From positions 1 through 64,000 of the IMG/VR virus record IMGVR_UViG_3300025012_000028: a DNA stretch of 64,000 nucleotides. The stretch is one strand, 5' to 3'. The DNA comes from a virus. This document shows positions 1-64,000 of the stretch, in pieces; the first letter of the stretch is position 1, and every line of letters begins with the position of its first letter. Under the pieces are notes generated by a model. It was not told the origin of the DNA. It made no database searches and worked only from the letters and a program-made list of their open reading frames with translations. A program made the translations under genes and the position numbers.

Positions 1-1267
1 CCAGACCTTCAATGCGAACACAAACACCTTCCTTCGGATGTGAAGGATCGATAGGGTCGTGGTTTTCATCTTCAGTTAGACTTTCGATGCGCTCTTTCAG
101 GAACGCGACCTGAGATACATCAGTAATAAGGTGACGTTCAAACTCCACAACATGTTTGACACCAGCATTCATACAACGATTCTTCACAACATCCCAAGGA
201 AGTTCGTAGGTTTCATCATCTTCATTCCTTGTGGTGATGCGATACACATAGATATCATAGGTGTCGGGGAGACAGGAATACTTATAGATAACAGTTTTAC
301 CAAACTTCTTCTGAATGTCCTTGGGCATTTTTTCGGTAGAAGCGGGTTGCATGATAGGACCACCACCCACACCCTGTTCATACCCAACAATTTCATAGTA
401 CCAAATTTCGCCCTTCTTGATGTGTGGCTGAAGAGTCCTGTGGGCATTGGTGCGGTAGCAGTTATCTTCGGGTTTAGCTTCACCCTTGACCACCCTGCGA
501 GTGCCATACAAAGAAGCCCACTTCACTTCGGTTGGACGCTTCAACATCTTATACCGAGTATCTTCTTTGATAAAGAAGTTGAAAAGATGTGTCGGACCAT
601 CCAAAAAAGAATCGTAGATGGCAAACTTCATCGTCTGAAACCAGTTCAGGGGAATTTCTACCGGGATTTTGATGTTGGCACTCCTAGCAGACGTGCCATG
701 TTTCTTGAGGGTAAGAATGTTCAAACCAAGAAATTCATCGTCCCTCGCATGTCGCACTTGTTCAGTTTCCATATGTTCAGGAAACATTTTTTTCAGTTCA
801 GCCTTGTTCATTCCTGCTTCAGTTTTGGGAGTGTTGCCCTTTGCAGCACGAAGAGTTGCAGGAGTAATGTACTTGTTGCAAATAGTAACCCCATTCAGTT
901 CCGAGAACATATCCCCAACCGACAGCTTGGACAGATCATAACCGGTGAACTTGAGGGAAGAGATAGGAGCAACGTAAGCTTCAGACTTGCTGCCCCTGAA
1001 TGTCTGTGCAGTTACCCTGCGCTTGCTATTGAAGTAACCCTTTGCTTCAGTGTTCTTATTCAATTCCGAATTGGAGTAAAGGGAGTTTTCGAAACAGTAT
1101 TGTTCCGAAAGCTGTCCATCATCTGGAAACAGCAGCACCACATCTCCATCCTTGGAGTCCAGACCAACCACAACGGTATACCCCAAAACAATAGAAAGTG
1201 CAAGACGATCAGCGTTAGGGTGCTTCCTAGTTCCTTCCAGTTTTGCTACAATAACATTATAAGACAT
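1..1267 (-). CDS. RNA ligase, DRB0094/DraRnl-like family (C-terminus outside window)
   Basis: Likely seals RNA ends through a lysyl-AMP intermediate. The frame opens at ATG 1267, just after a GGGAG ribosome site, and runs off the left edge after 422 codons. The first ~120 residues resemble the OB-like N-terminal region of DraRnl-type ligases. Motif I KHGTS (adenylated Lys ~189), a motif-IV-like EIVGYE (~292) and a motif-V-like VCVRIEG near the window edge are visible. T4-like phages use RNA ligases to repair tRNAs cut by host anticodon nucleases, and this phage carries many tRNAs, so a repair role is a reasonable inference. It is the most downstream visible gene of the leftward early operon. 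Confidence 0.85.
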   Translation of the reverse strand, partial: MSYNVIVAKLEGTRKHPNADRLALSIVLGYTVVVGLDSKDGDVVLLFPDDGQLSEQYCFENSLYSNSELNKNTEAKGYFNSKRRVTAQTFRGSKSEAYVAPISSLKFTGYDLSKLSVGDMFSELNGVTICNKYITPATLRAAKGNTPKTEAGMNKAELKKMFPEHMETEQVRHARDDEFLGLNILTLKKHGTSARSANIKIPVEIPLNWFQTMKFAIYDSFLDGPTHLFNFFIKEDTRYKMLKRPTEVKWASLYGTRRVVKGEAKPEDNCYRTNAHRTLQPHIKKGEIWYYEIVGYEQGVGGGPIMQPASTEKMPKDIQKKFGKTVIYKYSCLPDTYDIYVYRITTRNEDDETYELPWDVVKNRCMNAGVKHVVEFERHLITDVSQVAFLKERIESLTEDENHDPIDPSHPKEGVCVRIEGL

Positions 1268-1270
1268 TCT

Positions 1271-1480
1271 TTACTCCCCCTCATATTTAATATCTTGATT
1301 CATGAGCAACCCCATAGCATCAGTTTCCAACTTTTCTCTATAAAAACTCAAATGTGATCCAATATCGCTTTTACACAAAAGTAAAAGCTGGTCGGTTTCT
1401 TTGATGCACCCATGAGCATTGAGCCTAGCTATTTGCAATGCACTCTCAATTATCTTTTCCATCCTATACTTATTATTCAC
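1271..1480 (-). CDS. Hypothetical protein, 69 aa
   Basis: I do not recognise this small protein. It starts with GTG at 1480 behind AGGAG, and that GTG overlaps the TGA of the upstream gene (GTGA), so translation is probably coupled. The product is helical, with a Leu-rich centre and acidic C-terminus. The spacing to the RNA ligase gene (3 nt) fits one operon. Confidence 0.65.
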   Translation of the reverse strand: MNNKYRMEKIIESALQIARLNAHGCIKETDQLLLLCKSDIGSHLSFYREKLETDAMGLLMNQDIKYEGE

Positions 1481-2019
1481 AACTTCTCCTTTAAATTAAT
1501 ACATTCAATGTCGAAAACAATTGTGTTTTCATGTTTCATTTTCAGAAACGCAAGTGCTCCATCTCTAAAGACAGTATCATTTGCGCCCCACCTAAGAGCA
1601 ATTCTTTTGATAATATCGGGCAAACTATTATAAGCGAGTTCACATTCTTTCGTGGAATATGTTCTATTTTCTATTTCCACCAGAACATCATGAATAGATT
1701 CTAAAATTGGTGTCCATTGTGGTTCATCGACAATTTCAATTGACCTACATGCGACATAGCTATCATCCTCTTCAAAGGTGTAAGCGGGTTCCCATAGAAT
1801 AGGATGAATCACAACATCTTTGATTGTGTTAATCTTACTTCCAGACTTGAAATTTTTCGGTTGAGATGTGACGGGTCTACTGGTCTTATGACACTTCTTC
1901 CCAATGTTGGGTCTGAAGTCTTCCAGTTGTGCAGTTTCAAAGAATTGTTTTCTGACCCTGCGTACAGACTTGGGTAGTTTCTTCAAATTGCTTGTATCGA
2001 TCCATTCGACTTTCGACAT
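1477..2019 (-). CDS. Hypothetical protein, 180 aa
   Basis: Unrecognised. The N-terminal ~60 residues are very basic (Lys/Arg-rich, low complexity), which suggests nucleic-acid contact or a disordered tail; the remainder looks globular and acidic, with several Trp and Cys. It sits in the leftward early operon and overlaps the next gene by 4 nt. Confidence 0.7.
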   Translation of the reverse strand: MSKVEWIDTSNLKKLPKSVRRVRKQFFETAQLEDFRPNIGKKCHKTSRPVTSQPKNFKSGSKINTIKDVVIHPILWEPAYTFEEDDSYVACRSIEIVDEPQWTPILESIHDVLVEIENRTYSTKECELAYNSLPDIIKRIALRWGANDTVFRDGALAFLKMKHENTIVFDIECINLKEKL

Positions 2020-2033
2020 AACTAAACCTCCTT

Positions 2034-2252
2034 TTAATAGGTCACATAATCTTCGGGTTTCTTATTGAACTTATCCAGATGCTTTACAGTGACATAAGCA
2101 TTGACCTCTGGATTGAGCAACTGCAAGATGATATGCCGATAAACATAGGGTGAAATCATCTGAGGACTGTTGATGATGGATTTGATTTCTTCAATGGTGT
2201 AAACCTTATCGGCGTTTGCTGCCATACGATTCTTTGCGCGTTGTCTTGCCAT
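2034..2252 (-). CDS. Hypothetical protein, 72 aa
   Basis: Small basic-start protein behind a good GGAGG site. It begins with an Arg/Lys-rich stretch followed by a predicted helical region. No family recognised. It lies in the tightly spaced leftward early operon. Confidence 0.65.
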   Translation of the reverse strand: MARQRAKNRMAANADKVYTIEEIKSIINSPQMISPYVYRHIILQLLNPEVNAYVTVKHLDKFNKKPEDYVTY

Positions 2253-2254
2253 TT

Positions 2255-2527
2255 CTATTCCTCCTCAAAATAAATTTTATCTTGTTTGGATTTGCCTACT
2301 GACATATCAATATTCAACTTTCCCTCAGAAGTCATATCAAACGATCCTCGCCGCGAAATCATTTCCTCATTCCACAAAACTTTATGAATTTGTTCCGAAA
2401 ATATAATAAGTCTATATTTCATAGTTTCGGAGATGTGGATTGGTATTTTTAGCGTCACACGATCCTTCGTGATCGTCAGTCTTGGTTTTGAAATTATTTT
2501 AGGAACCACTTCCGCTCTTATCGACAT
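2255..2527 (-). CDS. Hypothetical protein, 90 aa
   Basis: Unrecognised. Alternating hydrophobic/charged residues suggest mostly beta structure. ATG at 2527 is preceded by AGGAG. It is the first gene after the leftward early promoter at 2550-2578, so it is probably among the earliest transcribed here. Confidence 0.65.
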   Translation of the reverse strand: MSIRAEVVPKIISKPRLTITKDRVTLKIPIHISETMKYRLIIFSEQIHKVLWNEEMISRRGSFDMTSEGKLNIDMSVGKSKQDKIYFEEE

Positions 2528-2549
2528 ATCATTTCTCCTTTGTGGAAAA

Positions 2550-2578
2550 AGATTACCACCAAATTAATTTAAAGTCAA
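2550..2578 (-). promoter_or_regulatory. Early sigma70-type promoter
   Basis: Reading leftward: TTGACT, 17-nt spacer ending GGTGG, then TAATCT. It shares the TTGACTTTAA start and the GTGG-TAAT end with other promoters in this window. It drives genes 2527 to the left. Confidence 0.75.
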
Positions 2579-2581
2579 GAA

Positions 2582-3022
2582 TTATTTTTCGAATTCCGCT
2601 TTCAATTCCTCGTACAGTTTTTTGCGCTCATTATTGACCGTCTCCTGTGTACTTTTCACAAAACTTTCTAATTTGGTTATGCAACCATTCACCAATTCTT
2701 CAAAACTGGTTTTGCCTTTCTCGTTGATGAACGCTTCGTCGGGTTCTTTAGAATCGAAAACTATATTACCAAAGGTCAAGTAATAATCGTTGTCGTGGGA
2801 ACTTGCATAATCAAAATTGAAAACCCCATTCTCTATACCCTTCATTCTATCCAAGCTTTTATTACTAAAATTTATTTTATGTATTTCCAAACACTTTTCC
2901 ACAACTTTATCGTATAATTCGTCCAGAGTATCTGCCCAAATATATGATGAATCACAGATACTTTCATCGTGATAATTATCACGATCCCTGAATGTAAGAT
3001 GTTCAGTACAAGTAATATACAT
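2582..3022 (-). CDS. Hypothetical protein, 146 aa
   Basis: Unrecognised soluble protein, acidic, with several Cys in the first 45 residues (C5, C23, C44) and a charged C-terminal helix. AGGAG precedes its ATG, which overlaps the methyltransferase stop region by one base, suggesting co-translation. Confidence 0.65.
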   Translation of the reverse strand: MYITCTEHLTFRDRDNYHDESICDSSYIWADTLDELYDKVVEKCLEIHKINFSNKSLDRMKGIENGVFNFDYASSHDNDYYLTFGNIVFDSKEPDEAFINEKGKTSFEELVNGCITKLESFVKSTQETVNNERKKLYEELKAEFEK

Positions 3023-3786
3023 TATTTCTCTCCTTTCTTTAATACCACAATCACGGTATTCACATTGGTTCCCGATTGTCTGAAAGAACCTTCAGGATTC
3101 TTTTCATAAAATCCATTTTCTTCCACCAGTTTCCTGAACTCAAGTGAGAGTTTATTTTCCCTGAAGGTAAAAGCGGGAGTCATGATGGAAACAAGAATAC
3201 CACTTTCAGCAAGAATTTCCCATGCTTTCATAACATGTTTGATATCATTTTGAGCAGCAAAAGGAGGATTCATAATAATTCGATCTGGTTTTGAATATTC
3301 ACTTACACATCTATAAGTTAAAAAATCATCACAAACGGTACAATACCCCTTCTCCGTTAATATTTCCACATTTTCGGGAAGAATTTCGAAACAGAGGATA
3401 TCAATTTCTTTATTGGGATGTGTGATTGCATCTACCAATGCACCATGACCAGCAGAAGGTTCTAGAATAAATTGACCTTCTTCAATTTCTGCTAGTTCTA
3501 CCACCCTCTTTGCCAGTTGAAGAGGAGTTGGAAAGAAACCATACTCTTGTTTCTTATTGGTAATCTCACCCAACAGAAGTACATCCTCAAGCTTCTCGGT
3601 AGGATCTTCTTCAAAGACATGGGCCTTGAGTTTCTTGTTCCACTTCCCACCCATATTCTCCAATACTTCATTGACTGCAACATAATCCTTGCGGTCAAGC
3701 TGTCCACAGGTAAGAAGGATATTGTTACCATCGATGGTAACTTTCGAAAGAATTCCAAGTATGTGATCAGAAATTTTCTTAACCAT
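3022..3786 (-). CDS. SAM-dependent methyltransferase, N6-adenine type
   Basis: Class I methyltransferase. The SAM-binding motif I is EPSAGHG (~109-115), and motif IV is NPPF (~173-176), the form used by amino-methylating enzymes on adenine (or glutamine). The FFPTP stretch near 84-88 precedes the fold. At 254 aa it has no obvious recognition domain beyond ~85 N-terminal residues. DNA adenine methylation as protection from host restriction is the likely role, but a protein or RNA target is not excluded. Confidence 0.8.
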   Translation of the reverse strand: MVKKISDHILGILSKVTIDGNNILLTCGQLDRKDYVAVNEVLENMGGKWNKKLKAHVFEEDPTEKLEDVLLLGEITNKKQEYGFFPTPLQLAKRVVELAEIEEGQFILEPSAGHGALVDAITHPNKEIDILCFEILPENVEILTEKGYCTVCDDFLTYRCVSEYSKPDRIIMNPPFAAQNDIKHVMKAWEILAESGILVSIMTPAFTFRENKLSLEFRKLVEENGFYEKNPEGSFRQSGTNVNTVIVVLKKGEK

Positions 3787-4158
3787 TTATTTTTCTCCCA
3801 ATTCTTTCTTGAGTTTTTCCAACTGTCTCAATTTCTTTTTTCGTTCATTTTCGGCGTTTGCTAATGTCCGTTTTTCTTTTGCTAATCGCCTGTTCTCTTC
3901 CTCAACTGCCGCTTTGCGTTGTTCTTCTTTAATAAAATCGGAAATTGAAACAATGAGATCTTGGGCCGATTCTGGTACTTCTTCCACGACCACATATTTC
4001 CTCCAATCATCTTTATTCAGTTTATGAATATTTTTTGTTAGAAAAATTAACTCTTCGTTCGTTACTTCTTGAAATTTAGAATCCTTCACGACATTGGATA
4101 AAAATTGACTATTTTCATAATAACAATCATAAATCTTGATTATTGTAACTCTAGGCAT
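3787..4158 (-). CDS. Coiled-coil protein, 123 aa
   Basis: The C-terminal ~50 residues are a highly charged Lys/Glu/Arg coiled coil (EEQRKAAVEEENRRLAKEK onward); the first ~70 residues look globular. Function unknown. It abuts the methyltransferase gene directly. Confidence 0.65.
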   Translation of the reverse strand: MPRVTIIKIYDCYYENSQFLSNVVKDSKFQEVTNEELIFLTKNIHKLNKDDWRKYVVVEEVPESAQDLIVSISDFIKEEQRKAAVEEENRRLAKEKRTLANAENERKKKLRQLEKLKKELGEK

Positions 4159-4172
4159 AAATCTCTCCTTTT

Positions 4173-4394
4173 TTAAAAGTTTGGTATCACACCAACATCA
4201 TAGTGTGTGGTTTCGGGTCCGTTGTTTCTGAAATGGTTTCTTAAATCTGGATAGTGATTCATTATCTCTGCTCTTAGCTTCCCCAAAGCAGAAGCTTCCA
4301 ATTGTCTGACCCTAGTGATGCTAATCCCTAATGCATCTGCTATTTCTGAACGAGTCATTTCTTCCTGAATTTCATAATGTGTACTTCGTGCCAT
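4173..4394 (-). CDS. Stand-alone sigma-region-4-like HTH protein, 73 aa
   Basis: Residues ~13-41 match the sigma70 region 4.2 helix-turn-helix pattern (SEIADALGISITRVRQLEAS followed by ALGKLR). No sigma region 2 or 3 is present, so it is not a complete sigma factor. It may bind -35 elements or RNA polymerase and modulate host or phage transcription. AAAGG precedes the ATG. Similar small HTH proteins could also be ordinary DNA-binding regulators. Confidence 0.7.
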   Translation of the reverse strand: MARSTHYEIQEEMTRSEIADALGISITRVRQLEASALGKLRAEIMNHYPDLRNHFRNNGPETTHYDVGVIPNF

Positions 4395-4413
4395 TCCTTT
4401 ATACCTCTACCCT

Positions 4414-4941
4414 TTAATAATTATCATGCAACACTTCTACTAGATTACCATCTCTCATTTCCAAAATCAAATTTTCTGTTTCGAATTTGTAAAGATTTTT
4501 ATCGAGTCGCACTAGGTTTCCTCCAAAGTTTTTAACCTCCCCATCATCAGATAGGTTGATAGCAGAACAATTAAATTCTTGTAATATATTAACTTTGTTG
4601 TTGAACCTGTCAAAATAATAAGGATAGAATTTACCATCATGGATGGGCATAAAGGTAGAAATGGAATTACGAACACGATCAAATACCACTTCCATGTTCT
4701 CATTGAGAACATCTAATTTAACAAGGTAGTGGTGAACACGATCAGATTGTTTGTAATAATATTCTGATTTGATACCTTCTATATTATCACCACATATAGA
4801 TTTGATAATATCTTTGTAAAGTTTGTTGTCCAATTCCAAACCAAAATGTTGCCTAGCGCGTTTTCTCGCATGGACAAATTGGGATTCTGATTTTGGTATC
4901 TTGGCAACTCTGGATGTTTTTCTTTGTGTGGGATTCTTCAT
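4414..4941 (-). CDS. Hypothetical protein, 175 aa
   Basis: Unrecognised. The first ~35 residues are basic (lysine/arginine rich), then a globular acidic domain follows. Its start overlaps the stop of the upstream phosphatase by 4 nt (ATGA-type), indicating coupling. Confidence 0.65.
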   Translation of the reverse strand: MKNPTQRKTSRVAKIPKSESQFVHARKRARQHFGLELDNKLYKDIIKSICGDNIEGIKSEYYYKQSDRVHHYLVKLDVLNENMEVVFDRVRNSISTFMPIHDGKFYPYYFDRFNNKVNILQEFNCSAINLSDDGEVKNFGGNLVRLDKNLYKFETENLILEMRDGNLVEVLHDNY

Positions 4942-5642
4942 TCCTCTTCCTCACAATTTTTCACAAAGGTAAGTTCGAAATCATCGAGATTAAAAACGGT
5001 TAGGTGGTTCATTACGTCCTTTTTGTAAACACAACCATTATCGATAATGGCATGACTACCACCATTCACCATATCAATAATATCTTCCCTATGGGTAGGA
5101 GTATGACCAGTGATCAACATCCTTCCATCAAGTTTGGAATTGTTGACAGTGAAATATCTTTCCCATACCATTGTGTATGCAATCGAATCTTTTACTGGAT
5201 CACCACACCAGAAATCAAGACCGGCATGAACAAAAACATAATCTGGGTACTCAGCGTGTATCAGAGGGAGTTCCATAAGAAATTGTTTATGTTCATCGGG
5301 AATGAATGTTGACCAATGAGGAGTTGTGTACCCTGCATCAACGTAACCGTATGATTTAAGACATTCACCACCACCATTGTAAAACCAATTCATTTCTTGT
5401 TCTCTATCACCCCACAAAGCTCTGATTAACATGTCTTCGTGGTTTCCGCTCAGACAGATAATTGTATATCCTTCTTTCCTCATTTTGAGGATCAAATCAA
5501 TTACCCCTTTGGAATTTATATGACGATCAATCATATCACCTATGATTATTAATATGTCTTTCTTGGAAAAGTTGATTGATTTCAGTGCTTCTTTGAACGT
5601 AAATAAACAACCATGAATATCACTTAAACAATATCTCGCCAT
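4938..5642 (-). CDS. Calcineurin-like serine/threonine phosphatase (lambda-phosphatase type)
   Basis: Metal-dependent phosphoesterase with the full PPP motif set: DIHG (8-11), GDMIDR (35-40), GNHED (66-70), a VHAGLD motif and GHTPTH near the C-terminus. Length (234 aa) matches lambda phosphatase. It may dephosphorylate proteins or nucleotides. It is the first gene of a leftward operon with its own early promoter at 5662-5689. Confidence 0.85.
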   Translation of the reverse strand: MARYCLSDIHGCLFTFKEALKSINFSKKDILIIIGDMIDRHINSKGVIDLILKMRKEGYTIICLSGNHEDMLIRALWGDREQEMNWFYNGGGECLKSYGYVDAGYTTPHWSTFIPDEHKQFLMELPLIHAEYPDYVFVHAGLDFWCGDPVKDSIAYTMVWERYFTVNNSKLDGRMLITGHTPTHREDIIDMVNGGSHAIIDNGCVYKKDVMNHLTVFNLDDFELTFVKNCEEEE

Positions 5643-5661
5643 ATATTTCTCCTTTTAATTT

Positions 5662-5689
5662 ATCATATCATAGAAAAAATTTTTGTCAA
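5662..5689 (-). promoter_or_regulatory. Early sigma70-type promoter
   Basis: Leftward TTGACA, 16-nt spacer, TATGAT, just upstream of the phosphatase gene. It lies back to back with the rightward late promoter at 5690. Confidence 0.75.
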
Positions 5690-5697
5690 TATAAATA
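5690..5697 (+). promoter_or_regulatory. T4-type late promoter TATAAATA
   Basis: Perfect match to the T4 late -10 consensus, 36 nt upstream of the rightward LAGLIDADG endonuclease start. Nothing else lies rightward of it before that gene. Confidence 0.75.
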
Positions 5698-5732
5698 ATA
5701 GTGAATATATCCATGATAGCAAGGAGAACTAC

Positions 5733-6551
5733 ATGAAATTAGAAATCCACAAATCAGAAATAATTCGGCTATATACCGAAGAAGAATACTCTTTGGATAA
5801 ATTAATTAAAATATATCATACGAGTGGTAGTAAAATTAAAAATATTCTATTATCTGAAAATATTACATTGCGGTCAATTCCATTTAAAGGACAACATACT
5901 AATCATGAATATTTTACATCAATAGATTCCGAAAATAAAGCCTACTTTTTGGGATATATATTTGCAGATGGATATCATCACGAAAAAACACATACTTTAT
6001 CATTACAATTACATGATAAAGATATTCAAACTCTAGAAACAATTTCACAAGAAATTTACAATGATTACAAACCACTTTTAAAAATTAAAAATTTTGATCT
6101 TCATAGGTTTAGTGTTACGTCCCAACAAATTTCAAAAAGTCTTATTGTTCATGGTTGCACACAAAACAAAACATTTAAATTGACATTTCCAAATACAGTT
6201 CCTCAATATCTCATTAAACATTTTATTCGGGGTTATATGGATGGTGATGGTAGTATATATTTCAAAAAATACAATCAATCTGTCGAATTTATAGCGACAG
6301 AATCTTTCTGTACTACTCTTAATGATATATTTGTATCTAAGTTAAATATAACACCAAAAAATATTGAAATTAAAAAGCATTCATCGAATGGCTCTATTTT
6401 TCGTTTACGGTATTGTAAACGAAAAGATATTATAACAATTTTAAGTTGGTTATATTCAGATTCTTCTATACATTTGGATAGAAAATATCGAAAATTTCTT
6501 CAAATTATAGAAGAAGAAAATAGACCAAAAAAGAAGAATCAATATACTTAA
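5733..6551 (+). CDS. LAGLIDADG homing endonuclease
   Basis: 272-aa free-standing homing endonuclease. An N-terminal helix-turn-helix (~10-40) is followed by two LAGLIDADG-type motifs: YFLGYIFADGY (~70-80) and IRGYMDGDGS (~165-174). Each supplies one catalytic acidic residue, as in single-chain enzymes. AAGGAG precedes the ATG. It is inserted on the opposite strand between two leftward phosphoesterase genes and brings its own late promoter; its 3' end overlaps the neighbour by 4 nt. Confidence 0.88.
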   Translation: MKLEIHKSEIIRLYTEEEYSLDKLIKIYHTSGSKIKNILLSENITLRSIPFKGQHTNHEYFTSIDSENKAYFLGYIFADGYHHEKTHTLSLQLHDKDIQTLETISQEIYNDYKPLLKIKNFDLHRFSVTSQQISKSLIVHGCTQNKTFKLTFPNTVPQYLIKHFIRGYMDGDGSIYFKKYNQSVEFIATESFCTTLNDIFVSKLNITPKNIEIKKHSSNGSIFRLRYCKRKDIITILSWLYSDSSIHLDRKYRKFLQIIEEENRPKKKNQYT

Positions 6552-7357
6552 ATTTCGACTATTAATGTGGGGTTATACTCTCTATTTGTTTCTTTAAACA
6601 TATACCCATAAGGATTTATTATTATTTGGGTTTCTCCGATAATAGTGTTTACTGTGCTATGAGTATGCCCCGCAATCCAGATATTCGGTTTTCCCAATTC
6701 TGTAATGTCGTTCCCCAATTCGGAATGAAATGCATAATTCAAAAGATCCCCTCTGAATTTTTCAGTCACACAAAGTCCACTTGGCATGTGATGAGTGATG
6801 ACAACACATTTCTTATCCTTGAACATCTTCAAGGTATCAAAGATAAACTTCTTAGAATTGTAGTGACGATCCACCGTATCTTCAGGAGAAATCCGTCTGC
6901 TGAACGCATCACCGATTCTCTTTCTGATGCATTCGAAATCAGACATTCTACTTTCAGCATGGAACATAGCAACAGAATTCCTGTTGTCAAAATCTGTCCA
7001 GAGCGTAGAACCAATGAAAACTACTCCATCAATTTTAACAAAATCATCTATCAACACATGAACATTTTTGGGGAGATTTCTATATTTCCAGAAATCATTT
7101 TCTCCAAACCAATCCGAACTTCCATACCATTCGTGGTTCCCCGGTACATAACACACAGCCTTGAACCGTTTACTAAGTGCGACTAGATAAGGTTCAATGT
7201 TATATTTGTAAGATGTATAAAGTCCCACATCTCCTGCAAGGCAAAGTACAGATTTCTTATCGTCCTCGGTATGGGGAAGAACATCTTTCAAATCTCCCTC
7301 CACATTTTTATTTCCCCACATGCAACAATGCAAATCACTAGCAATTCTTATTTTCAT
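6548..7357 (-). CDS. Calcineurin-like metallophosphoesterase
   Basis: 269-aa enzyme with the complete two-metal site: SDLHCC (7-12), AGDVG, GNHEWY, THHMPSG and GHTHS. Substrate unknown; family members hydrolyse phosphomono- or diesters in nucleotides, proteins or nucleic acid. It is one of four such enzymes in this window and is flanked on both sides by homing endonucleases on the other strand. Confidence 0.85.
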   Translation of the reverse strand: MKIRIASDLHCCMWGNKNVEGDLKDVLPHTEDDKKSVLCLAGDVGLYTSYKYNIEPYLVALSKRFKAVCYVPGNHEWYGSSDWFGENDFWKYRNLPKNVHVLIDDFVKIDGVVFIGSTLWTDFDNRNSVAMFHAESRMSDFECIRKRIGDAFSRRISPEDTVDRHYNSKKFIFDTLKMFKDKKCVVITHHMPSGLCVTEKFRGDLLNYAFHSELGNDITELGKPNIWIAGHTHSTVNTIIGETQIIINPYGYMFKETNREYNPTLIVEI

Positions 7358-7371
7358 TATTCTGTTTCCCT

Positions 7372-7379
7372 TATAAATA
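7372..7379 (+). promoter_or_regulatory. T4-type late promoter TATAAATA
   Basis: Perfect late -10 element, 17 nt before the GIY-YIG endonuclease start, giving almost no leader beyond the GGAGG ribosome site. Confidence 0.75.
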
Positions 7380-7395
7380 ATAGTAGGAGGATTCT

Positions 7396-8145
7396 ATGTA
7401 TCATATTGTATATCTAACCACAAATAAAGTCAATAATAAAATTTATGTTGGTGTACATTCCACTTATAATTTAAATGACGGATATATCGGTTCTGGTAAA
7501 ATTTTATTAAAAGCCATTAAGAAACATCGTAAGGAAAATTTTACCCGAACTATTTTACATTTTGCTTATGATAAAGCACATGCATATACAATCGAATCTC
7601 AAATTGTTGATGTTTGGTTTGTTAAACGCAAAGATACTTATAATACTTTTTTAGGTGGTGTTGGTGGTATTGGATTTACGGGCCAAGATAATTTTGCATC
7701 TAAAACTAAAATGTCCGAAGTAAAGCGTAAAGAAAAGGGACAAAAAAGCTTTAAATCACGCAAAGAAAATGGCAATCAAAAATTAGGTCAAGATCATAAT
7801 TTTTCCAAAACTAAAATGGGTGAAGAAAAGTTAAAAAAGAAAACACAAAAAGCACTTCGAACTAAACAAAAAAATGGTATTATTGATAAGATGGTTCTTA
7901 ACATGCAAGAATCTAAAAGGAGTAATACTCCAAAATTTAAATTTATATCACCTTCAAATGAAGTATATGTTATTCATTTCAATTTATATAATTTTTGTAA
8001 AGAGCATAATTTATCGCATAATATGATATGGATTAGAATACACAAATCTCAATTTGGTATTATCACATTTCATAAAAACCAAATTAACGTTATGAAAACT
8101 GAGACTCAATTAAATACTGTTGGTTGGAGTATATATCCATGTTAA
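7396..8145 (+). CDS. GIY-YIG homing endonuclease
   Basis: 249 aa. The first ~95 residues carry a GIY-YIG nuclease domain (HIVYLTTN then KIYVGVHS, the variant form common in phages, with the following conserved Arg in NFTRTIL). The middle is Lys-rich with repeated SKTKM blocks, and the C-terminus (~190-230) resembles a NUMOD/HTH DNA-binding module. GGAGG precedes ATG. Mobile gene with its own late promoter. Confidence 0.87.
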   Translation: MYHIVYLTTNKVNNKIYVGVHSTYNLNDGYIGSGKILLKAIKKHRKENFTRTILHFAYDKAHAYTIESQIVDVWFVKRKDTYNTFLGGVGGIGFTGQDNFASKTKMSEVKRKEKGQKSFKSRKENGNQKLGQDHNFSKTKMGEEKLKKKTQKALRTKQKNGIIDKMVLNMQESKRSNTPKFKFISPSNEVYVIHFNLYNFCKEHNLSHNMIWIRIHKSQFGIITFHKNQINVMKTETQLNTVGWSIYPC

Positions 8146-8315
8146 CGGTTTTGGATATTATTTCCATTATCCTCTTTTAATTCAACGATAGTTTCCTTAA
8201 GATAATCACACAAATCCTTTTTGGAAAAGTTCTTTCCTACCCACACGAACCTATCGAACGGGTGTGGTTTCAATTTAAGCAGCAACTCTTCTATTTTGTT
8301 TTCAATATCAACCAT
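8142..8315 (-). CDS. Hypothetical protein, 57 aa
   Basis: Small protein translated leftward from ATG 8315 behind GGAGA. Sequence begins MVDIENKIEELL and contains a KKDLCDYLKE helix; charged, soluble, not recognised. It ends 4 nt inside the 3' end of the GIY-YIG gene, so that gene may have landed right at its terminus. Confidence 0.6.
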   Translation of the reverse strand: MVDIENKIEELLLKLKPHPFDRFVWVGKNFSKKDLCDYLKETIVELKEDNGNNIQNR

Positions 8316-8418
8316 TTACGTCTCCTTATTTTACTTTAATGTTTTTTTATTTGACAAAAATCGATTTCCGAGATAAAAATAATCTTGTCCGTTAGGACAT
8401 AGACATCTACTGCCTTTC

Positions 8419-8607
8419 TTAAGGATACAATGGACAGAGATTGTAATTCCTTTCAGAGATATCTCCCAACTTAAATTCATATTCGTAATGCCCGTTCCAG
8501 ATGGTGAGAATAATTTCTCCGTCCACTTCCTCATATGATTCGGAGCAGAGTGGAGAAAACCATTCTGTCGGTCTACCATCCTTAAATTTTATTTCAAGTT
8601 CGACCAT
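8419..8607 (-). CDS. Hypothetical protein, 62 aa
   Basis: Begins at ATG 8607 behind AAGGAG, first gene after the early promoter at 8632-8660. Acidic, Trp/Tyr-containing, unrecognised. A second open frame overlaps its 3' half and continues to 8331 with a plausible C-terminal sequence, so a frameshift near 8440 is possible. Confidence 0.55.
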   Translation of the reverse strand: MVELEIKFKDGRPTEWFSPLCSESYEEVDGEIILTIWNGHYEYEFKLGDISERNYNLCPLYP

Positions 8608-8631
8608 CTATTCTCCTTATAATTTAAAATT

Positions 8632-8660
8632 ATAATACCACCATTTTATATATATGTCAA
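8632..8660 (-). promoter_or_regulatory. Early sigma70-type promoter
   Basis: Leftward TTGACA, 17-nt spacer ending GGTGG, TATTAT. Same GTGG-TATNAT extended -10 as other early promoters here. Confidence 0.75.
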
Positions 8661-8731
8661 TGAAAATATTAATAGACGTAAGAAGAATTACAGGTTATTA
8701 TGGAATAAAATAAAAAGGTTTTGGAGGGTCG

Positions 8732-9619
8732 GTGGAACTGATAAAAATTGTAAAGTCCGGTAATGACAGCACTTTAAAGTTTATTATGAAGAACGAAGAT
8801 GGTTTTATTTTAGAATTCTCTTATATAAACAAAGACGATGGCAAAGATATCATCTGTGTCCCGACCCAGACCATGTGTAATATGGGGTGTAAGTTTTGCC
8901 ACACCACCGATTACATTGGAAAAATCAAATCCATCAATGTAACGTCCAGAGAGATAGTTGCTGGCATCAGACAAATTTACGACCATTTGAAATTGGGGGA
9001 GCGGGTTCTGTTGATATCTTTCATGGGATGTGGTGAACCAGTTTTAAATGTAGCTTACGTTATAGAAAGCATGATAAAGATAAGAGAAAAATTTAAAACA
9101 CCTTACATAAGATTTGCGGTTGCAACATCACTTCCTAAGAAAGATTTCATAGACTTCTTTTGGATGGTAAATGAAATCCATAGGTTCAATCTTCCTGTTA
9201 AATTTCATTTCTCCTTACATTACACCTTTGATATTCTCAGGAAGGAATGGATGAAGAACTCTTTAGATATCATTCCTTCCCTTTCAGCTATGGACTTCTA
9301 CAAGAAATTAACGGGCAATGCTGTAGAAATCCATTATGCGTTGATCGAGGGAGTGAACGACACAGAACAGGATGCTATTTTATTATCTAATTTTCTGAAG
9401 GATAGAGATTTCAATGTTAAGTTTTTGTTCTACAATGAGAAACCCACACTAGATGTACACGCTTCAAACAAATCAAAACTAAGTATTTTCAAAAGATACC
9501 TCGATAAATATAATATCGAGAGTGAGTATTATATACCTCCCGGCACCGACATTGGAAGTTCATGTGGGATGTTCTTAATGGATATCTATCTTAATAATGG
9601 TCTAACACCCCCAGAGTAG
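8732..9619 (+). CDS. RlmN/Cfr-like radical SAM methyl synthase
   Basis: 295 aa, GTG start behind GGAGG. The radical-SAM cluster is C49-x3-C53-x2-C56, preceded by C42 at the RlmN spacing, and C278 lies in SSCGM like the methylated cysteine of RlmN. SFMGCGEPVLN, SLHYT and IEGVND match RlmN positions. This whole set is specific to the RlmN/Cfr group that methylates A2503/A37 in RNA. It lacks most of the N-terminal accessory domain of cellular RlmN (~380 aa), so the substrate may be different. The GTG lies 12 nt upstream of UvsY's group, in a rightward operon. Confidence 0.8.
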   Translation: MELIKIVKSGNDSTLKFIMKNEDGFILEFSYINKDDGKDIICVPTQTMCNMGCKFCHTTDYIGKIKSINVTSREIVAGIRQIYDHLKLGERVLLISFMGCGEPVLNVAYVIESMIKIREKFKTPYIRFAVATSLPKKDFIDFFWMVNEIHRFNLPVKFHFSLHYTFDILRKEWMKNSLDIIPSLSAMDFYKKLTGNAVEIHYALIEGVNDTEQDAILLSNFLKDRDFNVKFLFYNEKPTLDVHASNKSKLSIFKRYLDKYNIESEYYIPPGTDIGSSCGMFLMDIYLNNGLTPPE

Positions 9620-9630
9620 GAGAAATAGTA

Positions 9631-10077
9631 ATGGCAGAAAAGAAACCATTAACTTGGGTTGAACGATATGAAGAAGGGTTGGTAAGATTAAAAGCCATGA
9701 AGCTGGAAGCGGAAATCGATTGTAATTTTGATGATACCAAAATGGATTCTAATTTCAATGTTACAATGGCTATTCAGAAGTGGCATGGCAAAAGAATCGA
9801 TTGGAGTAATACGTTCCGAGTTATCGAAAGTAAACATGCTCAGATAACGAGAGCTAGGTATGAATTCTATAAGAAGGAATTTCATTTGAAGTTAGATAAT
9901 AAGCTGGAAATGGAATTGTTTGTACATTCTGATAAAGAGTATATAGAAGTAGATAACATGCTCAAACTAACGAAGGATGTTCTACAGTTCATCAAAGATA
10001 CCGTCGAAAATCTGAAAGGAAAGGGTTTTGAAATGAAGCGATGGATCGATTACCAGAATTTCATTAATGGGAGATAA
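9631..10077 (+). CDS. uvsY: UvsY-like recombination mediator
   Basis: 148 aa, close to T4 UvsY (137 aa). The centre (QKWHGKRIDWSNTFRVIE) and the C-terminal half (DKEYIEVDNMLKLTKDVL then KGKGFEMKRWIDY) follow the T4 protein closely in spacing and residues. UvsY loads the UvsX recombinase onto gp32-coated single-stranded DNA. The neighbouring genes are uvsY.-1/-2-like ORFs and uvsW, exactly as in T4. Confidence 0.82.
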   Translation: MAEKKPLTWVERYEEGLVRLKAMKLEAEIDCNFDDTKMDSNFNVTMAIQKWHGKRIDWSNTFRVIESKHAQITRARYEFYKKEFHLKLDNKLEMELFVHSDKEYIEVDNMLKLTKDVLQFIKDTVENLKGKGFEMKRWIDYQNFINGR

Positions 10078-10079
10078 TC

Positions 10080-10235
10080 ATGAAACTCCCATGTGGTTGT
10101 ACAGTAAACAACTTTCCACCCACTCAGAATGTTGAGATATGTGACGAACATATCACTCAAGCTGTCAAGGAAGGTGAGGAACTTAGAAAATCAATTGAAG
10201 ATAGAATTAAGAAGATGAATATAAGAAGGTATTAG
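10080..10235 (+). CDS. Small Cys-containing protein, 51 aa
   Basis: Begins MKLPCGCTV, with C5, C7 and a later Cys, followed by a charged helix. The reading frame lies between uvsY and uvsW, at the T4 position of uvsY.-1/uvsY.-2. Starts two bases after the uvsY stop. Function unknown. Confidence 0.6.
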   Translation: MKLPCGCTVNNFPPTQNVEICDEHITQAVKEGEELRKSIEDRIKKMNIRRY

Positions 10236-10236
10236 T

Positions 10237-10395
10237 TTGAAATTTACATGTCCATTCCATAAAAGTGAACTAATTCCGATAGATAAATATATATGGGGAT
10301 GTAATCGAAAGATTAAGACTAAAACATGTCCACATATAGTTTATTCACCTTCCGAGTTGATAGATGATAATGGGAAGGTGTTGGAGAAGAATTAG
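10237..10395 (+). CDS. Small zinc-finger-like protein, uvsY.-2 position, 52 aa
   Basis: TTG start directly after the previous stop; the TAG stop shares its G with the GTG start of uvsW. Sequence starts (M)KFTCPFH and has further C and CPH motifs, consistent with a small zinc-binding fold. Position matches T4 uvsY.-2. Confidence 0.6.
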   Translation: MKFTCPFHKSELIPIDKYIWGCNRKIKTKTCPHIVYSPSELIDDNGKVLEKN

Positions 10396-11936
10396 TGAAA
10401 TGTGATATAGTGGTTTCTAAAGTGAACGAATCAACGGTGTTTGTTGATTGTAATTCCTCTATTTGTCAGGAGTTGTCTACCTACTTCAGTGCATTTGTGG
10501 ATAATCATAAATTTATCCCATCGGTGCGTCAAGGTAGATGGGATGGTAAAATAAGAGCGTTTGATTCCAATACCAATCATCTACCGATTGGTCTTTTAAA
10601 TACTTTAAAAGAGTTTTGTATTAAAGGTAAATACACTCTAAAAATAGAATTTACCATCAAAGAACAAATAGACTTAAATACATTTAAACAGTTTATAGAT
10701 GGATTGAAAATAACAGATGATAAAGGAAATCCTATGACACCGAGGGATTTTCAATTGCAAGCGGCGTATGAAGCAATATGTAATAAACATTTGAATATTG
10801 ATAGTTCCACCGGTTCCGGTAAAAGCTTAATCATTTATATCATAACTAAATGGTTACTCACACAAAATAAGAAAATATTTATTGTGGTTCCTTCAGTAGC
10901 TCTTGTTGAACAATTAGTTCAAGATTTCTACGAATATGGATGGAAAGAGTGTGATGATAAAATTTGTAGGGTTTATGCAGGTCAAAAGAGACTAATGAAA
11001 CGACCCATCATTATTTCTACATGGCAGTCCTTGTTTGACAATGATGAAGAACTGAGTAAAATCGAAGCCCTAATTATTGATGAAGCACATGGTCAATCTG
11101 GAACTTCAAAAGCTTTTGCTAATGTTGCCAAGAAAAGCATCAACGCAGAATATAGAATAGGTCTTTCGGGTTCAATGCCAAAAAACGGCACTGCGGATTG
11201 GTTAACAACTGTTGGTGCGACTGGTCCAATCACAATTTTCTCAACTTATAAAAAGCTTCAAGATGCAAATCAGTTATCAAAATTGAAAATAAAGATGATA
11301 ATATTAGAATATCCCAACGTGATGCGGCAAGAGAACTACAAGGAAAATCAATCCAACTATTCAAACGAATCTGATTATATTAATGGATTGTTAGAAAGAA
11401 ATATTTTCATTAAGAAGTTGACGCAACAACTCAAAGGTAATACCTTAATTTTCTTTCAAAAAAAAACAAAACATGGTTATATATTACATAAAGAATTAAA
11501 GACGTTAATAGATAAGAAAGTTATCTATGTTGATGGGGATAATAAAGACTTAAATCATATAAGACAGTATATAGAGAATAATGATAATTGTGTATTATTA
11601 GGATCTAATGTTCTGGTGACTGGTATCAATATCAAAAGAATCCATAATATTATATTTGCTCAAATAGGAAAATCCGACAAAAAAATCAAACAGGCTCTTG
11701 GTCGTGGACTTCGTTTATATTCTGATAAAGAATATCTTAATGTGTTTGATATTGTCGATGATGTCAAAATCAAAGTTAAATACATAGATACAAATCAGAA
11801 TGAAAGATGGAAAACATATATTAATTATTCTTTACGACATGCAAAAGAGAGAAATAACATATATAAAAGTTTAGGATTTGATGTAGAACAATTAAAATAT
11901 CAAATTAAACAATATAAGAAAATTTCCACCCATTGA
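10395..11936 (+). CDS. uvsW: UvsW-like SF2 helicase
   Basis: 513 aa, GTG start. N-terminal ~100 residues match the UvsW DNA-binding region (VRQGRWDGKIRAF). Walker A is STGSGKS (~138-144), Walker B is DEAH (~228-231), SGS-type motif III and a C-terminal helicase domain with QALGRGLR (motif VI) follow. In T4, UvsW unwinds R-loops and remodels forks during the switch to recombination-dependent replication. Adjacent to UvsY as in T4. Its last 32 bases overlap an opposite-strand homing endonuclease gene. Confidence 0.92.
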   Translation: MKCDIVVSKVNESTVFVDCNSSICQELSTYFSAFVDNHKFIPSVRQGRWDGKIRAFDSNTNHLPIGLLNTLKEFCIKGKYTLKIEFTIKEQIDLNTFKQFIDGLKITDDKGNPMTPRDFQLQAAYEAICNKHLNIDSSTGSGKSLIIYIITKWLLTQNKKIFIVVPSVALVEQLVQDFYEYGWKECDDKICRVYAGQKRLMKRPIIISTWQSLFDNDEELSKIEALIIDEAHGQSGTSKAFANVAKKSINAEYRIGLSGSMPKNGTADWLTTVGATGPITIFSTYKKLQDANQLSKLKIKMIILEYPNVMRQENYKENQSNYSNESDYINGLLERNIFIKKLTQQLKGNTLIFFQKKTKHGYILHKELKTLIDKKVIYVDGDNKDLNHIRQYIENNDNCVLLGSNVLVTGINIKRIHNIIFAQIGKSDKKIKQALGRGLRLYSDKEYLNVFDIVDDVKIKVKYIDTNQNERWKTYINYSLRHAKERNNIYKSLGFDVEQLKYQIKQYKKISTH

Positions 11937-12783
11937 TAAATTTCTTTTTCTGATGTGTAATAGAAAAATTAGGATCATCTAATTTATGTTTGATTATGAA
12001 TTTACTAATTCCGACATGTTTAGATAGATCTGTCAGACCATATAAATATGAATATGAAACCCCATCAGGTGTCGATACCAAAATCTTAATGATATTATGC
12101 AATTTACTTCTATCTTTCATTCTTTCTTTTGCTTTTAAACTTATCGATTGACAGGTTTTTTCAGTATGATGTCTTCCATAAAAAGGATTTTTATCACCTG
12201 TTGCATTGATACTCATATTTTGTAATAATATTTCGGCCTTTTCTTTTCCGAAAATTTCTTCAAATGTTTTACCTGTCATCATTTCTTTAGATCTATTTCC
12301 AAAAGCCAGTAAAGTTTCTTCTGAGAAATTTTTGAGGACACCTTTTTGAGTTTCTGAAATACGTTTTTTCTTAGTTTTGGCTTTTTCTTCACCATATAAT
12401 TCTTCGTAAGTTTTATTGGCATTAGTTTCATTCATCAATTTCATCCGATGGGAAAGGAAAATCAAATGCTCTGGTGTTTTTTCGTGAGTTGCGAAAGTCT
12501 GTCCTCTTCCTCCCAAGTCGTGGTTGTAATTACTTCTCAATTTGATGAATTCTTTGGTCACTATCTGAGCTTCAATATCATATGCATCTTGTTCAGTCAA
12601 ACAATAATGAAGTATAGTTCTTCGAAAATTTTCTCTACCATATTTTTTAAACGCAAGTTTTAAATGCTTACCAGAACCTAAATAACCATCATCCAGATTT
12701 GTTGTTGAATGTTTACCGATATAGATTTTACCATTGATTAAATTACGAGTGAGATAGACAAGATGATAGATTTGATTTTCCAT
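11905..12783 (-). CDS. GIY-YIG homing endonuclease with NUMOD3-like repeat
   Basis: Start placed at ATG 12783 (MENQIYHLVYLTRN) because GGGAG sits 8 nt upstream; the longer frame to 12894 is leader RNA. Residues ~4-95 are a GIY-YIG domain (HLVYLTRN, KIYIGKHS, NFRRTIL). A NUMOD3-like block (NPFYGRHHTEKT) lies near 215, and the C-terminus is basic. A late promoter lies 96 nt upstream, and the leader between them resembles that of the HNH gene at 60.7 kb. Confidence 0.87.
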   Translation of the reverse strand: MENQIYHLVYLTRNLINGKIYIGKHSTTNLDDGYLGSGKHLKLAFKKYGRENFRRTILHYCLTEQDAYDIEAQIVTKEFIKLRSNYNHDLGGRGQTFATHEKTPEHLIFLSHRMKLMNETNANKTYEELYGEEKAKTKKKRISETQKGVLKNFSEETLLAFGNRSKEMMTGKTFEEIFGKEKAEILLQNMSINATGDKNPFYGRHHTEKTCQSISLKAKERMKDRSKLHNIIKILVSTPDGVSYSYLYGLTDLSKHVGISKFIIKHKLDDPNFSITHQKKKFINGWKFSYIV

Positions 12784-12878
12784 GACAGTCTCCCAGATAA
12801 ATAGATGTGGCAAGGACAACAGCGATTTCTCCCCGTTGCTTCCGTTCTGTTCCACCAGACGGATTACTTGCTCATTTC
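12784..12878 (-). promoter_or_regulatory. Conserved leader RNA of GIY-YIG gene
   Basis: Leftward 5' leader between late promoter and start codon. It has an AAATGAGCAAGT block, a hairpin (CCGT-CTG / CAG-A-ACGG), a second potential stem GCAAC/GTTGT holding GGGGAGA in its loop, CTGTTGTCCT, then TATTTAT and GGGAG. The same order recurs at 60715-60811. Confidence 0.6.
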
Positions 12879-12886
12879 TATTTATA
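12879..12886 (-). promoter_or_regulatory. T4-type late promoter (leftward)
   Basis: TATAAATA on the minus strand, followed by GAAATGAG. Upstream of the GIY-YIG leader. Confidence 0.72.
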
Positions 12887-12975
12887 AAATTCAAAAAGAA
12901 AATATTGACAGATTAATTTTTTTCATGAGATATTAGAAATAATATATAAACTATCAAATTAAAGGAAAATAAATC

Positions 12976-13188
12976 ATGAGTTGGATGGATTGTGTGGCCG
13001 CATTGGTTATTTTATGCGGTGGTTATGTGGTAATTTACTTTTTCAGTTTAGGTCGGATCATTTCCAAAATGACTCCATATGAATTTAGAGAAATGAAACA
13101 AGCATCTTCAGATGATGAAGCATGGGAAAAATTTTGGGATCGGTGGTATAAATATAATAGACAAAGTAACACTTTCATGAGAAGATAG
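12976..13188 (+). CDS. Small membrane protein, 70 aa
   Basis: One hydrophobic segment (~7-27, ALVILCGGYVVIYFFSLG) then a charged cytoplasmic-type tail with several Trp. Likely inner-membrane anchored. AAAGGA precedes the ATG. A weak TTGACA (12908) lies upstream. Function unknown. Confidence 0.65.
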   Translation: MSWMDCVAALVILCGGYVVIYFFSLGRIISKMTPYEFREMKQASSDDEAWEKFWDRWYKYNRQSNTFMRR

Positions 13189-13209
13189 ATTACGAATAAA
13201 GGAGAAATT

Positions 13210-13332
13210 ATGTTTAAAGATGCCTATGGGATTGTATGGATTTGGGATGAAGAACTGAATGTGTTTATCAACGAGGTAAACAAAATTTCAATGTCAGAAG
13301 ATGAATTCTTTCGGTTTTGGAAGAGGAGGTAA
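13210..13332 (+). CDS. Hypothetical protein, 40 aa
   Basis: Tiny acidic protein (MFKDAYGIVWIWDEELNV start) behind AAAGGAG. Its C-terminus (MSEDEFFRFW) resembles that of the next gene (MDEDDFYDYW), so the two may be tandem relatives. Confidence 0.55.
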   Translation: MFKDAYGIVWIWDEELNVFINEVNKISMSEDEFFRFWKRR

Positions 13333-13334
13333 CG

Positions 13335-13487
13335 GTGGAAGATATTGGTACTTGGTTTTGGAATTCTAATGTGGATAAGTTCGAAAATGTTTCCACAGGT
13401 GAGTTTATGGATGAAGATGATTTCTATGATTACTGGAACAACACACCACCAGATTACCACTCAATGTATTTTGGAAGTTCTTATTAA
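13335..13487 (+). CDS. Hypothetical protein, 50 aa
   Basis: GTG start two bases after the previous stop; the AGGAGG inside the previous gene's 3' end is its ribosome site. Acidic and aromatic-rich, with similarity to the preceding 40-aa product. Unknown function. Confidence 0.55.
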   Translation: MEDIGTWFWNSNVDKFENVSTGEFMDEDDFYDYWNNTPPDYHSMYFGSSY

Positions 13488-13499
13488 CCGGAGCGATAA

Positions 13500-13937
13500 A
13501 TGGAAGAGAAAAAGAAAGTATTAAAGAACAAACCAAAATCCAAGAAGCGTTACATAAACAACAGAACCTTTTTTGAAACCATATGTAAGTGGCAGGATGA
13601 TCTAGAAATTGATCCTACTACTAGGATGCCTGAATATCTTGGGGAATGTTTCTTAAAACTCGCAGAAAATCTTGGTCACAAAACTCCTTACAATACATTG
13701 ATTGATGATATGAAGAGTCACGCCGTTCTGACATGTTGTTTATATGCTAGGAATTTTGATAGGAAAAAATCTGAGAATCCATTTGCTTACTTTACCAGTT
13801 ATGTCAACAATGCGTTTGCTGCAATCTACAACAATGAGAAAAAGTTGATAGACGCAAAATTTGATATGTTGAAAGAATTGTGTAATGGTGATGATTATGA
13901 TTACCGTGATAGGGAAGAAGGGAATGGAGATTATTAA
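13500..13937 (+). CDS. 55: Late sigma factor, T4 gp55-like
   Basis: 145 aa versus 185 aa in T4. The NNRTFFETICKWQDDLE stretch and the MKSHAVLTCCLYARNFDRKK / NPFAYFTSYVNNAF core correspond to the sigma region 2-like core of gp55, which recognises the late -10 TATAAATA when RNA polymerase is loaded by the sliding clamp. A basic N-terminus precedes it. Many TATAAATA elements in this window support the assignment. It lacks the C-terminal extension of T4 gp55 that contacts the clamp, ending in an acidic tail. Confidence 0.82.
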   Translation: MEEKKKVLKNKPKSKKRYINNRTFFETICKWQDDLEIDPTTRMPEYLGECFLKLAENLGHKTPYNTLIDDMKSHAVLTCCLYARNFDRKKSENPFAYFTSYVNNAFAAIYNNEKKLIDAKFDMLKELCNGDDYDYRDREEGNGDY

Positions 13938-14155
13938 TGCAAAATTATGAATTGATGGTTAGGATTGTAAAATATCAGAAGGTAAACCAATCTGCACCAG
14001 ATCTGGAAACTGCCAAAACTATGGTGAAGCGGCAGTTTGCGATGCAGGGTCAACACTTCGTTGAAATTGTCGATGTTGAGGATGTTGTTATTGTCGAGGA
14101 ACCCAAACCAGAATTGCTAATGGAAAATAAAGGAGAAACGAATGAACAAAAATGA
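13937..14155 (+). CDS. Hypothetical protein, 72 aa
   Basis: Start overlaps the gp55 stop by one base. Soluble, Val/Glu-rich C-terminal half. Unrecognised; position next to gp55 raises, but does not show, a link to late transcription. Confidence 0.6.
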   Translation: MQNYELMVRIVKYQKVNQSAPDLETAKTMVKRQFAMQGQHFVEIVDVEDVVIVEEPKPELLMENKGETNEQK

Positions 14156-14420
14156 ATGTTGTGTTGTGGCAAAACAAACCGCAGCAGAAGAATTAGTGTC
14201 CTATCTTGGAACCATCAGAAATAAAGTCGAAAGGATCAAAGATAGAACTTATGAAAAGCTATCTCCGGTGATGATTTCTCCCTTCCCCACCACGTCAGAG
14301 AAACTTGATAGGAAAGGTCAAGAGTATCCACCACTGTTTAACCATATACAAGCATATTTAACTGAAATTGAAATTTATATTGATGATATTAACGAAGCAC
14401 TTGATAGAACTGCAATGTAA
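14142..14420 (+). CDS. Hypothetical protein, 92 aa
   Basis: Predicted helical, charged protein overlapping the end of the previous gene; AAAGGAG lies in front. No recognised domain. Confidence 0.62.
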   Translation: MNKNECCVVAKQTAAEELVSYLGTIRNKVERIKDRTYEKLSPVMISPFPTTSEKLDRKGQEYPPLFNHIQAYLTEIEIYIDDINEALDRTAM

Positions 14421-14843
14421 ATGATACCTATATTTCAAGAGACAGTAGAAGCGGGGAAAGGTGATTGTCTAAGAGCATCAACCGCATCTCTTTTTGAGTT
14501 GGAGTTATCCCAAGTTCCAAATTTCATATTGTTTCCTGATGAAACTTGGTGGAATGTCTATTGGTATTTCATTTATAGTTTGGGATATGAGATAGAGGGT
14601 ACTGGATATCCATCTTATGCAAAACTAGCGGGTAAGATTGACTGTGAGACGGTTGGTGGTTGTTTGGATGCCTGTGTCCCTAGTAGAACATTTGAGGGCA
14701 AAAAACATGCTGTTTTGATCAATCTGGACGGTGTTGTGGTTCACGATCCAAACCCCAATCAATTGTGGTTAGGTGAGAACGTTTTGATGTCCGGTGATTT
14801 GGAGTGGTGGACAATCATAAAGAAAAGAGAGGAAAACAAATGA
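14421..14843 (+). CDS. Papain/C39-like cysteine peptidase-fold protein
   Basis: 140 aa with a Cys in GKGDCLRAS (~16), a His in KKHAVLI (~97) and an Asp in VVHDPNP (~108), the order expected of a C39/papain-like triad. It is a small cytosolic protein without signal peptide. Catalysis is inferred only from residue order; a non-enzymatic relative is possible. Starts immediately after the previous stop. Confidence 0.5.
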   Translation: MIPIFQETVEAGKGDCLRASTASLFELELSQVPNFILFPDETWWNVYWYFIYSLGYEIEGTGYPSYAKLAGKIDCETVGGCLDACVPSRTFEGKKHAVLINLDGVVVHDPNPNQLWLGENVLMSGDLEWWTIIKKREENK

Positions 14844-15397
14844 ACAAATGTGAGAACTACATTCAAACCTATACTGGTTTGTCTTTCGACCCCACCAATC
14901 TATCACCCGATTCTATTTCAATTGAAGATATAGCACATGCGCTGGCACATCAATGCAGATGGAGAGGGCATTGTTTGAAATACTTTTCCGTTGCGGAACA
15001 TTGTGTGCTCATGACATATGTTGTTTCCAAAGAAGCCGCAATATATGCTCTGATGCACGATTGTGCCGAAGCATATATGGGCGATTGTCCCAGACCGTTC
15101 AAGCCGTTATTCCCCAATTTTAGAGAAATTGAACAACAAGTTAGACGCACAATCGATGTTAAATTAGGATTGGACATTCCTAATAATGATATTATCGAAG
15201 AAATTAAAAATGCTGATCTTAGAATGTTAGCAACCGAGCGCCATTTTAATTTAAAATATACAGGTTTGGAATGGACAGTATTGAATGGTGTGAAACCATA
15301 TGAAAATTTTAGACTTGGATTTTGGACTCCTGAACAAGCTGAGTTTTATTTCTTGAACACATTCAAACAATTGATGTGGGAGAGGGACAACAAATGA
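14840..15397 (+). CDS. HD-domain phosphohydrolase (YfbR-like)
   Basis: Start chosen at ATG 14840 (AGAGAGG upstream; ATGA overlap with the previous stop). 185 aa. Metal ligands are visible as SVAEH (~44-48) and MHDCAEAYMGD (~71-81) with a later Asp near 128. The family hydrolyses deoxynucleoside monophosphates, so a dNTP-pool role is likely. Confidence 0.75.
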   Translation: MNKCENYIQTYTGLSFDPTNLSPDSISIEDIAHALAHQCRWRGHCLKYFSVAEHCVLMTYVVSKEAAIYALMHDCAEAYMGDCPRPFKPLFPNFREIEQQVRRTIDVKLGLDIPNNDIIEEIKNADLRMLATERHFNLKYTGLEWTVLNGVKPYENFRLGFWTPEQAEFYFLNTFKQLMWERDNK

Positions 15398-15579
15398 AAG
15401 ATTTCTTTATCATGATGAACTCACAAAATGGTAAAATGATAATGCCCATCGTTGATGGTAGTGATGAAGTAATATTGTTCAATACTGTACGCGCAGCAAT
15501 TGTATGTGCAGACAACAACCCTTATGCTAAAGCCTTTGGGTATGAAATATTTGAACGTGGGATGGGTCATGTTAAATAA
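15394..15579 (+). CDS. Hypothetical protein, 61 aa
   Basis: Start at 15394 overlaps the HD gene stop (ATGA). Small alpha/beta protein, unrecognised. Confidence 0.6.
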   Translation: MKDFFIMMNSQNGKMIMPIVDGSDEVILFNTVRAAIVCADNNPYAKAFGYEIFERGMGHVK

Positions 15580-15790
15580 ATTGCTTTACACGAAAAAGAT
15601 TGGTAAGATGGGTTCCATATCACTAGAATTTAAAATTGAAGATTGTTGGGTTGGTGCATTTTGGAAAACCAACAATATTCAAACTGTTGAAGGTGATGTA
15701 AAATTTAGTACGGACATATGGATTTGTTTACTTCCTTGTTTACCGATACACATCACCTATTTCTGGTATCCAACCATCAACCACCGATAA
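15569..15790 (+). CDS. Hypothetical protein, 73 aa
   Basis: Starts inside the previous gene's end (ATG 15569). Aromatic-rich C-terminus (CLPIHITYFWYPTINHR). A second Met (15608) could be the start. Unrecognised. Confidence 0.6.
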   Translation: MLNKLLYTKKIGKMGSISLEFKIEDCWVGAFWKTNNIQTVEGDVKFSTDIWICLLPCLPIHITYFWYPTINHR

Positions 15791-15800
15791 ATGAGAACTA

Positions 15801-16805
15801 ATGAACGTATTCACAGAACAAGATTTTATCCACCGCCTCAATATCCGAGATGTAAAACGCCACCCTAAAGGCTACAACTTCAAGTGTACAGTATGTTCGG
15901 ATCATAAGAAGAGAGGTTATATACTTGTTGGACATGATAAGATAATTTTATATTGCCACAATTGCGGCATGAATACCTCTCTGAGAAAGTACATTGAACT
16001 ATATGAACCTTCTCTTTTTGAAGAATACCTTCAGAAAGAGAAGGAAGAATATATAAACGATTTAAAACAAGGGAAGGTTTTTGCAAAGAAATCTTCCCTT
16101 CCTACTTTCGAAGAAAAGATTATCGATCTAAAGAATGAACACGATCTGATTCTTTATACTCTCAACCCCAAATTCTTCGTTCCTGCTGGTGATGTGAAGG
16201 AAGCGTTGGAGTATTGTAGAAGGAGAAAGATTCCTGATGAAGTAATCAAGAAACTTAAATTCTGTGAGATGCCCAAAGGCACTAAACACATTCTGAATAA
16301 CATGCTCATATTTCCTTGCTATTATGATGAACATAGGGTATATGCGTTTCAGGGTCGATCTATAGAGGGCAAAACATTCTTTAACCATTTCCCCAATGAA
16401 TCTTTCAAAGTTTATAACATCTTCAATGTTGATCTAACAAAGGATGTTTATATCTTTGAGAGTATAATTGATAGTTTCTGCATACCCAACTCTGTTGCGA
16501 TGTTGGGAACATCTCTTTCAAAGCAAGTCACATCAATGATCCCCAATAGAGTGTGGGTCACTGATAATGATTGTAGTGTTAAGGGCAAGAAGGATATTAA
16601 GGGATGGGAAAAGGCTTTACAATATGCCCATGCTGGTGAGCGAGTAGTGATCTATCCCAAAGAAGTTTACGGGAAGGATGCTAACGAGCTATTAACCAAA
16701 TATAAATGGAGTGTGGAAAGTGTGCAGACCATGATAAAAACAAATATCTTCAAAGGTCTGAGTGCGATTTCCAGATTGTCGTTTAAATTAAAAGGAAAGC
16801 GATGA
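15801..16805 (+). CDS. 61: DNA primase, T4 gp61-like
   Basis: 334 aa (T4 gp61 is 342). N-terminal zinc ribbon C29-x2-C32 and C52-x2-C55, then a TOPRIM core: IFPCYYDEHRVYAFQGR, FESIIDSFC (acidic motif) and WVTDND. It makes RNA primers for lagging-strand synthesis with the gp41 helicase, which is not in this window. Belongs to the rightward replication operon. Confidence 0.88.
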   Translation: MNVFTEQDFIHRLNIRDVKRHPKGYNFKCTVCSDHKKRGYILVGHDKIILYCHNCGMNTSLRKYIELYEPSLFEEYLQKEKEEYINDLKQGKVFAKKSSLPTFEEKIIDLKNEHDLILYTLNPKFFVPAGDVKEALEYCRRRKIPDEVIKKLKFCEMPKGTKHILNNMLIFPCYYDEHRVYAFQGRSIEGKTFFNHFPNESFKVYNIFNVDLTKDVYIFESIIDSFCIPNSVAMLGTSLSKQVTSMIPNRVWVTDNDCSVKGKKDIKGWEKALQYAHAGERVVIYPKEVYGKDANELLTKYKWSVESVQTMIKTNIFKGLSAISRLSFKLKGKR

Positions 16806-17194
16806 GTTATTTTTCGATTTCGGTTTGGGGCAATCCAGAAACCAAATTTTATTCTAAGGATGCTTTACATCTGGCGACTGGATATAGACGAATTGTGGTG
16901 GGTAAACGTGGTCCCTATATCGAATTTGACGATTCTAATATCAACCATAAGAGTTTTTTCATTCCCCAAAGGGAGGAATGGAGGTTCAATTCTGAATTAG
17001 CTTTCTATAATGAATATCGTAGTAAGGATGATTGCTATATTAAGTTGTACCACCAGAAAAAAATTGTGACCTACGCCGATTATTTAATTGGCAAATATTA
17101 CATTTCCCCTTATGATGTATTTGCACATGGAAAATGTTCGCTAATTCAAATTAAAGAACAACCTAGCTTTATAAATTTTAATATGTTTACATGA
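16802..17194 (+). CDS. Hypothetical protein, 130 aa
   Basis: Overlaps the primase stop by 4 nt (ATGA). Tyr/Phe-rich, likely beta-structured, no recognised domain. Confidence 0.65.
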   Translation: MSYFSISVWGNPETKFYSKDALHLATGYRRIVVGKRGPYIEFDDSNINHKSFFIPQREEWRFNSELAFYNEYRSKDDCYIKLYHQKKIVTYADYLIGKYYISPYDVFAHGKCSLIQIKEQPSFINFNMFT

Positions 17195-17200
17195 GGGTAT

Positions 17201-17365
17201 ATGGACAAAAAACCTTGCGACAGATGTGGTTGTTATCCATGCACTACTGTCGATGAAATAAGGTGTGCTGATCACCAAAAGTGGTTGTTTGATAATCTTA
17301 AACCAGAAGATAATTATCTTCTATATCATGTAATACACCGGGAGATCAAAAATGAAACAATATAA
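17201..17365 (+). CDS. Small Cys-rich protein, 54 aa
   Basis: Begins MDKKPCDRCGCYPC, four Cys within 14 residues, plus another Cys and His later: a likely zinc knuckle. Overlaps the next gene by 14 nt. Too short for the usual ORF cut-off. Confidence 0.55.
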   Translation: MDKKPCDRCGCYPCTTVDEIRCADHQKWLFDNLKPEDNYLLYHVIHREIKNETI

Positions 17366-17543
17366 ATTTGAATTGGTGATTTGTGAAGGGAATGATGAAT
17401 TTTGGGATGCAATCCCCTTTTCTAGTAGTGGTTGTGATGAAGTTTCAAATTTTTTGAAGGATTTATTATCGGATGTTGGGTTTGTAACAGATGGTGAATA
17501 TCAAAATTGCAAACTAACTCTGAAAGAATTTAAAGGAGAATGA
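17352..17543 (+). CDS. Hypothetical protein, 63 aa
   Basis: Acidic small protein; GGGAG precedes ATG 17352. Unrecognised. Confidence 0.6.
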   Translation: MKQYKFELVICEGNDEFWDAIPFSSSGCDEVSNFLKDLLSDVGFVTDGEYQNCKLTLKEFKGE

Positions 17544-17544
17544 A

Positions 17545-18072
17545 ATGATAGTTGTGGTTAAGAACGAACAGGCACGTAGGGTTTTAGATATGTTGTCTGA
17601 TAGAAGTGATAAAAAATGTGAAGAACTGAATAACTATATCAACCAACAGATTTTGAAAGAGTTGGGGTTTGTTAAATATGATGAAGATGGTGAAACATTT
17701 TACACATACAACAACAAAAAATATTTTGGGGTAACTATTACCAATCAATATTCTTTGGAAGCGGGGATAGATGATATTATTTTAGAGGTCAAAGTTCTTT
17801 CTAAATGGTCTGAAGCAATCAAACCAGAAGAAACTGAACTCAGAAAGGCAGTCAAGCTTCTTACCAAAGAAATCAGGCACGATGAAGAACTTTATTATGC
17901 ATATCAAGCCAACATTGCTATGGCATTTGTGGATAATTTCCGCTGGTTTAATGATAAAGCCGAAGTGGATTTAGAATGTGGCAAAGTAATTACTATTTGT
18001 GAGCACCATATTCATACCATAGCTAACAACGCTGCTAAATATTTTCTCAATTTGTGGGTTAAGGAGAATTAA
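17545..18072 (+). CDS. Hypothetical protein, 175 aa
   Basis: Mostly helical, charged protein behind AAAGGAG. No motif recognised. Part of a run of small early/middle genes. Confidence 0.65.
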   Translation: MIVVVKNEQARRVLDMLSDRSDKKCEELNNYINQQILKELGFVKYDEDGETFYTYNNKKYFGVTITNQYSLEAGIDDIILEVKVLSKWSEAIKPEETELRKAVKLLTKEIRHDEELYYAYQANIAMAFVDNFRWFNDKAEVDLECGKVITICEHHIHTIANNAAKYFLNLWVKEN

Positions 18073-18073
18073 A

Positions 18074-18241
18074 ATGTGGGGAACTATATCTTGGCTTGGA
18101 CTTGCCTTAATCATATGTGGTGGTCTAGCAACTTGCAATTATAATAACAATCTAACATCACAGAAAGCGTTAGAGATGGGTTACACTCAAATACCAAATC
18201 CCGCAAATAGCAATGAGGTTATTTGGGTTAAGGGGAAATAA
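18074..18241 (+). CDS. Small membrane protein, 55 aa
   Basis: N-terminal hydrophobic stretch (WLGLALIICGGLATC) that could be a membrane anchor or a lipoprotein-like signal with Cys near 21, then a polar tail. Stop overlaps the next start (TAATG). Confidence 0.55.
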   Translation: MWGTISWLGLALIICGGLATCNYNNNLTSQKALEMGYTQIPNPANSNEVIWVKGK

Positions 18242-18480
18242 TGAAAATTATTTATGAGAAGTCGATTATAGAAAAGATGGAAGATGCTTTAATCGAAGCA
18301 AGGAGAGATGGTAAGAAAATAGAAAAGATCATTCTTTCGAAATCGGAAAGAGCAGAACTGATGCCCATCTTAAATAGTAGGTCGTGGTTTGGAACCAATA
18401 TCACTTATACAATTGGGATGCAAGATGATATGGATATTATTTGTATGTATGATAGGGTTCTTGTAGAAGGAGAGAGATAA
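18241..18480 (+). CDS. Hypothetical protein, 79 aa
   Basis: Charged helical N-terminus and hydrophobic C-terminal strand. Overlapping stops and starts (TAATG) on both sides show an operon. Unrecognised. Confidence 0.62.
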   Translation: MKIIYEKSIIEKMEDALIEARRDGKKIEKIILSKSERAELMPILNSRSWFGTNITYTIGMQDDMDIICMYDRVLVEGER

Positions 18481-18719
18481 TGGCCTTTATAACTACAATT
18501 CATTGCTATCAATGTGGTGAAACCAAAAGAGAGGTTATGGATAGTAACAATCCACATGTATGTGGACAGTGTGTATCAGAAAACAATGAAAAAGAACATC
18601 GAGTATGGGTCGCTGGTAGAGAAGGATTGACAATGGAAGAAAGAGTTAGAGATATCGAGGAATGGATGTATCACCACAAAAAGAGCAATCATACTACATT
18701 ATCAACTATTTTTGGTTAG
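18480..18719 (+). CDS. Zinc-ribbon-like protein, 79 aa
   Basis: CYQCG near 10 and CGQC near 28 form a two-CxxC zinc ribbon, followed by a charged helix. Possible nucleic-acid or protein adaptor; function unknown. Confidence 0.6.
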   Translation: MAFITTIHCYQCGETKREVMDSNNPHVCGQCVSENNEKEHRVWVAGREGLTMEERVRDIEEWMYHHKKSNHTTLSTIFG

Positions 18720-18732
18720 GGGAAGAAATAAC

Positions 18733-19041
18733 ATGCCACAATATTCATTTGGATGTTCAAGTTGCAAAAAGAAGTTTGAATTCCGCTGGTCGTTTTCCGA
18801 ATACGATCTGAAGAAAAACAATACAGATTGTCCAACGTGTGGAACAAAGCTGGAAAGATTGATTGATAAGAATCATTTTAAACTTGTGGGGTATGGTTGG
18901 TATAAACCCAATGAGTTTACACAAGGCATCGATCCTTATTCCATTTCTGATTCGGAAATAGCGAAGAATGAAGATGATACCAAACGAGCAGATGATATGA
19001 TTCAGAATATGTCTGCTAAACAAGTTGATGAAGGTGAGTAA
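18733..19041 (+). CDS. FmdB-type zinc-ribbon protein, 102 aa
   Basis: Start at ATG 18733 (MPQYSFGCSSC) with GGGGAAG ahead. CSSC (8-11) and CPTCG (~32-36) make the FmdB zinc ribbon, often a small regulatory fold. C-terminal half is charged and probably disordered. Confidence 0.68.
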   Translation: MPQYSFGCSSCKKKFEFRWSFSEYDLKKNNTDCPTCGTKLERLIDKNHFKLVGYGWYKPNEFTQGIDPYSISDSEIAKNEDDTKRADDMIQNMSAKQVDEGE

Positions 19042-19176
19042 ATGGGAACCGGTTATGGTGATAGTCCGACTTGTTATTATGATACAAGTCCATGTACAAA
19101 TTGTTGTTCATCATGTAGTCCTTCTCCACTTGAAACTTACTTAAAAGAAAATTATGAGGATGATGAAAATGATTAA
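19042..19176 (+). CDS. Very Cys-rich small protein, 44 aa
   Basis: Seven Cys including TNCCSSCS; acidic end. Ends within the start of the YqeY-like gene. Could bind zinc. Unrecognised. Confidence 0.5.
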   Translation: MGTGYGDSPTCYYDTSPCTNCCSSCSPSPLETYLKENYEDDEND

Positions 19177-19606
19177 TCAAATTAACAGAGATAGAATTGC
19201 TGCAATGAAATCTGGTGACACACTGAAAAAGAATCTACTTTCAACCTTGGAAGGAGATTGTAGAAAGGTCAATAAGATTCCTAGCAATGAGGAATGTGTA
19301 GCTATCATCAAATCTTATATCAAAATTATCAATAAGAACCTTGATTTGTTTAAAGATAAACTTCTACATAAAGAATCTTGGGTCGAAGCAGTTCAGGAGC
19401 GCACGATTCTTGAATCATATCTTCCCAAGAAGATGTCAAGGAATCAATTGAAATTGGTGGTTAAAGAATTTATTTGGGCAAGAAATACTGCCGAAATGAA
19501 AGCAATTCAGAATTATCTCAAAGAGATCTACACCGATATGTATAACGGTGGAGATGTGAAATCTATCATTGATGAAATCTCAGCAGAAGGTAAAGAAAAC
19601 TTATGA
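19169..19606 (+). CDS. GatB/YqeY-domain protein
   Basis: 145 aa from ATG 19169; GAGG lies upstream. Pattern matches YqeY: NRDRIAAMKSGDTLKKNLLS, ERTILESYLPKKMS, then the C-terminal helical region. YqeY resembles the tRNA-interacting tail of GatB amidotransferase; its phage role is unknown, possibly tRNA-related. Confidence 0.7.
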   Translation: MINQINRDRIAAMKSGDTLKKNLLSTLEGDCRKVNKIPSNEECVAIIKSYIKIINKNLDLFKDKLLHKESWVEAVQERTILESYLPKKMSRNQLKLVVKEFIWARNTAEMKAIQNYLKEIYTDMYNGGDVKSIIDEISAEGKENL

Positions 19607-19812
19607 TGTCTCTACCACAAATTAATTGCGTCTTGGTTGGTATGCTGATAATATTGATTTTGTGGTTGATGTTTTTGGTGAGAAAACAGAAGAAGTATAT
19701 TGAGAATTTAAGCAAGAACATCTTTCATTTCACAAAGTTGTCGCTCAAGAACCAGCAGGAAATAAAAGAATCAATAGAAGAAATGAGGAGTTCAAATGAA
19801 ATTGGGGATTAA
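19603..19812 (+). CDS. Single-span membrane protein, 69 aa
   Basis: Hydrophobic segment ~9-28 (CVLVGMLIILILWLMFLV) followed by a Lys/Glu coiled coil. Small bitopic membrane protein with a cytoplasmic helix; such genes can be holin or spanin-like, but no lysis gene is adjacent. Confidence 0.65.
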   Translation: MMSLPQINCVLVGMLIILILWLMFLVRKQKKYIENLSKNIFHFTKLSLKNQQEIKESIEEMRSSNEIGD

Positions 19813-20005
19813 AGATTATTCAAGAGAAGAACTGGTTAAAAGTATTGCTAAATTCATCTACAAGGAAAGTGAAATTTTCAACACTATTCACATCACAGAT
19901 CAGGCAATTAGACTTAACCTAATCGACTTGGCAGAGAGTATTGAATCTGGTAAGTGGTTGGAAGGGATGGAGGATCATTTTGAAAATGAACAGTTATTTA
20001 ATTGA
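19796..20005 (+). CDS. Hypothetical protein, 69 aa
   Basis: Helical acidic protein overlapping both neighbours. GAGGAG precedes its ATG. Unrecognised. Confidence 0.6.
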   Translation: MKLGIKDYSREELVKSIAKFIYKESEIFNTIHITDQAIRLNLIDLAESIESGKWLEGMEDHFENEQLFN

Positions 20006-20255
20006 TTTAGTGGAGAAGATTAATTATGATTTATTCGACCAGAAGGAATCCCTAGTCACGAATAGGGGTGTGGTATGTGAACTAAATTCTATTGGATATG
20101 ATACTTGCATCAAATTCCTTGGTGTGGTTATCTGGGACAGCGAAGAAGATGAACGGGAATGTGGTGAAGAAGATCAGTATACCGAAACGATTGATGAATT
20201 TGTGAGACGCAGGATCAATGAACTGGTGGAAGACTTGCAAGGGATTGAACTTTAG
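19986..20255 (+). CDS. Hypothetical protein, 89 aa
   Basis: Start placed at ATG 19986, where the frame becomes free of overlap. Very acidic C-terminal half. Unrecognised. Confidence 0.58.
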   Translation: MNSYLIDLVEKINYDLFDQKESLVTNRGVVCELNSIGYDTCIKFLGVVIWDSEEDERECGEEDQYTETIDEFVRRRINELVEDLQGIEL

Positions 20256-20263
20256 GAACTGAA

Positions 20264-20758
20264 ATGATTGTTTTAATTGATCCAGTTATTGATTATACTG
20301 TAAGAGCATTGTGTTTACAACCCTATCCATTACACCCAAATGGTTGTCCGAATGTTGGACATTGTGATAGATGTCCACCCACTGCCCCCCTATACGACGA
20401 ATATTTTGATCTGTCTTATCCCACATATGCCGTGATAAATGAATTTGATTTTAAATCTCATGTAGAGAAAATGAAATTGAAACATCCTACATGGAGTGAA
20501 CGACAGTTGAAATGTGTTCTCTATTGGCAAGGATCGGCCAGAAAACAACTAAACAAAGAAGTTGAGAAGTGGTTGAAATACCCAATGTGTGGTGGGTTTG
20601 AAAGTACCAAATGTCCAGAAGGTATGGGTGTAGACGTTACTGAAACACTAAAACGGGTGGGCATCGAATTGGAATGGCCTGTCGAAAGAATAGCAAGGCA
20701 GGTTGTTTTTCTTGGAGTGCCGTTATCCAACAACAAAATAATGAAAGATTTCTTTTGA
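20264..20758 (+). CDS. Cys-rich hypothetical protein, 164 aa
   Basis: Several Cys, including PNGCPNVGHCDRCPP near 26-40, suggest a metal site. The rest is helical and basic. No family recognised. Confidence 0.65.
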   Translation: MIVLIDPVIDYTVRALCLQPYPLHPNGCPNVGHCDRCPPTAPLYDEYFDLSYPTYAVINEFDFKSHVEKMKLKHPTWSERQLKCVLYWQGSARKQLNKEVEKWLKYPMCGGFESTKCPEGMGVDVTETLKRVGIELEWPVERIARQVVFLGVPLSNNKIMKDFF

Positions 20759-20765
20759 GGGGAAA

Positions 20766-21269
20766 ATGAGAATTGAAGTAACCAAACTAACAGATGTTTC
20801 GCTGATGCAAAAGGCATGTGAATTTACCATAAACCAAAAATCAAAAATGTCATTATTGAAAATATATCAATGTGAACATTCACCAATGAGAACTCAACTT
20901 TTTTGGGTTGAAATGTACGATATACCCACATTTATATCAGTTCATTTTAGAACACATTCTATTGGTGTTACTCATTACGTCAAATCAAACCGAGAAGATA
21001 GACCGGGGTTTACTGGTGATGAAGGGAGAATGCAACCAGTAAACCACGCAATGTTAATAAATGCACAAGAATTGATTAATATTGCCAGAAAACGCTTATG
21101 TTCTAAGGCTCATAAGTTAACTCAAGATGTAATGTGGGAGATGTGTAGACAGGTAGGAACTGTAGACGAAGAACTTCTTCCTTATCTTGTGCCAGAATGC
21201 GAATACCGGAATGGTTGTCATGAACTGAAACCTTGTGGTAGATACGAATTAGAAAAAGGAAATTGGTAA
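20766..21269 (+). CDS. ThyX-like (FAD-dependent thymidylate synthase superfamily) protein
   Basis: 167 aa, shorter than ThyX (~220). HFRTHSIGVTHYVKSNRED resembles the ThyX FAD/dUMP signature, and the later ARKRLCSKA...CEY region matches the ThyX C-terminal helix and Cys pattern. Thymidylate supply would fit with the nearby ribonucleotide reductase. The classic RHRxxS is degenerate, so it may be a relative without thymidylate synthase activity. Confidence 0.42.
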   Translation: MRIEVTKLTDVSLMQKACEFTINQKSKMSLLKIYQCEHSPMRTQLFWVEMYDIPTFISVHFRTHSIGVTHYVKSNREDRPGFTGDEGRMQPVNHAMLINAQELINIARKRLCSKAHKLTQDVMWEMCRQVGTVDEELLPYLVPECEYRNGCHELKPCGRYELEKGNW

Positions 21270-21270
21270 A

Positions 21271-21453
21271 ATGAAAACTAATATCTACGATAAAGTTGAT
21301 CTATGGCACACCGGAGCATCATTAATGTCTCTTCATGATTATCTGGGTATGACTTGGGAAGAGTATGCGGTATGGGTTCAGACTGCAATCATTCCAGATA
21401 GATTGAAAGATACCTATTATGATGAACAGCTTGTGGTCGTTATGGAGAACTAA
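21271..21453 (+). CDS. Hypothetical protein, 60 aa
   Basis: Small protein; sequence resembles a short regulatory or DUF protein (MTWEEYAVWVQT). Unrecognised. Confidence 0.58.
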   Translation: MKTNIYDKVDLWHTGASLMSLHDYLGMTWEEYAVWVQTAIIPDRLKDTYYDEQLVVVMEN

Positions 21454-21666
21454 ATGAAAGATGTATATATTGTAATGAGAATAGATAAACATTTAACTGT
21501 TGATGTAATGGGAATGGAACACACCATTCCCTTAATTTTCACAAAAGGAATGATTGGCGCTATTCCGGTATTCGAAACCGCCGAAGATGCCGAAGAATTT
21601 GCAGATGGAAGATTTAGTATTATGGGAGCAACCATTGGAACAAATGAAAAAGATTCTGGTAATTGA
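21454..21666 (+). CDS. Hypothetical protein, 70 aa
   Basis: Starts directly at the previous stop. Beta-rich with an acidic helix. Its 3' end overlaps the glycosyltransferase-like gene by 23 nt. Confidence 0.58.
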   Translation: MKDVYIVMRIDKHLTVDVMGMEHTIPLIFTKGMIGAIPVFETAEDAEEFADGRFSIMGATIGTNEKDSGN

Positions 21667-22594
21667 TTCTCACAAATCTTCCGACGATTCAGATCAGCAG
21701 AATCTCCATTGGTTAAACGGTAAGATTATTTCAGATCATCTCAACGCAAAGTACATTTGGTCCTACCCACGAATGAACGATGTGATTGATAATGATCTGT
21801 CTATAATCATCTTCAACCATGCATCCAATTACTCTCAAGAATCGGATGGGTGGTTGACCAAGAACCCCACCGCAAAACTCTTCTATGTTTGTAATGATTA
21901 CAATCTGGGAGAACCAATTACACTTTGGCGCTATGCTAAAGACAATGATAAACAATATCACATAATTGTCAATCACTATTCTACCAAAAGCAAAATCACC
22001 AAGAAGTATGTTGGCGATTGGAACGTGGTCAATCTAAACTCATTGATCATCGATCCCAAAGTTTACACTAAGGAGAATGAGTTCTTTGAAGGAGATTTAT
22101 ACAAGTTCGAGTTTGTTTATTATGGGACGTTCAGGAAAGATAGGATAAACGGCTTCAAAAAATATTTAAAGGGGGAGGTAATCTTATCGACACACTCAAC
22201 TAATATAAGAGACTTCAAGAAGTTAGGGTGTAAGTTCTTCTGTAGAGATAGAATTGACTGGAGTGATGGAGTTGGTCTTTTTGAATATAAATATTCTCTT
22301 TGTATAGAGGATGATACGACCTATACTAATTACTCTCACTTACCCAATCGATTCTATGAAGCACTGAACTATGATGTAATTCCGGTGTTCGACAAACAGA
22401 GCAAGAACAATGTAGAACTAGCTGGATATAAAATTCCAGACTATTTGTTTGTTGATTCATATGAAGAATTGGTGGCACTGAAAGATTTGGCATTTGATTA
22501 TTCTTTGATGGAAGAGTGGAAAGAACAAGCAATGAAAGAAAAACAGGAAACTCTCAATCAAATAGAAAATATAGTTTTGAGAGATTATAAATAG
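21644..22594 (+). CDS. GT-B glycosyltransferase, beta-glucosyltransferase-like
   Basis: 316 aa from ATG 21644 (MKKILVIDSH). Two Rossmann-like halves: the second has VYYGTFRKDR (T4 beta-GT has an equivalent GGSFRSGQR), then LPNRFYEALNYDVIPVFD, like the donor-binding RVWETMASDAVMLID of T4 beta-GT. T4 uses this fold to glucosylate hydroxymethyl-cytosine; here the target may be modified DNA, but a protein or glycan acceptor is possible. GGAAC lies ahead of the ATG. Confidence 0.6.
   Translation: MKKILVIDSHKSSDDSDQQNLHWLNGKIISDHLNAKYIWSYPRMNDVIDNDLSIIIFNHASNYSQESDGWLTKNPTAKLFYVCNDYNLGEPITLWRYAKDNDKQYHIIVNHYSTKSKITKKYVGDWNVVNLNSLIIDPKVYTKENEFFEGDLYKFEFVYYGTFRKDRINGFKKYLKGEVILSTHSTNIRDFKKLGCKFFCRDRIDWSDGVGLFEYKYSLCIEDDTTYTNYSHLPNRFYEALNYDVIPVFDKQSKNNVELAGYKIPDYLFVDSYEELVALKDLAFDYSLMEEWKEQAMKEKQETLNQIENIVLRDYK
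22586..22593 (+). promoter_or_regulatory. Possible late promoter TATAAATA
   Basis: Matches the late -10 but lies in the last codons of the glycosyltransferase gene and 49 nt before the reductase gene; a chance AT-rich match is possible. Confidence 0.35.
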
Positions 22595-22641
22595 ACTTAC
22601 CCGAAAATGAATCCAATAAGTAAAAATGGAGTTGACAATCT

Positions 22642-24552
22642 ATGTTACAGAGGAAAATTGAACATCTTTATTCACAATTTATTGCAAAACGAACTTATAC
22701 CCGCTGGTTGGATGATCAAAAAAGAAGAGAATCTTGGGAAGATTCTGTGCAGAGATATGGGGATTACTTTGAACCTAGAGTTCCCGAATCTCTATTGAAT
22801 ACTTTTATCAATGCTATCGAATTGAAGAAAACAAAACAAGTCATGGGAAGTATGAGAGCATTATGGAGTGCAGGTAAGGCGTTGGAAGAAAACGACTTTG
22901 CAGCATTTAATTGTGCATTCATCACATTCGATGAACGTGCGAAGTTTGGGGAAATGCTTTACATTCTAATGCATGGTGCAGGAATGGGGTTTTCCGTTGA
23001 ACGTCAATTTGTTGTCAAACTTCCCGATGTTCCAAACGAGTTAATACTGACAGATTTAGTTCATGTGATTGCCGATTCTAAGTTGGGGTGGAAATTAGCG
23101 TTTGATCATTGCATCGATTCGTTATATTCTGGCATCATTCCTAAATTTGATTTTTCTAAACTTCGTCCTAAAGGTGCGAGACTCAAAACTTTCGGTGGTC
23201 GATCATCTGGTCCCGAACCATTAAAAGCACTTTTTGCTTTCACTATAAAAGTTTTCTTGGCAGCAAAGGGCAGAAAACTAAACTCCTTGGAAGTTCATGA
23301 TATCGCAACTAAAACAGCGGAATGTGTTGTTGTTGGTGGGGTTAGACGTTCTGCCTGTGTTTCTTTTTCCAATCTTTCTGATCAGCGTTTACGCCATGCA
23401 AAAGATGGTCAATTCTGGATTGAAAACAGCCAACGCCATTTAGCAAACAACTCAGTCGCGTATACCGAGAAACCCGATTCTGCTATCTTCCTTGACGAAT
23501 GGATTAGCCTTGTGCGTTCTGGTGCGGGGGAGCGTGGGATTTTCAATGTTGTTACTGCAAGGGAAAAGGCAGATAGGTTTGGAAGAAAATCTGGTGATGT
23601 GAGAGCAAATCCTTGTGTAGAAGCTCTTTTAATGGATCGTGAAGTGTGTAACCTTACTGAAGTTGTGGTTAGGCCGGAAGATACTATAGAATCTCTTAAA
23701 ATCAAAATAGAAGCAGCAGTTCTTTTGGGCATCATTCAATCGACATGCACTAATTTCCTAAATGTTAGTCCTAAATGGAAAGAAAACGCAGAAGAAGAGA
23801 GGTTGCTTGGTGTTTCGTTGACTGGTCTGTGTGATTGTCCGTTGTTCAAGAAGGTAAATGAGAAAACTGGTAAGCTTCTCCGTGAACTTAAAGCGTATGC
23901 ACATGAACGTGCTAACTTTTTTGCCGACACGTTTGGCATTTCCAGACCTAAGCAAGTCACATTAACCAAACCATCCGGCACAGTTTCACAATTAGTAAAC
24001 TCTTCGTCTGGAATTCATGCGCGTCACGCTGATTGGTACATTCGTAGGGTTCGCGTCACAGCAAAAGATCCAATCGCATATCTTCTTCTAAGTAAGAATG
24101 TTCCATGTAATCCAGAGGTTGGGCAAACATGGGAGGATTACAACACTTTAGTATTTGATTTTCCTATGAAATCCCCAAGAGGTTCATTGACACGCAATGA
24201 TATGACCGCAATGGATCAGCTTGAATATTGGAAAATGTTCAATGATAATTGGTGTGATGGCAATCCTTCATGTACAATTTCAGTTAAGGAAGATGAATGG
24301 GTTGAGGTTGGAGCATGGGTATATAAGAATTGGGATTCTGTTTGTGGGCTTAGTTTTCTCCCGTATGAAGGTTCAAATAATCCATTAGATCCCTACACAT
24401 CCATAACAAAAGAAGAATATTATGAAGCCTGTAAAATTTGGAAAGATATTGATATAGATTTTGATTTGGAACTCAACCAATTCGAAATTGATGATAATAC
24501 CACCGGAAGTCAAGAACTAGCATGTAGTGGTGGAAATTGTGAGTTAAAATAA
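22642..24552 (+). CDS. nrdJ: Class II (adenosylcobalamin-dependent) ribonucleotide reductase
   Basis: 636 aa single-subunit reductase, like the Lactobacillus triphosphate enzyme. N-terminal RRESWEDSVQRYGDYF, the GGVRRSAC active-site cysteine (~239), NPCVE (~323-327) and C-terminal LSFLP are in family order; the tail CSGGNC carries the redox cysteine pair. It converts ribonucleotides to deoxy forms without oxygen and needs host B12. No NrdB or NrdG is in the window. Upstream TTGACA at 22632 is inside a weak promoter-like stretch. Confidence 0.92.
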   Translation: MLQRKIEHLYSQFIAKRTYTRWLDDQKRRESWEDSVQRYGDYFEPRVPESLLNTFINAIELKKTKQVMGSMRALWSAGKALEENDFAAFNCAFITFDERAKFGEMLYILMHGAGMGFSVERQFVVKLPDVPNELILTDLVHVIADSKLGWKLAFDHCIDSLYSGIIPKFDFSKLRPKGARLKTFGGRSSGPEPLKALFAFTIKVFLAAKGRKLNSLEVHDIATKTAECVVVGGVRRSACVSFSNLSDQRLRHAKDGQFWIENSQRHLANNSVAYTEKPDSAIFLDEWISLVRSGAGERGIFNVVTAREKADRFGRKSGDVRANPCVEALLMDREVCNLTEVVVRPEDTIESLKIKIEAAVLLGIIQSTCTNFLNVSPKWKENAEEERLLGVSLTGLCDCPLFKKVNEKTGKLLRELKAYAHERANFFADTFGISRPKQVTLTKPSGTVSQLVNSSSGIHARHADWYIRRVRVTAKDPIAYLLLSKNVPCNPEVGQTWEDYNTLVFDFPMKSPRGSLTRNDMTAMDQLEYWKMFNDNWCDGNPSCTISVKEDEWVEVGAWVYKNWDSVCGLSFLPYEGSNNPLDPYTSITKEEYYEACKIWKDIDIDFDLELNQFEIDDNTTGSQELACSGGNCELK

Positions 24553-24570
24553 ATATTAAAGAAAATTAAA

Positions 24571-24599
24571 TTGACAATTAGAAAATGCTGCGTTATATT
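24571..24599 (+). promoter_or_regulatory. Early sigma70-type promoter
   Basis: TTGACA, 17 nt, TATATT. It overlaps the hairpin at 24583-24618, so transcription start and upstream termination are combined. Confidence 0.7.
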
Positions 24600-24618
24600 G
24601 AACTGTAACACAGCATTT
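24583..24618 (+). terminator. Stem-loop (AAATGCTG/CAGCATTT) straddling promoter
   Basis: 8-bp inverted repeat around the -10, followed by CTATTTTT. Probable terminator for the reductase transcript. Confidence 0.6.
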
Positions 24619-24641
24619 CTATTTTTGGGAGATGAGATAAC

Positions 24642-24884
24642 TTGTTGAAATTAAACGATTTGTATAATAGTCCACTTAGATATGTATCTGATGATGGACG
24701 GATTTTTGGACAATTTTACAACTCATACGATAAGAAATATCACCTTTCGGAATACGTACCTTACCGGAAGCTTCCTGAAATATATCTATGTGGCAAGAAA
24801 GGAAATTTCAGTGGAAGTAGGGAGGACTACGAAGGACAGAAACGGTGCAAGGATTGTTTTGATGTCATCTTAAATTTAAGTTGA
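24642..24884 (+). CDS. Hypothetical protein, 80 aa
   Basis: TTG start behind GGGAGATGAG. Tyr-rich, with a C-terminal CGKKG...CKDC pattern suggesting a zinc site. Unrecognised. Confidence 0.55.
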   Translation: MLKLNDLYNSPLRYVSDDGRIFGQFYNSYDKKYHLSEYVPYRKLPEIYLCGKKGNFSGSREDYEGQKRCKDCFDVILNLS

Positions 24885-24909
24885 CAAATTACGACCATCG
24901 TGGTATGAT
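24881..24909 (+). promoter_or_regulatory. Early sigma70-type promoter
   Basis: TTGACA, 17-nt spacer ending CGTGG, TATGAT; overlaps the end of the preceding gene. Confidence 0.75.
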
Positions 24910-24949
24910 TTAGCCGTGGTGGACATTTATTTTTTCGTGGAGAAGTGAA

Positions 24950-25348
24950 ATGAACAACTTCGAGATTGCTCTGAAGATGTTGCGGGAAGGTAAAGATTAT
25001 TTCGAGTGCATCGATCTTCTCACAGAAGAAGCTGCTACTGTAGCTAGGGATGGTGGATATCAATTCATGATATACCCAGAACCACTAGGCAATCCATCAT
25101 TCCATGTGCGATATAAAGATGAGTGGGAAGTGGTATTGGAAATGACATCTTTCAAAATTTTAGAAAGTAAGTTCGGACCTTACAGAAAGGGTCAAGTTTT
25201 GCCTTCAAAAATTCGAAAGAAAATATATTCGGTTTTATCTGAAAAGAATGCTGTAAACATTTTAGTGTGGCAGTATATGATACACACTTGGAATCTCAAT
25301 AATCCAAAATATCAAGTAGATATCAACACCAAATTGGTACAACCTTAA
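24950..25348 (+). CDS. Hypothetical protein, 132 aa
   Basis: Soluble alpha/beta protein, first gene after the 24881 promoter, followed 22 nt later by the von Willebrand A gene. No motif recognised. Confidence 0.65.
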   Translation: MNNFEIALKMLREGKDYFECIDLLTEEAATVARDGGYQFMIYPEPLGNPSFHVRYKDEWEVVLEMTSFKILESKFGPYRKGQVLPSKIRKKIYSVLSEKNAVNILVWQYMIHTWNLNNPKYQVDINTKLVQP

Positions 25349-25370
25349 TTGAAATGGAGGGAACAAACGA

Positions 25371-27614
25371 ATGAATTTTTACAAGAACAAAGTGATTATC
25401 GGTGGTCAGGAAAAGGTTGTAGTTGCCTTTCTCCACAAAGATGAAGACACACAGGTAGTGGAAACCACCACCGTCAACCGGATTCACCACATCCATATTC
25501 TGGATCGTTCCGGTTCCATGTCCAGTGACATCGATGAACTGATTGATAACGTTCAGAAAACAATCGATGTTATCGGGGATGAAGATCTTCTTACCATCAT
25601 TTGGTTCAGTTCCAACGGACAACACCGCACCGTCATTAAAGGTGCATCCAAGTTCGACAAACTGAACTCCGTTCTGGATTCTCTCCGCTCTGTAGTTGGT
25701 TGTACTTGCTTTTCCGATCCCCTCAAAGAAGTTAATCTTGTTCTTGATGAACTTGGTGATGTTGCTCCGGTTTCCATTACTCTGTTTACCGATGGACAGG
25801 CTGTAGTTCCTTGGTCTACTGCTGAAGAAGAGAAGCGTTGTTTTGCCGAACTTGAGAAAATGAAAGGTCGAATTCTCGCTTTCAATACAGTCGGTTATGG
25901 TTATTACTACAACCAAGAATTCATGAAAGCAATGTCGGCAACTTCTGAATTCGGAACCTTTGTCCACAGTTCCAAGATTGATGATTACATGACAATTTTC
26001 TCACACAACTTCGAAAAGATTTCTGATGCTGTCTGTGAGACGATTGATTTGGCAACCATCGGTGCAGAAATCGTGTACCTTACTAGGTCGTTCACGAAGA
26101 TGGGTCAGGATTTTCTTCATCTTTCGCGCATTGATAAGCGCAAGAATCAGTTCTTTGTTGTGGTGGATAAAGCCAACGAAGATTTCTCTTTCGTGTATCA
26201 GGACAAGGTTTACCATTTCTCCGATGTTCAACAGGCTATGTCGGAGGCTACCCTGAACAATTACCTCTATGCATATGCTTACAACCTGTATTATGCTGGT
26301 CGTAGGAAAGAAGCACTGGACGTGATTGCTGAACTGAAAGATAAAGCATTGATCGATTCTCATATGTGTGCGTTCACATTTGATGAATGTTCTGCCCATA
26401 TCGAGAAACTTCGTAAAGCCATCTTCAAATCGAATTGCCGATATGTTGATGGTGTCGCGCCCAAGAATTATGTTCCTGCTGATGATGCACGTTGTGTTAT
26501 GGATGTTCTTACCTTCCTGCAAACAGGTGATTCTTTCTATATCCCGTTTTCCAAAAACATCGATGGGTATAAGCGCATTGGTAGGAAAGCTTCTGAAGAG
26601 ATTAATTATTTCACCAAGTCTGAAAAAGAGGTACGGGTTCCCTTCAATGATTTTGTCCACAACAAGGAGCACATGAATCTTTCCATCCGTATCTGCATGG
26701 ATGGTCATGTGACTCTGAATCCCAAGAGGGCGAAAGCAACCGGTCTTCCTGCAACTATCGATAGCTGCATCTACCGCAACCACACTATCATTAAAGACGG
26801 CAACCTGAACATCAAGAAAATTGAAGTTCTCCTTACCGAAAAGGATTATGCTCTTTGTAGTGCCAATGGCATCATCGATCTTTTGGTGGACGCATTTGAA
26901 GTAATTGATGGTGTTGATTACTATCGTTGTGTTCTGAATCTTGAAGGTCTGCCGATCATCAATCGCAAATACATCAACGAGTCGTTTGGTATTGATCACA
27001 TTTTCGATTCTGCCGTCAAGATTGCTGGTCTGGAAGCTAAGAACAAACTCATTGGTTACTATCTAGATAAGGTGAGTGAGAAATCTGTTCTGGCTAAAAC
27101 CGGCAAGCTTGCCGATTATACCGTGGAACAGATCACGGTTCTGGAAGAACATGGGCTTTCGAAGGAACTGGTTTATCAGGGATTCAGGAAAGTAGCATCC
27201 ACCGAAGATTCGGATTCCTATGAATCCCGCACTATGACCTTTACATTGGCGGGTTGTTCTTCATGGCCCAAGGTTTCTGAGTTCTTTGAGAAGGTTGTAA
27301 GTGGTAAGAAACTGACCACAAGCGTTCTGATCATGAAGCGTCAGCTTGACGCAATTGAAATCCTTGCTACCAGCAAGAAGGTGGATCTTAACACCGTCAA
27401 CGCTAAACTCAGGGATTTCATGTTGGAACTTCAGAAGGAAACCAAGACGGAAATGATTAAGGAGCGCAGCATTCTAGGAACTCTCAAAATCGCCAAATTA
27501 TTGACGGGCGATTTCTTTGAGGGGTTGCTTCTTGATGAAAAAAATAACTATTACTATGAGCGAGACGGAATTAAAATGAATGTCAAAATTGCCTATACTA
27601 CCGAGTTTTTTTAG
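25371..27614 (+). CDS. Von Willebrand factor A domain protein, 747 aa
   Basis: N-terminal vWA fold: MIDAS motif DRSGSMS (~44-50), a conserved Thr region and LFTDGQ (~139). Residues beyond ~220 form a long, unrecognised C-terminal region without membrane segments or signal peptide, so it is cytosolic. vWA proteins often act as metal-dependent adaptors with ATPases or ternary systems; no MoxR ATPase is in this window. The codon usage is more GC-rich than neighbours, which hints at high expression or different ancestry. Ends at a strong hairpin. Confidence 0.8.
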   Translation: MNFYKNKVIIGGQEKVVVAFLHKDEDTQVVETTTVNRIHHIHILDRSGSMSSDIDELIDNVQKTIDVIGDEDLLTIIWFSSNGQHRTVIKGASKFDKLNSVLDSLRSVVGCTCFSDPLKEVNLVLDELGDVAPVSITLFTDGQAVVPWSTAEEEKRCFAELEKMKGRILAFNTVGYGYYYNQEFMKAMSATSEFGTFVHSSKIDDYMTIFSHNFEKISDAVCETIDLATIGAEIVYLTRSFTKMGQDFLHLSRIDKRKNQFFVVVDKANEDFSFVYQDKVYHFSDVQQAMSEATLNNYLYAYAYNLYYAGRRKEALDVIAELKDKALIDSHMCAFTFDECSAHIEKLRKAIFKSNCRYVDGVAPKNYVPADDARCVMDVLTFLQTGDSFYIPFSKNIDGYKRIGRKASEEINYFTKSEKEVRVPFNDFVHNKEHMNLSIRICMDGHVTLNPKRAKATGLPATIDSCIYRNHTIIKDGNLNIKKIEVLLTEKDYALCSANGIIDLLVDAFEVIDGVDYYRCVLNLEGLPIINRKYINESFGIDHIFDSAVKIAGLEAKNKLIGYYLDKVSEKSVLAKTGKLADYTVEQITVLEEHGLSKELVYQGFRKVASTEDSDSYESRTMTFTLAGCSSWPKVSEFFEKVVSGKKLTTSVLIMKRQLDAIEILATSKKVDLNTVNAKLRDFMLELQKETKTEMIKERSILGTLKIAKLLTGDFFEGLLLDEKNNYYYERDGIKMNVKIAYTTEFF

Positions 27615-27624
27615 GTTATATACC

Positions 27625-27653
27625 GAGAGGGGAGACATACCATCTCCCCTCTC
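27625..27653 (+). terminator. Strong stem-loop terminator
   Basis: 11-bp GAGAGGGGAGA/TCTCCCCTCTC hairpin right after the vWA gene; the downstream late promoter begins two bases later. Confidence 0.75.
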
Positions 27654-27654
27654 T

Positions 27655-27662
27655 TATAAATA
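27655..27662 (+). promoter_or_regulatory. T4-type late promoter TATAAATA
   Basis: Perfect late -10, 23 nt before the ferritin ATG and directly after a terminator, so the ferritin gene appears to be a late gene. Confidence 0.78.
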
Positions 27663-27684
27663 AAGATAAACCTTGGAGATATAA

Positions 27685-28203
27685 ATGGATTATTTGAACC
27701 GTGAAACAAATGAACCTAAGATTACCACAGTGTACAGCCTGTTGGTCGAGCAGATGAATAAGGAGTTTCAGAACAGCAGAATGTATTTGAATTTTGCTGG
27801 TATCTGTGATGTTCAAGCACTCACTGGTATTGCTAAGTATTTCAAAGAACAGAGTATTGATGAACTTAAACACTTCCAGATTATCTATGAATACATCAGT
27901 ATGAGAGGATGGAACCCAACTCTCACAGCACTTCCCGATATTGAGTTTATTGTAAACTGGTCGCCCATCGAACTGTTTGCACAAGCACATCAACTTGAAG
28001 TGGAAAACCTTGTATCTATTGCTAGAATTCAAGGAACATCTTTGGATGAAAAAGATTATCAGACCTGTGTGTTTCTCAATGATCTGATCACGACACAAAC
28101 AAAAGAAATTGATGAAATGTTGAAATGGAAGCAACGTTTCGTTCTTGCATCCGAAAGTCCCGCAGCTATTTTGATGTTGGATGAAAAAATAGGAGAACTG
28201 TGA
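27685..28203 (+). CDS. Ferritin-like iron-storage protein
   Basis: 172 aa, the length of bacterial ferritins. Four-helix pattern with EQMNKEFQNSRMYL (helix A, Glu27), DELKHF (Glu60 and His63, ferroxidase ligands), a Glu in HQLEVENL and TTQTKEIDEM (helix D). These match FtnA ligand positions. It would oxidise and store iron, or protect DNA from Fenton chemistry. Late promoter placement suggests a role at particle assembly or late infection. Confidence 0.85.
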   Translation: MDYLNRETNEPKITTVYSLLVEQMNKEFQNSRMYLNFAGICDVQALTGIAKYFKEQSIDELKHFQIIYEYISMRGWNPTLTALPDIEFIVNWSPIELFAQAHQLEVENLVSIARIQGTSLDEKDYQTCVFLNDLITTQTKEIDEMLKWKQRFVLASESPAAILMLDEKIGEL

Positions 28204-28433
28204 TGGATCAAGTCGAAGATGAAGTATTTTTCGCTGATGATGGTATTTGTGTTCAAAGTTCATGTATGATTAAACAAAAAGACGGAACTCTGACAAATGG
28301 TATTTCACTCATTCTAACTCCTGAGAATCCTGAAATCATTCTGACTTACGAAGAATTGGTGGCAGCAGTTAAAGAGTTGGAAGAGGATCGTCAATTTCAC
28401 TATTATGAAAATGGATGTGATTATGAATTGTGA
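28203..28433 (+). CDS. Hypothetical protein, 76 aa
   Basis: Start overlaps the ferritin stop (TGATG; a GTG at 28200 is also possible). Acidic, soluble. Unrecognised. Confidence 0.58.
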   Translation: MDQVEDEVFFADDGICVQSSCMIKQKDGTLTNGISLILTPENPEIILTYEELVAAVKELEEDRQFHYYENGCDYEL

Positions 28434-28719
28434 ATATGACTGTAAACAGAATGGGGTGTGTCAAGAACCGGATGATGATTGTAGTGCAAAGAGATTTTCA
28501 AATATCCCTTTAAATGAAATGGTGGGAGTTACAATGGATGAAAAAGTTAGAGTTGTAGAAGTAACGTTGATCAGTAGTGGCATGAGTTTTATTGATGAAG
28601 ATGTCGAAAGTGCGCTTCTCAGTATCAACGACTCACAAGAAGATGATGAATACCTTGTGAAAATTTTCTACATGGACAGATCAGAACTTGATGCGCTAGA
28701 TGAATTTGAAGGTTTTTAA
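28423..28719 (+). CDS. Hypothetical protein, ~98 aa
   Basis: Start uncertain (28405 or 28423). Cys-rich first 20 residues, acidic C-terminus. Overlaps the previous gene's end. Unrecognised. Confidence 0.5.
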   Translation: MNCEYDCKQNGVCQEPDDDCSAKRFSNIPLNEMVGVTMDEKVRVVEVTLISSGMSFIDEDVESALLSINDSQEDDEYLVKIFYMDRSELDALDEFEGF

Positions 28720-28730
28720 TGAGGTTCTAA

Positions 28731-28988
28731 GTGAGCATTTTCCGGTGTGGTCTGTGTGGTAAACTCTTTGACATTTCACAACAACATTCGATTGATCTGG
28801 GTATGAACTACGATGGTAAATGTTTTTTGATCATTAAAGATAAAATAGAGAATCATAATAAAAGAATTCATGAAGCTATAATTCAATCTAGATCAACTCT
28901 ATCGATGGAAACAGAAACTTTCAACAAAGAAGAACCGCCACAAAAGGGAAAGAAAAAACAGAAATATAGGAATGGTCGTGGTCACTGA
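28731..28988 (+). CDS. Zinc-finger-like protein, 85 aa
   Basis: GTG start behind GAGG. CGLCG near 5-9 and two His near 19 and 42 could bind zinc; C-terminus is very basic (PPQKGKKKQKYRNGRGH), suggesting nucleic-acid binding. Confidence 0.52.
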   Translation: MSIFRCGLCGKLFDISQQHSIDLGMNYDGKCFLIIKDKIENHNKRIHEAIIQSRSTLSMETETFNKEEPPQKGKKKQKYRNGRGH

Positions 28989-29142
28989 ACAAATCTTAAA
29001 TGAATTGGAATCACTGACATACTTGTTCAAAGAGTTGGGTTCTGTTGATAGGGATCAATTTCAGATACCAATTAAGTGCTTCAAGAAAGTGGTTAACGAG
29101 AAGTTAAAATCAATTAAAGAACTAACAAAGGAAATCAAATGA
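28972..29142 (+). CDS. Hypothetical protein, 56 aa
   Basis: Begins in the end of the previous gene and overlaps the next start (ATGA). Helical, Lys/Glu-rich. Unrecognised. Confidence 0.5.
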   Translation: MVVVTEQILNELESLTYLFKELGSVDRDQFQIPIKCFKKVVNEKLKSIKELTKEIK

Positions 29143-29324
29143 GTGATCTATTATTTTGTAATGCGAGCAAGCGAGTGGAACATTGTATGCGTAGAACCAA
29201 CATTTGCTGTCTCAAATGTGATGTCTATTCTGAGTGTTTGATATTATCCAAAGAAGCCAAATCAACCAGACCATGTTCCGTTGCTGATTTCGATGAAGAT
29301 GAAACTTGTGAGTTTTTAATTTGA
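29139..29324 (+). CDS. Cys-rich small protein, 61 aa
   Basis: Eight Cys including CCLKC; possible metal binding. Overlaps the preceding stop by 4 nt. Confidence 0.52.
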   Translation: MSDLLFCNASKRVEHCMRRTNICCLKCDVYSECLILSKEAKSTRPCSVADFDEDETCEFLI

Positions 29325-29327
29325 GAC

Positions 29328-29355
29328 TTGACATCTTTCTTCTTCCATGTATAAT
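29328..29355 (+). promoter_or_regulatory. Early sigma70-type promoter
   Basis: TTGACA, 16 nt, TATAAT. It directly abuts a late element, giving a tandem early/late promoter. Confidence 0.75.
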
Positions 29356-29363
29356 TATAAATA
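29356..29363 (+). promoter_or_regulatory. T4-type late promoter TATAAATA
   Basis: Late -10 contiguous with the early promoter; AAGGAG and ATG 29383 follow. These genes may be expressed throughout infection. Confidence 0.62.
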
Positions 29364-29382
29364 AAACATTAAGGAGAAAGAT

Positions 29383-29514
29383 ATGAAACCGGATAAAGAC
29401 TTTTTGAGACTGTTAACTCACATGATCCCCGCACCCATTTCCACGGTCATGAAGAACAAGAAAGAGAAGCGCAAGACGAAGTTTGATTACCATAAAGAGA
29501 TGAAACATTACTAA
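29383..29514 (+). CDS. Basic small protein, 43 aa
   Basis: Very basic (KNKKEKRKTK), likely nucleic-acid binding or disordered. AAGGAG lies 8 nt upstream. First gene after the tandem promoter. Confidence 0.55.
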   Translation: MKPDKDFLRLLTHMIPAPISTVMKNKKEKRKTKFDYHKEMKHY

Positions 29515-29529
29515 CTAAAGGGACAAAAA

Positions 29530-29757
29530 ATGAATTGGAATGAAATTGATGTTCATGCAACTGTGCGTTTAATTGATGCTATTTTTATGCTGATCACGGT
29601 TTATATGATTCGCAGACAACCCAAAGACCATTCGAGCAACCACAAACGTTTCTTCTATACACTTGGAGGAGCAAGTTTTTGGATGATTTATTGGCCTTGT
29701 GTAGCATACAAGAGATTCAAAAATAAACCTAAAGGAGTGACAAATGGAATACTCTAA
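29530..29757 (+). CDS. Small membrane protein, 75 aa
   Basis: Two hydrophobic stretches (~11-27 and ~43-58) separated by a basic loop. Probably inner membrane. Unrecognised. Confidence 0.58.
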   Translation: MNWNEIDVHATVRLIDAIFMLITVYMIRRQPKDHSSNHKRFFYTLGGASFWMIYWPCVAYKRFKNKPKGVTNGIL

Positions 29758-30085
29758 GATTCTGAAAGAGTTCAGGGAAGAAGAAAAGCTGGATGAACTG
29801 GAACCGGAAGTAGAAGCAGCACCCGAAGTAGAGGTTGACACTTCTGATATTGATCTTGGGTCGATGGTCAGGGTGATTGATGGTGAATCGTTCATTGCCG
29901 ATGATCTGGAACTTAGTGAGGAAGATTTTGCGGAGTTCCAAACCAAAGTAGAAAGTGGTTCTTACGCAATCGTGTTCGACATCGATGATGATAATCCTGA
30001 AGTTGTGGATATCGTCTTTGAAGATGGTTTGGAAGTTTTCAAGATCCCCAAGCTGAATCTGGAAATTATCGAAGATGAGGATTAA
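29744..30085 (+). CDS. Acidic protein, 113 aa
   Basis: Highly acidic throughout (long Glu/Asp stretches), the profile of DNA-mimic or unstructured proteins. No family recognised. Overlaps the previous gene by 14 nt. Confidence 0.6.
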   Translation: MEYSKILKEFREEEKLDELEPEVEAAPEVEVDTSDIDLGSMVRVIDGESFIADDLELSEEDFAEFQTKVESGSYAIVFDIDDDNPEVVDIVFEDGLEVFKIPKLNLEIIEDED

Positions 30086-30101
30086 TTAATTCGATAATTA
30101 A

Positions 30102-30107
30102 TTGACA
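30102..30107 (+). promoter_or_regulatory. -35-like TTGACA with weak -10
   Basis: TTGACA is followed 17 nt later by GAAGAT only, then the hairpin at 30129. Resembles the promoter plus stem-loop arrangement at 48582. Confidence 0.4.
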
Positions 30108-30128
30108 AATTCGGTTAATAATGAGAAG

Positions 30129-30156
30129 ATGCCCTTAGATTAATTTCTAGGGGCAT
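30129..30156 (+). terminator. Stem-loop terminator
   Basis: 11-bp stem ATGCCCTTAGA/TCTAGGGGCAT with TTAATT loop and a T-rich tail. Confidence 0.7.
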
Positions 30157-30177
30157 TTCTTTATTTAAGGAGGGTTT

Positions 30178-30771
30178 ATGAAAAAGAAAGATAATGTAGT
30201 TCGGGTGGGGGATATTGTTCAAATAGTTGAACCGGAATTCTTTATAAGGTGTGGGTATCCTCTTTCATTTCAGGATGCTTATGAAATAGTGAAAGAGAAA
30301 TACACAGACTCGGTTCATAAATTCTTGGTCGAAACAGAATTTAGACAAGAACGAACCAACCATCTTGGGTTTCCTATACTTTCTCTTGATCCTCCTTCCA
30401 AAGATTGGACAATTCAGAAAATCCTGAAAGCATTAACATATGAATATGTAGCAAACAAAGGGTTTGGTGGTGAAGATAAAAAGATTTATACCGAGAGGCG
30501 AGAAGAATGTATTGGTAAGAAGTATAAGGTAAAAGAAAAGAGAGTTGTCAAAACCGGAACATATTACCCCTCATTTGGATATTATGACAGTTGGACAGGG
30601 GAATATGATGGTGAGTGTGGTGGTCTAGCTGGTGGTGGAACCCACATCATTCTTACTATTGCTCCTGTTATGGGACAAGATAATAGTGTGTATGTTTATG
30701 CTGATTATAGTGATCTACAACAAATCGAAAGAATTCATGTGGAAAAGATAAATCGAAACAATGTCAATTGA
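30178..30771 (+). CDS. Hypothetical protein, 197 aa
   Basis: Starts behind AAGGAGGG. An N-terminal VGDIVQIVEP stretch resembles small SH3-like folds; the rest is unrecognised and has a Gly-rich centre. Confidence 0.62.
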   Translation: MKKKDNVVRVGDIVQIVEPEFFIRCGYPLSFQDAYEIVKEKYTDSVHKFLVETEFRQERTNHLGFPILSLDPPSKDWTIQKILKALTYEYVANKGFGGEDKKIYTERREECIGKKYKVKEKRVVKTGTYYPSFGYYDSWTGEYDGECGGLAGGGTHIILTIAPVMGQDNSVYVYADYSDLQQIERIHVEKINRNNVN

Positions 30772-31015
30772 TATAAAGAAGCACAAGGCATTGGGTCTTT
30801 GTTCTCGATGTACCCAACCAAGAAAGAAAGGCTTTATTAGGTGCGAAAAACATCTCAAACTTAATAGAGAAGAATCTGCATACCAAAAAAAGAAACGCAA
30901 GGAAGAAGGTAGATGTATAGATTGTGGTAGACAAATGAATGAGGATGATTTTTCATTTAGAAGATCTAAATTCAGATGTGTTAATTGTTCTGAAAAGACT
31001 TTTTATTGGAGATAA
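30761..31015 (+). CDS. Double zinc-ribbon protein, 84 aa
   Basis: CSRC (14-17), CEKH, CIDCG (~51) and CVNC (~74) suggest two zinc ribbons in a very basic protein; such proteins often bind DNA or RNA. An HNH relative is possible but no HNH histidines are clear. Confidence 0.58.
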   Translation: MSIDIKKHKALGLCSRCTQPRKKGFIRCEKHLKLNREESAYQKKKRKEEGRCIDCGRQMNEDDFSFRRSKFRCVNCSEKTFYWR

Positions 31016-31060
31016 ATACAAAGAAGAATGAATAACCTACAGCATAGGAGAATCGACTGA

Positions 31061-31924
31061 ATGAAAATTATCAAGAAAGCATTGCCGAAAGATTACATCC
31101 TTGTTTCATCCTCAGATTTACATTTGGGAAGTCCTTGTGTCAACGAAGATCAAATTGCATCGATGGTGGATTATGTAGCTTCCACCGACAATTGTTTTAT
31201 GGTCAACATGGGCGATAACGTAGAAGCAATTTCCCCAAGGGATAAACGTTTTCAGTTTGATGATTGTAAATATCAGACCACACAGGAACAAGCTGATGCA
31301 GTAGTTAAACTTTTCAAACCTCTGAAATCCAAACTGCTAGTAGTAGGAAATGGTAATCACGAATCCGTCTTCCAGAATGATTTTAATATTGGAAAATATA
31401 TTGCCGATCAGCTTTCGGTTCCTTTTGGTAGCATCTCTTATAAGTTGGAAGCATATAATGATTCCACAATGACCCTCATGCATAAGATGTTCTTTCATCA
31501 TGGTGCAGGAAACCTCCATAGCAACGCCAAGGATGACATTCAAGCAGAAGCTAATATGAAAGCATCACTTAAAAACAAACTGGCTAAAACGGGCCATTCT
31601 GATTGTATAGTGATGGGTATTGGACATGTTCACCGTTCCTTAATCGTTGAACCCACAGCACACAAGAAACTTCACCTAACTTCGGATGAAGAAGGAAAAA
31701 TTAAACAGCACTATCGTTTTGATGAACCACAGAATATTCCTTACATTGCTCCCGATAGTAGGTTCTATTTCGCCAATCCATCTTTCATGAAACTATATCA
31801 GAATACTGAAACTGATTACAATTCATATGCAGAAAAGTTTATGTTGAGTCCTTCCGAAATTGGTTATTCTAAAATCATTGTCAGAGATGGCAATGTACAA
31901 TCAATCGAATTTGTCAGATTGTAA
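31061..31924 (+). CDS. Calcineurin-like metallophosphoesterase
   Basis: 287 aa. Motifs SDLHLG (18-23), GDNVE, GNGNHES, FHHGAG and GHVH complete the two-metal site. Unlike the other three paralogues it has a 30-residue insert around 75-95. Substrate unknown. Confidence 0.82.
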   Translation: MKIIKKALPKDYILVSSSDLHLGSPCVNEDQIASMVDYVASTDNCFMVNMGDNVEAISPRDKRFQFDDCKYQTTQEQADAVVKLFKPLKSKLLVVGNGNHESVFQNDFNIGKYIADQLSVPFGSISYKLEAYNDSTMTLMHKMFFHHGAGNLHSNAKDDIQAEANMKASLKNKLAKTGHSDCIVMGIGHVHRSLIVEPTAHKKLHLTSDEEGKIKQHYRFDEPQNIPYIAPDSRFYFANPSFMKLYQNTETDYNSYAEKFMLSPSEIGYSKIIVRDGNVQSIEFVRL

Positions 31925-31935
31925 AGGAGAAACGA

Positions 31936-32121
31936 ATGAGAGGGAAAACAACTAAGAAAATAAAGAATTGGTGTGAATCAGCATGGAATTCTACACCCGA
32001 AGAACAGCGCACAGGGTTCAGAAACTTTGATCACTTTGTCGAGCGGGTCAAATCGCAATGGAAACAAGATGTCAAGTTCAAGGAGTTTATTGAAATAACA
32101 CTTAGGAGAGGGTGGGTGTAA
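31936..32121 (+). CDS. Hypothetical protein, 61 aa
   Basis: Basic, Trp-containing helical protein behind AAAGGAG. Unrecognised. Confidence 0.58.
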   Translation: MRGKTTKKIKNWCESAWNSTPEEQRTGFRNFDHFVERVKSQWKQDVKFKEFIEITLRRGWV

Positions 32122-32300
32122 TGGCAAGAATTAAACTTACTGGTGAAGTGACAATCAGTGTTGTTCAGTACCTCGATCTTCCTGAAGATGAAGTTCAGGA
32201 GTTTCTAGAAGACACTGACAATTATGATGTTAATGTTGATCTAGAAGAATGTCAAAAAGAGATTATGGAATGGCATTTCTTAGACGCTGAACGTGTGTAA
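32121..32300 (+). CDS. Hypothetical protein, 59 aa
   Basis: Start at ATG 32121, sharing a base with the previous stop region (TAATG). Acidic. Unrecognised. Confidence 0.55.
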   Translation: MARIKLTGEVTISVVQYLDLPEDEVQEFLEDTDNYDVNVDLEECQKEIMEWHFLDAERV

Positions 32301-32325
32301 AAAGGTATTTTTTATGACGTGATGG

Positions 32326-32568
32326 TTGCGCGTCCCTCCAAAATGGGGAAATCCTTTTTCTCATTTGGAGGGAACAATAGCAGAGTTTAAAGTGGCAACC
32401 AGAGATGAAGCGGTTGATGCTTATGAGAAATGGATTCAAACCCAACCAGATTTGATGAACTCCCTCCATGAACTCAAAAATAAAACCCTCGCTTGCTGGT
32501 GTGCTCCCAAACGTTGCCACGCAGATGTATTATTAAAACTGGCAAATAAGAATGAATTCTTCGAATAA
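32326..32568 (+). CDS. DUF4326-like protein, apparent TTG start
   Basis: 80 aa with PPKWGNPF near the N-terminus and LACWCAPKRCHADVL at the C-terminus, the DUF4326 signature. The frame extends upstream to ATG 32314 with AAGG 8 nt before it, but the third codon is TGA. Therefore the gene either starts at TTG 32326 without a good ribosome site, or has a UGA near its start. Function unknown; the Cys/His pattern suggests metal binding. Confidence 0.68.
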   Translation: MRVPPKWGNPFSHLEGTIAEFKVATRDEAVDAYEKWIQTQPDLMNSLHELKNKTLACWCAPKRCHADVLLKLANKNEFFE

Positions 32569-32571
32569 TTA

Positions 32572-32600
32572 TTGACAAATTAATCCATGCCTGTTATAAC
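32572..32600 (+). promoter_or_regulatory. Early sigma70-type promoter
   Basis: TTGACA, 17 nt, TATAAC, with a CCATG/CATGG repeat around the -10. Confidence 0.72.
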
Positions 32601-32627
32601 TAACTAAAATGAAACATGGAGAAATGA

Positions 32628-33110
32628 ATGGCACTGGAAATTGAAAGAAAATATTTGGTCAAGAATGATGATTGGAAAAAGGAAAATATAACCAAACGTT
32701 TGGGTTTCATTTGGCAATCATATCTAATCAATGTGCCTCAGTTGACTGTTAGGTATAGATATTATTCGGCCCTCAAGAAAGGAACCATCACGGTCAAAGG
32801 TGAGAAAATACTTCTTTCATCTCAAGAATTTGAAATGGAAATTGACAACGAAGAGATAAACAAATTAATGATGCACGAAACTTCCGATGCACAGAGTGTC
32901 ATAAAAAGTAGGACTGTGGTAGAGTTCCAGAATCAACATTTCGAAATTGATGAATTTGGTGGATCAAATTTTGGGTTGGTAGTAGCAGAAATCGAATTAC
33001 CTTCTGTGGATACTGATGTGATTCTTCCTGATTGGATCGGTAAAGAAATAACTTTCGATAAGAAATATTTGAATTGTAATCTGGTTGTAAATCCTTTTAC
33101 TAGATGGTAG
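32628..33110 (+). CDS. CYTH-domain phosphatase/cyclase-like protein
   Basis: 160 aa with the family-defining EIERKYLV at the N-terminus, TVRYRYY, TVKGEK and a C-terminal EIELP. CYTH proteins bind triphosphates (thiamine triphosphatase, class IV adenylate cyclase, mRNA triphosphatase). Some phages use such folds on nucleotide second messengers, so a role against host signalling is possible but not shown. Has its own early promoter. Confidence 0.8.
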   Translation: MALEIERKYLVKNDDWKKENITKRLGFIWQSYLINVPQLTVRYRYYSALKKGTITVKGEKILLSSQEFEMEIDNEEINKLMMHETSDAQSVIKSRTVVEFQNQHFEIDEFGGSNFGLVVAEIELPSVDTDVILPDWIGKEITFDKKYLNCNLVVNPFTRW

Positions 33111-33254
33111 GATTATTTAAAATGTCGTCAACAAGGGGGTGATCTAGGTTTAACCGGCGACTCATTAAGGACAATGATTGTATAGAAGTTTACCAAATAC
33201 AATTCTTCGGAATGGTAAATTTTGTAAAGGTCATTGCCATATAGGAGATAACCT

Positions 33255-33806
33255 GTGAAGAAGTTTTTAAGTATCATCATTTTATCATCGTTGATGGTAG
33301 TGTCTTCAATTAGTTCCGCATCAATTCCAAACAACATAAATAATTATCCCGAATATGATAAAGACACCATCAAGCTTTACAAACAGGTATATAAGCTTAA
33401 GGATAAGTATTTTTTGGAGTTTAAAAGTGAGAAGGATCTATTAGAGACTTGTCAGATCATAACCAAGTATGCTGAGTATTCCAACTTTGATGAATATGAT
33501 GTGGCAACGATAGTTTTGAAAGAGTCGAGGTTTGACCAATTTGCCCTAAACAAGAGTGATGGTGGTAAAGGGTATGGGCAGATAACCAGACTTAGGGAAT
33601 GGCATAAGGAAACCCTTTTTTGGGTGACTGACATTTACGACAAAGACCAAAACATTAAAGCAATTTATATTGTTCTGGAAGATAATTTGAAATGTAGGAA
33701 AAACAAATCCACCGCAATTAGAAATTATAATGGGTTTGGTGCCAGTAGTTTCGATTACTTACAGGATTTTAAAAAGAAAAGAAAAGAATTGAAAAATAAT
33801 TGTTGA
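33255..33806 (+). CDS. Exported lytic transglycosylase (SLT-like)
   Basis: GTG start behind GGAG. A clear Sec signal peptide covers ~1-22 (hydrophobic core LSIIILSSLMVVSS, cut after SSA). A transglycosylase core follows: catalytic Glu90 in LKESRFDQ and GKGYGQIT, then a later RNYNGFG. It would cut peptidoglycan from the periplasm and may be an exported endolysin or a host-wall modifier. The segment 33111-33254 upstream has a hairpin with a UUCG loop. Confidence 0.78.
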   Translation: MKKFLSIIILSSLMVVSSISSASIPNNINNYPEYDKDTIKLYKQVYKLKDKYFLEFKSEKDLLETCQIITKYAEYSNFDEYDVATIVLKESRFDQFALNKSDGGKGYGQITRLREWHKETLFWVTDIYDKDQNIKAIYIVLEDNLKCRKNKSTAIRNYNGFGASSFDYLQDFKKKRKELKNNC

Positions 33807-33831
33807 CAATTAAAACGGATGCTGGTAATAT
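33803..33831 (+). promoter_or_regulatory. Early sigma70-type promoter
   Basis: TTGACA, 17 nt ending GCTGG, TAATAT; drives the 80-aa gene at 33872. Confidence 0.75.
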
Positions 33832-33871
33832 CTGATCATCGGGTAACGAAAAAACTAAAAGGGAGATTATT

Positions 33872-34114
33872 ATGAGCGCAGAAAACGAGAAAATGCATGG
33901 TGTAAAATTACCCTCTGGTGCAGTAATTTCCGTAGAAAGCAAAAACGATTCGGAGCGTATTCGTAACGCTTTCAAAATGCACGGCGAAGTAACCGATGGT
34001 GTTGCCAAGAAACTCGCAGCATTCGTGGTTCGTCATAAAGGCGTGGTGCTGAAGGATGTGGTGGAATCCTTCAGGAATGTGTTTACGACTCAGACCGAAA
34101 TGGTTGAGGCGTAA
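33872..34114 (+). CDS. Hypothetical protein, 80 aa
   Basis: Strong promoter and AAAGGGAG ribosome site point to high expression. Basic helical protein, possibly nucleic-acid binding. Unrecognised. Immediately precedes the tRNA cluster. Confidence 0.65.
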   Translation: MSAENEKMHGVKLPSGAVISVESKNDSERIRNAFKMHGEVTDGVAKKLAAFVVRHKGVVLKDVVESFRNVFTTQTEMVEA

Positions 34115-34122
34115 ACACAAAT

Positions 34123-34217
34123 GGGTGTTCTATCTGTGGTGTAATCGCCTTCTCAGAAAGGCCAATACAGATGGGGTTATAGCGGCGATTGATCAAGTTC
34201 GAATCTTGAAGCACCCA
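34123..34217 (+). ncRNA. Atypical tRNA-like RNA, 95 nt
   Basis: A perfect T-arm (TCAAG TTCGAAT CTTGA) and an acceptor stem GGGTGTT/AGCACCC are present, but no normal anticodon arm fits. TCGCC (34145) pairs with GGCGA (34184) across 34 nt, while ATCTGT pairs with ACAGAT in an interleaved way. A CTCAGAA loop could read CUG if class II, with a stem mismatch. It may be a degenerate tRNA, a tRNA with an intervening sequence, or a tRNA mimic. Confidence 0.42.
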
Positions 34218-34227
34218 TTTAAAATTT

Positions 34228-34302
34228 GGGCCTTTAGCTTAGTCTGCTTAAAGCCATCGGCTCATAACCGATAGATCATAGGTTGAAATCCTATAAGGCC
34301 CA
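34228..34302 (+). tRNA. tRNA-Met (CAT)
   Basis: Acceptor GGGCCTT/AAGGCCC, D-stem GCTT/AAGC, anticodon arm ATCGG CTCATAA CCGAT, T-arm ATAGG TTGAAAT CCTAT, discriminator A. D-loop lacks GG. A CAT anticodon could also belong to lysidine-modified tRNA-Ile. Confidence 0.85.
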
Positions 34303-34337
34303 CTAGTTGTACCACAAAACTCAAAGGAGTAACACGA

Positions 34338-34520
34338 ATGAAATACGGATGGAGATGCAACAAATGTGGTGATTTCACTCACAACATCAATTCGATCAAC
34401 GTTGCCAGTTTCAAAAAGGCGCATAAAGAGAATGGTTGTGAGTTGGTGAAAACCAATCACGGTACGCTTACCAGACCTTCTTTGCTGGATCAGAGTAACA
34501 GCAAACACATGTCGTTTTAG
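34338..34520 (+). CDS. Zinc-finger-like protein, 60 aa
   Basis: MKYGWRCNKCGDF: C7-x2-C10 and a later His/Cys. Behind AAAGGAG inside the tRNA cluster. Unrecognised. Confidence 0.58.
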   Translation: MKYGWRCNKCGDFTHNINSINVASFKKAHKENGCELVKTNHGTLTRPSLLDQSNSKHMSF

Positions 34521-34528
34521 TTTTATAT

Positions 34529-34645
34529 CGGCGCATCTTGGTCATAGTCTAGACATGCGGGGATACTAGATACCCCATAAAAGAGTGGTGTAACGTGCGC
34601 TATTCCGTCTGGTCGAGGGTTCAATTTCCCTCAATGTTGCCGTCC
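34529..34645 (+). ncRNA. Degenerate tRNA-like or structured region
   Basis: GAGGG-TTCAATTT-CCCTC resembles a T-arm with an 8-nt loop; GCGCAT/GTGCGC and GGGGAT/ATACCCC are further helices. No coherent cloverleaf. Uncertain. Confidence 0.25.
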
Positions 34646-34662
34646 AAAATCTTTGTAAAGTC

Positions 34663-34743
34663 GATGTGCGGTAAAGTGTGGTGCTTGCTCCTTAAAATGT
34701 CGTAAGACAGGAGATTAAACGAAAGCACATCTGGGACACCACA
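34663..34743 (+). ncRNA. Candidate pseudoknotted RNA
   Basis: GATGTGC (34663) pairs with GCACATC (34725), and TGTGGTG (34677) pairs with CACCACA (34737): interleaved, so a pseudoknot. Between them is a CTCCT/AGGAG hairpin with a GTC-GTAA-GAC tip. No ORF. Lies immediately before a late promoter. Confidence 0.5.
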
Positions 34744-34748
34744 AACTT

Positions 34749-34756
34749 TATAAATA
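34749..34756 (+). promoter_or_regulatory. T4-type late promoter TATAAATA
   Basis: Perfect late -10; it would transcribe the 71-codon frame and downstream tRNA region. Confidence 0.62.
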
Positions 34757-34802
34757 CTTCCACAAGCATAAAACCACTCTTAAAAAGAGGTAGGCAAACC
34801 TT

Positions 34803-35018
34803 GTGGAGTTAAGCCTAGAAGAATGGAACACGCTAGGCACATCAAAAGTGTTCTTCGAGAAGATTGAAACCAGAATGGGGAACCGAAGTCTGGAACAAAA
34901 TAGGATAGGCAGAGAGGGGTGCGTTGCAACTCTCGTAGAAGCCAACGACCCTATGATGTTTAAATTAGGAACAAACTTCTCGAATTTTGTGGTTGATTGT
35001 ACCCGTAAGGATCGATAG
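34803..35018 (+). CDS. Possible 71-aa protein (or non-coding)
   Basis: GTG start, AGAGG 13 nt upstream. Plausible composition and 71 codons, but the region sits among structured RNAs and may be RNA rather than coding. Not recognised. Confidence 0.35.
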   Translation: MELSLEEWNTLGTSKVFFEKIETRMGNRSLEQNRIGREGCVATLVEANDPMMFKLGTNFSNFVVDCTRKDR

Positions 35019-35105
35019 TGATGGGGTAGCACTTATCATTCGTTACAACCACAATAAACGCAGCACCGTACTGATCGGTGGGTAGTCCCAAAATCAGGGT
35101 AGTTT

Positions 35106-35129
35106 GCGTGGGTGGCGGAATTGGTAGAC
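35106..35129 (+). pseudogene. Orphan 5' half of a tRNA-Leu
   Basis: The 24 nt match the bacterial tRNA-Leu start (acceptor strand, TG, D-arm GCGGAATTGGTAGAC). Sequence then diverges into a late promoter and the LAGLIDADG gene; no matching 3' half is nearby. Probably truncated by insertion. Confidence 0.5.
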
Positions 35130-35146
35130 AAAAACTTTTTCTTTTT

Positions 35147-35154
35147 TATAAATA
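35147..35154 (+). promoter_or_regulatory. T4-type late promoter TATAAATA
   Basis: Perfect late -10, 19 nt before the LAGLIDADG start; AAGGA ribosome site lies between. Confidence 0.72.
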
Positions 35155-35172
35155 AGTCTAAAAGGACTTTTT

Positions 35173-35943
35173 ATGAAAAAGAATAAAGAATTGGTAGGAA
35201 ACGTACTGGCCGATTTCAATTTAGGAGCATCAAAAAACGAAATTGCAAAAAAGTATTCCCTTCATCGAGAAACTGTAAGAATTTGGATTAAAAAGTTTGG
35301 TTGTGTACCCCAACGGGCAGAGGGATCGGACTTAAAATCCGAAAAGTGTGGATTCGAATTCCACCACGACCACAAGATTTTTGATTGTAAAGAATATGCT
35401 TATATATTAGGTATGTATTTGGGAGATGGTTATATTAGTAAAGGTGAACGAACGTATAGATTGCGTATCTTTTTATTTTCTGAGCATATGGAAATATTAG
35501 AAAAATGTAAACAATATCTAAAGGTGTTGTTTCCAAACAACAAAGTTTCATATAACAAACAATTAAAATCTAGATGCAACACCCTATATGTTTACAATAA
35601 TGAATTACCAACTATATTTCCTCAACATGGAAAAGGAAATAAACACACTAGAGAAATTAAGTTAGAATGTTGGCAAAAAGAAATATTAAATAAATTTCCA
35701 GAAGAATTTATTTCTGGTTTATTAGATTCTGATGGGTGTTCTTATTATCAAACCAATTTAAACAATGTAAGGTACTATCAATTTTCAAATCGTTCTGAGG
35801 ATATTAAATCTTTGTTTATTGATTATTGCGTACTATTAGGAATAGAATGTACAATAGATTCAGATAAGATATTATCTATACGACGAAAAGAAGAGAGAAC
35901 TAAATTGGAAAGATTCTATTTACCCAAAGTAGTCACAGTATAA
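35173..35943 (+). CDS. LAGLIDADG homing endonuclease containing a tRNA gene
   Basis: 256 aa. An N-terminal HTH (~10-40, KNEIAKKYSLHRETVRIWI) precedes a linker (~43-67) encoded by a complete tRNA gene, then two LAGLIDADG motifs: YILGMYLGDGY and ISGLLDSDG. The frame is open through the tRNA, so protein and RNA share the same bases. Start at ATG 35173 behind AAGGA. Self-contained mobile gene with a late promoter. Confidence 0.85.
   Translation: MKKNKELVGNVLADFNLGASKNEIAKKYSLHRETVRIWIKKFGCVPQRAEGSDLKSEKCGFEFHHDHKIFDCKEYAYILGMYLGDGYISKGERTYRLRIFLFSEHMEILEKCKQYLKVLFPNNKVSYNKQLKSRCNTLYVYNNELPTIFPQHGKGNKHTREIKLECWQKEILNKFPEEFISGLLDSDGCSYYQTNLNNVRYYQFSNRSEDIKSLFIDYCVLLGIECTIDSDKILSIRRKEERTKLERFYLPKVVTV
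35299..35372 (+). tRNA. tRNA (TAA anticodon, Leu codon UUA), class I
   Basis: Acceptor GGTTGTG/CACGACC, D-stem CCC/GGG, anticodon arm TCGGA CTTAAAA TCCGA, 5-nt variable loop, T-arm GTGGA TTCGAAT TCCAC, discriminator A. The short variable loop is unusual because leucine tRNAs are class II. It lies wholly inside the endonuclease gene. Confidence 0.8.
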
Positions 35944-35946
35944 ATA
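35939..35946 (+). promoter_or_regulatory. Possible late promoter TATAAATA
   Basis: Overlaps the endonuclease stop and precedes tRNA-Asn; could be a late tRNA promoter or chance. Confidence 0.42.
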
Positions 35947-35958
35947 GATTTATAACAT

Positions 35959-36031
35959 TCCCAGATAGCTCAACCGGTAGAGCAAAGTGCTGTTAACACT
36001 TAGGTCGCAGTTTCGAATACTGCTCTGGGAG
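35959..36031 (+). tRNA. tRNA-Asn (GTT)
   Basis: All stems pair: TCCCAGA/TCTGGGA, GCTC/GAGC, AAGTG CTGTTAA CACTT, GCAGT TTCGAAT ACTGC; discriminator G followed by encoded CA. Confidence 0.92.
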
Positions 36032-36055
36032 CAAGAAATAAAAAAGGAAAATATA

Positions 36056-36217
36056 ATGAACGAAGAACTAATTGAACTGCTGATGGATTATATCGATGCT
36101 AAAGTGGAAGATGCGATAGATACTCACAAAACCGATAGTCATGGTGGGTGTTATTATAATTATTTCAATAGTGCCGGTAAAGTCAAAGAAAAGATTTATG
36201 ATCTTTTAAAGAAATGA
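36056..36217 (+). CDS. Hypothetical protein, 53 aa
   Basis: Between tRNA-Asn and tRNA-Ser, ATG behind AAAGGA. Acidic helix first, then His/Cys/Tyr-rich turn. Unrecognised. Confidence 0.55.
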   Translation: MNEELIELLMDYIDAKVEDAIDTHKTDSHGGCYYNYFNSAGKVKEKIYDLLKK

Positions 36218-36226
36218 TCCAGTGAT

Positions 36227-36318
36227 GGAGGGTTGCGTGAGTGGTCGAAATGGACGGTCTTGAAAACCGTTGGGGGCGTTAGTAGCGTCCTCCGTGGGTT
36301 CGAATCCCACACCCTCCT
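36227..36318 (+). tRNA. tRNA-Ser (TGA)
   Basis: Class II with long variable arm; acceptor GGAGGGT/ACCCTCC, anticodon arm ACGGT CTTGAAA ACCGT, T-arm GTGGG TTCGAAT CCCAC. An encoded CCA follows (to 36321). Confidence 0.92.
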
Positions 36319-36332
36319 CCAAAATTCAGGAA

Positions 36333-36389
36333 GGGAACTCAAGCCTCTAAACTATGCTCAAACCTGAGTTCCCGATTTAACGGTTTTTT
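36333..36389 (+). terminator. Stem-loop with T-run
   Basis: GGGAACTCA (36333) pairs with TGAGTTCCC (36365), loop 23 nt, then a TTTTTT run at 36384. Likely tRNA-operon terminator or small RNA. The following 36390-36527 holds only a T-arm-like hairpin (AAGAG TTCAAAT CTCTT). Confidence 0.55.
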
Positions 36390-36527
36390 GTGGTTGTAAT
36401 GGTGTGAGGTTGTGATGAAAGAAGTCATCCACATAGAGCATCAGTTGGGAGCAAGAGTTCAAATCTCTTACTCTCTACATATAATAAAAGACCAATCTCC
36501 ACCAAAAAAATTATCATAGGAAATTAA

Positions 36528-36917
36528 ATGCTTCAAGATCGAAAGAATAGTGGTTCACAAAGTAATGTTGGTGTAGGGTCTGCAATTTCTTTTTGTACTT
36601 CTAAAGGCTGGAATGTTGCCATACCACTATCAGATGTTCAAGAATATGATTTAATTTTTGATATAGATGGAAAATTAGCTAAAGTTCAAGTTAAAACTAC
36701 TTTTCATAAAACTAAATGTGGGTTTTATAGAGCAGCATTAAAAACATGTGGTGGCAATAAATCTGGAAATATTATAAAAAAATTCGATTCGACTAAAGTG
36801 GATTACTTGTTTATATTAACTAATTGTGGGGATAAATATTTTATTCCTTGTGATAATTTTATTCCCAAAACTGCAATTACTTTAGGTAAACAATATAAAA
36901 AATATTTGGTTCTTTAG
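36528..36917 (+). CDS. PD-(D/E)XK endonuclease-like protein
   Basis: 129 aa with an N-terminal helix (GSAISFCTSKGW), then YDLIFDIDGKLAKVQVKTT, matching D-Xn-QVK of the PD-(D/E)XK fold. Similar small nucleases include tRNA-intron homing enzymes, and this gene lies between tRNA genes. Catalysis is inferred. No late promoter directly in front. Confidence 0.68.
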   Translation: MLQDRKNSGSQSNVGVGSAISFCTSKGWNVAIPLSDVQEYDLIFDIDGKLAKVQVKTTFHKTKCGFYRAALKTCGGNKSGNIIKKFDSTKVDYLFILTNCGDKYFIPCDNFIPKTAITLGKQYKKYLVL

Positions 36918-36955
36918 CTCACTTTTTTGTTAGTGTCGAAGATAATTAGTAATTA

Positions 36956-37028
36956 GCTGCTGTAGCTCAGTTGGTAGAGCAGGACACTTGTAATGTTCAG
37001 GTCGCAGGTTCGATGCCTGTCAGTAGCT
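36956..37028 (+). tRNA. tRNA-Thr (TGT)
   Basis: Acceptor GCTGCTG/CAGTAGC (one G-U), GCTC/GAGC, GGACA CTTGTAA TGTTC, T-arm GCAGG TTCGATG CCTGT; CA encoded after the discriminator. Confidence 0.9.
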
Positions 37029-37043
37029 CATGGAGATTTTAAT

Positions 37044-37248
37044 ATGAAGATGAAACTGGCCGTATCATTGTTTTTTGGTGGGTTGTCTCTCAGGATGTGC
37101 AGCATTAGAAACCACTTGGAGCATCCTCGATATCTTCTATAATGATCCAGAACCAGTTTGCGATGGTGAAAGTGTGGGTGTCATTGTGAATGGGATGCAG
37201 TGCGTTAAATACAACGACCTAACCTATAGGTGGAAACCTGTGGAGTAA
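37044..37248 (+). pseudogene. Phage lipoprotein gene with frameshift in a T6 run
   Basis: Starts at ATG 37044 behind GGAG. Frame 0 begins MKMKLAVSLF and stops at ~37142. Reading five instead of six T at 37071-37076 gives one 68-codon frame with lipobox LSGC and a Cys-paired C-terminal domain ending TYRWKPVE. So a secreted lipoprotein was, or is, encoded. Cause: mutation, sequencing error or slippage. Confidence 0.6.
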
Positions 37249-37254
37249 TGAACA

Positions 37255-37356
37255 CTTGTGCTGCTGGTAAAGAGGTTGGACAACATTAGAGCCAATTCCT
37301 AGCTGTAGGGTTTATCCAGTTCTTAATTTAAAGAGCAAAGATACAGCCAGCACAAG
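37255..37356 (+). ncRNA. Candidate structured RNA closed by a 9-bp stem
   Basis: CTTGTGCTG (37255) pairs with CAGCACAAG (37348); the ~84 nt inside have no ORF and no tRNA arms. Function unknown. Confidence 0.4.
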
Positions 37357-37373
37357 AGTTTGAAATATAGAAA

Positions 37374-37429
37374 GAGACGCAATCGTTAGTATGTGAAGTT
37401 CATTCTTCCTGCTAAAATGAAACCGTCTC
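37374..37429 (+). ncRNA. Possible hairpin RNA before tRNA-Gly
   Basis: GAGACG (37374) pairs with CGTCTC (37424); inner TTAG/CTAA. Ends 4 nt before tRNA-Gly; may be a leader or processing element. Confidence 0.28.
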
Positions 37430-37433
37430 CGTT

Positions 37434-37505
37434 GCGGGTGTAACTCAGTGGTAGAGTGTCAGATTTCCAATCTGAAAGTCGTGGGTTCAAGCCCCATCTC
37501 CCGCT
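37434..37505 (+). tRNA. tRNA-Gly (TCC)
   Basis: Acceptor GCGGGTG/CTCCCGC with one mismatch, anticodon arm TCAGA TTTCCAA TCTGA, T-arm GTGGG TTCAAGC CCCAT. Confidence 0.88.
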
Positions 37506-37518
37506 CAAGGAGTATTAA

Positions 37519-37632
37519 TTGAAAACTATTAAGGAAGGGAAATTTGTGAAGGGCGGTTTGAATAATCCTCCCACCACACCACAACCACTCCCACCAAAAG
37601 GACAAGGTTTTAAAAATGAAAGAATATATTAA
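37519..37632 (+). CDS. Possible Pro-rich small protein, 37 aa
   Basis: TTG start behind AAGGAG; sequence includes NPPTTPQPLPPKGQ. Overlaps the next gene by 17 nt. Confidence 0.4.
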   Translation: MKTIKEGKFVKGGLNNPPTTPQPLPPKGQGFKNERIY

Positions 37633-37792
37633 ATTGACACCAGAGAGATTGACCGCTATAGTGGAAACATTCCTGAGAGAACATGGTGATGGTGAACTAA
37701 AATCCAACCAATATATCGATGGGGTGTTTGAACACAAAGAGAACGATGGAACGATAATGTATTGGTTTAACCCAGAAGAATATAAGAATTAG
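37616..37792 (+). CDS. Hypothetical protein, 58 aa
   Basis: MKEYIKLTPERLTAIV start; charged helix then beta-rich end. Between tRNA-Gly and tRNA-Gln. Ribosome site weak (AAGG 18 nt upstream). Unrecognised. Confidence 0.55.
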   Translation: MKEYIKLTPERLTAIVETFLREHGDGELKSNQYIDGVFEHKENDGTIMYWFNPEEYKN

Positions 37793-37812
37793 GTTAGGAA
37801 ATTGAAAAATAT

Positions 37813-37884
37813 AGGGGTATAACTCAGTGGTAGAGTGGTTGCCTTTGACGCAACTTGTCGGTGGTTCGAATCCATCCACCCCCA
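37813..37884 (+). tRNA. tRNA-Gln (TTG)
   Basis: D-stem ACTC/GAGT, anticodon arm GTTGC CTTTGAC GCAAC, T-arm GGTGG TTCGAAT CCATC, then CACCCCC, A, CCA. First and last acceptor pairs are mismatched, as tolerated in glutamine tRNAs. Confidence 0.85.
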
Positions 37885-37898
37885 CCAGTAGTAAAATT

Positions 37899-37975
37899 TC
37901 TCCGTGTAGCGCAGTCTGTGTAGCGCACCTGCCTTGGGAGCAGGGGGTCGGGGGTTCGAATCCCTTCACGGAGAC
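37899..37975 (+). tRNA. tRNA-Pro (TGG)
   Basis: Acceptor TCTCCGT/ACGGAGA, anticodon arm CCTGC CTTGGGA GCAGG, T-arm GGGGG TTCGAAT CCCTT. Confidence 0.9.
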
Positions 37976-38053
37976 ATGTTTGATATGAATAGATGGATAT
38001 TCATGGAGCAACCCATTGTGGGAAGGAGTTATTGACTCATTCAAACAGATTCG

Positions 38054-38857
38054 TTGTTTGCTCCACAACGAACCGTTGTAGATGCACTGTTTCACGGAGA
38101 CAATCATGTTTTGGATTGGAACATTTTTATCGCCGGGACAGGTCCACAAATGATTTTTGCTCTAGAAAAATATGATGATTTTTATGAAAACTTAGTTGTT
38201 AAAACTCATTCATTGATGAGTGGGATTCCTATTCGTAGGTTTGAATCTGCCGATAGATTGAAACAATTTGAATCTAAAAATCCAGATGATGAATACATTT
38301 TAATAGGTAGTATTGGATTCATCGAATCGTATTTAGGACACATCGAACCAGACTATTACCCCGAATTTCTTTCAGGGTGGTTTGGGAGAGAAATATGGAA
38401 AGCAGATAAATGGCCTTTAGGTAAAAAAGTTTTCATCAAACCATCGGACAAATATAAAAGATTTAATGGTATGGTGACAAATGGTGGTTATAAGGGAAAG
38501 AAAAAAGGACCGTACATTTGTTCAGAAGTTGTGAACTTTATTAATGAGTGGCGTTATTACATTGCAGATGGTGAAGTCGTGTTCTCTGCTTGGTATATGG
38601 GACAAGACGAGAATATTAAAGCACCAGAATTACATATCAACTGGCCGAAAGATTTTTGTGGTGCTGTCGATTTCGGAAGGGTGAGTGATGGTAGAATTTT
38701 ATTAGTAGAAGCACAACACCCTTATGGAATTGGGTGGTATGGTAAAACCAGCGATCATAATGAGTTTATCAAATGGTCTATAGCTGGTTGGAGATATATG
38801 AAAGGTTTTCGCGCCCTTAGCTCAGTGGGATACGAGCAACGGTCTTCTAAACCGTAG
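38054..38857 (+). CDS. ATP-grasp domain protein (DUF4343-like)
   Basis: 267 codons from TTG 38054. ATP-grasp signs: LGKKVFIKPSDKYKRFNGMV, ICSEVVNFINEWRYYI and VDFGRVSDGRILLVEA (metal/ATP residues). The same frame extends upstream to ATG 37976 (GGAG in the tRNA-Pro 3' end), reading MNRWIFMEQPIVGRSY, interrupted by TGA at 38033. The last ~15 codons lie inside tRNA-Arg. May ligate an amino acid or peptide; substrate unknown. Confidence 0.72.
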   Translation: MFAPQRTVVDALFHGDNHVLDWNIFIAGTGPQMIFALEKYDDFYENLVVKTHSLMSGIPIRRFESADRLKQFESKNPDDEYILIGSIGFIESYLGHIEPDYYPEFLSGWFGREIWKADKWPLGKKVFIKPSDKYKRFNGMVTNGGYKGKKKGPYICSEVVNFINEWRYYIADGEVVFSAWYMGQDENIKAPELHINWPKDFCGAVDFGRVSDGRILLVEAQHPYGIGWYGKTSDHNEFIKWSIAGWRYMKGFRALSSVGYEQRSSKP

Positions 38858-38885
38858 GTCATTCGTTCGAATCGAATAGGGCGCA
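38811..38885 (+). tRNA. tRNA-Arg (TCT)
   Basis: GCGCCCT/AGGGCGC, GCTC/GAGC, ACGGT CTTCTAA ACCGT, ATTCG TTCGAAT CGAAT; CA encoded. Overlaps the end of the ATP-grasp frame. Confidence 0.93.
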
Positions 38886-38895
38886 CAAGTTTTAT

Positions 38896-38941
38896 TTTTG
38901 TACCAACATTGACATAAAATTGGTACAGATGTGGTACAAAA
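38896..38941 (+). promoter_or_regulatory. Three-copy GTACCA/TGGTAC operator-like element
   Basis: TTTTGTACCA, TTGGTACA and TGGTACAAAA alternate in orientation, permitting two competing hairpins or a repressor site; a TTGACA is embedded. TATAAATG, near the late consensus, follows at 38951. Confidence 0.45.
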
Positions 38942-38999
38942 GATCGAATTATAAATGAATTGATTGACACTAACATTGACGAATGAAGGAACTAATGAA

Positions 39000-39518
39000 A
39001 TGAATATCTGGCTCACTTCCGATGAACACTATGATCATGGAAACATTATCAAGTATGCTAACCGCCCCTTTTCTTCCACCAATGAAATGAATGAAGCACT
39101 CATTCAATATCACAACGAATTAGTAAAACCCAACGATGAAGTTTATCATTGTGGGGATTTTGCTTTCAGAAACCACGTCAAATTTCTCCGCAGACTCAAT
39201 GGTAAACATTTTCTTATCAAAGGAAACCACGAAGGAAATGATTGGAAGAATGCCGGTTTTGTTTGGGTCAGGGATGTAGCAACCATTCGTTTCCCCCAAG
39301 ACAAACAGGATATGTTCCTCTCCCATTATTCCCATCGGGTGTGGAATAGAGCACATTACAGCGTATGGCATGGTTACGGCCATTCTCATGGTACTCTTCC
39401 TGATTTCTACAAATCCTGTGATGTGGGTGTGGATAATTGGAATTATCGACCTGTATGTTATGAACAACTGAAAGAACGTTTCAAGAATGTTGAAAACATC
39501 AAACACCATGAGAGGTAA
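39000..39518 (+). CDS. Calcineurin-like metallophosphoesterase
   Basis: 172 aa, compact. SDEHYDHG, CGDFAF, KGNHEG, LSHYSH and HGYGHSHG provide the metal site, as in bacterial and phage YfcE/MJ0936-type small enzymes. Start at ATG 39000 (AAGGA upstream). Confidence 0.82.
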   Translation: MNIWLTSDEHYDHGNIIKYANRPFSSTNEMNEALIQYHNELVKPNDEVYHCGDFAFRNHVKFLRRLNGKHFLIKGNHEGNDWKNAGFVWVRDVATIRFPQDKQDMFLSHYSHRVWNRAHYSVWHGYGHSHGTLPDFYKSCDVGVDNWNYRPVCYEQLKERFKNVENIKHHER

Positions 39519-39521
39519 TAA

Positions 39522-39725
39522 ATGTCACCACTTAACATGTGTATGAGTACAATCTATTTTTATTTTGCTGTTAGTGTTTTTAGTTTCCAATATATGTTAT
39601 CAGCTAAAGATTATGTTGGTGCAACAATATTTTTCGTCAATATTTTTGCTGCTGCTTATAGTGCGGCAAAGGAAGTTCAATTGGACGAATACTTTAAGGA
39701 ACTGAACCGCGAATGGATAAAATAA
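39522..39725 (+). CDS. Small membrane protein, 67 aa
   Basis: Two hydrophobic segments (~8-24 and ~31-47). Overlaps the next membrane gene by 13 nt; the two could form a pair, for instance a holin-like unit. Confidence 0.6.
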   Translation: MSPLNMCMSTIYFYFAVSVFSFQYMLSAKDYVGATIFFVNIFAAAYSAAKEVQLDEYFKELNREWIK

Positions 39726-39895
39726 GTTTATTCACTTCATATCTTCTGTTTGGTATATTTACTTCTCTGTTTCCGTATTATTTGTTGAAATATGAAGTTA
39801 TTGCTTCTATGATTTGTATCTTTGTTATGATCTGTGTGAGTATGTTGATCGCTCTAGATAGTTACCTTCAAACTTTAGATACACCAAAATACTAA
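39713..39895 (+). CDS. Small membrane protein, 60 aa
   Basis: Two transmembrane segments (~7-24 and ~29-48). Unrecognised; neighbour of another tiny membrane protein. Confidence 0.6.
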   Translation: MDKISLFTSYLLFGIFTSLFPYYLLKYEVIASMICIFVMICVSMLIALDSYLQTLDTPKY

Positions 39896-39973
39896 AAAGG
39901 AAACTAAAAATGAATACCTTTTCATACTTTTTCTCCCGAACGTGAATTAACTCACAATCAAAGGAGAAATATC

Positions 39974-40291
39974 ATGTCCAGAAGTCACAAGAAGAATCCC
40001 ATCCTGAAGTATGCTCCCAACAGCAACATAGGCCAGAAGTTCGCCAATCGCAGAGTTAGACGTTACAAAGGTGAATTGCCCACCAAAGGTTATGGCTTTC
40101 TCAAGAAGATCTATGATCCTTGGAATGTCCACGATCATGTTCAGCGCGAAACCTTACGAGAAGCTTTAAATTATCGTGATCAATGTTTGGCTGATCATAA
40201 GGCCGGTAAGTATGGAGATTGGATTAAAGAAAAGTATGGGGATGAAAACAAGGTGATTCAGAATTGGAAGAAATGGTTTTGGAGGAAGTAA
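39974..40291 (+). CDS. Basic protein, 105 aa
   Basis: Very basic with many Arg/Lys and aromatic residues, likely DNA or RNA binding. AAAGGAG precedes the ATG. Region 39896-39973 holds an 11-codon mini-frame (MNTFSYFFSRT) and no larger gene. Unrecognised. Confidence 0.62.
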   Translation: MSRSHKKNPILKYAPNSNIGQKFANRRVRRYKGELPTKGYGFLKKIYDPWNVHDHVQRETLREALNYRDQCLADHKAGKYGDWIKEKYGDENKVIQNWKKWFWRK

Positions 40292-40558
40292 ATGAAAGAA
40301 ATAACTGCTACCCGATCTGAAATTATCAAAGTTACAATTAATGAACGAGAAGAACGTAGTATTGTCAGATCATATATTTTAGGTATGTTATCGTTGGATA
40401 ACAGATATGATTGGCTTTCTATCAAAGAGGGTTCCCTTATAGGGACAATTGATTATGGTGGTCATGGGTCTGGTTACACTGAAGACAAATGTATTAGAGA
40501 AGCAACAGATTTGGATAAAGCGGCTGTTTTAATTTTAAAAAAAGTTGGGTATAGGTGA
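40292..40558 (+). CDS. Hypothetical protein, 88 aa
   Basis: Starts one base after the previous TAA. Small alpha/beta protein with a Gly-rich loop (DYGGHGSGYT). Unrecognised. Confidence 0.6.
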   Translation: MKEITATRSEIIKVTINEREERSIVRSYILGMLSLDNRYDWLSIKEGSLIGTIDYGGHGSGYTEDKCIREATDLDKAAVLILKKVGYR

Positions 40559-40785
40559 TGAACAATACTTGCGACTGCCCCGATTTAGAGATGTTGGACG
40601 ATTTAGAGATGTTGGAGAGTGGAGAAGTGGTAGACACATATGGTGGTGATTATACATATCGTAATGTGTTCCGGTGCAGAGATTGTAAAATAATTTATAT
40701 TTGTGACTATGGTGTGAAACCTAGCTTTGAAACTCTCTATGAGGGCGATGAAGAGTGGGAACGATATTGGTTCATGGGATATTAG
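40555..40785 (+). CDS. Small acidic protein with CxxC pairs, 76 aa
   Basis: CDCPD near 6-10 and CRDC later suggest zinc binding. Overlaps the preceding stop by 4 nt. Confidence 0.58.
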   Translation: MMNNTCDCPDLEMLDDLEMLESGEVVDTYGGDYTYRNVFRCRDCKIIYICDYGVKPSFETLYEGDEEWERYWFMGY

Positions 40786-40831
40786 CAGGAATGGTGTAAA
40801 ATTATTAATTCAAAAATAAATCTAAATATCC

Positions 40832-40860
40832 TTGACTTTAATTTAAAATTGTGGTATAGT
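40832..40860 (+). promoter_or_regulatory. Early sigma70-type promoter
   Basis: TTGACT, 17-nt spacer TTAATTTAAAATTGTGG, TATAGT; nearly identical to the one at 62875. Confidence 0.8.
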
Positions 40861-40899
40861 CTATCCATCGGTTAAATAAAACGAAAAGGAGATTAGTCC

Positions 40900-42381
40900 A
40901 TGACTTTTAAACCTTCCAAGCAGCAAGCAGATTTCTTTAAGTGGGTCACTAATGGAACTGGAAGCTGTATTCTGGAAGCTGTTGCTGGAAGTGGGAAAAC
41001 CACTACTATCATCGAAGGGCTGAAGCTGATGAAGGGGGATGTCTTCTTTGGGGCATATAATAAAAATATTGCCGACGAAATCAAACTCAAAGTTGCTAAA
41101 CTGAATCTCCCCAACGTAAATGTTTCCACAATGCACTCTGCTGGTTTCTCTGCGTGGAGAAAGGTAGCTAAGTTTGTCAAAGTAGATTCCAACAAATGCA
41201 GAGATATATTTCGTTCTATCGTTCCTGCTGAACATAATGAACTTATGGGAGCAGTTCTTAATTTAGTTTCATACATCAAACAATCTGCACTTGGGGTTAA
41301 TAAACCAATCACCAACAATGACCTTTATAACCTCATAGATCATTTTAATGTTGATACCCTTGATCAAGATTCTTTGGTTTTGGATTTCACTAAAAAAGTT
41401 TTTGATGAATCGATTAAACAAGACTATAAAATCATAGATTTTGATGATATGGTTAGTTGCCCACTGTACCACAAATGTAAAGTAAAAGAATACGATTTTG
41501 TGTGTGTGGATGAAATTCAGGACTTAAATCACAGTCGCAGATTACTTGCCCTTCTTATGCTGAAGCGTGGTGGGCGTTTTATAGGGGTTGGTGATTCCTT
41601 TCAGGCTATTTATCAATTTTCGGGTGCTGATTCCGATTCTATGAACTTAATGGCAGAATCGGTATCGGCAGTCAGATTTCCCCTTAGTGTAACCTATCGC
41701 TGCCCTAAAAACGTAGTGGCTTTGGCACAGCAGTATGTTCCTCATATCACTGCACATGAATCTGCTATTGATGGTGTTGTTACTTACCTCAAAGACGAAG
41801 ATGATATTACCACACTAGTTAAAGTTGGTGATGCAGTTCTCTGTCGTTTCAATGCTCCTATCATCACTCTGGCATATCAACTTATAGCGAAAGGCATCCC
41901 TAGCAAAGTGTTGGGCAGGGAAATTGGTACTAACCTTAAAGCTTTGGCTAATCGTTGGAAAGTAAAAACATTTAACACTCTCAAGGATCGTCTTGAAACC
42001 TATCTCCAGAAAGAAACGACCAAACTCAGAATCAAAGAAAAGGAGGGACTTGCTGTAGCATTGGAAGACAAAGTTCGTTGTCTGAATATTCTTATCAAAC
42101 GAATCGAAGAAGCAGAACCCAAATGCTTGACTCCCATAACACGTCTGTGCGAAGATATTGATAAGCTGTTTGGGGATAACCTTGGTGATAATGTGGTCAA
42201 ATTGATGACCATACACAAAAGCAAAGGTGCGGAATTTCCCAAAGTATTTTACATCCAAGGTTCTTCTAAATGGACAAGAAAACAAAATGAGCATGATGCG
42301 GAACGCAACTTGAAATATGTTGCAATCACTAGGACAATCAAAGAATTGGTGATGGTCCCTGAACCGAAGAAAGAGAAATGA
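40900..42381 (+). CDS. UvrD/Rep-like SF1A helicase
   Basis: 493 aa. Walker A AGSGKTT (~29-35), DEIQD (~203), GDSFQAIYQFSGA (motif III/IV) and CLTYR-type motif, then KSKGAEFPKVF and VAITR near the C-terminus. A DNA helicase for repair or replication restart; smaller than UvrD, lacking its long 1B/2B arms. Early promoter 40 nt upstream, strong terminator behind. Confidence 0.87.
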   Translation: MTFKPSKQQADFFKWVTNGTGSCILEAVAGSGKTTTIIEGLKLMKGDVFFGAYNKNIADEIKLKVAKLNLPNVNVSTMHSAGFSAWRKVAKFVKVDSNKCRDIFRSIVPAEHNELMGAVLNLVSYIKQSALGVNKPITNNDLYNLIDHFNVDTLDQDSLVLDFTKKVFDESIKQDYKIIDFDDMVSCPLYHKCKVKEYDFVCVDEIQDLNHSRRLLALLMLKRGGRFIGVGDSFQAIYQFSGADSDSMNLMAESVSAVRFPLSVTYRCPKNVVALAQQYVPHITAHESAIDGVVTYLKDEDDITTLVKVGDAVLCRFNAPIITLAYQLIAKGIPSKVLGREIGTNLKALANRWKVKTFNTLKDRLETYLQKETTKLRIKEKEGLAVALEDKVRCLNILIKRIEEAEPKCLTPITRLCEDIDKLFGDNLGDNVVKLMTIHKSKGAEFPKVFYIQGSSKWTRKQNEHDAERNLKYVAITRTIKELVMVPEPKKEK

Positions 42382-42384
42382 AAG

Positions 42385-42417
42385 AAAAAGGTGTAGGCAC
42401 AGTGCCTACACCTTTTT
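42385..42417. terminator. Bidirectional terminator
   Basis: AAAAAGGTGTAGGCAC with its exact complement and flanking A/T runs; ends both the helicase and the opposite HNH gene. Confidence 0.88.
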
Positions 42418-43332
42418 CTTTCCAATTTTTAAATTTAGTTCCACTATCTTGGGGTCATTATCTTTTAACCTATAACATTTAATTCCATCGTTAAACCACT
42501 TTGTATTTTTTGAAATTCCTCTATTATTTTCTTTTTTGATGACACCACTATAAAAAGTCAATACTCTTGGATCATTAGGATAAAGTCTAATATTTATTAT
42601 ACCATTATTAAACCATTTAGAACCAGAAGCAACATCTGTAAATTTTATAGGAATTCTCCCTTTAGATAATATCTCAATTGATGGATCATTGTGGAGTAGA
42701 CAATAATTTTGAACCCCATCATTATACCAACTTTTCTTTCCTATACCTCTTTTTATTGGTTGTTTATGTAATCCCCGTTCTCTGTTTTTTTGTTTGGTTT
42801 CTTTCTGTTTTTGTATACTTCGGGTTTTCTCTTCTTCAGATTTTGAAGCTTGGGTTTCTTTCCATTTCTTTACTCTCAGAAGCTTAGTAGTTTCCGATTC
42901 TTCCGACCTGATTTTTAACATTTGCTCTTTGCTGTAGACAGAACACTCTTTTCTTATTTTATCTAAAAGTTTAGAATTTATTTTAGTGAATGCTTTTCTT
43001 TGTTGAAATGGATTTTCAGCATTAACCATTAGATTCACAGAGAACCAATATTTACCTCCCAATAAATATGCTAGTATAAGGTGGGCAATGAAATGTTCTC
43101 TGGGTGTAAGTTCAATTAAGTTTGATTTGTATAGATAATATTCTTCAAACCCCACTTTTGGTAAAATATGATGAGTTTCGGTATATAAATTTCCTTTAAT
43201 ATGAATCGCTTTTCTGTTGTTTATAAAATTAACATAACGACACAACCAATGATGGTTTAGTTTTGGAAATTTAATTAAAAATTCTTCCCTAATATTTATT
43301 GTTCCGTCTTGTAATTTTCGTTTTGATATCAT
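42406..43332 (-). CDS. HNH homing endonuclease with repeated DNA-binding motifs
   Basis: 308 aa. The HNH-like core is HHILPK (~54-59) followed by LTPREHFIAHLILAYL. A Lys/Glu helix follows, then three C-terminal repeats WYNDG, WFNNG and WFNDG each with a downstream NDP motif. AAAGGAG precedes ATG 43332; late promoter 20 nt further up. Free-standing mobile gene. Confidence 0.83.
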   Translation of the reverse strand: MISKRKLQDGTINIREEFLIKFPKLNHHWLCRYVNFINNRKAIHIKGNLYTETHHILPKVGFEEYYLYKSNLIELTPREHFIAHLILAYLLGGKYWFSVNLMVNAENPFQQRKAFTKINSKLLDKIRKECSVYSKEQMLKIRSEESETTKLLRVKKWKETQASKSEEEKTRSIQKQKETKQKNRERGLHKQPIKRGIGKKSWYNDGVQNYCLLHNDPSIEILSKGRIPIKFTDVASGSKWFNNGIINIRLYPNDPRVLTFYSGVIKKENNRGISKNTKWFNDGIKCYRLKDNDPKIVELNLKIGKKKV

Positions 43333-43351
43333 AAATAATCTCCTTTAGGTT

Positions 43352-43359
43352 TATTTATA
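43352..43359 (-). promoter_or_regulatory. T4-type late promoter (leftward)
   Basis: TATAAATA on the minus strand just upstream of the HNH gene. Confidence 0.75.
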
Positions 43360-43394
43360 TGATTGAGTTTTTATTGATAATAAATAAAAAGAAA

Positions 43395-43423
43395 TTGACG
43401 GTTCCCCTCTTTCGTTGTAGTAT
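43395..43423 (+). promoter_or_regulatory. Early sigma70-type promoter
   Basis: TTGACG, 17 nt, TAGTAT (or TATAAT at 20 nt). Drives the NADAR gene. Confidence 0.6.
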
Positions 43424-43456
43424 AATTATTATTCCAATTATTAAAAAGGAGATGTG

Positions 43457-43948
43457 ATGGTGAAGGAAGATTTTTTGTTTTTCTGGGATGGAATTTACAG
43501 TCAGTGGTATCCATCCAAATTTAAAGATAATACCGGTAAAGTTTTTTCATGTGCTGAACAATATATGATGTATCATAAAGCCAAAATGTTTAAAGATAAT
43601 GAAATAGCCAAAAAGATTATGTCTACCACTTCACCCAAAGAACAGAAAGCATTGGGACGAAAAGTGAAAAACTTCAATGAGGGTGTGTGGAATGGTGTAG
43701 CAAAACAAATTGTTTATAGTGGCAACCGTTTCAAGTTTACTCAGAATAAACGGTTACTGGATCAATTATTACAATCTGCTCCCAAAACTTTAGTAGAGGC
43801 ATCACCATATGATAAAATATGGGGAATAGGTTTAGCAGAAGATGATAAAAGGGCGCAGGATCGATCTACTTGGCAAGGTAAGAATTGGTTGGGTGAAGTG
43901 TTAACAAATTTGAGAAATGACTTATTGAAAGAGGTAATTAAAAATTGA
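43457..43948 (+). CDS. NADAR-family ADP-ribose glycosidase-like protein
   Basis: 163 aa. FFWDGIYSQWYPSKF, CAEQYMMYHKA, the LVEASPYDKIWGIGL core and GKNWLGEVL are typical NADAR elements (catalytic Glu/Asp region). Some NADAR proteins remove ADP-ribose from guanine in DNA and counter DarT1-type toxins, so this phage enzyme could defeat such defence; other members act in riboflavin metabolism. ATG 43457; GTG 43454 also possible. Confidence 0.78.
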   Translation: MVKEDFLFFWDGIYSQWYPSKFKDNTGKVFSCAEQYMMYHKAKMFKDNEIAKKIMSTTSPKEQKALGRKVKNFNEGVWNGVAKQIVYSGNRFKFTQNKRLLDQLLQSAPKTLVEASPYDKIWGIGLAEDDKRAQDRSTWQGKNWLGEVLTNLRNDLLKEVIKN

Positions 43949-45033
43949 GTACAATCACTCCGACAGATCAACAATTCAAAGCAATCTCATTAGTCGAATA
44001 TTGGTTTAAATCCAAACAAAACAACATACCGTTTATTCTTGGTGGTTATGCGGGTGTGGGCAAATCGACCATCATTCCCTTTATAATCGACCAGCTTGGG
44101 CTATCAATGGGAGAGGTCCACTTCTGCTCTTTTACGGGCAAGGCGGCCAATGTACTTCGAAAGAAAGGTATGCCAGCGACAACAATCCACTCACTGATTT
44201 ATGTTCCTTATGAAGACAGTGAGGGTAAACTTAAATTCAAAAGAAACCCATGTCTCAACAGAGCATTAAAGCTTCTGGTGGTCGATGAAAGTTCCACTGT
44301 CTATACCAAACTTAAAGATGATTTAGAATCGTATGGGATTCCAATTATCTACATTGGGGATTGTTTCCAGCTTCCTCCGGTAAGCAAGGATCAGACTAAC
44401 ATCATGTCAAACCCCAATTTCATATTAACTGAAATTCACAGACAGGCAGCAGACAACCCCATTATTCAAATTGCGCATCAGGTTAGAAATGGGCAATATA
44501 TTAAGAAGGGCAAATATGGGGATACAGTTCTTAAGATCGGTATTGATCATTTGAAAGATGAATGGTTGCTAAGGGCATCTCAGGTAATTTGTGGTAAGAA
44601 CGTCACTAGACATAATTTGAACCGCCAAATTAGGAGAGCTAAAGGATTAGAATATAACCATCCGATAGTGGGTGATAAACTAATCTGTCTGAAGAACAAC
44701 AACGATAATGGTTTAATCAACGGCATGATGGGAACTTGTAACAGTTTCGATTTGAAAGGTTGGACGTTATGTTTTGAAAATGATGATGATGAAACGTGGA
44801 ATGGTCTGGAAATCGACCCAGAAGTTTTTGAAATGAGTAACAACATTCAGTATAGAAAAGGTGTTGAGCAGTTTGATTATGGCTATGTGATCACATGCCA
44901 CAAGAGTCAAGGTAGCCAGTTTGATAATGTATTACTCTTCGAAGAGATGTTGGGAACTACAGATGAAATGCGAAGGAGATGGTTGTATACCGGGATCACC
45001 AGAGCAGCAGAGCGGATAATTATCGTTGGATAA
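43945..45033 (+). CDS. Dda/RecD2-like SF1B helicase
   Basis: 362 aa, TTG start overlapping the previous stop. GGYAGVGKST (Walker A, ~33-42), VVDESS, GDCFQLPPV, IHRQ and the C-terminal CHKSQGSQFD/GITRA motifs match the Dda family. In T4, Dda helps start recombination-dependent replication and clears DNA-bound proteins. A strong terminator follows. Confidence 0.87.
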   Translation: MSTITPTDQQFKAISLVEYWFKSKQNNIPFILGGYAGVGKSTIIPFIIDQLGLSMGEVHFCSFTGKAANVLRKKGMPATTIHSLIYVPYEDSEGKLKFKRNPCLNRALKLLVVDESSTVYTKLKDDLESYGIPIIYIGDCFQLPPVSKDQTNIMSNPNFILTEIHRQAADNPIIQIAHQVRNGQYIKKGKYGDTVLKIGIDHLKDEWLLRASQVICGKNVTRHNLNRQIRRAKGLEYNHPIVGDKLICLKNNNDNGLINGMMGTCNSFDLKGWTLCFENDDDETWNGLEIDPEVFEMSNNIQYRKGVEQFDYGYVITCHKSQGSQFDNVLLFEEMLGTTDEMRRRWLYTGITRAAERIIIVG

Positions 45034-45035
45034 GA

Positions 45036-45068
45036 AAAAGCCCTGAGAATTCGATTCTCAGGGCTTTT
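45036..45068. terminator. Bidirectional terminator
   Basis: AAAAGCCCTGAGAAT-TCG-ATTCTCAGGGCTTTT, perfect stem with flanking A/T runs, between convergent genes. Confidence 0.88.
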
Positions 45069-45073
45069 CTTTT

Positions 45074-45250
45074 TTAACCTACCATGTTGACGGAACAGAC
45101 GGTCCATCCCAACTTCTCAACTATCCTAGCGGCTTGGTTGCGGTTGTTGGCATCAACATAGATGCTCTCATGTTTTGACCAATCTGCATTTCGGACCTCT
45201 ACCGAGAACTGGTGCTTATATTTTGCGTTGGAAATCTCTTGCTGTGTCAT
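45074..45250 (-). CDS. Hypothetical protein, 58 aa
   Basis: Start at ATG 45250, directly behind AGGAGG. Sequence MTQQEISNAKYKHQF... is soluble and beta-rich at the end. It has its own early promoter. Unrecognised. Confidence 0.6.
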   Translation of the reverse strand: MTQQEISNAKYKHQFSVEVRNADWSKHESIYVDANNRNQAARIVEKLGWTVCSVNMVG

Positions 45251-45284
45251 ATCGTCCCTCCTTTGATTTATAAAATCTAGATTA

Positions 45285-45313
45285 ATCTTATCACCATCCT
45301 CCCAAATTGTCAA
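45285..45313 (-). promoter_or_regulatory. Early sigma70-type promoter
   Basis: Leftward TTGACA, 17 nt, TAAGAT. Adjacent to the rightward late promoter of the tail operon. Confidence 0.75.
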
Positions 45314-45326
45314 CCCCAATTTCCTT

Positions 45327-45334
45327 TATAAATA
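45327..45334 (+). promoter_or_regulatory. T4-type late promoter of tail operon
   Basis: Perfect TATAAATA 23 nt upstream of the first small gene of the tail operon; GAAGGAG follows. Confidence 0.85.
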
Positions 45335-45356
45335 AACTTAAACGAAGGAGATTTAA

Positions 45357-45500
45357 ATGACAATCTATAATGTTTATTCAAAAATGGGCATGTGTGAGTG
45401 TGTCGAGTGCAACGGAATTTATTATCCGATCCACGAAGAAGATAATAAGTTTTTACATGAATTGATTTTAGCTGTTGAGAGAAAAGAGGTACACAACTAA
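45357..45500 (+). CDS. Small Cys-containing protein, 47 aa
   Basis: First gene of the late operon. CECVEC cluster near 13-18. Stop overlaps the next start (TAATG). Unrecognised. Confidence 0.55.
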   Translation: MTIYNVYSKMGMCECVECNGIYYPIHEEDNKFLHELILAVERKEVHN

Positions 45501-45688
45501 TGTCTTGTAAATTAGAGAAAATGAAAATTTGGAAGCTGAACAAAACCAGAATTGGTGTTTATTGTATTGGTGGTGCTTTGCTCAAAGGTTATGTGTCAGA
45601 TTATTGTGAAGATTCTTTTGTGATGGATTCGGGATTGTTGGTTTTTTATAGCGCAGTAATTTCTATCAGGCCCAACATCGAAGGTTAA
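45500..45688 (+). CDS. Hypothetical protein, 62 aa
   Basis: Small beta-rich protein between late promoter and tube genes. Unrecognised. Confidence 0.58.
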   Translation: MSCKLEKMKIWKLNKTRIGVYCIGGALLKGYVSDYCEDSFVMDSGLLVFYSAVISIRPNIEG

Positions 45689-45690
45689 AA

Positions 45691-46251
45691 ATGTATTTAG
45701 ATCCATCCATTGACAATTTTATCGCACGTCTTTCCAATATTGTCAGACCCAATAAATTTTTGGTGGAAGTAGTACCCCCCAATATTTTAGGGATTGATGG
45801 TGGAAGTGTGGAATCACTGATATATCATGCTCAATCTGCATCAATTCCAGATAGAAACTTTAATGAGATTCCCATTAAGTTTTACGGGATGGATTATAAA
45901 ATTCCGGCAAGTGAGATTACACAGGATTTGAATATCAATTTTATTGTCGATGATGAATGGAAGAATAGAGAATTGTTTGAGCGTTGGGCAAATTTAATAA
46001 ATGATAGAACTCCCACCCAAAATGCTATCAAGGCCGATACAGATGAATTATTTGATGGTTCATATATTATTGTTAGACAATTAAATTTTAAATCTGAAGT
46101 AATAGCGGCATATAAATATGAATATATTTTTCCAAAAACTGTAGATCAAATTGAATTGAACCAAGAGACAATGGATACATATGAAACATTCCAAGTGACC
46201 TTTGCTTATTCATATTGGCAAGGAATCAACATTCAATCGGGAAGTAGATAA
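45691..46251 (+). CDS. Tail tube-like protein (gp19 fold), copy 1
   Basis: 186 aa. RPNKFLVEVVPP start, the IPDRNFNEIPIKFYG middle, and a C-terminal TVDQIELNQETMDTYETFQV strand follow the T4 gp19 pattern, which forms hexameric rings of the inner tube. Likely tube or tube-end protein. First of three adjacent relatives. Confidence 0.75.
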   Translation: MYLDPSIDNFIARLSNIVRPNKFLVEVVPPNILGIDGGSVESLIYHAQSASIPDRNFNEIPIKFYGMDYKIPASEITQDLNINFIVDDEWKNRELFERWANLINDRTPTQNAIKADTDELFDGSYIIVRQLNFKSEVIAAYKYEYIFPKTVDQIELNQETMDTYETFQVTFAYSYWQGINIQSGSR

Positions 46252-46778
46252 TGGAAAAAATTTATCATGTAGATTTTCTTAAATCATACTTCAAAGATTT
46301 CGCAAGACCTAATTTATACACAGTCGAATTCAGTTTACCAACTTTAGATACATCAGTTAATACCATCATCAAAGTTGAAATGTCTGCTAAAACTGTCAAC
46401 ATTCCTGCATTTGATATTGGTAAACAAGAAGTAAAGAGAATGGGCCAACGTTTTTATTTACCAACCTCACAAAACTATGGTGATGTTCAAATGACCTTGT
46501 TTTGTGATAGTGAATATACCCAACGTAAATTCTTACATGATTGGTTGAAACAGTTGGTATATGATACGGAAATGAATACGTATAAAAAGATGAGTATCGC
46601 AAGTAAATCCATTATGGTCATACGACAATTCGATAACAAATTTAATACAATATTTGCCACCGAGTTTAATTATATTTGGCCTACCTCTATTGCCGAGATT
46701 CAGTTATCTCAAGAATCGGATTCCCAGATAGTAGAATTCCCGGTTACATTAAGTTACTCTACATATAGGATTCTTTAA
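46251..46778 (+). CDS. Tail tube-like protein (gp19 fold), copy 2
   Basis: 175 aa, starts inside the previous stop (ATG/TAATG). FARPNLYTVEF and the WPTSIAEIQLSQESDSQIVE end match gp19 (WPTNVGELQL in T4) most closely of the three. Probably the main tube protein. Confidence 0.78.
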   Translation: MEKIYHVDFLKSYFKDFARPNLYTVEFSLPTLDTSVNTIIKVEMSAKTVNIPAFDIGKQEVKRMGQRFYLPTSQNYGDVQMTLFCDSEYTQRKFLHDWLKQLVYDTEMNTYKKMSIASKSIMVIRQFDNKFNTIFATEFNYIWPTSIAEIQLSQESDSQIVEFPVTLSYSTYRIL

Positions 46779-47368
46779 TGGCGAATTTAGATTTCACAAA
46801 TCCAGATCATAGTTTAATCAATATAGATCATTTTATTCAGAACAGTATCATAAACGACGAAAAGAATTCTAATGGTGTGTTGCGTCTAAATAGATTCTAT
46901 GGTGTGATACATGGTCTTAAAGGTTTCATGCCCAAGGGATACGATTCTTTTCTTTCGTGGAACATTTTTAAAGTGGATTGTCCGTCTATTAAATTGGAAT
47001 CTGAATCGCGTGAAGTTGATATGATTCCTAGAATTTACTTTAAGAATTATGTCTATGATGATTTGAGTATTTCTTATATTGAATCTTCGGAGTTGCGATT
47101 TAGAAGATTCTTTGCCAAATGGATGAAAAATGTTTTAGATCCAAATTCTTATAGTAGAAAGTATTATAATGATGTGAAAGCAGATTCATTCAAAGTATAC
47201 CCAATAAATTTCAAAGGAACTGCTTATACATATGATATCTTTTATGACATCGTTCCGTTTGAGATAAATAGTATTAACTATGATGTACAGGATGATGCAT
47301 CTCAAACCGTTCTAACAACCGTCAAATTCAAATACCTCAGACATGAGGTTTTACCTAATCTCAAATAA
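46778..47368 (+). CDS. Tail tube-like protein (gp19/gp54 fold), copy 3
   Basis: 196 aa. More diverged; KVDCPSIKLESESREVDMIPRIYF and a C-terminal beta region follow the same fold. Could be the tube initiator or terminator. Overlaps the previous stop by one base. Confidence 0.65.
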   Translation: MANLDFTNPDHSLINIDHFIQNSIINDEKNSNGVLRLNRFYGVIHGLKGFMPKGYDSFLSWNIFKVDCPSIKLESESREVDMIPRIYFKNYVYDDLSISYIESSELRFRRFFAKWMKNVLDPNSYSRKYYNDVKADSFKVYPINFKGTAYTYDIFYDIVPFEINSINYDVQDDASQTVLTTVKFKYLRHEVLPNLK

Positions 47369-47383
47369 AGGAGTTAACTAACG

Positions 47384-48094
47384 ATGTCGTTACCTAACCT
47401 AAACGAAGATGTAAATTACAAACAGATAGATTTGCTGTCGGGAAAGAAAATAGGTGTTAAACGTTGGAAAGTGAAGGAAGAGAAATCACTTCTCTTTTCG
47501 GTCGAGGGCAACGAAAACGACGAAGAAGTATTAAATGAAATCACCAAATTTGTCAAATCGTGTTGCGATGATCCTAAGAAATTCGATACTCTTTCCAGAA
47601 CCGACATCGTTCATTCACTATCTCAAATGAGAAAGATGTCTAAAGGTTCTAAAATTGAATATAATTACGATTGTGAGGAATGTAAGTTTCCTCTCACTGA
47701 TGAGGTGAATATTGATCAAGATATAAAAACCAAAAAGTTTAAATCTGAACCTATTAAGATTGGTGACAATTTAATTTTTAGTATCAAAGAACTCAGTGCT
47801 GCCGAAAGTGATGCAATTAGACTTAAATATACGAAAGTCTCTGAGTATAATTACCACTTCATTTTGAAATCTATTGAATCTATTGTTTTTAAAAAAGAAG
47901 TATACGAAGAGTTTACTGAGGCAGAACTGATTGAATTTATAGACGGCATGGATTCAGAAGATCTTGAAACTCTTGCGGATAAAATTAATGAAGCACAAGC
48001 AGAGATTTCTATAGAAAAGATTTTAACCTGTGGGAAATGTGAGCATGTAAATAAAATTACTTTTGGGGGGTTGGAAAGTTTTTTGGCTTTTTAG
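47384..48094 (+). CDS. Baseplate hub assembly/tail assembly chaperone, T4 gp26/gp51-like
   Basis: 236 aa with a zinc ribbon: CEECKFP near 104-107 and CGKCEHVNK near 218-221. This matches T4_baseplate family proteins (gp26/gp51). It lies between the tube genes and the large tape-measure-like gene, exactly where tail assembly chaperones sit, and ends in a slippery TTTTTTG. Confidence 0.7.
   Translation: MSLPNLNEDVNYKQIDLLSGKKIGVKRWKVKEEKSLLFSVEGNENDEEVLNEITKFVKSCCDDPKKFDTLSRTDIVHSLSQMRKMSKGSKIEYNYDCEECKFPLTDEVNIDQDIKTKKFKSEPIKIGDNLIFSIKELSAAESDAIRLKYTKVSEYNYHFILKSIESIVFKKEVYEEFTEAELIEFIDGMDSEDLETLADKINEAQAEISIEKILTCGKCEHVNKITFGGLESFLAF
48079..48085 (+). promoter_or_regulatory. Candidate -1 ribosomal frameshift site T_TTT_TTG
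   Basis: In phase with the zero frame (AGT TTT TTG). After slipping -1 the frame is open through the following 52-codon gene. No obvious downstream pseudoknot was seen. Confidence 0.5.
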
Positions 48095-48096
48095 TT

Positions 48097-48255
48097 ATGG
48101 ACTACAACCAGCTCGATTATTTTAAAATCTATGACTTCATGAAACGTTACCGCAGTTGGAGTAAATTTGAGTTGGATGATATGGAACCTTACCAATTAGA
48201 AGTGTTCTACTTCATGGCAGTTGCAGATTATATGGCAGAAAAAGGAAATAAATAA
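48097..48255 (+). CDS. Small protein or frameshift extension, 52 aa
   Basis: MDYNQLDYFKIYDFMKRYRS; acidic and aromatic. It has an ATG of its own but no clear ribosome site, and lies in the -1 frame of the preceding gene without a stop between. Could be the second half of a chaperone pair. Confidence 0.62.
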   Translation: MDYNQLDYFKIYDFMKRYRSWSKFELDDMEPYQLEVFYFMAVADYMAEKGNK

Positions 48256-48331
48256 CTATACTTAAAGTGGTGAAAGTCCACTTATAATATCCAAACTCGT
48301 CTAGGGGGCCACGACGAAAAAGGAGACACAA

Positions 48332-48580
48332 ATGGATGTAAAATTATCACAGTTTGAGAATTTGGAACTTGAAGAACGCAAAATGCACATGGATAATCAG
48401 AAAAAGTTTTACGAACTGGATATCCACGAGCGCAAACAGGAAACAATCCGAAGAGGGTTGGAAACTTTGATGAAGGTTGTTCTATTGCCGAAAAATGTTA
48501 CATCAGAGCAAGATATTTTAAAAGCAGCTTGGGAAAAAATGAATCTGTTTTTAGGAAAATTAGAACCACATAAAGATTAA
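48332..48580 (+). CDS. Hypothetical protein, 82 aa
   Basis: Helical, charged protein behind AAAGGAG; possibly coiled coil. Position before the tape-measure-like gene. The 48256-48331 gap holds an AAGTGG/CCACTT hairpin. Confidence 0.6.
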   Translation: MDVKLSQFENLELEERKMHMDNQKKFYELDIHERKQETIRRGLETLMKVVLLPKNVTSEQDILKAAWEKMNLFLGKLEPHKD

Positions 48581-48581
48581 C

Positions 48582-48609
48582 TTGACTTTTATTTAAACCC
48601 TGTTATTAT
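48582..48609 (+). promoter_or_regulatory. Early sigma70-type promoter with following stem-loop
   Basis: TTGACT, 16 nt, TATTAT; a stem-loop begins at about +1. Confidence 0.65.
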
Positions 48610-48610
48610 A

Positions 48611-48639
48611 AGATGGACGGTAAAATTTACCGTCCATCT
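48611..48639 (+). terminator. Stem-loop
   Basis: 14-bp AGATGGACGGTAAA/TTTACCGTCCATCT hairpin then TTTTG, directly after the promoter: a promoter plus stem-loop cassette inside the late operon. Confidence 0.75.
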
Positions 48640-48660
48640 TTTGTTTGGAGGGTATGGGAT

Positions 48661-48906
48661 ATGAGAAAACCAAAAAAACAGAAAGACAATATAGAACGAT
48701 GGTCGGATGGTGTGATTCGGACTCATGGTGTCCCTGAACCAGTTCCAGCTTATCGAAAAATATATTGGAAGATAAAGAAATGGTTTAAGTGGGTTTTTTG
48801 GTTGAGTGTATTGTTGATAGCTATCTGTCTTTTTCCCATCTTGGTAATAATTTTTCCTGTGGGCATGACGGCATTAATGGCCTTATTTTGGATTATAACA
48901 GAGTAA
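48661..48906 (+). CDS. Small membrane protein, 81 aa
   Basis: ATG 48661 behind GGAGGG. Basic N-terminus, then two hydrophobic segments (~38-57 and ~60-79). With its own early promoter inside the tail operon it looks like an inserted early gene. Confidence 0.6.
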   Translation: MRKPKKQKDNIERWSDGVIRTHGVPEPVPAYRKIYWKIKKWFKWVFWLSVLLIAICLFPILVIIFPVGMTALMALFWIITE

Positions 48907-48928
48907 TCAACACCACACAAATCTAATA

Positions 48929-48936
48929 TATAAATA
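48929..48936 (+). promoter_or_regulatory. T4-type late promoter TATAAATA
   Basis: Late -10, 52 nt upstream of the 821-codon tail gene. Confidence 0.78.
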
Positions 48937-48987
48937 AGGGAGATAAGAATATAATCTTATCTCCCTTTCATTTTTAGAGGATAATAA

Positions 48988-51453
48988 ATGGACACAAATA
49001 GCATATCTAAAATATTGAACATGCACTTCAACAATACCAATTCTCTGTCTGACAAGTCGGATGAATATGGTTTTGATGAACATCAAAACAGTTTAATCCG
49101 CGAATCAAAGATAGTGTTGGCTCAGATTAAGAAATATGAAACTCTGGTCAGCACTTATGTTAGAAGAAGAAGTTCTTCAGGGACAAACTTAATTGCTAAA
49201 GATAAACAGGTTCAAATTATAAAATTATCAGAATTGGTCTTTACTGCATACAAAGCTATAGCTTCAGATGTTGATTATGAAAATGTTAAGAACGATAAAA
49301 AATTATTATCAGACGTTGGGATGTTATTAGCATCAGGCGATTTTGCTTTAACTTTGGCTCAAATAGGTTTATCGACTGCAAGATGGAATAAGATAAAGAA
49401 AACATTTGATGAAATTAAAATATTGTTGGACGGGTTCATTTCTTTCAAAGAAAGGAATCATCTTTCATTTAAGGACAAATGGAAAAATAGATTAAACACT
49501 TTTAAAAAGAATTTGCCTAAAGGTAAAAAAGCCAACTTATTAATGGCCGGAAAAATCGGTTTAGCAGGTTTGGGTATCGGCCTTGCTAAATTTGCTGCAA
49601 TCGCAACCAAATCTGGTGGAATAGAAAAACTTAAGTACCCTGCAACACTGTGGTTAGCAAAAATAGGTTATGATGTCAAAAAACAACGTGATGCTAGATT
49701 AAACCTGATACGCCAAATATCTTCCGCTGGTACAGAACTACATAGTAATTTAGCTACTGGCTCTATACGAAACAGATTAGCCGGTGGTGGATCGTATGTT
49801 GCTAAAAGAAATGCGCCTATCCTCATAGGTGACAATCCCGGTGGAAAAGAAAAGTTTGTAATTAAAAGAGGTCCATCTTCAATCGGTGGTAAAACAGCCG
49901 GTCCTACTCTGATGAACATGAAAATCGGAGATAAGATAAATGCATCTCCTCTTTCTGGTAAAGGTGTAACCAAAGTCAACACAAATGATCTTTCCAGATT
50001 TGGTGCTGGAACAGATGAAGAAATTTCCAACACCAGTGGTGTAGTGAGTGCAGTTAATAGAAATACATCAGTTCTGATTAAAATGTGGAAGTCTCAGACT
50101 GATTATTATAGAGATGATATTAGTCGAAAAGATGATTTGGCAAATGCCAATAAAGGAATCGGTAAAAGTAATTTTTCAAATTTATCTACAGGCCAAAAGA
50201 TCGGACAGTTTATCGATTCGAAAGACAAAGGTGGGTTTGTTAAATCAGTCTTAATGTCTGTCATAGAAGGATCGACTATTGGTGCAGTCGTTAAAAATGG
50301 TTTAGGTTCTACTGCTAAAACAGTTGGAAAAGGATTGATGAAACGTGCTCCTATGATTGGTGGTGTAATGTCAGGTGGATTGACATATGCTAGAACCGGC
50401 TCATTAGCTAAAGGAGTGGGTTCGGGTATAGGGTCGTTGGGTGGTGCTATAGGTGGAGCAAAGCTAGGTGCCACCATAGGGTCGTTCATAACACCGGGGG
50501 TTGGTACGGCTATAGGTGCAGCAATTGGAACCGTTGCTGGTGGGTTGATGGGCGATAAATTGGGTACATTTGTCGGTGGAGTATTTGAAGATTGGAAAAC
50601 CTATTGGGATAAAATAAAAGAATGGTTTCAACCTTTTCTCTCCGTGATGGGGAAAATTGGTGGTGGAACAATTAAAGCAGTAACATCTGGTTATGGTGCT
50701 GCGAAAAGTGCAGTCTCAAATGCATTTTCTGCTGGTAAAGAAGCAATTGGCATGGGAAGTAGAAGTGTAAGAAACAATAATCCCGGCAACATCAAAGTTC
50801 CTGTGGGTGGGTTGGAAGTTGCTAGAGCAAGATATAATGATCCTAATATTAGTATCGATCCGAATCCTGCTAGTGATGGTGGACACTTCTTAAAGTTTTC
50901 TAGTGTGGAAAAAGGAAAAGCAGCAATACCCAAATTATTAAAAACCACTTCATCTAATTTATCTGTCAACGATGCTCTACGGAAATGGAGCAACAACGCA
51001 TATGGCGATGAAATTGTCCCGGCTCTCAAAGGTAAAACAATTGGCAGTTTAAATGAATCCGAACTGACTTCATTACAAAACGCAATGCAAAATCGTGAAG
51101 GTTGGAAACCTGCGGCGATCAATAGGAATGCTAATCTTCCATCCCAAATTGATGCAGCACAATCTAAATCACCCTTATCAAAAGTTCCGGTTCCTTCACC
51201 ACCAATGAAATTTAAACAGGCTCAAGTCGAAGTTAGTATGGCGACTGGTCTTGAAAGAATGAAGATCAACGAACAAGAAGCATCGAAACGAGCATATGAA
51301 CAATCCTTATTGGGTTCTATAACCAATATGGGAAATACTATCATAAATAACGTCAACAATGGTGGGGGTGGTAGATCAACACCATCTATTGTTTCATCTG
51401 GTGATGGCTCTCTAGTAAGTTTATATACTGCTGGATTGAGTGGAGGGTTTTAA
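48988..51453 (+). CDS. Tape-measure/hub protein with murein-hydrolase-like domain
   Basis: 821 aa. Coiled-coil N-terminus (~1-170), a hydrophobic stretch (~185-205), a Gly/Ala-rich membrane-active segment (~480-530), then a domain beginning RNNNPGNIK (~593-715) seen in phage peptidoglycan-hydrolysing virion proteins. Gene order (tube, chaperone, this, gp48/54-like) puts it at the gp29 position. It probably sets tail length, then crosses the membrane and cuts cell wall. No lysozyme exists in the gp5-like proteins here, so this may replace it. Confidence 0.7.
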   Translation: MDTNSISKILNMHFNNTNSLSDKSDEYGFDEHQNSLIRESKIVLAQIKKYETLVSTYVRRRSSSGTNLIAKDKQVQIIKLSELVFTAYKAIASDVDYENVKNDKKLLSDVGMLLASGDFALTLAQIGLSTARWNKIKKTFDEIKILLDGFISFKERNHLSFKDKWKNRLNTFKKNLPKGKKANLLMAGKIGLAGLGIGLAKFAAIATKSGGIEKLKYPATLWLAKIGYDVKKQRDARLNLIRQISSAGTELHSNLATGSIRNRLAGGGSYVAKRNAPILIGDNPGGKEKFVIKRGPSSIGGKTAGPTLMNMKIGDKINASPLSGKGVTKVNTNDLSRFGAGTDEEISNTSGVVSAVNRNTSVLIKMWKSQTDYYRDDISRKDDLANANKGIGKSNFSNLSTGQKIGQFIDSKDKGGFVKSVLMSVIEGSTIGAVVKNGLGSTAKTVGKGLMKRAPMIGGVMSGGLTYARTGSLAKGVGSGIGSLGGAIGGAKLGATIGSFITPGVGTAIGAAIGTVAGGLMGDKLGTFVGGVFEDWKTYWDKIKEWFQPFLSVMGKIGGGTIKAVTSGYGAAKSAVSNAFSAGKEAIGMGSRSVRNNNPGNIKVPVGGLEVARARYNDPNISIDPNPASDGGHFLKFSSVEKGKAAIPKLLKTTSSNLSVNDALRKWSNNAYGDEIVPALKGKTIGSLNESELTSLQNAMQNREGWKPAAINRNANLPSQIDAAQSKSPLSKVPVPSPPMKFKQAQVEVSMATGLERMKINEQEASKRAYEQSLLGSITNMGNTIINNVNNGGGGRSTPSIVSSGDGSLVSLYTAGLSGGF

Positions 51454-52169
51454 TGGGAAAGTTAGTATATCCTTCTGGGGATAGAGAAAAATCAAAAGCA
51501 AGGGTAGTATTTAGATCCTATACATGGAAACTTAATACCCCTAAACTAGCAAACACATTGGAACAAGTTATGGGTGGATTTCAATCTGAAATCCAATTAT
51601 ATCTACCAGCAGATTTCTCTGAACAATATAAGGCAGAATGGGGCAACGAAGATTTGGTTTCAGTATTGTTAGATTCATCTGCAAAGGGAGCTAAGGCTAC
51701 CGGATGGGAAGCACTTAATACTGCGGCTGAAGCTGCCAATTTGAAAGGTTTAACTAATACATTAGCAAAATATAATCAAGGTGAAACTCACTTCCCCGGC
51801 GAATTTATGGTTTTTAAGAAAGGTTCCCCAACAAGTCTTTCTTTCAATTTTGAAATGTTGCCGAAGTCAAGTCAAGATTCGGTTGCCATTTTTAACATTG
51901 TCGAAACATTTAAGCGCCAGATGTTACCAACGTTCCAAGGTGGAACACTTCAATTCCCCAACATCTGGCAAATAGCTTTCAATGGAATTTTAGGACCGGG
52001 ACACCCCCAAACAGCCAATATGTATAATGATATGGCTCTAGTGGATGTTGTACCTAGTTATGGTGGGGGTGCTCAATCTGCACTAACCTTCGATGATGAA
52101 TATCCGGTGACAGTGAAATTGCAATTACAATTTCAGGCGATCAAACATAACTATCTATTTTCCAATTAA
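51453..52169 (+). CDS. Baseplate tube cap/initiator, gp48/gp54-like
   Basis: 238 aa. Tube fold with the FQAIKHNYLFSN C-terminus and a LPADFSEQYKAEWGNEDL stretch; position after the tape measure matches T4 gp48/gp54, which start tube growth. Overlaps the previous stop (TAATG). Confidence 0.68.
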   Translation: MGKLVYPSGDREKSKARVVFRSYTWKLNTPKLANTLEQVMGGFQSEIQLYLPADFSEQYKAEWGNEDLVSVLLDSSAKGAKATGWEALNTAAEAANLKGLTNTLAKYNQGETHFPGEFMVFKKGSPTSLSFNFEMLPKSSQDSVAIFNIVETFKRQMLPTFQGGTLQFPNIWQIAFNGILGPGHPQTANMYNDMALVDVVPSYGGGAQSALTFDDEYPVTVKLQLQFQAIKHNYLFSN

Positions 52170-52177
52170 GGATTCGT

Positions 52178-52684
52178 ATGTCATCAACCAGTTATTCATA
52201 TTTTGATCAGTTTTCAGATGTACAGGTAGATCTATCACCATATCTGAATAACATTAAAGATACTTATGGTATTGATTATTCTTTCACCAATATTCAATCT
52301 CCCAAACCAATTTTAAAAAATTTATTTGAACGAGTGGATATTGTTGCTAATTTTAAAAAGAACATACTTTTCTTTGATTCGTATACTGTTCAAGATGGTG
52401 AACGACCCGAAGATGTTTCTTTTAGAAAATACGACGTGGTAGATAATTGGTGGATCATCTGTTTATTTAATGGTGTAAAAAATATATGGATGGATTGGGT
52501 AATGACAGAAGATCAACTTCAGGCAATGGCAGATAAACTGTTTGAGACTGAAAATAAATATACTCGCAATACCTATTATGATTTATTGTTTGAACGTAAT
52601 GAATCGATGCGCCACATTCTTGTTCTTAAACCAATTTATATCAATGATCTGGTCACAGCATACAGAACGGCAGTGGAAGGTTAG
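52178..52684 (+). CDS. 53: Baseplate wedge protein gp53-like
   Basis: 168 aa. YTVQDGERPEDVSFRKYD is the LysM-like signature of gp53, and DNWWIICLFNGV / WMDW match too. Joins wedges around the hub. Confidence 0.8.
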   Translation: MSSTSYSYFDQFSDVQVDLSPYLNNIKDTYGIDYSFTNIQSPKPILKNLFERVDIVANFKKNILFFDSYTVQDGERPEDVSFRKYDVVDNWWIICLFNGVKNIWMDWVMTEDQLQAMADKLFETENKYTRNTYYDLLFERNESMRHILVLKPIYINDLVTAYRTAVEG

Positions 52685-52977
52685 AGTTTAAAATCATAAT
52701 CATAATAACAATCTTGACTGGTTTTGGGTTTGAAATCCCGATATGATTTATCTTTAATTGAGTTGAGAAAATGCTGTTCGTCTGCAATGAACTGTAGTAT
52801 ATCCATATCTATTCCACAACCAATTTCTATTGGTGTTCCTTTCATTATCGAAAGGTTTCTAGATTTCAATTGTTTTCTGATGGTTCTGCAACTTTTACAT
52901 ATGGAACAAAACCCATTTTTGAATTCATCAAATTCAATAGTGGGTTTTGATGTTTTACATACCGAACAAATTTTCAT
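52681..52977 (-). CDS. Zinc-finger protein on opposite strand, 98 aa
   Basis: MKICSVC-KTSKP then CSICKSC: two CxxC pairs, as in small HNH/VSR-like or recombination-type endonuclease N-termini. Its own early promoter lies upstream, and it overlaps the gp53 stop by 4 nt. A self-contained insertion within the tail operon. Confidence 0.6.
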   Translation of the reverse strand: MKICSVCKTSKPTIEFDEFKNGFCSICKSCRTIRKQLKSRNLSIMKGTPIEIGCGIDMDILQFIADEQHFLNSIKDKSYRDFKPKTSQDCYYDYDFKL

Positions 52978-53017
52978 AATACCATTCCTCAAAACACTAT
53001 TTAAATCATCATAAATA

Positions 53018-53046
53018 ATGATATCATAAACCCATTTTGAAGTCAA
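53018..53046 (-). promoter_or_regulatory. Early sigma70-type promoter
   Basis: Leftward TTGACT, 17 nt, TATCAT; serves the opposite-strand zinc-finger gene. Confidence 0.72.
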
Positions 53047-53055
53047 GGATAAATT

Positions 53056-54273
53056 TTGTCTACTCAGAACAACATTTTCAATTTTAATTTAAAAGATATT
53101 AAGATTAAAGGAATTTCATTGCTTCCCCAAGCTTTGGGTGAAATGAATATTTATGAGGGGATTAATAATCCTGCGATTTTGGGAGACTTCACTATTGCAG
53201 ATTGGCAAGGGTTTCAAGAAGTGGGTGAAATATTTGCACTCGATGATGTCGAGATTACCTTTGCTACGGCGGAACGAGATGAATTAAAACTTAAATATAA
53301 AATCTATGCAAGCAATTCTTCTGTCAACGCTACTGCAACATTTCATCCGGTGACTTATCGTTTTTGTGATCCTTGGTTGATTGATGCGTTCACACGATCC
53401 ATTTCAAAACCATATAAAGAAAAATACATTCACGAAATAATCGAAGATCTATTAAAGGAGTGTGGTGCATCTATTGGGTTTATAGAACCTACTAAACAAA
53501 AACTTCATATGTTCACCACACCATTATGGACTGCACTCAAATCTATTAATTATCTTCTCAGTTTTGCACTCAATAAAGATGGTAGGGGTGGATATACTTT
53601 CTGGACCGATCTGAAAACCGGAAAGGTGAATGTTTGTTCTATGGATTATTTGTTTGCAGGAAAGTATGGTAAAGAAGATACTAAATATATGTCTCTTCCA
53701 CAAAATCAGTTTTATGAATCAAGAATTGATCAATTATCTATTGAGGATAATTTTGATATTTTGAGATATGCTAATGTGGGTATTGGTAGAACTATTCATC
53801 AGGGTTATTATTATGATAAAAATAAACTAATGACTTCCGAGAAAGCAATCAACGAATTCCCATATACACACTTAGGAAAAAAACTACCGATAAATAAATT
53901 GTTTACGGATAATAAATATGCTAGTATAAAAGGAAATTATCTTTACCCATGTAAAGATGGGTTAGTGCAGGATGATAATGAATTGAAAGATATGATTGAG
54001 GGTAAAGTTCAGAACCATTATATCAAGTTGGCTTCTGATATCTTTAAAGTCAATATAGTAACGAATCCTAATAGCACCAGACGTGTAGGAAAATTAGCTG
54101 AACTGGAATGGCAGTCTGAAAACAAAACCATCACATCTCAAAATTTACAATTGAGTGGTTGGTATTTGCAGAGGTCTATAAGACATTGTATTTTCAATGG
54201 GCTTTATAGTCCAGTGGTGACTTTGATTAGTGATGGGTTCCAACAATCACAGAACGATTTGATAACTTGGTGA
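53056..54273 (+). CDS. 27: Baseplate hub protein gp27-like
   Basis: 405 aa (T4 gp27 is 391). TTG start behind AAGGA. ALGEMNIYEGINNPAILGD, then the tube-like domains; ends near ITSQNLQLSGWYLQRS, as in gp27/gpD-type hubs. It caps the tail tube and carries the gp5 spike. Confidence 0.78.
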   Translation: MSTQNNIFNFNLKDIKIKGISLLPQALGEMNIYEGINNPAILGDFTIADWQGFQEVGEIFALDDVEITFATAERDELKLKYKIYASNSSVNATATFHPVTYRFCDPWLIDAFTRSISKPYKEKYIHEIIEDLLKECGASIGFIEPTKQKLHMFTTPLWTALKSINYLLSFALNKDGRGGYTFWTDLKTGKVNVCSMDYLFAGKYGKEDTKYMSLPQNQFYESRIDQLSIEDNFDILRYANVGIGRTIHQGYYYDKNKLMTSEKAINEFPYTHLGKKLPINKLFTDNKYASIKGNYLYPCKDGLVQDDNELKDMIEGKVQNHYIKLASDIFKVNIVTNPNSTRRVGKLAELEWQSENKTITSQNLQLSGWYLQRSIRHCIFNGLYSPVVTLISDGFQQSQNDLITW

Positions 54274-54277
54274 TCTA

Positions 54278-54583
54278 ATGCACGGAAGAGAATTTAATAT
54301 TTTCCACGGCTCAGACTGTGATTTATCGGGAATCAAATTGGCACAAGTAGTTTCCAATGTTGATCCGACTTCACAAGAAAAAGTATTTGTAAGAGTGTTG
54401 GGAGTACACGACATGACCAACACCAATCTAGATTATGGGATACCCGCACATCATTGTGCTCCTAGTCAGAATAGTAGTGGGGAAATACCGGAAGTGGATT
54501 CTTGGTTGTATGTTATGTTTCCTGATATTAGCAATCCTTCATATTGTGTTTATTTAGGGTTTGCTAGGTTTACAGAGGGTTAA
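54278..54583 (+). CDS. 5: Spike OB-domain protein, gp5 N-terminal part
   Basis: 101 aa. Beta-rich, matches the gp5 OB-fold region (KVFVRVLGVHD, GIPAHHCAPSQN). Translated separately from the needle domain. No lysozyme domain. Confidence 0.68.
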   Translation: MHGREFNIFHGSDCDLSGIKLAQVVSNVDPTSQEKVFVRVLGVHDMTNTNLDYGIPAHHCAPSQNSSGEIPEVDSWLYVMFPDISNPSYCVYLGFARFTEG

Positions 54584-55435
54584 ATGAAATCAGTCACCGA
54601 TAATACTGAACAGAACTTTGATGAAAGAGAAACCGGTGTTTCCAGCACATCCAAATACTTTCAGAAGTCTGCTTCTGTTGAAGATACACCCGATGGTAAA
54701 ATAATCAATACCAATTTGAAGAAAGTGTTTTGTGAAACATTTTCATTTAAACCTCAGACAATGACTGTTCTTGGTGTTGCGGTAACATTGCCGCTACCGT
54801 TCATCAAAACTAAAACCAAAAACGAAATAGGAGAAGTTCCCTTAGATAAAGATAAACTTCAATATGGAAATGTCATCTGCAACGAAACCAAGGGTGGGTT
54901 TGTTGAATTAAAATCTCAAACACCTAAAAATAAAATATGGCAGTGGTTACATCCTTCAGGAACATATAGAAAATATGTCGATGATGGTAGTTCATATGAT
55001 AAAGTTACGGGTGATACATTTTTCATTTTCAATAAAAATTGGAATGTTGCTATAGGAAAAGATTTCATTGAATTGATTGATGGAGATACTAAGATTCAAA
55101 TTAAGAAAAATTACAATCTCAATGTCGGTGGAGATTTCTCTGTTAATATTGATGGCAATTCTAATACCAATGTTGGAAAGGATCAAACAACTCAAGTTGG
55201 TGGAAATAGTTTAGAGACAGTCGATAAAAATAAAACCATCGATGTTACTGGATCACTGAACGAATCTATCAAGAAAGATCATACAAAACAAGTGAATGGA
55301 AGCGAATTCAACACAACCATCAAAGATAGAACTGATGTGGTGTGTGGTGGTCTGAATATATTAGTGAGTGGCGATGTAAATATTTCTTCTAATGGGACTA
55401 TCAATCTTATAGGCAAAAGGATAAATTTAGGTTGA
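54584..55435 (+). CDS. 5: Spike beta-helix protein, gp5 C-terminal part
   Basis: 283 aa. Starts directly at the previous stop. The second half consists of repeated VxVGG/VxVxGN strands (~170-260), the triple-stranded beta-helix of gp5/VgrG. It forms the membrane-piercing needle. Confidence 0.8.
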   Translation: MKSVTDNTEQNFDERETGVSSTSKYFQKSASVEDTPDGKIINTNLKKVFCETFSFKPQTMTVLGVAVTLPLPFIKTKTKNEIGEVPLDKDKLQYGNVICNETKGGFVELKSQTPKNKIWQWLHPSGTYRKYVDDGSSYDKVTGDTFFIFNKNWNVAIGKDFIELIDGDTKIQIKKNYNLNVGGDFSVNIDGNSNTNVGKDQTTQVGGNSLETVDKNKTIDVTGSLNESIKKDHTKQVNGSEFNTTIKDRTDVVCGGLNILVSGDVNISSNGTINLIGKRINLG

Positions 55436-55734
55436 AAGGGATAGTAAGAGTCACAGATAAAGTAAGTGGGGTTTGTTACTCACATACTACACCACAAAAT
55501 GTCATAGGAATGATTGTATCTGGTTCCAATAAAGTGTTTAGTGAGAATTTGGCAGTTGCTAGAATAGGAGATAAGGTAATTTTTTCTTGTGGTCACCAAG
55601 GAATTATATCATCTGGATCACCGAAAATATATGTAGATGGGATTGGAATTGCCGTGATAGGTGATGATGTGATTGGGTTTGGTGCAGATATAGTTGCAAA
55701 GATAACTTCTTCTTCAAATAAAGTGAGTGGATAA
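55432..55734 (+). CDS. PAAR-domain spike tip, gp5.4-like
   Basis: 100 aa, TTG start sharing bases with the previous TGA (TTGA). SHTTPQNVIGMIVSGS, VARIGDKVIFSCGHQG and GSPKIYVDGIGIAVIGD carry the PAAR pattern with His/Cys metal ligands. It sharpens the needle tip. Confidence 0.85.
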   Translation: MKGIVRVTDKVSGVCYSHTTPQNVIGMIVSGSNKVFSENLAVARIGDKVIFSCGHQGIISSGSPKIYVDGIGIAVIGDDVIGFGADIVAKITSSSNKVSG

Positions 55735-55735
55735 T

Positions 55736-56560
55736 ATGTCTAAACCTAATCTAGCGTTTGATGTTAACAAAAAATTAAAATCACAAATCAATTCTGTGAC
55801 GAGTGTTGTAGGAACAAATGGGGTATGTGTTCCTATTGCAGCAACTTATCATCAGACCGTTAAAATAGTTAATGCTATGGTTGGACCTGTCGCAGCAATG
55901 AAAGCGCGTATAGTGGATGTATTGGATAATAACGCAGTGGTAGAAGCACTCGAAGAGGTAAATAATTCATTGGACATACTCAACTCAGGATTGGGTCAGT
56001 TCAATCTTCAAATTGATCCTGAAACCATAAATGCGATGAATATTTTTAATAAAATATGTTTAGATTTTAATGACATCTTGCCCAATTCTATGAAGAAGTT
56101 CTTAGGAAAAATGACAGATTTTGTTAACGAAGGTCTTACTGATGTTGTGGATTTTGTTTTGCCGGATGATATATCAGATATGCTTTTGGATTCTGCGGAT
56201 TTTCTGAAAGAAGGTGCTCTGAGTGATTGTTTAAGTGATGCCACCGATGCAATCATGTCTCCCATCACAGCATATAGAAATTTCATAGCTTCAACAGGCA
56301 TTCTGGTTTTGATAAAGCGGCTACAGAAGTTTGAGAAGTGTATGACAAATCCCAATACTTGCAACCGCCCTAAGAAGGAATTTTGGTATCCCGGAACAAA
56401 GAAATACAACAGCCAATATTATCTCGAATTATTGGCCGTTGATCTTAAGGGTGAAGTACAGTTGAGCAAACTAAACGATAACTTTAAACGATTTGAATTA
56501 AGAATGTCCAAGACACTCAAGAAAGTGGATGCTTTCAAAACAACACCCATCAAATCTTAG
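55736..56560 (+). CDS. Structural protein of unknown role, 274 aa
   Basis: Start chosen at ATG 55736. Long helical protein following the spike genes; probably a baseplate or hub component. Unrecognised. Its end overlaps the convergent gene by 11 nt. Confidence 0.6.
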   Translation: MSKPNLAFDVNKKLKSQINSVTSVVGTNGVCVPIAATYHQTVKIVNAMVGPVAAMKARIVDVLDNNAVVEALEEVNNSLDILNSGLGQFNLQIDPETINAMNIFNKICLDFNDILPNSMKKFLGKMTDFVNEGLTDVVDFVLPDDISDMLLDSADFLKEGALSDCLSDATDAIMSPITAYRNFIASTGILVLIKRLQKFEKCMTNPNTCNRPKKEFWYPGTKKYNSQYYLELLAVDLKGEVQLSKLNDNFKRFELRMSKTLKKVDAFKTTPIKS

Positions 56561-56894
56561 GTAGTTTATCTCTCAGTTCGTTCAAAAAGTAATTGATGAT
56601 ATGTTCTTCCACAACCGCTTTGAGGTAGTGTGGGCTGGTGAATGGACCTATCCTCAGACCAGATGGATCAATCGCATAACAGATAGTACCAACACTGTTT
56701 ATGAGCAATGCCCACGAACCATGCTTCTTAGCAACTTCTGCCTGAACCATTCTTCCCTTTCTCAAGTCAAAGTTAGGTTCAACGTGGATGTTGTTCTTCT
56801 GTTCGATGATCCTATTTTTCTTACCTAGAGTGTCATTGACAATGCGAAGTGCTACTTTAAGATCTTCTGGTGGGAGTACATGAGCGGTATTCAT
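56550..56894 (-). CDS. Hypothetical protein, 114 aa
   Basis: Start at ATG 56894 with GGAGG 5 nt upstream (the longer frame has no site). Mixed alpha/beta. Early promoter at 56927-56954. Unrecognised. Confidence 0.62.
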   Translation of the reverse strand: MNTAHVLPPEDLKVALRIVNDTLGKKNRIIEQKNNIHVEPNFDLRKGRMVQAEVAKKHGSWALLINSVGTICYAIDPSGLRIGPFTSPHYLKAVVEEHIINYFLNELRDKLPKI

Positions 56895-56926
56895 ATCAAC
56901 CTCCATAAACATGTTGGGATGGTTGG

Positions 56927-56954
56927 AGAATACCACTACTGTATGATATGTCAA
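56927..56954 (-). promoter_or_regulatory. Early sigma70-type promoter
   Basis: Leftward TTGACA, 16 nt, TATTCT; AGTAGTGG precedes the -10. Confidence 0.72.
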
Positions 56955-56959
56955 GGTTT

Positions 56960-57139
56960 TTATTTGACTCTACGAAGCGGAGCTTTCTTTAATTTGAAAC
57001 CACAATCATTTGCGAATTTTAACATCTCTTCTTCGGAAAAGGTTCTGTTGAAGAACATCGTCATTGAAAGTTCTCCCGAAGCAGATAGAACCAATTCAAT
57101 ATCTTCACCATTATCATTTTCAAATAGATACTTATCCAT
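56960..57139 (-). CDS. Hypothetical protein, 59 aa
   Basis: MDKYLFENDNGEDIEL start; acidic half, then basic end (KLKKAPLRRVK). Overlaps the upstream gene's end by 8 nt. Unrecognised. Confidence 0.58.
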   Translation of the reverse strand: MDKYLFENDNGEDIELVLSASGELSMTMFFNRTFSEEEMLKFANDCGFKLKKAPLRRVK

Positions 57140-57563
57140 TTAACTTACCACACTGTCTGTAGCTAGTCCATTTACAAGTTTCAGAATCCAAAGAGCAACT
57201 AGAATCTCCGTTCTTATAATAGCAGTTTTTACCTTTGTATAAAGGTGCATTGCATATTGGACAGAATTCGAAATCATCGAGGAGTTCGTATCCACAAACA
57301 CACATTTTGGAGTTTCTTACTTTCTTACCCTCACTCAGTACCACAGCATTAAGTTTCCTAAGAAGAATTCTCGCTTTCTCTGAAATGACTTCATCATCTT
57401 TATAATAAAGAAGAATGTCAGTCAGATATTTTTCGACCTTACGAAACCCAATATGTTCAGACAAATCTTCATAGTGCGATATGGGTTTATTGAAAAACGA
57501 AAGATCAAATGGGATTTTGAGATTCTTTAAGGATTCAAGTAAGATTTCTTTATCAACGTTCAT
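57132..57563 (-). CDS. Zinc-ribbon protein, 143 aa
   Basis: Start at ATG 57563 (GAGG upstream). Helical first half; C-terminal CVCGYE...CPICN and further Cys form a zinc ribbon. Stop of the upstream mini-gene overlaps its ATG (ATGA). Confidence 0.6.
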   Translation of the reverse strand: MNVDKEILLESLKNLKIPFDLSFFNKPISHYEDLSEHIGFRKVEKYLTDILLYYKDDEVISEKARILLRKLNAVVLSEGKKVRNSKMCVCGYELLDDFEFCPICNAPLYKGKNCYYKNGDSSCSLDSETCKWTSYRQCGKLNG

Positions 57564-57664
57564 TTGTTGGTTCCTCTCTTTAATGGACAAATATAACCTT
57601 CGGGTGGTTCAGTACACCATTCACATCTGATAGTTCTATCTAAGGGACAGAATTTAGTTTTCAT
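57560..57664 (-). CDS. Tiny Cys-rich protein, 34 aa
   Basis: MKTKFCPLDRTIRCEWC...ICP: four Cys, probable zinc knuckle. Overlaps both neighbours by 4 nt, showing coupling. Confidence 0.5.
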   Translation of the reverse strand: MKTKFCPLDRTIRCEWCTEPPEGYICPLKRGTNK

Positions 57665-58482
57665 GACATCTCATTATATATTCTTTTCATGTCTCCATAT
57701 CTATGTTCAAGCTTGTTTATAATCTCATCGAACATATCATCCCACTCTTCCAGAATATCCAACTTCAGTTCGGAATTCTCAATTAATTCTTCTATGGGTT
57801 CAATGATATTTATCTGGTTGAATCTGGTGAGTTTGGATTGTAATGTTGACCACGCCACAGTAAAGAAATTGTGGAAGGATTCCTTTATCATATCTTCGTG
57901 GGTATTATATGATTTTGCTACCTGAGACATTTCTTCGTCTCTCATGGAATCATATTCACCTACCTGCTTGGCGAACCTTTCACCTTTTCTTCCACCCCTA
58001 GCACGGAACGTTAAAGAACCACCGGGATCAATTCTGGTAACATTTCCTTTGTTATCTACGATAAGATTTCCTGCAAAGTCACCTGTTCCTGCCGTGTCCC
58101 AATTCGCAATGAAGATATCTACTGCGAATCCTTTCACAAAGTCTTTATAATTCGTCAACTGAGCGAAATCTACATGTGTTCCGTGGCTTTGTTGGGAAGC
58201 AAGCATGATCTGATCATCTTTTATATAAAGGTCGGCGTAAGGCACCTTTATGTTGAAATTATGATATAACTCATAAGCCAGATATTCAACGAGTATATGA
58301 AGGACGGAATCATTGTATGCATCGTAAAGATGGACAGAAGGAGTCTTGACAAAGTAAGTCGTTCCTTTCGTATCTTTATATTTCCTCACATCATGAGAAC
58401 TTCCAATGTCCTGAGTTTCAGTTGTGGACAGTTCACCTTTTTTGAAAGCCATTTCCATGAGGTAAGATTTAAAGGATTTCAT
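57661..58482 (-). CDS. HipA/PI-kinase-like protein with capsid-targeting N-terminus
   Basis: 273 aa. Residues 1-10 MKSFKSYLME fit the T4 capsid targeting sequence and end at an L-x-E protease site. The kinase-like core has TTYFVKTP (possible nucleotide-binding Lys), IFIANWDTAG, GNLIVD and RIDPGGSLTFRARG (metal-binding Asp). Such folds phosphorylate proteins or lipids. I infer packaging and injection. Start overlaps the upstream stop by 4 nt. Confidence 0.62.
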   Translation of the reverse strand: MKSFKSYLMEMAFKKGELSTTETQDIGSSHDVRKYKDTKGTTYFVKTPSVHLYDAYNDSVLHILVEYLAYELYHNFNIKVPYADLYIKDDQIMLASQQSHGTHVDFAQLTNYKDFVKGFAVDIFIANWDTAGTGDFAGNLIVDNKGNVTRIDPGGSLTFRARGGRKGERFAKQVGEYDSMRDEEMSQVAKSYNTHEDMIKESFHNFFTVAWSTLQSKLTRFNQINIIEPIEELIENSELKLDILEEWDDMFDEIINKLEHRYGDMKRIYNEMS

Positions 58483-59009
58483 AACAGTTCTACCTTGAAT
58501 TTTTCTTCTAAGAATTCAATAAAATCATCTTTGGTTGGATATTGGTCTAAATGAACACTATCAAAATATTCATTATCATAATACTCATTCAACACTTTTT
58601 CAAATATCTGTAACTGTATAACATATTTATTCAAAGGTTTAATAGGACGTTTGACCACCTCTTCTTGTTCATCATAATATGGTGTATGATTGTATGGTCG
58701 TTCGTTATTGAAAGCATCTTTGTCGTTTGCATAATAATTAAAAGGCTCAATCTTAAAATTGTGACTGAGTTTATCTCCATCAATAATAAATCTACACTCA
58801 CTTGGGATAGATTCTCTATCCCATTTATGAAAGTTTTTGTCTCTTGTAAGACTGACACCATCATAACCCATCTGTCTTAACATATTGCTGTTTGTGATTT
58901 GCACTAAACTTTCCAATGAAGTATAATGATAAAGAATTCCAACCTGTTTGGCTTCATATAGCTGTTCATCTTTAAGGATATCCTGAATGAGTTGTTCGAA
59001 TAGAGTCAT
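58479..59009 (-). CDS. ADP-ribosyltransferase-like protein with cleavable N-terminus
   Basis: 176 aa from ATG 59009 (AGGTG before it). N-terminal ~20 residues are acidic/helical and end LYEA, an (I/L)-x-E-A prohead protease site. Then LYHYTSLESL (possible catalytic His), GVSLTRDKNF and EQEEVV resemble ART folds. Substrate unknown. T4 packages the ADP-ribosyltransferase Alt in a similar way. Confidence 0.58.
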   Translation of the reverse strand: MTLFEQLIQDILKDEQLYEAKQVGILYHYTSLESLVQITNSNMLRQMGYDGVSLTRDKNFHKWDRESIPSECRFIIDGDKLSHNFKIEPFNYYANDKDAFNNERPYNHTPYYDEQEEVVKRPIKPLNKYVIQLQIFEKVLNEYYDNEYFDSVHLDQYPTKDDFIEFLEEKFKVELL

Positions 59010-59010
59010 A

Positions 59011-59424
59011 TCACCTAGTTTCCTTTCGGTTCTTCCAAAATGCTTTACCATCTTCTTCCATCCAACCATCCGTGGGTTGTGGGTTTAAACCAATTGAATC
59101 TAGAAAGTCATAAATTGCGGTAGCTACACCCTGTCTTCGAAACTTTGGTTCCACTTTAACACCCTCAACACTTCCCCAATCATAATAATCTGCATGACCA
59201 ACATACTCTTCTTCGTGGTAAGCGATCACTTCATACATTTCATTTGAACCATAAAATTCTTCAAATCTTTCTTCATCAAATTTACCTTTTCTAATAATCA
59301 ACTTTAATGGAAGACCTTTGTTGGTAATCACATTCCTTTGGAATGATCTACCGGAGTTCAAAGCTTTAATTAGTTTCCACACCTTTTCTTGGTCTTCTAT
59401 TAAAAATTTTTTAAATGAAATCAT
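59011..59424 (-). CDS. GNAT acetyltransferase with capsid-targeting N-terminus
   Basis: 137 aa. Starts MISFKKFLIE, the capsid targeting pattern ending L-x-E. The GNAT acetyl-CoA site is VKVEPKFRRQGVATAIYDFL (R-R-Q-G-V-A). Target unknown. Part of the coupled late leftward operon. Confidence 0.72.
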   Translation of the reverse strand: MISFKKFLIEDQEKVWKLIKALNSGRSFQRNVITNKGLPLKLIIRKGKFDEERFEEFYGSNEMYEVIAYHEEEYVGHADYYDWGSVEGVKVEPKFRRQGVATAIYDFLDSIGLNPQPTDGWMEEDGKAFWKNRKETR

Positions 59425-59789
59425 TTCCCATTCCTATCATAATATCTATATCCTTGAAAACCTTTCTGTGGAATTGGATTGTCTAAATGTTTCAAATCAT
59501 TCATATGAAGAATGTTACCTTTCCACACTCTTCCGGTTGTTGAACATTGTTCTTCAGAATCTCTATCTATTCGGAAGATTCTCATCGAGGATTCTATAAA
59601 ACCATTCTTCACAAAATATATTCTAGAACCAACCGAAATGTCTTTGGGTAATTTTTTCATTGTCCAGAACTGAGTTTCATTATTATCGATCATATGTTGA
59701 GTTTCTAAATCATCATTTTTATATTGAGATTTAGGAATAGTCACAACTATATCTCTTTGTTCGGTTAGGAATTGTTTGAATGAAATCAT
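59421..59789 (-). CDS. Unknown protein with capsid-targeting N-terminus
   Basis: 122 aa. Starts MISFKQFLTE, the same decapeptide pattern. The rest is beta-rich and not recognised; it includes GRVWKGNILHMND. First of the putative packaged proteins after the HNH gene, overlapping neighbours by 4 nt. Confidence 0.66.
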   Translation of the reverse strand: MISFKQFLTEQRDIVVTIPKSQYKNDDLETQHMIDNNETQFWTMKKLPKDISVGSRIYFVKNGFIESSMRIFRIDRDSEEQCSTTGRVWKGNILHMNDLKHLDNPIPQKGFQGYRYYDRNGK

Positions 59790-60714
59790 TGTTTATCCAA
59801 CTTGAGATGAGAATAAATTTTGTTGATATGAGAAAGAAAATCTTCTTGTGTAAAATCCCATTTCATCCTATTGCAATGTTGGCAACATGATACCACATAT
59901 ACCCCTTTGAAGAATCTATTCTATCTATTCCAATATTACTATCATTGCCACAATATCCGCAAGTTGAGTGTAGTAATTTATCAAAATCTTCTTTTGAAAT
60001 GGAAAAATCTAAATTCCTCTCTTTTGCTTTGGTCGAATATCTATAAAACAAATTTCCATATTTTGGTTTGTTTCTGTGGTTATAATTGAAAGGTGAACGT
60101 TGAAATTTTATTATTTTAGTAATATGATTTAATATATTATCCAAATTAAAATTCATCTTAGCTATATTGCATCTATAACAACACGAACAACAATTATCCA
60201 ACGTGTAACCAAGTTCATTATCAATTCTATCTATTCCTATAGTTTCTATATCGTTCCCACAATATGAACAGGACAAATTCCAAAAAGATTCAAACTCTAT
60301 TAAAGATAAACCAAATTCAATTTTTCTCTGAGTTGCACTGTTTTTATATTGATTATATTTGCCTTTAATTGTTTTACTATATTTTTTACTTCGTATTAAA
60401 TGTGCTTCTTTATTTTTATTGTAATCTTCTTTATCTAAATCTCTGGCTTGTTTTAAATTTTGTATTCTCCAAGTTTTCCTTTGAATACTTCTTTCTTCCG
60501 AATGATTATCTCTGTATATTTTATTTTTCTTTAATATTTCAGATTTATTTTCTTGGTAATATATTTTACATTGTTCGATCCTATTAAACGCAATATCCTC
60601 TTTATTATCTGATCGGTATTGATTAATTTTATCTTTATTTTTTCTTCTATATTCTTTATCATACTCTTTCTTTTTCTGTTTCTTTTCATCCGTTGGAAAT
60701 TTTTCTGCTGACAT
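59786..60714 (-). pseudogene. HNH homing endonuclease, frameshifted in second zinc module
   Basis: 283-codon open part (60714-59863) with a long basic N-terminus, one complete module (CSYCGNDIETIGIDRID ... CCYRCN) and the start of another (CGYCGNDSNIGIDRID). A frame change near 59885-59904 breaks the second module; its tail (VVSCCQHCNRMKWDF ... HLKLDKQ) continues in another frame to 59786 and still overlaps the next ATG. The intact first module may still be functional. Confidence 0.7.
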
Positions 60715-60811
60715 TCGTCAATCTCCTTTATAAATATGTAATGAATGAGGACAACAGTAATAATCTCCTGCTGCTGTTTAATTGTCTCTAGCAATTAAAC
60801 TTACTCATTTT
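60715..60811 (-). promoter_or_regulatory. Conserved leader RNA of HNH gene
   Basis: Leftward leader: AAATGAGTAAGT, hairpin TTTAATTG/CAATTAAA, potential stem CAGCAG/CTGTTG holding GGAGA, CTGTTGTCCT, TATTTAT, AAGGAG. The block order equals that of the GIY-YIG leader at 12.8 kb, with different stem bases. Confidence 0.62.
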
Positions 60812-60819
60812 TATTTATA
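60812..60819 (-). promoter_or_regulatory. T4-type late promoter (leftward)
   Basis: TATAAATA on the minus strand, start of the HNH/effector operon. Confidence 0.78.
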
Positions 60820-60821
60820 CT

Positions 60822-61319
60822 TTAAGCTAAGTATTTGTGGACATGGAGGTAGCTTTGAAAAGACACCAAATGTTTACATAAGAAAGGTATCTTTAACTTA
60901 TTTACCGGAGGACGGTTTTTAGTTTTCCTTTTGTAAGCTTTTGGAGGACCACCAAATATACATTTTTGCTTCCATGCCCACCATGAACTCCTAAACCGGA
61001 AGTCGTTGCACGAACATCTAATTTTAACATCAGTTTCTAATGTAGGTTTTATGAAGTAATAATTCTCTTCTTTGTATTCGATAGTTCCATATTCGCCTTG
61101 TTCTGGTGGTTCATCAAAAAACTTTATGTTTTGGAACTGTATATCTACAACGTGTTTGACATTTTCTTGTGTATAACCGTGACATGTTCCCTGTGCTAAA
61201 ATAGTTTTAGTCCCGACATAGGGTATTAACTGGGTCAAATTCCACCCATCATTCTGTGCATAATTAACCCGCCATGCTGCCAATTTTTTTGCATTATCAA
61301 AAAGTTCTAACAAGTTCAT
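60822..61319 (-). CDS. SWIM-type zinc-finger protein, 165 aa
   Basis: C-terminal CSCNDF (~102-105), later FLCKHL (C, H) form a CxC...CxH SWIM zinc site in a basic region. SWIM domains bind DNA or proteins. Late leftward operon, role unknown. Confidence 0.65.
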   Translation of the reverse strand: MNLLELFDNAKKLAAWRVNYAQNDGWNLTQLIPYVGTKTILAQGTCHGYTQENVKHVVDIQFQNIKFFDEPPEQGEYGTIEYKEENYYFIKPTLETDVKIRCSCNDFRFRSSWWAWKQKCIFGGPPKAYKRKTKNRPPVNKLKIPFLCKHLVSFQSYLHVHKYLA

Positions 61320-61344
61320 ATATCAAACCTTTTATATTTATTTA

Positions 61345-61911
61345 TCATTTCTTGATGATGTAACAAAAGCCATTCCCCACCTTTTCATCCACATCCAAAC
61401 ACTCTACAATTTCCAACTCCATATAATCGATCAACTCCCTAAATGTTTCGGTTGTCCATACACTCCAATGTTGATGTTCGTCAAATGGAATATAATTTTC
61501 TTTGTGTCTATCAATCAATTCTTGTAATGAAGTACAATCTCTATCTTTATCGAAGGTTCTGTCCTTATGAGGACAAATGATAAAGATAAACCCACCTTTT
61601 TTAATGACTCTACGCCACTCGTTAATAGCTTTGATTGGATCGTAGAAATGTTCTATAACATGTGATGTGATTACATAATCAATAGATTCGTCTGCAATTA
61701 ATAAATCGTCGCCACACGAAATAATATCCACCGGCATTGCTTCACCACATAACTCTATCTCTTTCAATTTAAATATTGTAGACATATCATCCGTATAATC
61801 TACATTCTTACAGTTAGGAAGATTGAAAGAATTATGTGCGGAACCACCGATTTCCACGCCTACCAATTCATCCAAATATTTATGAGCTAGTGCGCTATCC
61901 TTAAATTTCAT
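61345..61911 (-). CDS. SAM-dependent methyltransferase (class I, small)
   Basis: 188 aa. GVEIGGSAHN (motif I), VDIISCGDDLLIAD, SIDYVITSHVIEHFYDP and GGFIFIICPH match Methyltransf_11-type enzymes on small molecules or sugars. Overlaps the glycosyltransferase end by 11 nt, so the two probably act together on a glycan. Confidence 0.78.
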   Translation of the reverse strand: MKFKDSALAHKYLDELVGVEIGGSAHNSFNLPNCKNVDYTDDMSTIFKLKEIELCGEAMPVDIISCGDDLLIADESIDYVITSHVIEHFYDPIKAINEWRRVIKKGGFIFIICPHKDRTFDKDRDCTSLQELIDRHKENYIPFDEHQHWSVWTTETFRELIDYMELEIVECLDVDEKVGNGFCYIIKK

Positions 61912-62866
61912 TCAAAAATTCCTCCCAGATTTTACCATATGATTCGTTAAAACAATAATGTTGCTTAACAAAATTGTAAGCGTTGTAACTCAGTCTGATA
62001 CGTTCTGATTCATTGTCGATTAGCAATCTCAAATTCTCATACCAGTTTTCAAATAAGCCAGTCTCATTTTCCAAGATGGTGTGGACGTATGGGTAAACTC
62101 TGTCTGAGATAGTAGCGATGGAGTGTAGAGAATATTCTAAGAACTTAATGTTGGATTTACTTTGGTTGAATAAATTATTTTGACAGGGGATCAAACCTAT
62201 ATCCAATTTTAATTTATCTATTGTGTTGTGGTATTCATTCACTTCTGTCCAAGGTTGATTTGTGATTTTGATGTGGGACAAGCAATCTGGGATTTCACCA
62301 TAAATTATAATCTCAACTTCTTCTTGAATTCTTTCCAGAGCAGTTATAAGTTCATTAGAGAAATCCCCATTGTGTGAACGACTTCCTACCCACCCAACTT
62401 TTAGTTTTGTGTTGTGGTGTGGTGTTAGTGGTCTGGATTGAATATTGTTGGGTATTACTATGACACGTCTATTGAAATGATCGTGGATATATTGTGCCAG
62501 TGGTTCGGTGGAACATATCACCCCATCTACCAATTCAATATTTGTTGACAGGATTTTTAATTTGTTCTCTGTACAGAACCTTTTTGCAGGATTATAATCT
62601 GGAAGTTCAAAGAGATTATCATCCACGTCCACATAAACCTTTTTAATTCGTTTTCGGTTTCTCAACCAAGGGTATAACTTTTCGTGGTAAAAATCCGAGA
62701 ATGGTCTTTGGATTATAAACAGATCGTAGTTTAAAAGCTGCAAATCAATTTCTTTGGGAGTTTTTAATATTGAGACGTTGTGGTTTTGAGAAAGGTAATT
62801 GGATGGATAACTTACCCGATATAATCCACACCCTCCGGTATCGTCTGTCATAAAACAAATATTCAT
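61901..62866 (-). CDS. Glycosyltransferase, GT4-like (GT-B fold)
   Basis: 321 aa. N-terminal GGCGLYRV loop, DVDDNLFELP in the middle, then KVGWVGSRSHNGD and the C-terminal KFLEYSLHSIATISD donor-binding region. Target may be a virion protein, DNA or host glycan. Late promoter upstream. Confidence 0.78.
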   Translation of the reverse strand: MNICFMTDDTGGCGLYRVSYPSNYLSQNHNVSILKTPKEIDLQLLNYDLFIIQRPFSDFYHEKLYPWLRNRKRIKKVYVDVDDNLFELPDYNPAKRFCTENKLKILSTNIELVDGVICSTEPLAQYIHDHFNRRVIVIPNNIQSRPLTPHHNTKLKVGWVGSRSHNGDFSNELITALERIQEEVEIIIYGEIPDCLSHIKITNQPWTEVNEYHNTIDKLKLDIGLIPCQNNLFNQSKSNIKFLEYSLHSIATISDRVYPYVHTILENETGLFENWYENLRLLIDNESERIRLSYNAYNFVKQHYCFNESYGKIWEEFLNEI

Positions 62867-62874
62867 ATTTTCTC

Positions 62875-62903
62875 TTGACTTTAATTTAAAATGGTGGTAA
62901 TAT
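62875..62903 (+). promoter_or_regulatory. Early sigma70-type promoter
   Basis: TTGACT, spacer TTAATTTAAAATGGTGG, TAATAT; 16 of 17 spacer bases equal those at 40832. Confidence 0.8.
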
Positions 62904-62911
62904 TATTTATA
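62904..62911 (-). promoter_or_regulatory. T4-type late promoter (leftward)
   Basis: TATAAATA on the minus strand, 38 nt upstream of the glycosyltransferase ATG, divergent from the adjoining early promoter. Confidence 0.75.
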
Positions 62912-62930
62912 CCAACAAGGAGGAGTGATT

Positions 62931-63140
62931 ATGAAACGAGTTAAAGGACATACTGCATCATATACTCGCACTGGTGCCAACGATTCGTATCATATGGTAC
63001 GGTGTTCTTGTGGATGGCAACCCTCTCATTCGCGCAACACCAAAGAGGGAATTGTGGCAGCGTTCGATAACCACAAAGCCATCATAATTTCCGAAATGGA
63101 AAATATAACTGTGTTAGCAGTTTTTCAAAAATATTCTTAA
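62931..63140 (+). CDS. Hypothetical protein, 69 aa
   Basis: ATG 62931 behind AGGAGG. MVRCSCGWQ contains a CxC pair; one zinc site is possible. First gene after the 62875 promoter. Confidence 0.62.
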   Translation: MKRVKGHTASYTRTGANDSYHMVRCSCGWQPSHSRNTKEGIVAAFDNHKAIIISEMENITVLAVFQKYS

Positions 63141-63150
63141 GGAGGAAATT

Positions 63151-63318
63151 ATGAAAGAATCCATCTTCAAAGTCGGTGATGCTGTCAAATATTGTCCCAA
63201 AGATTCGATGTTGGTGTGGTATGGAACGGTGGTTTCCGTGGGTAAAAAATATATGAAAATAAAGTATAGTGATGAAACCATTGAAAAAGTTGCCATCAAT
63301 TTAGTAAATTTCGATTGA
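63151..63318 (+). CDS. SH3-like small protein, 55 aa
   Basis: MKESIFKVGDAVKYCPKDS..WYGTVVSVGKKYMKIKYSD: a small barrel-like pattern (KOW/SH3). Behind AAGGAGG. Unrecognised role. Confidence 0.58.
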   Translation: MKESIFKVGDAVKYCPKDSMLVWYGTVVSVGKKYMKIKYSDETIEKVAINLVNFD

Positions 63319-63342
63319 CTTTATTTTAAATCCTGATATAAT
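63315..63342 (+). promoter_or_regulatory. Early sigma70-type promoter
   Basis: TTGACT, 16 nt TTATTTTAAATCCTGA, TATAAT. Confidence 0.78.
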
Positions 63343-63371
63343 CTTTCCATAAACCAATGAGGGAGGAAGTT

Positions 63372-63566
63372 ATGGAAGAGAAAATGGTCGAGGTTGAAAT
63401 GTCGTGTGGCTGTTTTTTTCAAGTTCCCGAATCCATTTCCGAGGATATGGGGGAAGTTGAAGGTTATCTTCTCGATGAAAAATATATCAACGTTCAACAA
63501 ATGGACGTATCGCGCTTCGATGCGGTCTGCTCCAAATGTCATAGAACCATAATGAAGGATATTTAA
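63372..63566 (+). CDS. Small zinc-site protein, 64 aa
   Basis: ATG 63372 behind GGGAGG. MSCGCFF near 10-16 and VCSKCH at the end (CxC and CxxCH). Acidic. Unrecognised. Confidence 0.6.
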   Translation: MEEKMVEVEMSCGCFFQVPESISEDMGEVEGYLLDEKYINVQQMDVSRFDAVCSKCHRTIMKDI

Positions 63567-63791
63567 ATGGAACTGGTTAAAGTGGTTGTTCACACCATCT
63601 TTGAACATGATGGTTTGACCTTCAGTGTAAGTGTGACTGCGGTTCAGAAACACAAAGAAATCATCGGGGTCTATGTTGATCGTGAAGGGAATCAGAATGA
63701 TCTGTACGCTAAATCAATCTATGGTAAACAAGTAATCGAAACGTTGGGGGCTTATACTAAAGAACATGGAATTTTAAGTAAGGAGAGATAA
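63567..63791 (+). CDS. Hypothetical protein, 74 aa
   Basis: Starts immediately after the previous stop; mostly beta. Unrecognised. Confidence 0.6.
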   Translation: MELVKVVVHTIFEHDGLTFSVSVTAVQKHKEIIGVYVDREGNQNDLYAKSIYGKQVIETLGAYTKEHGILSKER

Positions 63792-64000
63792 ATGGAAAAT
63801 CTTGGGTGTAAAGTTAAACTAATACATTCTCGTTATGGGTTTCTTATGATTAGGAATGTCACAGAAATTCATTTCAACCATCATCACGTCAAAGAGCGGT
63901 TCCTGAAAAAGATCAGTCTTGCAATCGAATCTGATATCCACGCGACAGGCGGAACGTATGATATGGATGAAGTAATGGAATTCGAAACTGAATTGGAAAT
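63792..64000 (+). CDS. Hypothetical protein, N-terminal 69 codons (runs off right edge)
   Basis: ATG behind AAGGAGAG. Basic and His-rich part (IHFNHHHVKERFLKK), then an acidic tail. Incomplete; unrecognised. Confidence 0.58.
   Translation, partial: MENLGCKVKLIHSRYGFLMIRNVTEIHFNHHHVKERFLKKISLAIESDIHATGGTYDMDEVMEFETELE

Follow-up and report, generated by a model that had tools for sequence, protein, structure and literature searches.

Two unrelated homing endonuclease genes, one of the GIY-YIG and one of the HNH type, are preceded by a similar late-promoter leader in the stretch of DNA analysed here (the window, 64,000 nt), which is part of the 214,553-bp record of a T4-like phage in IMG/VR. 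Among the selfish genes of T4-like phages, homing endonucleases have been studied most closely, and control of the harm that they do to the carrier has been examined gene by gene. The locus raises the question of whether the similarity is confined to the promoter and the ribosome-binding site (RBS) or reflects a common element, and what such an element would do.

A folded leader common to two endonuclease genes

The features of the two leaders, designated copies A and B, and of their genes are as follows.

Copy B and its gene
12886-12796, minus: whole element, before the GIY-YIG gene
12879-12886, minus: late promoter TATAAATA, also the 5' strand of helix P1
12867-12871, minus: 5' strand of helix P2, GCAAG
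12864-12866, minus: joint between P2 and P3, the conserved UAA
12841-12863, minus: hairpin P3, TCCGTCTG-GTGGAA-CAGAACGGA
12816-12839, minus: hairpin P4, GCAACGG...CTGTTGT
12828-12833, minus: RBS copy GGGAGA in the P4 loop region, letters identical to 12794-12789
12810-12814, minus: 3' strand of P2, CTTGC
12796-12803, minus: 3' strand of P1 (P1'), TATTTATC, abutting the RBS
12784-12795, minus: RBS TGGGAGACTGTC, an SD plus a GTC motif directly 5' of the ATG
11905-12783, minus: GIY-YIG homing endonuclease with NUMOD3, 292 aa, adjoining uvsW

Copy A and its gene
60819-60729, minus: whole element, before the HNH gene
60812-60819, minus: late promoter TATAAATA, also the 5' strand of P1
60729-60811, minus: remainder of the element
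60809-60804/60749-60744, minus: P2
60803-60801, minus: UAA joint
60800-60792/60784-60776, minus: P3
60774-60768/60757-60751, minus: P4
60762-60769, minus: RBS copy AGGAGATT, inside P4
60736-60729, minus: P1'
60715-60728, minus: RBS AAGGAGATTGACGA
59863-60714, minus: HNH homing-endonuclease-like gene, 283 aa

Copy B reads, from 12886 to 12784 on the minus strand, TATAAATA, then GAAATGAGCAAGTAATCC..., then the GIY-YIG ATG at 12783, with GAAATGAGCAAGTAA after TATAAATA; copy A carries TATAAATA at 60819-60812 plus AAAATGAGTAAGTTTAATTGCTAG. Both leaders fold alike, into P1, P2 and the hairpins P3 and P4 (MFE z = -3.84 and -2.91), P1 being formed by the promoter TATAAATA paired with TATTTAT just 5' of the SD. 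An earlier note on this DNA had proposed that the two genes share a leader, a proposal which is borne out and was understated, as the same three-way-junction fold is present besides the promoter and RBS; the P1 helix, the junction itself, the further copies and the RBS copy in the P4 loop were overlooked. The near-identity that it described at the junction holds as a similarity only, since copy A reads AAAATGAGTAAGT, one mismatch from GAAATGAG(C/T)AAGT, and the junction 13-mer taken alone is weakly significant (2 matches against 0.34 expected). Three loci recovered with the first junction pattern proved unrelated, with no match to covariance model R2, and at L001 (13989-14095, TATAAATAAAAATGAGTAAGTAAAT...ATTTACTTACTCA) the same junction words occur in an unrelated late-promoter hairpin unmatched by the model.

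The consensus runs from TATAAATA, the 5' strand of P1, through 3–9 nt, P2 (5–7 bp), UAA, P3 and AACAG-[P4 loop]-CUGCUGUC to P2', ∼6 nt of CACATC-like sequence, P1' (TATTTATN), the SD, about 4 nt, (A/G)TC and the ATG, with a total element length of 84–97 nt (∼90 nt). The joints UAA, AACAG and CUGUC are conserved, and RTC stands directly before the start codon in 46 of 50 element-bearing genes as against 21% of other ORFs. The sequence of P3 is variable and often consists of 5 bp, a bulged A and 3 bp; the bulged A is often on the 3' side after the 5 bp and the loop is of the CNNNAA type, and together these may be a second recognition feature. The outer ends of P1 are weak in a few copies.

Covariation is strong, with 178 cells changed on both sides against 49 when shuffled. 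In a structure-aware alignment of five copies, 94.7% of cells are paired and 19 of 33 pairs are changed on both sides (0/500 shuffles). With 30 aligned copies, in which P3 was fitted by maximal pairing and P2 anchored on TAA and TGTC, 93.8% are paired versus 73.3% in shuffled and 34–48% in slid controls, and the covariation score is 0.510 compared with 0.157±0.010 shuffled and ≤0.104 when slid. P2 is 98.0% paired with two-sided changes at all five pairs, and P3 97.8% paired with such changes at 10 of 11 scored pairs, 15 pairs together; the earlier note named, as the finding that would undo its claim, a likeness confined to the promoter and the ribosome site, and the broader alignment shows otherwise. 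G.U pairs are nearly absent: 0/235 in the outer P3 helix and 3/490 in P2 and P3 combined, compared with 87/1096 (7.9%) in tRNA stems of the same loci. Selection on one RNA strand alone would not predict this scarcity in P3, which suggests that both strands are under selection, that pairing matters in the DNA or that repair is templated.

Several observations concern the two genes themselves. The copy B leader is open throughout in the endonuclease frame (329 aa from a TTG at 12894; 12894-11905, minus), and gene callers may therefore set a false long start at this copy. uvsW is convergent with the GIY-YIG gene and the gene ends overlap (window 10395-12783); T4 segE also lies beside uvsW (PMC2988022 table). 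The HNH protein (59863-60714, minus) matches PHROGs annotated 'decoy of host sigma70', 'Srd anti-sigma factor' and endonuclease VII, matches that hint at a common ancestry of these T4 proteins.

Distribution of the element and the genes behind it

Scanning the genome for TATAAATA with its complement 82–85 nt downstream yielded three further copies:

genome 109602, plus: before a GIY-YIG/NUMOD3 gene
genome 114331, plus: before a gene with a DUF4379/CapR (treble-clef) domain
genome 157589, plus: before a DUF4379/CapR gene matching PHROGs annotated HNH/homing endonuclease

Covariance model R1 finds exactly five copies in the 214,553-bp genome (58–73 bits), all before homing endonuclease genes and all with TATAAATA in the 5' arm of the structure; the other matches are the reverse strands of four of them. 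The scores of the two window copies (65.6 and 58.6 bits) are a matter of construction because the model was built with both, which does not affect the further copies. Patterns derived from the five copies picked out 49 loci in IMG/VR, which R1 confirmed for the most part. With model R2, about 19 copies then came to light in a phage of 213 kb, about 8 in another of 204 kb and several in further phages, and a final scan supplied a few more. Covariance models and pattern scans together give at least 55 distinct copies in IMG/VR phage contigs, a count of distinct sequences, mostly from metagenomic contigs, with one remnant left out; E-values of these home-made models are rough. TATAAATA is exact in 47 of the 55 and differs by one base in the remaining 8, but the early patterns required TATAAATA and TATTTAT, and their conservation is thus partly by construction; R2 later returned the variants GATAAATA, CATAAATA and TCTAAATA. 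In the 213-kb phage (IMGVR_UViG_3300002895_000002; L026-L110) the ∼19 copies lie on one strand, and the homing-endonuclease load is unusually heavy. UvsW of five element-bearing phages is 26–43% identical to that of the window, indicating that the element spans deep divergence.

The element is absent from eight isolates (T4, Aeromonas 25, 44RR2.8t, Proteus PM2, pf16, Acj61, SCTP-2 and Vibrio 150E35-1), and none of 55 pattern matches in 84,980 bacterial and archaeal genomes is real by R2, a search that doubles as a negative control. No relatives of leaders A, B, C and E were detected by blastn against 50,697 phage records, and no related locus was found with the two endonuclease proteins. Rfam 15, under strict and relaxed settings, returned tRNAs only, no other family reaching its gathering threshold, with no credible weak match to ribozymes, riboswitches or group I introns over the element. 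The element is a folded leader family previously unlisted.

Nearly all copies lie directly 5' of homing-endonuclease genes, intact or decayed, that belong to unrelated families. The families comprise GIY-YIG genes of the Seg and LEM-3 types, often with NUMOD3, HNH genes (phrog_655; endonuclease VII-like), DUF723/DUF4379 treble-clef genes and DUF7487 endonuclease-like genes; evidence for an endonuclease family is weak or absent at L115, L042 and L043. Some copies precede broken genes or no gene, leaders having been kept at decayed endonuclease genes (early stop, truncation) or without a gene at L095/L039, L099 and L118 in the 213-kb and 204-kb phages.

The other late-promoter mobile genes of the window had been described as lacking the leader, correctly, as neither covariance model matches elsewhere in the window. 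Late promoters at 5690 (endonuclease phrog_4645), 7372 (GIY-YIG) and 43359 (HNH phrog_655) have a short leader without the element, and the same phage thus has homing endonuclease genes with and without it. At 48929-48966 (plus), upstream of an 821-aa ORF at 48988, TATAAATA runs straight into a strong hairpin (GGGAGATAAGA...TCTTATCTCCC) with a T-run behind it, which is a different promoter-hairpin or terminator arrangement.

A copy of the ribosome-binding site in the P4 loop

The P4 loop repeats ∼8 nt of the RBS of its own gene, a match that takes in the SD core together with some four bases of the spacer. Across the 32 discovery copies, the mean length of the longest string common to loop and RBS is 7.53 nt, versus 4.80±0.21 when RBSs are permuted between copies (0/20,000), and other parts of the leader share 4–5 nt with the RBS. 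The 20 copies found later by R2 give 7.0 versus 4.64±0.25 (0/20,000) and the pooled copies 7.45 versus 4.72±0.15 (0/20,000). The match is gene-specific within a single 213-kb phage, at 7.5 versus 5.09±0.35 (0/20,000). Examples of loop/RBS pairs are GGAGTAAG/GGAGTAAG, GGAGTCAC/GGAGTCAC and GAAAGGTT/GAAAGGTT, and the remnant L118, which has no endonuclease gene, retains GGGAGCTACCC in P4. Control through a gene-matched RBS replica in a gene's own leader would, to our knowledge, be of a kind without earlier description.

No complement to the RBS above the level of permutation was found in cis (upstream, P3, P2'/P1' or early ORF), and a simple cis strand-exchange switch using the RBS copy is therefore unlikely. 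RegB cutting of GGAG was rejected as the reason for the copy, many copies being of GGGG, GAGG or AAGG types. Binding of a protein specific to each endonuclease gene is unlikely, as the same 8-mers occur with unrelated proteins within one phage, and translation from the P4 pseudo-RBS was rejected as no frame is kept. To account for the RBS copy, either some partner must recognise both sites or the repeat must arise by copying, and the only partner that would by itself co-vary is the opposite strand.

A probable role in translational timing, and alternative functions

We interpret the element as a modular regulatory unit placed 5' of homing-endonuclease genes in phages, its closing helix incorporating a T4-type late promoter. 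The fold, the position before unrelated endonuclease genes, the joints, RTC before the ATG and the gene-specific RBS copy emerge directly from the computation; the role is probably that of a translational timing gate. In T4, late transcription begins about 6 nt downstream of TATAAATA. A read-through transcript of the early or middle class would contain TATAAATA, which would pair with TATTTATN and close P1 against the SD. Late transcripts would lack the 5' strand of P1, the AU-rich stretch before the SD would be single-stranded, and the endonuclease would be made late only. In the least certain step, the P2-P3-P4 core, with which the late mRNA would begin, would present the loop with the RBS copy to whatever binds the RBS. 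Predicted accessibility of the P1 3' strand is 0.13 in read-through and 0.67 in late RNA; this shift in openness, combined with the T4 promoter-in-arm design of P1, favours the timing gate. Predicted accessibility of the SD, which lies just outside P1, changes from 0.28 in read-through to 0.40 in late RNA (0.47 for the element without upstream flank), a shift that is only modest and counts against a gate, as do the weak outer ends of P1 and the near-absence of G.U in P3. A plain hairpin would suffice for a gate, and the junction and RBS copy consequently need further explanation.

Timing of this kind is known in T4-like phages, in which the RBS of homing endonuclease genes is buried in a structure with a late promoter in its 5' arm and only late transcripts are translated, as for I-TevI, I-TevII, I-TevIII, T4 segB and Aeh1 mobE (PMC2988022, PMC3014915). 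The present element resembles these in the placement of the late promoter; in the I-TevI-type hairpins read-through transcripts are silenced and the late transcript is freed (PMC2988022, PMC3014915), as is proposed here from predicted accessibility. Those leaders are gene-specific simple hairpins burying the SD, whereas the present element is one three-way-junction family across unrelated genes, in which P1 abuts the SD without burying it and a loop holds an RBS copy. The 3' arm pairs with neither SD nor AUG, as P1' ends before the SD, and complementarity of upstream sequence to the gene's own RBS is no greater than to the RBSs of other genes. The leader of the homing endonuclease gene seg43(25) of Aeromonas phage 25 likewise forms a highly stable structure immediately 5' of the RBS, with the SD outside (PMC2988022). 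That leader, however, is a single 9-bp hairpin without TATAAATA, and homology was rejected, as R2 gives no match with filters off and the hairpin does not align with the element. Inhibitory structures at the RBS also occur in the leaders of T4 genes e, soc and 49, and the 5' arm of the gene e structure contains late promoters (PMC3014915). These leaders differ from this endonuclease-leader fold, have no fold common between genes and no described RBS copy. In the split RBSs of T4 genes 25 and 38, RNA structure near the SD also alters initiation (PMC3014915), but it does so by bringing a single SD up to the AUG, whereas the present element has two SDs, the real one already well placed.

A wider reading, which we put forward tentatively, is that the element is a mobile, self-contained module comprising a late promoter, a folded gate and a loop replica of the gene's RBS, the replica being required because one partner, be it an antisense RNA, the ribosome or a repressor, recognises these ∼8 nt at both sites, and that unrelated endonuclease genes have gained this module repeatedly.

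Somewhat doubtful, and compatible with the timing gate, is a role of the P4 loop as an exposed pseudo-RBS, a decoy or docking site that would bind the partner of the real RBS (30S, S1 or a phage RNA-binding factor) and lower or stage synthesis. The SD core is present in both loop and RBS in nearly all copies, the loop is predicted to be half-open in late RNA (0.55), RTC is conserved before the ATG, and UGUC stands after the loop. Anti-SD pairing, however, cannot read the ∼4 variable spacer nt of the copy, and the copy is gene-specific within one phage.

It is unlikely that the element acts at the DNA level, either as single-stranded or cruciform DNA (a recombination cassette joint) or as pairing and an RBS repeat kept by templated (quasipalindrome or slippage) repair. 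The scarcity of G.U in P2 and P3 relative to tRNAs is consistent with such an origin, as are the occurrence of one module before unrelated genes and the spacing of the direct repeats, 34–50 nt apart. The conserved single-stranded joints and strict position before the SD nevertheless point to function in mRNA, there is no sign of the joint moving genes, and repair alone leaves unexplained why the loop always equals the RBS.

We do not favour, and consider still less likely, a cis-encoded antisense RNA, for which P1' would serve as a late promoter on the opposite strand; the RNA would begin within the element and carry, as complement of the P4 loop, an anti-RBS loop pairing with the RBS in trans, and the copy would be required because antisense transcription does not extend over the RBS itself. 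Such an RNA would explain both the RBS copy and the absence of G.U. In its favour, the identity runs over variable bases as in base pairing, P2 and P3 are kept Watson-Crick on both strands, predicted openness is higher for the anti-RBS of the antisense RNA (0.74 vs 0.55), and mismatches lean towards G.U-compatible ones (9 vs 3, mostly in one lineage). The antisense TATAAATA, however, is perfect in only 27 of 55 copies, with 22 first-base variants and 6 broken; the RBS copy persists in these 6 (mean 7.7 nt), and antisense terminators show no excess (6 vs 7 of 52).

A leader peptide or attenuation frame of 3 to 6 codons, suggested in the earlier note from mini-frames that do exist (ATG AGC AAG TAA in B, ATG AGT AAG TTT AAT TGC TAG in A), is refuted as a general feature and extremely improbable as the function, as the frames are not conserved, ATG is present in only 16 of 55 copies and ATG, GTG and TTG are all missing in 25, no conserved short ORF of the attenuator type occurs across the 55 leaders, the loop-to-RBS spacing keeps no reading frame (18/16/14 mod 3), and the supposed stop codon TAA is the single-stranded joint linking P2 and P3.

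The presence of one structured leader across unrelated nuclease families, in up to ∼19 copies per phage, implies that a single regulatory part has been passed on together with selfish genes or from one to another. That the loop matches the RBS of its own gene is a rule that was not expected and is easy to test. The covariance model provides a marker for homing endonuclease genes of unrecognised families and for the remnants of lost ones, and leader remnants such as those at L095/L039, L099 and L118 could date the loss of these genes.

Follow-up and report, generated by a model that had tools for sequence, protein, structure and literature searches.

The closest described counterpart of the locus analysed here is the internal-protein system of phage T4, the mechanism of which is already known (PMC9026906, PMC3012670, PMC12373910). 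The first ten residues of T4 IPIII are enough for packaging, residues 4 and 7 being responsible for targeting and residues 8 and 10 for processing (PMC9026906). Ip1-3 of T4 are injected anti-restriction proteins (PMC12373910), and IPIII also contributes to head morphogenesis (PMC9026906). T4 Alt, a head-packaged ADP-ribosyltransferase (ART), has a 7-residue propeptide (PMC9026906). In the polyvalent/MuF-fused effectors of phages, ART, kinase-fold and GNAT domains are parts of one giant head-anchored protein (PMC5512222), and numerous injected proteins, some of them processed by the prohead protease, have been described for phages of the SPN3US/phiKZ type (PMC5694885).

The stretch of DNA that was analysed (the window, 64,000 nucleotides) comprises bases 1-64000 of the 214,553-base (214.5 kb) record of a T4-like phage, a large bacterial virus. 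A first-pass annotation, made from the sequence alone, had proposed that a late operon in this window encodes unrelated enzymes that are packaged into the head and injected. Three of the proteins were said to begin with MKSFKSYLME, MISFKKFLIE and MISFKQFLTE and a fourth to contain LYE|A, and searches of the full genome for the same decapeptide and for a gp21 homologue had been named as checks. It was verified that all four open reading frames and N-termini are present on the minus strand. The gene g1 (59421..59789, 122 aa) starts with the leader MISFKQFLTE|Q (residues 1-10, 59760..59789; the bar marks the predicted cut), and its weak DUF1489-like match was below the cut-off and was not used. 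It is followed by g2 (59011..59424, 137 aa), in which the leader MISFKKFLIE|D (residues 1-10, 59395..59424) precedes a GNAT acetyltransferase domain; both leaders were recognized by the leader profile and by the degenerate pattern described below. The ART-like g3 (58479..59009, 176 aa) has a longer variant of 19 residues, MTLFEQLIQDILKDEQLYE|A (58953..59009), which ends with LYE|A. In g4 (57661..58482, 273 aa) the leader MKSFKSYLME|M (residues 1-10, 58453..58482) precedes a protein-kinase-fold domain at about residues 22-270, and its P4-P1 residues YLME are identical to the predicted cut site of the major capsid protein (MCP) of the phage itself.

The coupling that had been claimed was found as 4-nt overlaps at g1/g2 and g3/g4 and a 1-nt gap at g2/g3, and the bodies of the tagged proteins were mostly without kinship in BLASTP, in agreement with their description as unrelated. 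As for the leftward late promoter, the T4-type late promoter motif TATAAATA is present on the minus strand at 60812..60819 and is the nearest exact copy for this cluster, but it is not located directly before g1. It lies about 1 kb upstream of the cluster, 105 nt ahead of an open reading frame for an HNH endonuclease-like protein (59863..60714, minus strand; PHROG 3118, E=9e-17), which stands between the motif and g1. This frame has an apparent frameshift near 59890, close to its 3′ end, and the other frame reaches the start of g1 with an ATGA overlap.

The leader is not confined to the window. The consensus MISFKxFLxE opens 19 open reading frames of the record, all on the minus strand. The observation is real and more extensive than first noted. 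Of these frames three lie in the window, and the other 16 are found elsewhere in the genome, at 82935, 83858, 86165, 138168, 139217, 140284, 140489, 141415, 141690, 143578, 145649, 146233, 164893, 166630, 167125 and 198126. Further candidates are g3 with its longer leader and the divergent 145059 (MISYKTIFE|D). A leader profile matched at 19 of 5,038 possible start codons, while only two of 87,452 non-start positions scored above 12. Because this profile was trained on its own members, the untrained degenerate pattern MxxFKx[FY][LIMF]xE was applied as well. It had 14 matches in this genome, each at a gene start and all on one strand, compared with none in the same genome when it was read backwards, and one match in 30 random viral contigs. 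Positions 1, 4, 5, 7, 8 and 10 of the leader are conserved, while 6 and 9 are free. Phe4, Phe/Tyr7 and Leu/Ile8 were present in 19/19 leaders and Glu10 in 17/19; the two exceptions regain L-x-E two to five residues further on (MISFKSYILLVE|S with LVE|S and MISFKTFLHAPLLLE|A with LLE|A). The likeness to the T4 leader that had been inferred was thereby borne out, as the conserved aromatic residues 4 and 7, Leu/Ile8 and Glu10 are the positions of the T4 IPIII mutagenesis.

A second class of leaders (MNNFxKTLxLLxE, MNIFDSILKE, MSILxxILxE) was observed on other, mostly small proteins at genome positions 104326, 107680, 110832-112171, 194427, 194697 and 199519 (minus strand) and at 24950 of the window (plus strand). 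Several of these genes are directly behind TATAAATA. The proteins are possibly prohead core proteins or additional cargo.

The domain assignments of the first-pass annotation fared differently. The GNAT domain of g2 scored above the Pfam cut-offs (PF13673, 25.8 bits with a cut-off of 23.6; PF00583, 25.3 bits with a cut-off of 20.7), and the kinase-like fold of g4 was supported by a confident model. In contrast, no ART profile scored above the cut-off for g3, the result for Tox-ART-HYD1 being E=0.022 and 15.8 bits versus a cut-off of 25. The ART motifs sought were YH.T, the (S/T)-x-T region and a Glu before the last core strand; Y27-H28-x-T30 and E116 were invariant, albeit in three paralogues only. 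It is plausible that g3 is ART-like; two paralogues share its motifs. In BLASTP, g3 was 44% identical over 82 columns (E=5e-16) to a tagged protein of 801 aa (genome 86165-88570). The aligned region opens with the predicted P1 glutamates, Glu19 in g3 and Glu10 in the larger protein, i.e., at the predicted cut, and the preceding leaders differ. ART families were also found among the tagged genes outside the window: 138168 encodes a fusion of ART-PolyVal and GNAT domains (E=3e-19 and 3e-7), and 141690 a further ART-PolyVal domain (E=1e-7). At genome 142505-144090 (minus strand) the tagged 143578 and the overlapping frame 142505 resemble a single ART-like gene split by a frameshift. Weak Pfam matches below the cut-off were left unused (ING for g4, NDK for 83858 as well as that of g1).

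Folding of g4 from the single sequence gave a pLDDT of 34 and was discarded. An AF2 model with 49 relatives from viral contigs had a pLDDT of 87.6 and a pTM of 0.89, with low confidence for residues 1-20, the leader. A Foldseek search with this model retrieved RIOK2 (E=4e-5), CtkA (TM 0.47), PI3KC3 and aminoglycoside and macrolide kinases. K46, E66, N127, D129, N139 and D152 were invariant in the 50 sequences of the family, and the protein fits a protein-kinase-like fold with the catalytic Lys/Glu/Asp/Asn/Asp set (K46, E66, D129, N139, D152). According to the confident model g4 has a protein-kinase-like fold; phosphotransfer activity and substrate have not been shown. With g3 or g4 as the only query, no close relatives were obtained from IMG/VR. 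A five-sequence profile search yielded 293 relatives of g4, and most of those sampled are embedded in proteins of about 500 to more than 2,000 residues. Two carry the g4-type domain together with Phage_Mu_F and two with minor capsid protein 2 and a C-terminal ART, one protein has the name HK97 portal, and in Gordonia phage Phendrix a g4-type gene directly follows the portal gene. The fusion of the g4 domain to minor capsid protein and ART elsewhere is a counterpart of the adjacent tagged g4 and ART-like g3 of this phage. Stand-alone relatives of g4 (L318-L324) begin with another kind of leader (LKSLILEVLSEE, ALRQLIREVLLSE), which may be the packaging tag of another lineage.

A gp21 homologue was also found. 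The prohead protease gene is located at 67720-68406 (PF03420, E=2e-17, 60.2 bits with a cut-off of 27) and adjoins a scaffold-like gene (66960-67643). Together with the genes for the gp23 major capsid protein (65285-66895, E=3e-91) and the gp20 portal (70478-72124, E=1e-106) they are 5-14 kb from the cluster in the window. A gp24-like capsid gene (genome 84769-86124; Gp23 family, E=1.5e-40) is flanked by tagged genes. The MCP contains NYLME|DGSTS just ahead of its conserved body, at the position of the T4 gp23 cut, and the scaffold protein contains VLTE|D; both cuts are predictions made by eye. The gp21 protease family was matched once more, weakly, at genome 203418-203684 (minus strand), with a score of 22.8 bits, below the cut-off. 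The motif TATAAATA lies 33-49 nt upstream of the MCP, scaffold, protease, portal and gp24-like genes and of the tagged genes 86165, 143578 and 146233, while it was within 70 nt of 0/40 genes of the 116-138 kb block. No exact late promoter was found before the 167556 cluster, and the motif was weak or absent at other tag clusters.

The distribution in other viruses was analysed with a back-translated leader pattern, which matched at least 120 stretches in IMG/VR, compared with eight for a codon-shuffled pattern; a second shuffled pattern had no matches. Among the matches listed (120 loci) there were 172 tagged open reading frames of at least 50 residues, which formed 59 BLAST clusters. These clusters were not joined by BLASTP past residue 12, and remote homology would reduce their number. 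Their representatives included Acb1 (E=3e-36), SAM lyase, ADPrib_exo_Tox, zeta toxin (a zeta-like kinase), RNA ligase, amidoligase and GNAT. Among the matches listed, up to 12-15 tagged genes were present per contig (G004, G001), and the gp21 family was encoded in 12/12 tagged contigs larger than 120 kb, as was gp23. The gp21 figure is only descriptive, because it lacks a length-matched baseline, the random 14-mer contig sample being too short.

Three loci may be mentioned individually. On the 40 kb contig G001 (L012) 15 tagged genes are arrayed on one strand, and several are close paralogues with HEAT repeats. At L037:6884-7330 the leader MISFKQFLHE is immediately ahead of the domain of an Acb1 (anti-CBASS) homologue, a sequence arrangement that suggests an injected anti-CBASS enzyme. 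UvsW.1 of T4 and RB49-like phages (PDB 2jpn; L084:3755-3988) opens with a leader motif of the MxFKxFLxEA type, and its structure has been solved as a folded domain. Therefore, the motif need not always signify packaging; either UvsW.1 is a head protein that has gone unrecognised, or it is a counterexample in which the motif is insufficient.

Virion data are not available for the present phage. For the cyanophage S-CREM2 a virion proteome, determined by mass spectrometry, has been published (PMC10665884; genome OR473000). A scan of its gene starts for M..[FY]..[FY][LIMF].E retrieved exactly four genes, i.e., gp6 (SAM hydrolase, MKDFDSFLEE), gp14 (APH-like kinase, MKRFDAFLTE, GTG start), gp136 (MQTFSMFFSE) and gp154 (cytidylyltransferase, MKNFSSFLTE). 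All four had been detected in virions (PMC10665884), compared with 52/219 open reading frames overall (p=0.003), and the enrichment was also found within the non-structural frames (p=0.0004). The near-matches gp13 (MKDLHSFLTE) and gp12 (LRFASFMAE|A, preceded by a longer start) had been detected as well. The authors of the proteome noted that contamination of the virions by abundant proteins is possible (PMC10665884). Of the two leader genes of S-SCSM1, that for NMNAT (MKSFLQFLKE) carries a virion-protein annotation, while the one encoding a 106-aa protein does not. As gp12 of S-CREM2 is a Cas9-like nuclease that is present in virions and has LRFASFMAE|A near its annotated start, a CRISPR nuclease may share the packaging tag.

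Explanations other than packaging have to be weighed. Every copy of the leader is at a start codon and many of the genes are coupled by ATGA overlaps, as would be expected if the shared N-terminus were a translation or expression signal (a 5′ mRNA element) or the relic of a recent duplication. However, the amino acids are kept while the codons vary, Phe4 being encoded by TTT and TTC at a ratio of 9:10 and Leu8 by all six Leu codons. The pairwise DNA identity was 68% in the leader but only 31% in the 30 bases before it and 28% in the 30 bases after it. Degenerate codons together with unrelated flanking DNA indicate selection on the peptide, and the difference between leader and flanks excludes a recent DNA duplication, so that an mRNA signal or a recent gene duplication as source was ruled out by the codon and flank analysis. 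In addition, the conserved positions are those of the T4 signal, L-x-E is kept in the spacing-shifted leaders, and the leader proteins of S-CREM2 are virion-associated; this explanation retains virtually no weight. It is very unlikely that the leader is an N-terminal helix for targeting to the membrane or to tail and baseplate, although it is a short amphipathic helix and some tagged genes are near tail genes, the 164893-167556 cluster adjoining a large fibre-like gene. The leader fits the cleavage logic of gp21 and the MCP cut site, it co-occurs with gp21 and gp23, and the gp24-like capsid gene is between tagged genes.

A different possibility accepts targeting to the prohead core and removal of the leader, but gives the cargo a role mainly in the producing cell or as filler of the head core, injection being incidental. 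The present data contain no evidence of injection, and the morphogenetic role of T4 IPIII (PMC9026906) would be in line with such a function. Nevertheless, this was regarded as unlikely in view of the diversity of enzymatic cargo, with ART, kinase fold and GNAT in this phage and Acb1, SAM lyase and RNA ligase on further tagged contigs, the injection of the anti-restriction proteins Ip1-3 (PMC12373910), and the occurrence of the g4 domain in head-protein fusions of other phages, a layout ascribed to injected effectors (PMC5512222).

The preferred reading is that the leader is a capsid-targeting sequence (CTS) and that the tagged enzymes are packaged, cleaved and injected. It is regarded as very probable, with packaging in this phage, cleavage, injection and substrates all being inferred. 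The tagged proteins would be made late in infection, together with the head genes, and their aromatic residues 4 and 7 would dock them onto the prohead scaffold core. During head maturation the gp21-type protease would cut the leader off after (L/I)-x-E, and the freed enzymes (ARTs, GNATs, the kinase-fold protein and more, in all at least 19 per genome besides g3) would remain in the head with the DNA. They would enter the next host with it, and their most likely role there is to alter host proteins or weaken defences ahead of phage gene expression. The enzyme battery in the head that the first-pass annotation had proposed is supported by the 19 leaders, the fit to the T4 positions, the gp21 and head gene context and the virion detection in S-CREM2; packaging itself is strongly supported, albeit by inference. 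That the enzymes act at once after injection and modify the host remains an inference. The annotation had understated the case.

The locus shares with T4 IPI/IPII/IPIII an N-terminal leader of about ten residues on otherwise unrelated proteins, a gp21 protease in the genome and, before part of the tagged genes, late promoter motifs; in the leaders of both, positions 4 and 7 are aromatic, position 8 is I/L and position 10 is E. In contrast, there are at least 19 carriers instead of three, the consensus MISFKxFLxE differs from the T4 form, and the cargo has catalytic-looking domains (ART, kinase fold, GNAT), while the T4 proteins are small basic inhibitors. With Alt it shares ART-type enzymes with predicted gp21 processing and injection; unlike Alt, the ARTs are several per genome, share the leader and match ART-PolyVal or no family. 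The domain set is that of the polyvalent/MuF effectors, distributed over separate genes, each with a cleavable-looking tag. Numerous injected proteins, some of them processed by a prohead protease, would be a feature in common with SPN3US/phiKZ, which belong to a separate giant-phage lineage. An earlier report of the leader outside T-even phages was not found in the open-access literature; most subscription papers were outside this scope. Taken together, the mechanism inferred is that of the T4 internal proteins, in a variant that has many more cargoes, enzymes among them, and is widely distributed; no earlier description of this variant was found in that literature.

In every test available the leader behaves like the capsid-loading tag of T4, so that the head of this virus probably carries many enzymes, which would be injected together with the DNA. 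What is known of the T4 leader comes mainly from three small restriction inhibitors and their T-even relatives. It seems likely, with less assurance than for this phage, that the decapeptide is a zip code of a general, portable T4-like cargo system. It would have been attached to enzymes of dozens of unrelated families, with 12-19 cargoes in some phages, and would deliver pre-made enzymes for counter-defence and host reprogramming (ARTs, kinases, Acb1, SAM lyase, RNA repair, NAD metabolism). The leader offers one account of the cyanophage virion enzymes (cytidylyltransferase/NMNAT, kinase, SAM hydrolase), which could not be separated from contamination by their authors. If it tags diverse enzymes in T4-like phages, the set of injected effectors would be predictable by sequence, and the injected proteome of an uncultured phage would be legible from N-termini alone. 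The pool of unannotated phage genes would then become a ranked source of early-acting counter-defence candidates.
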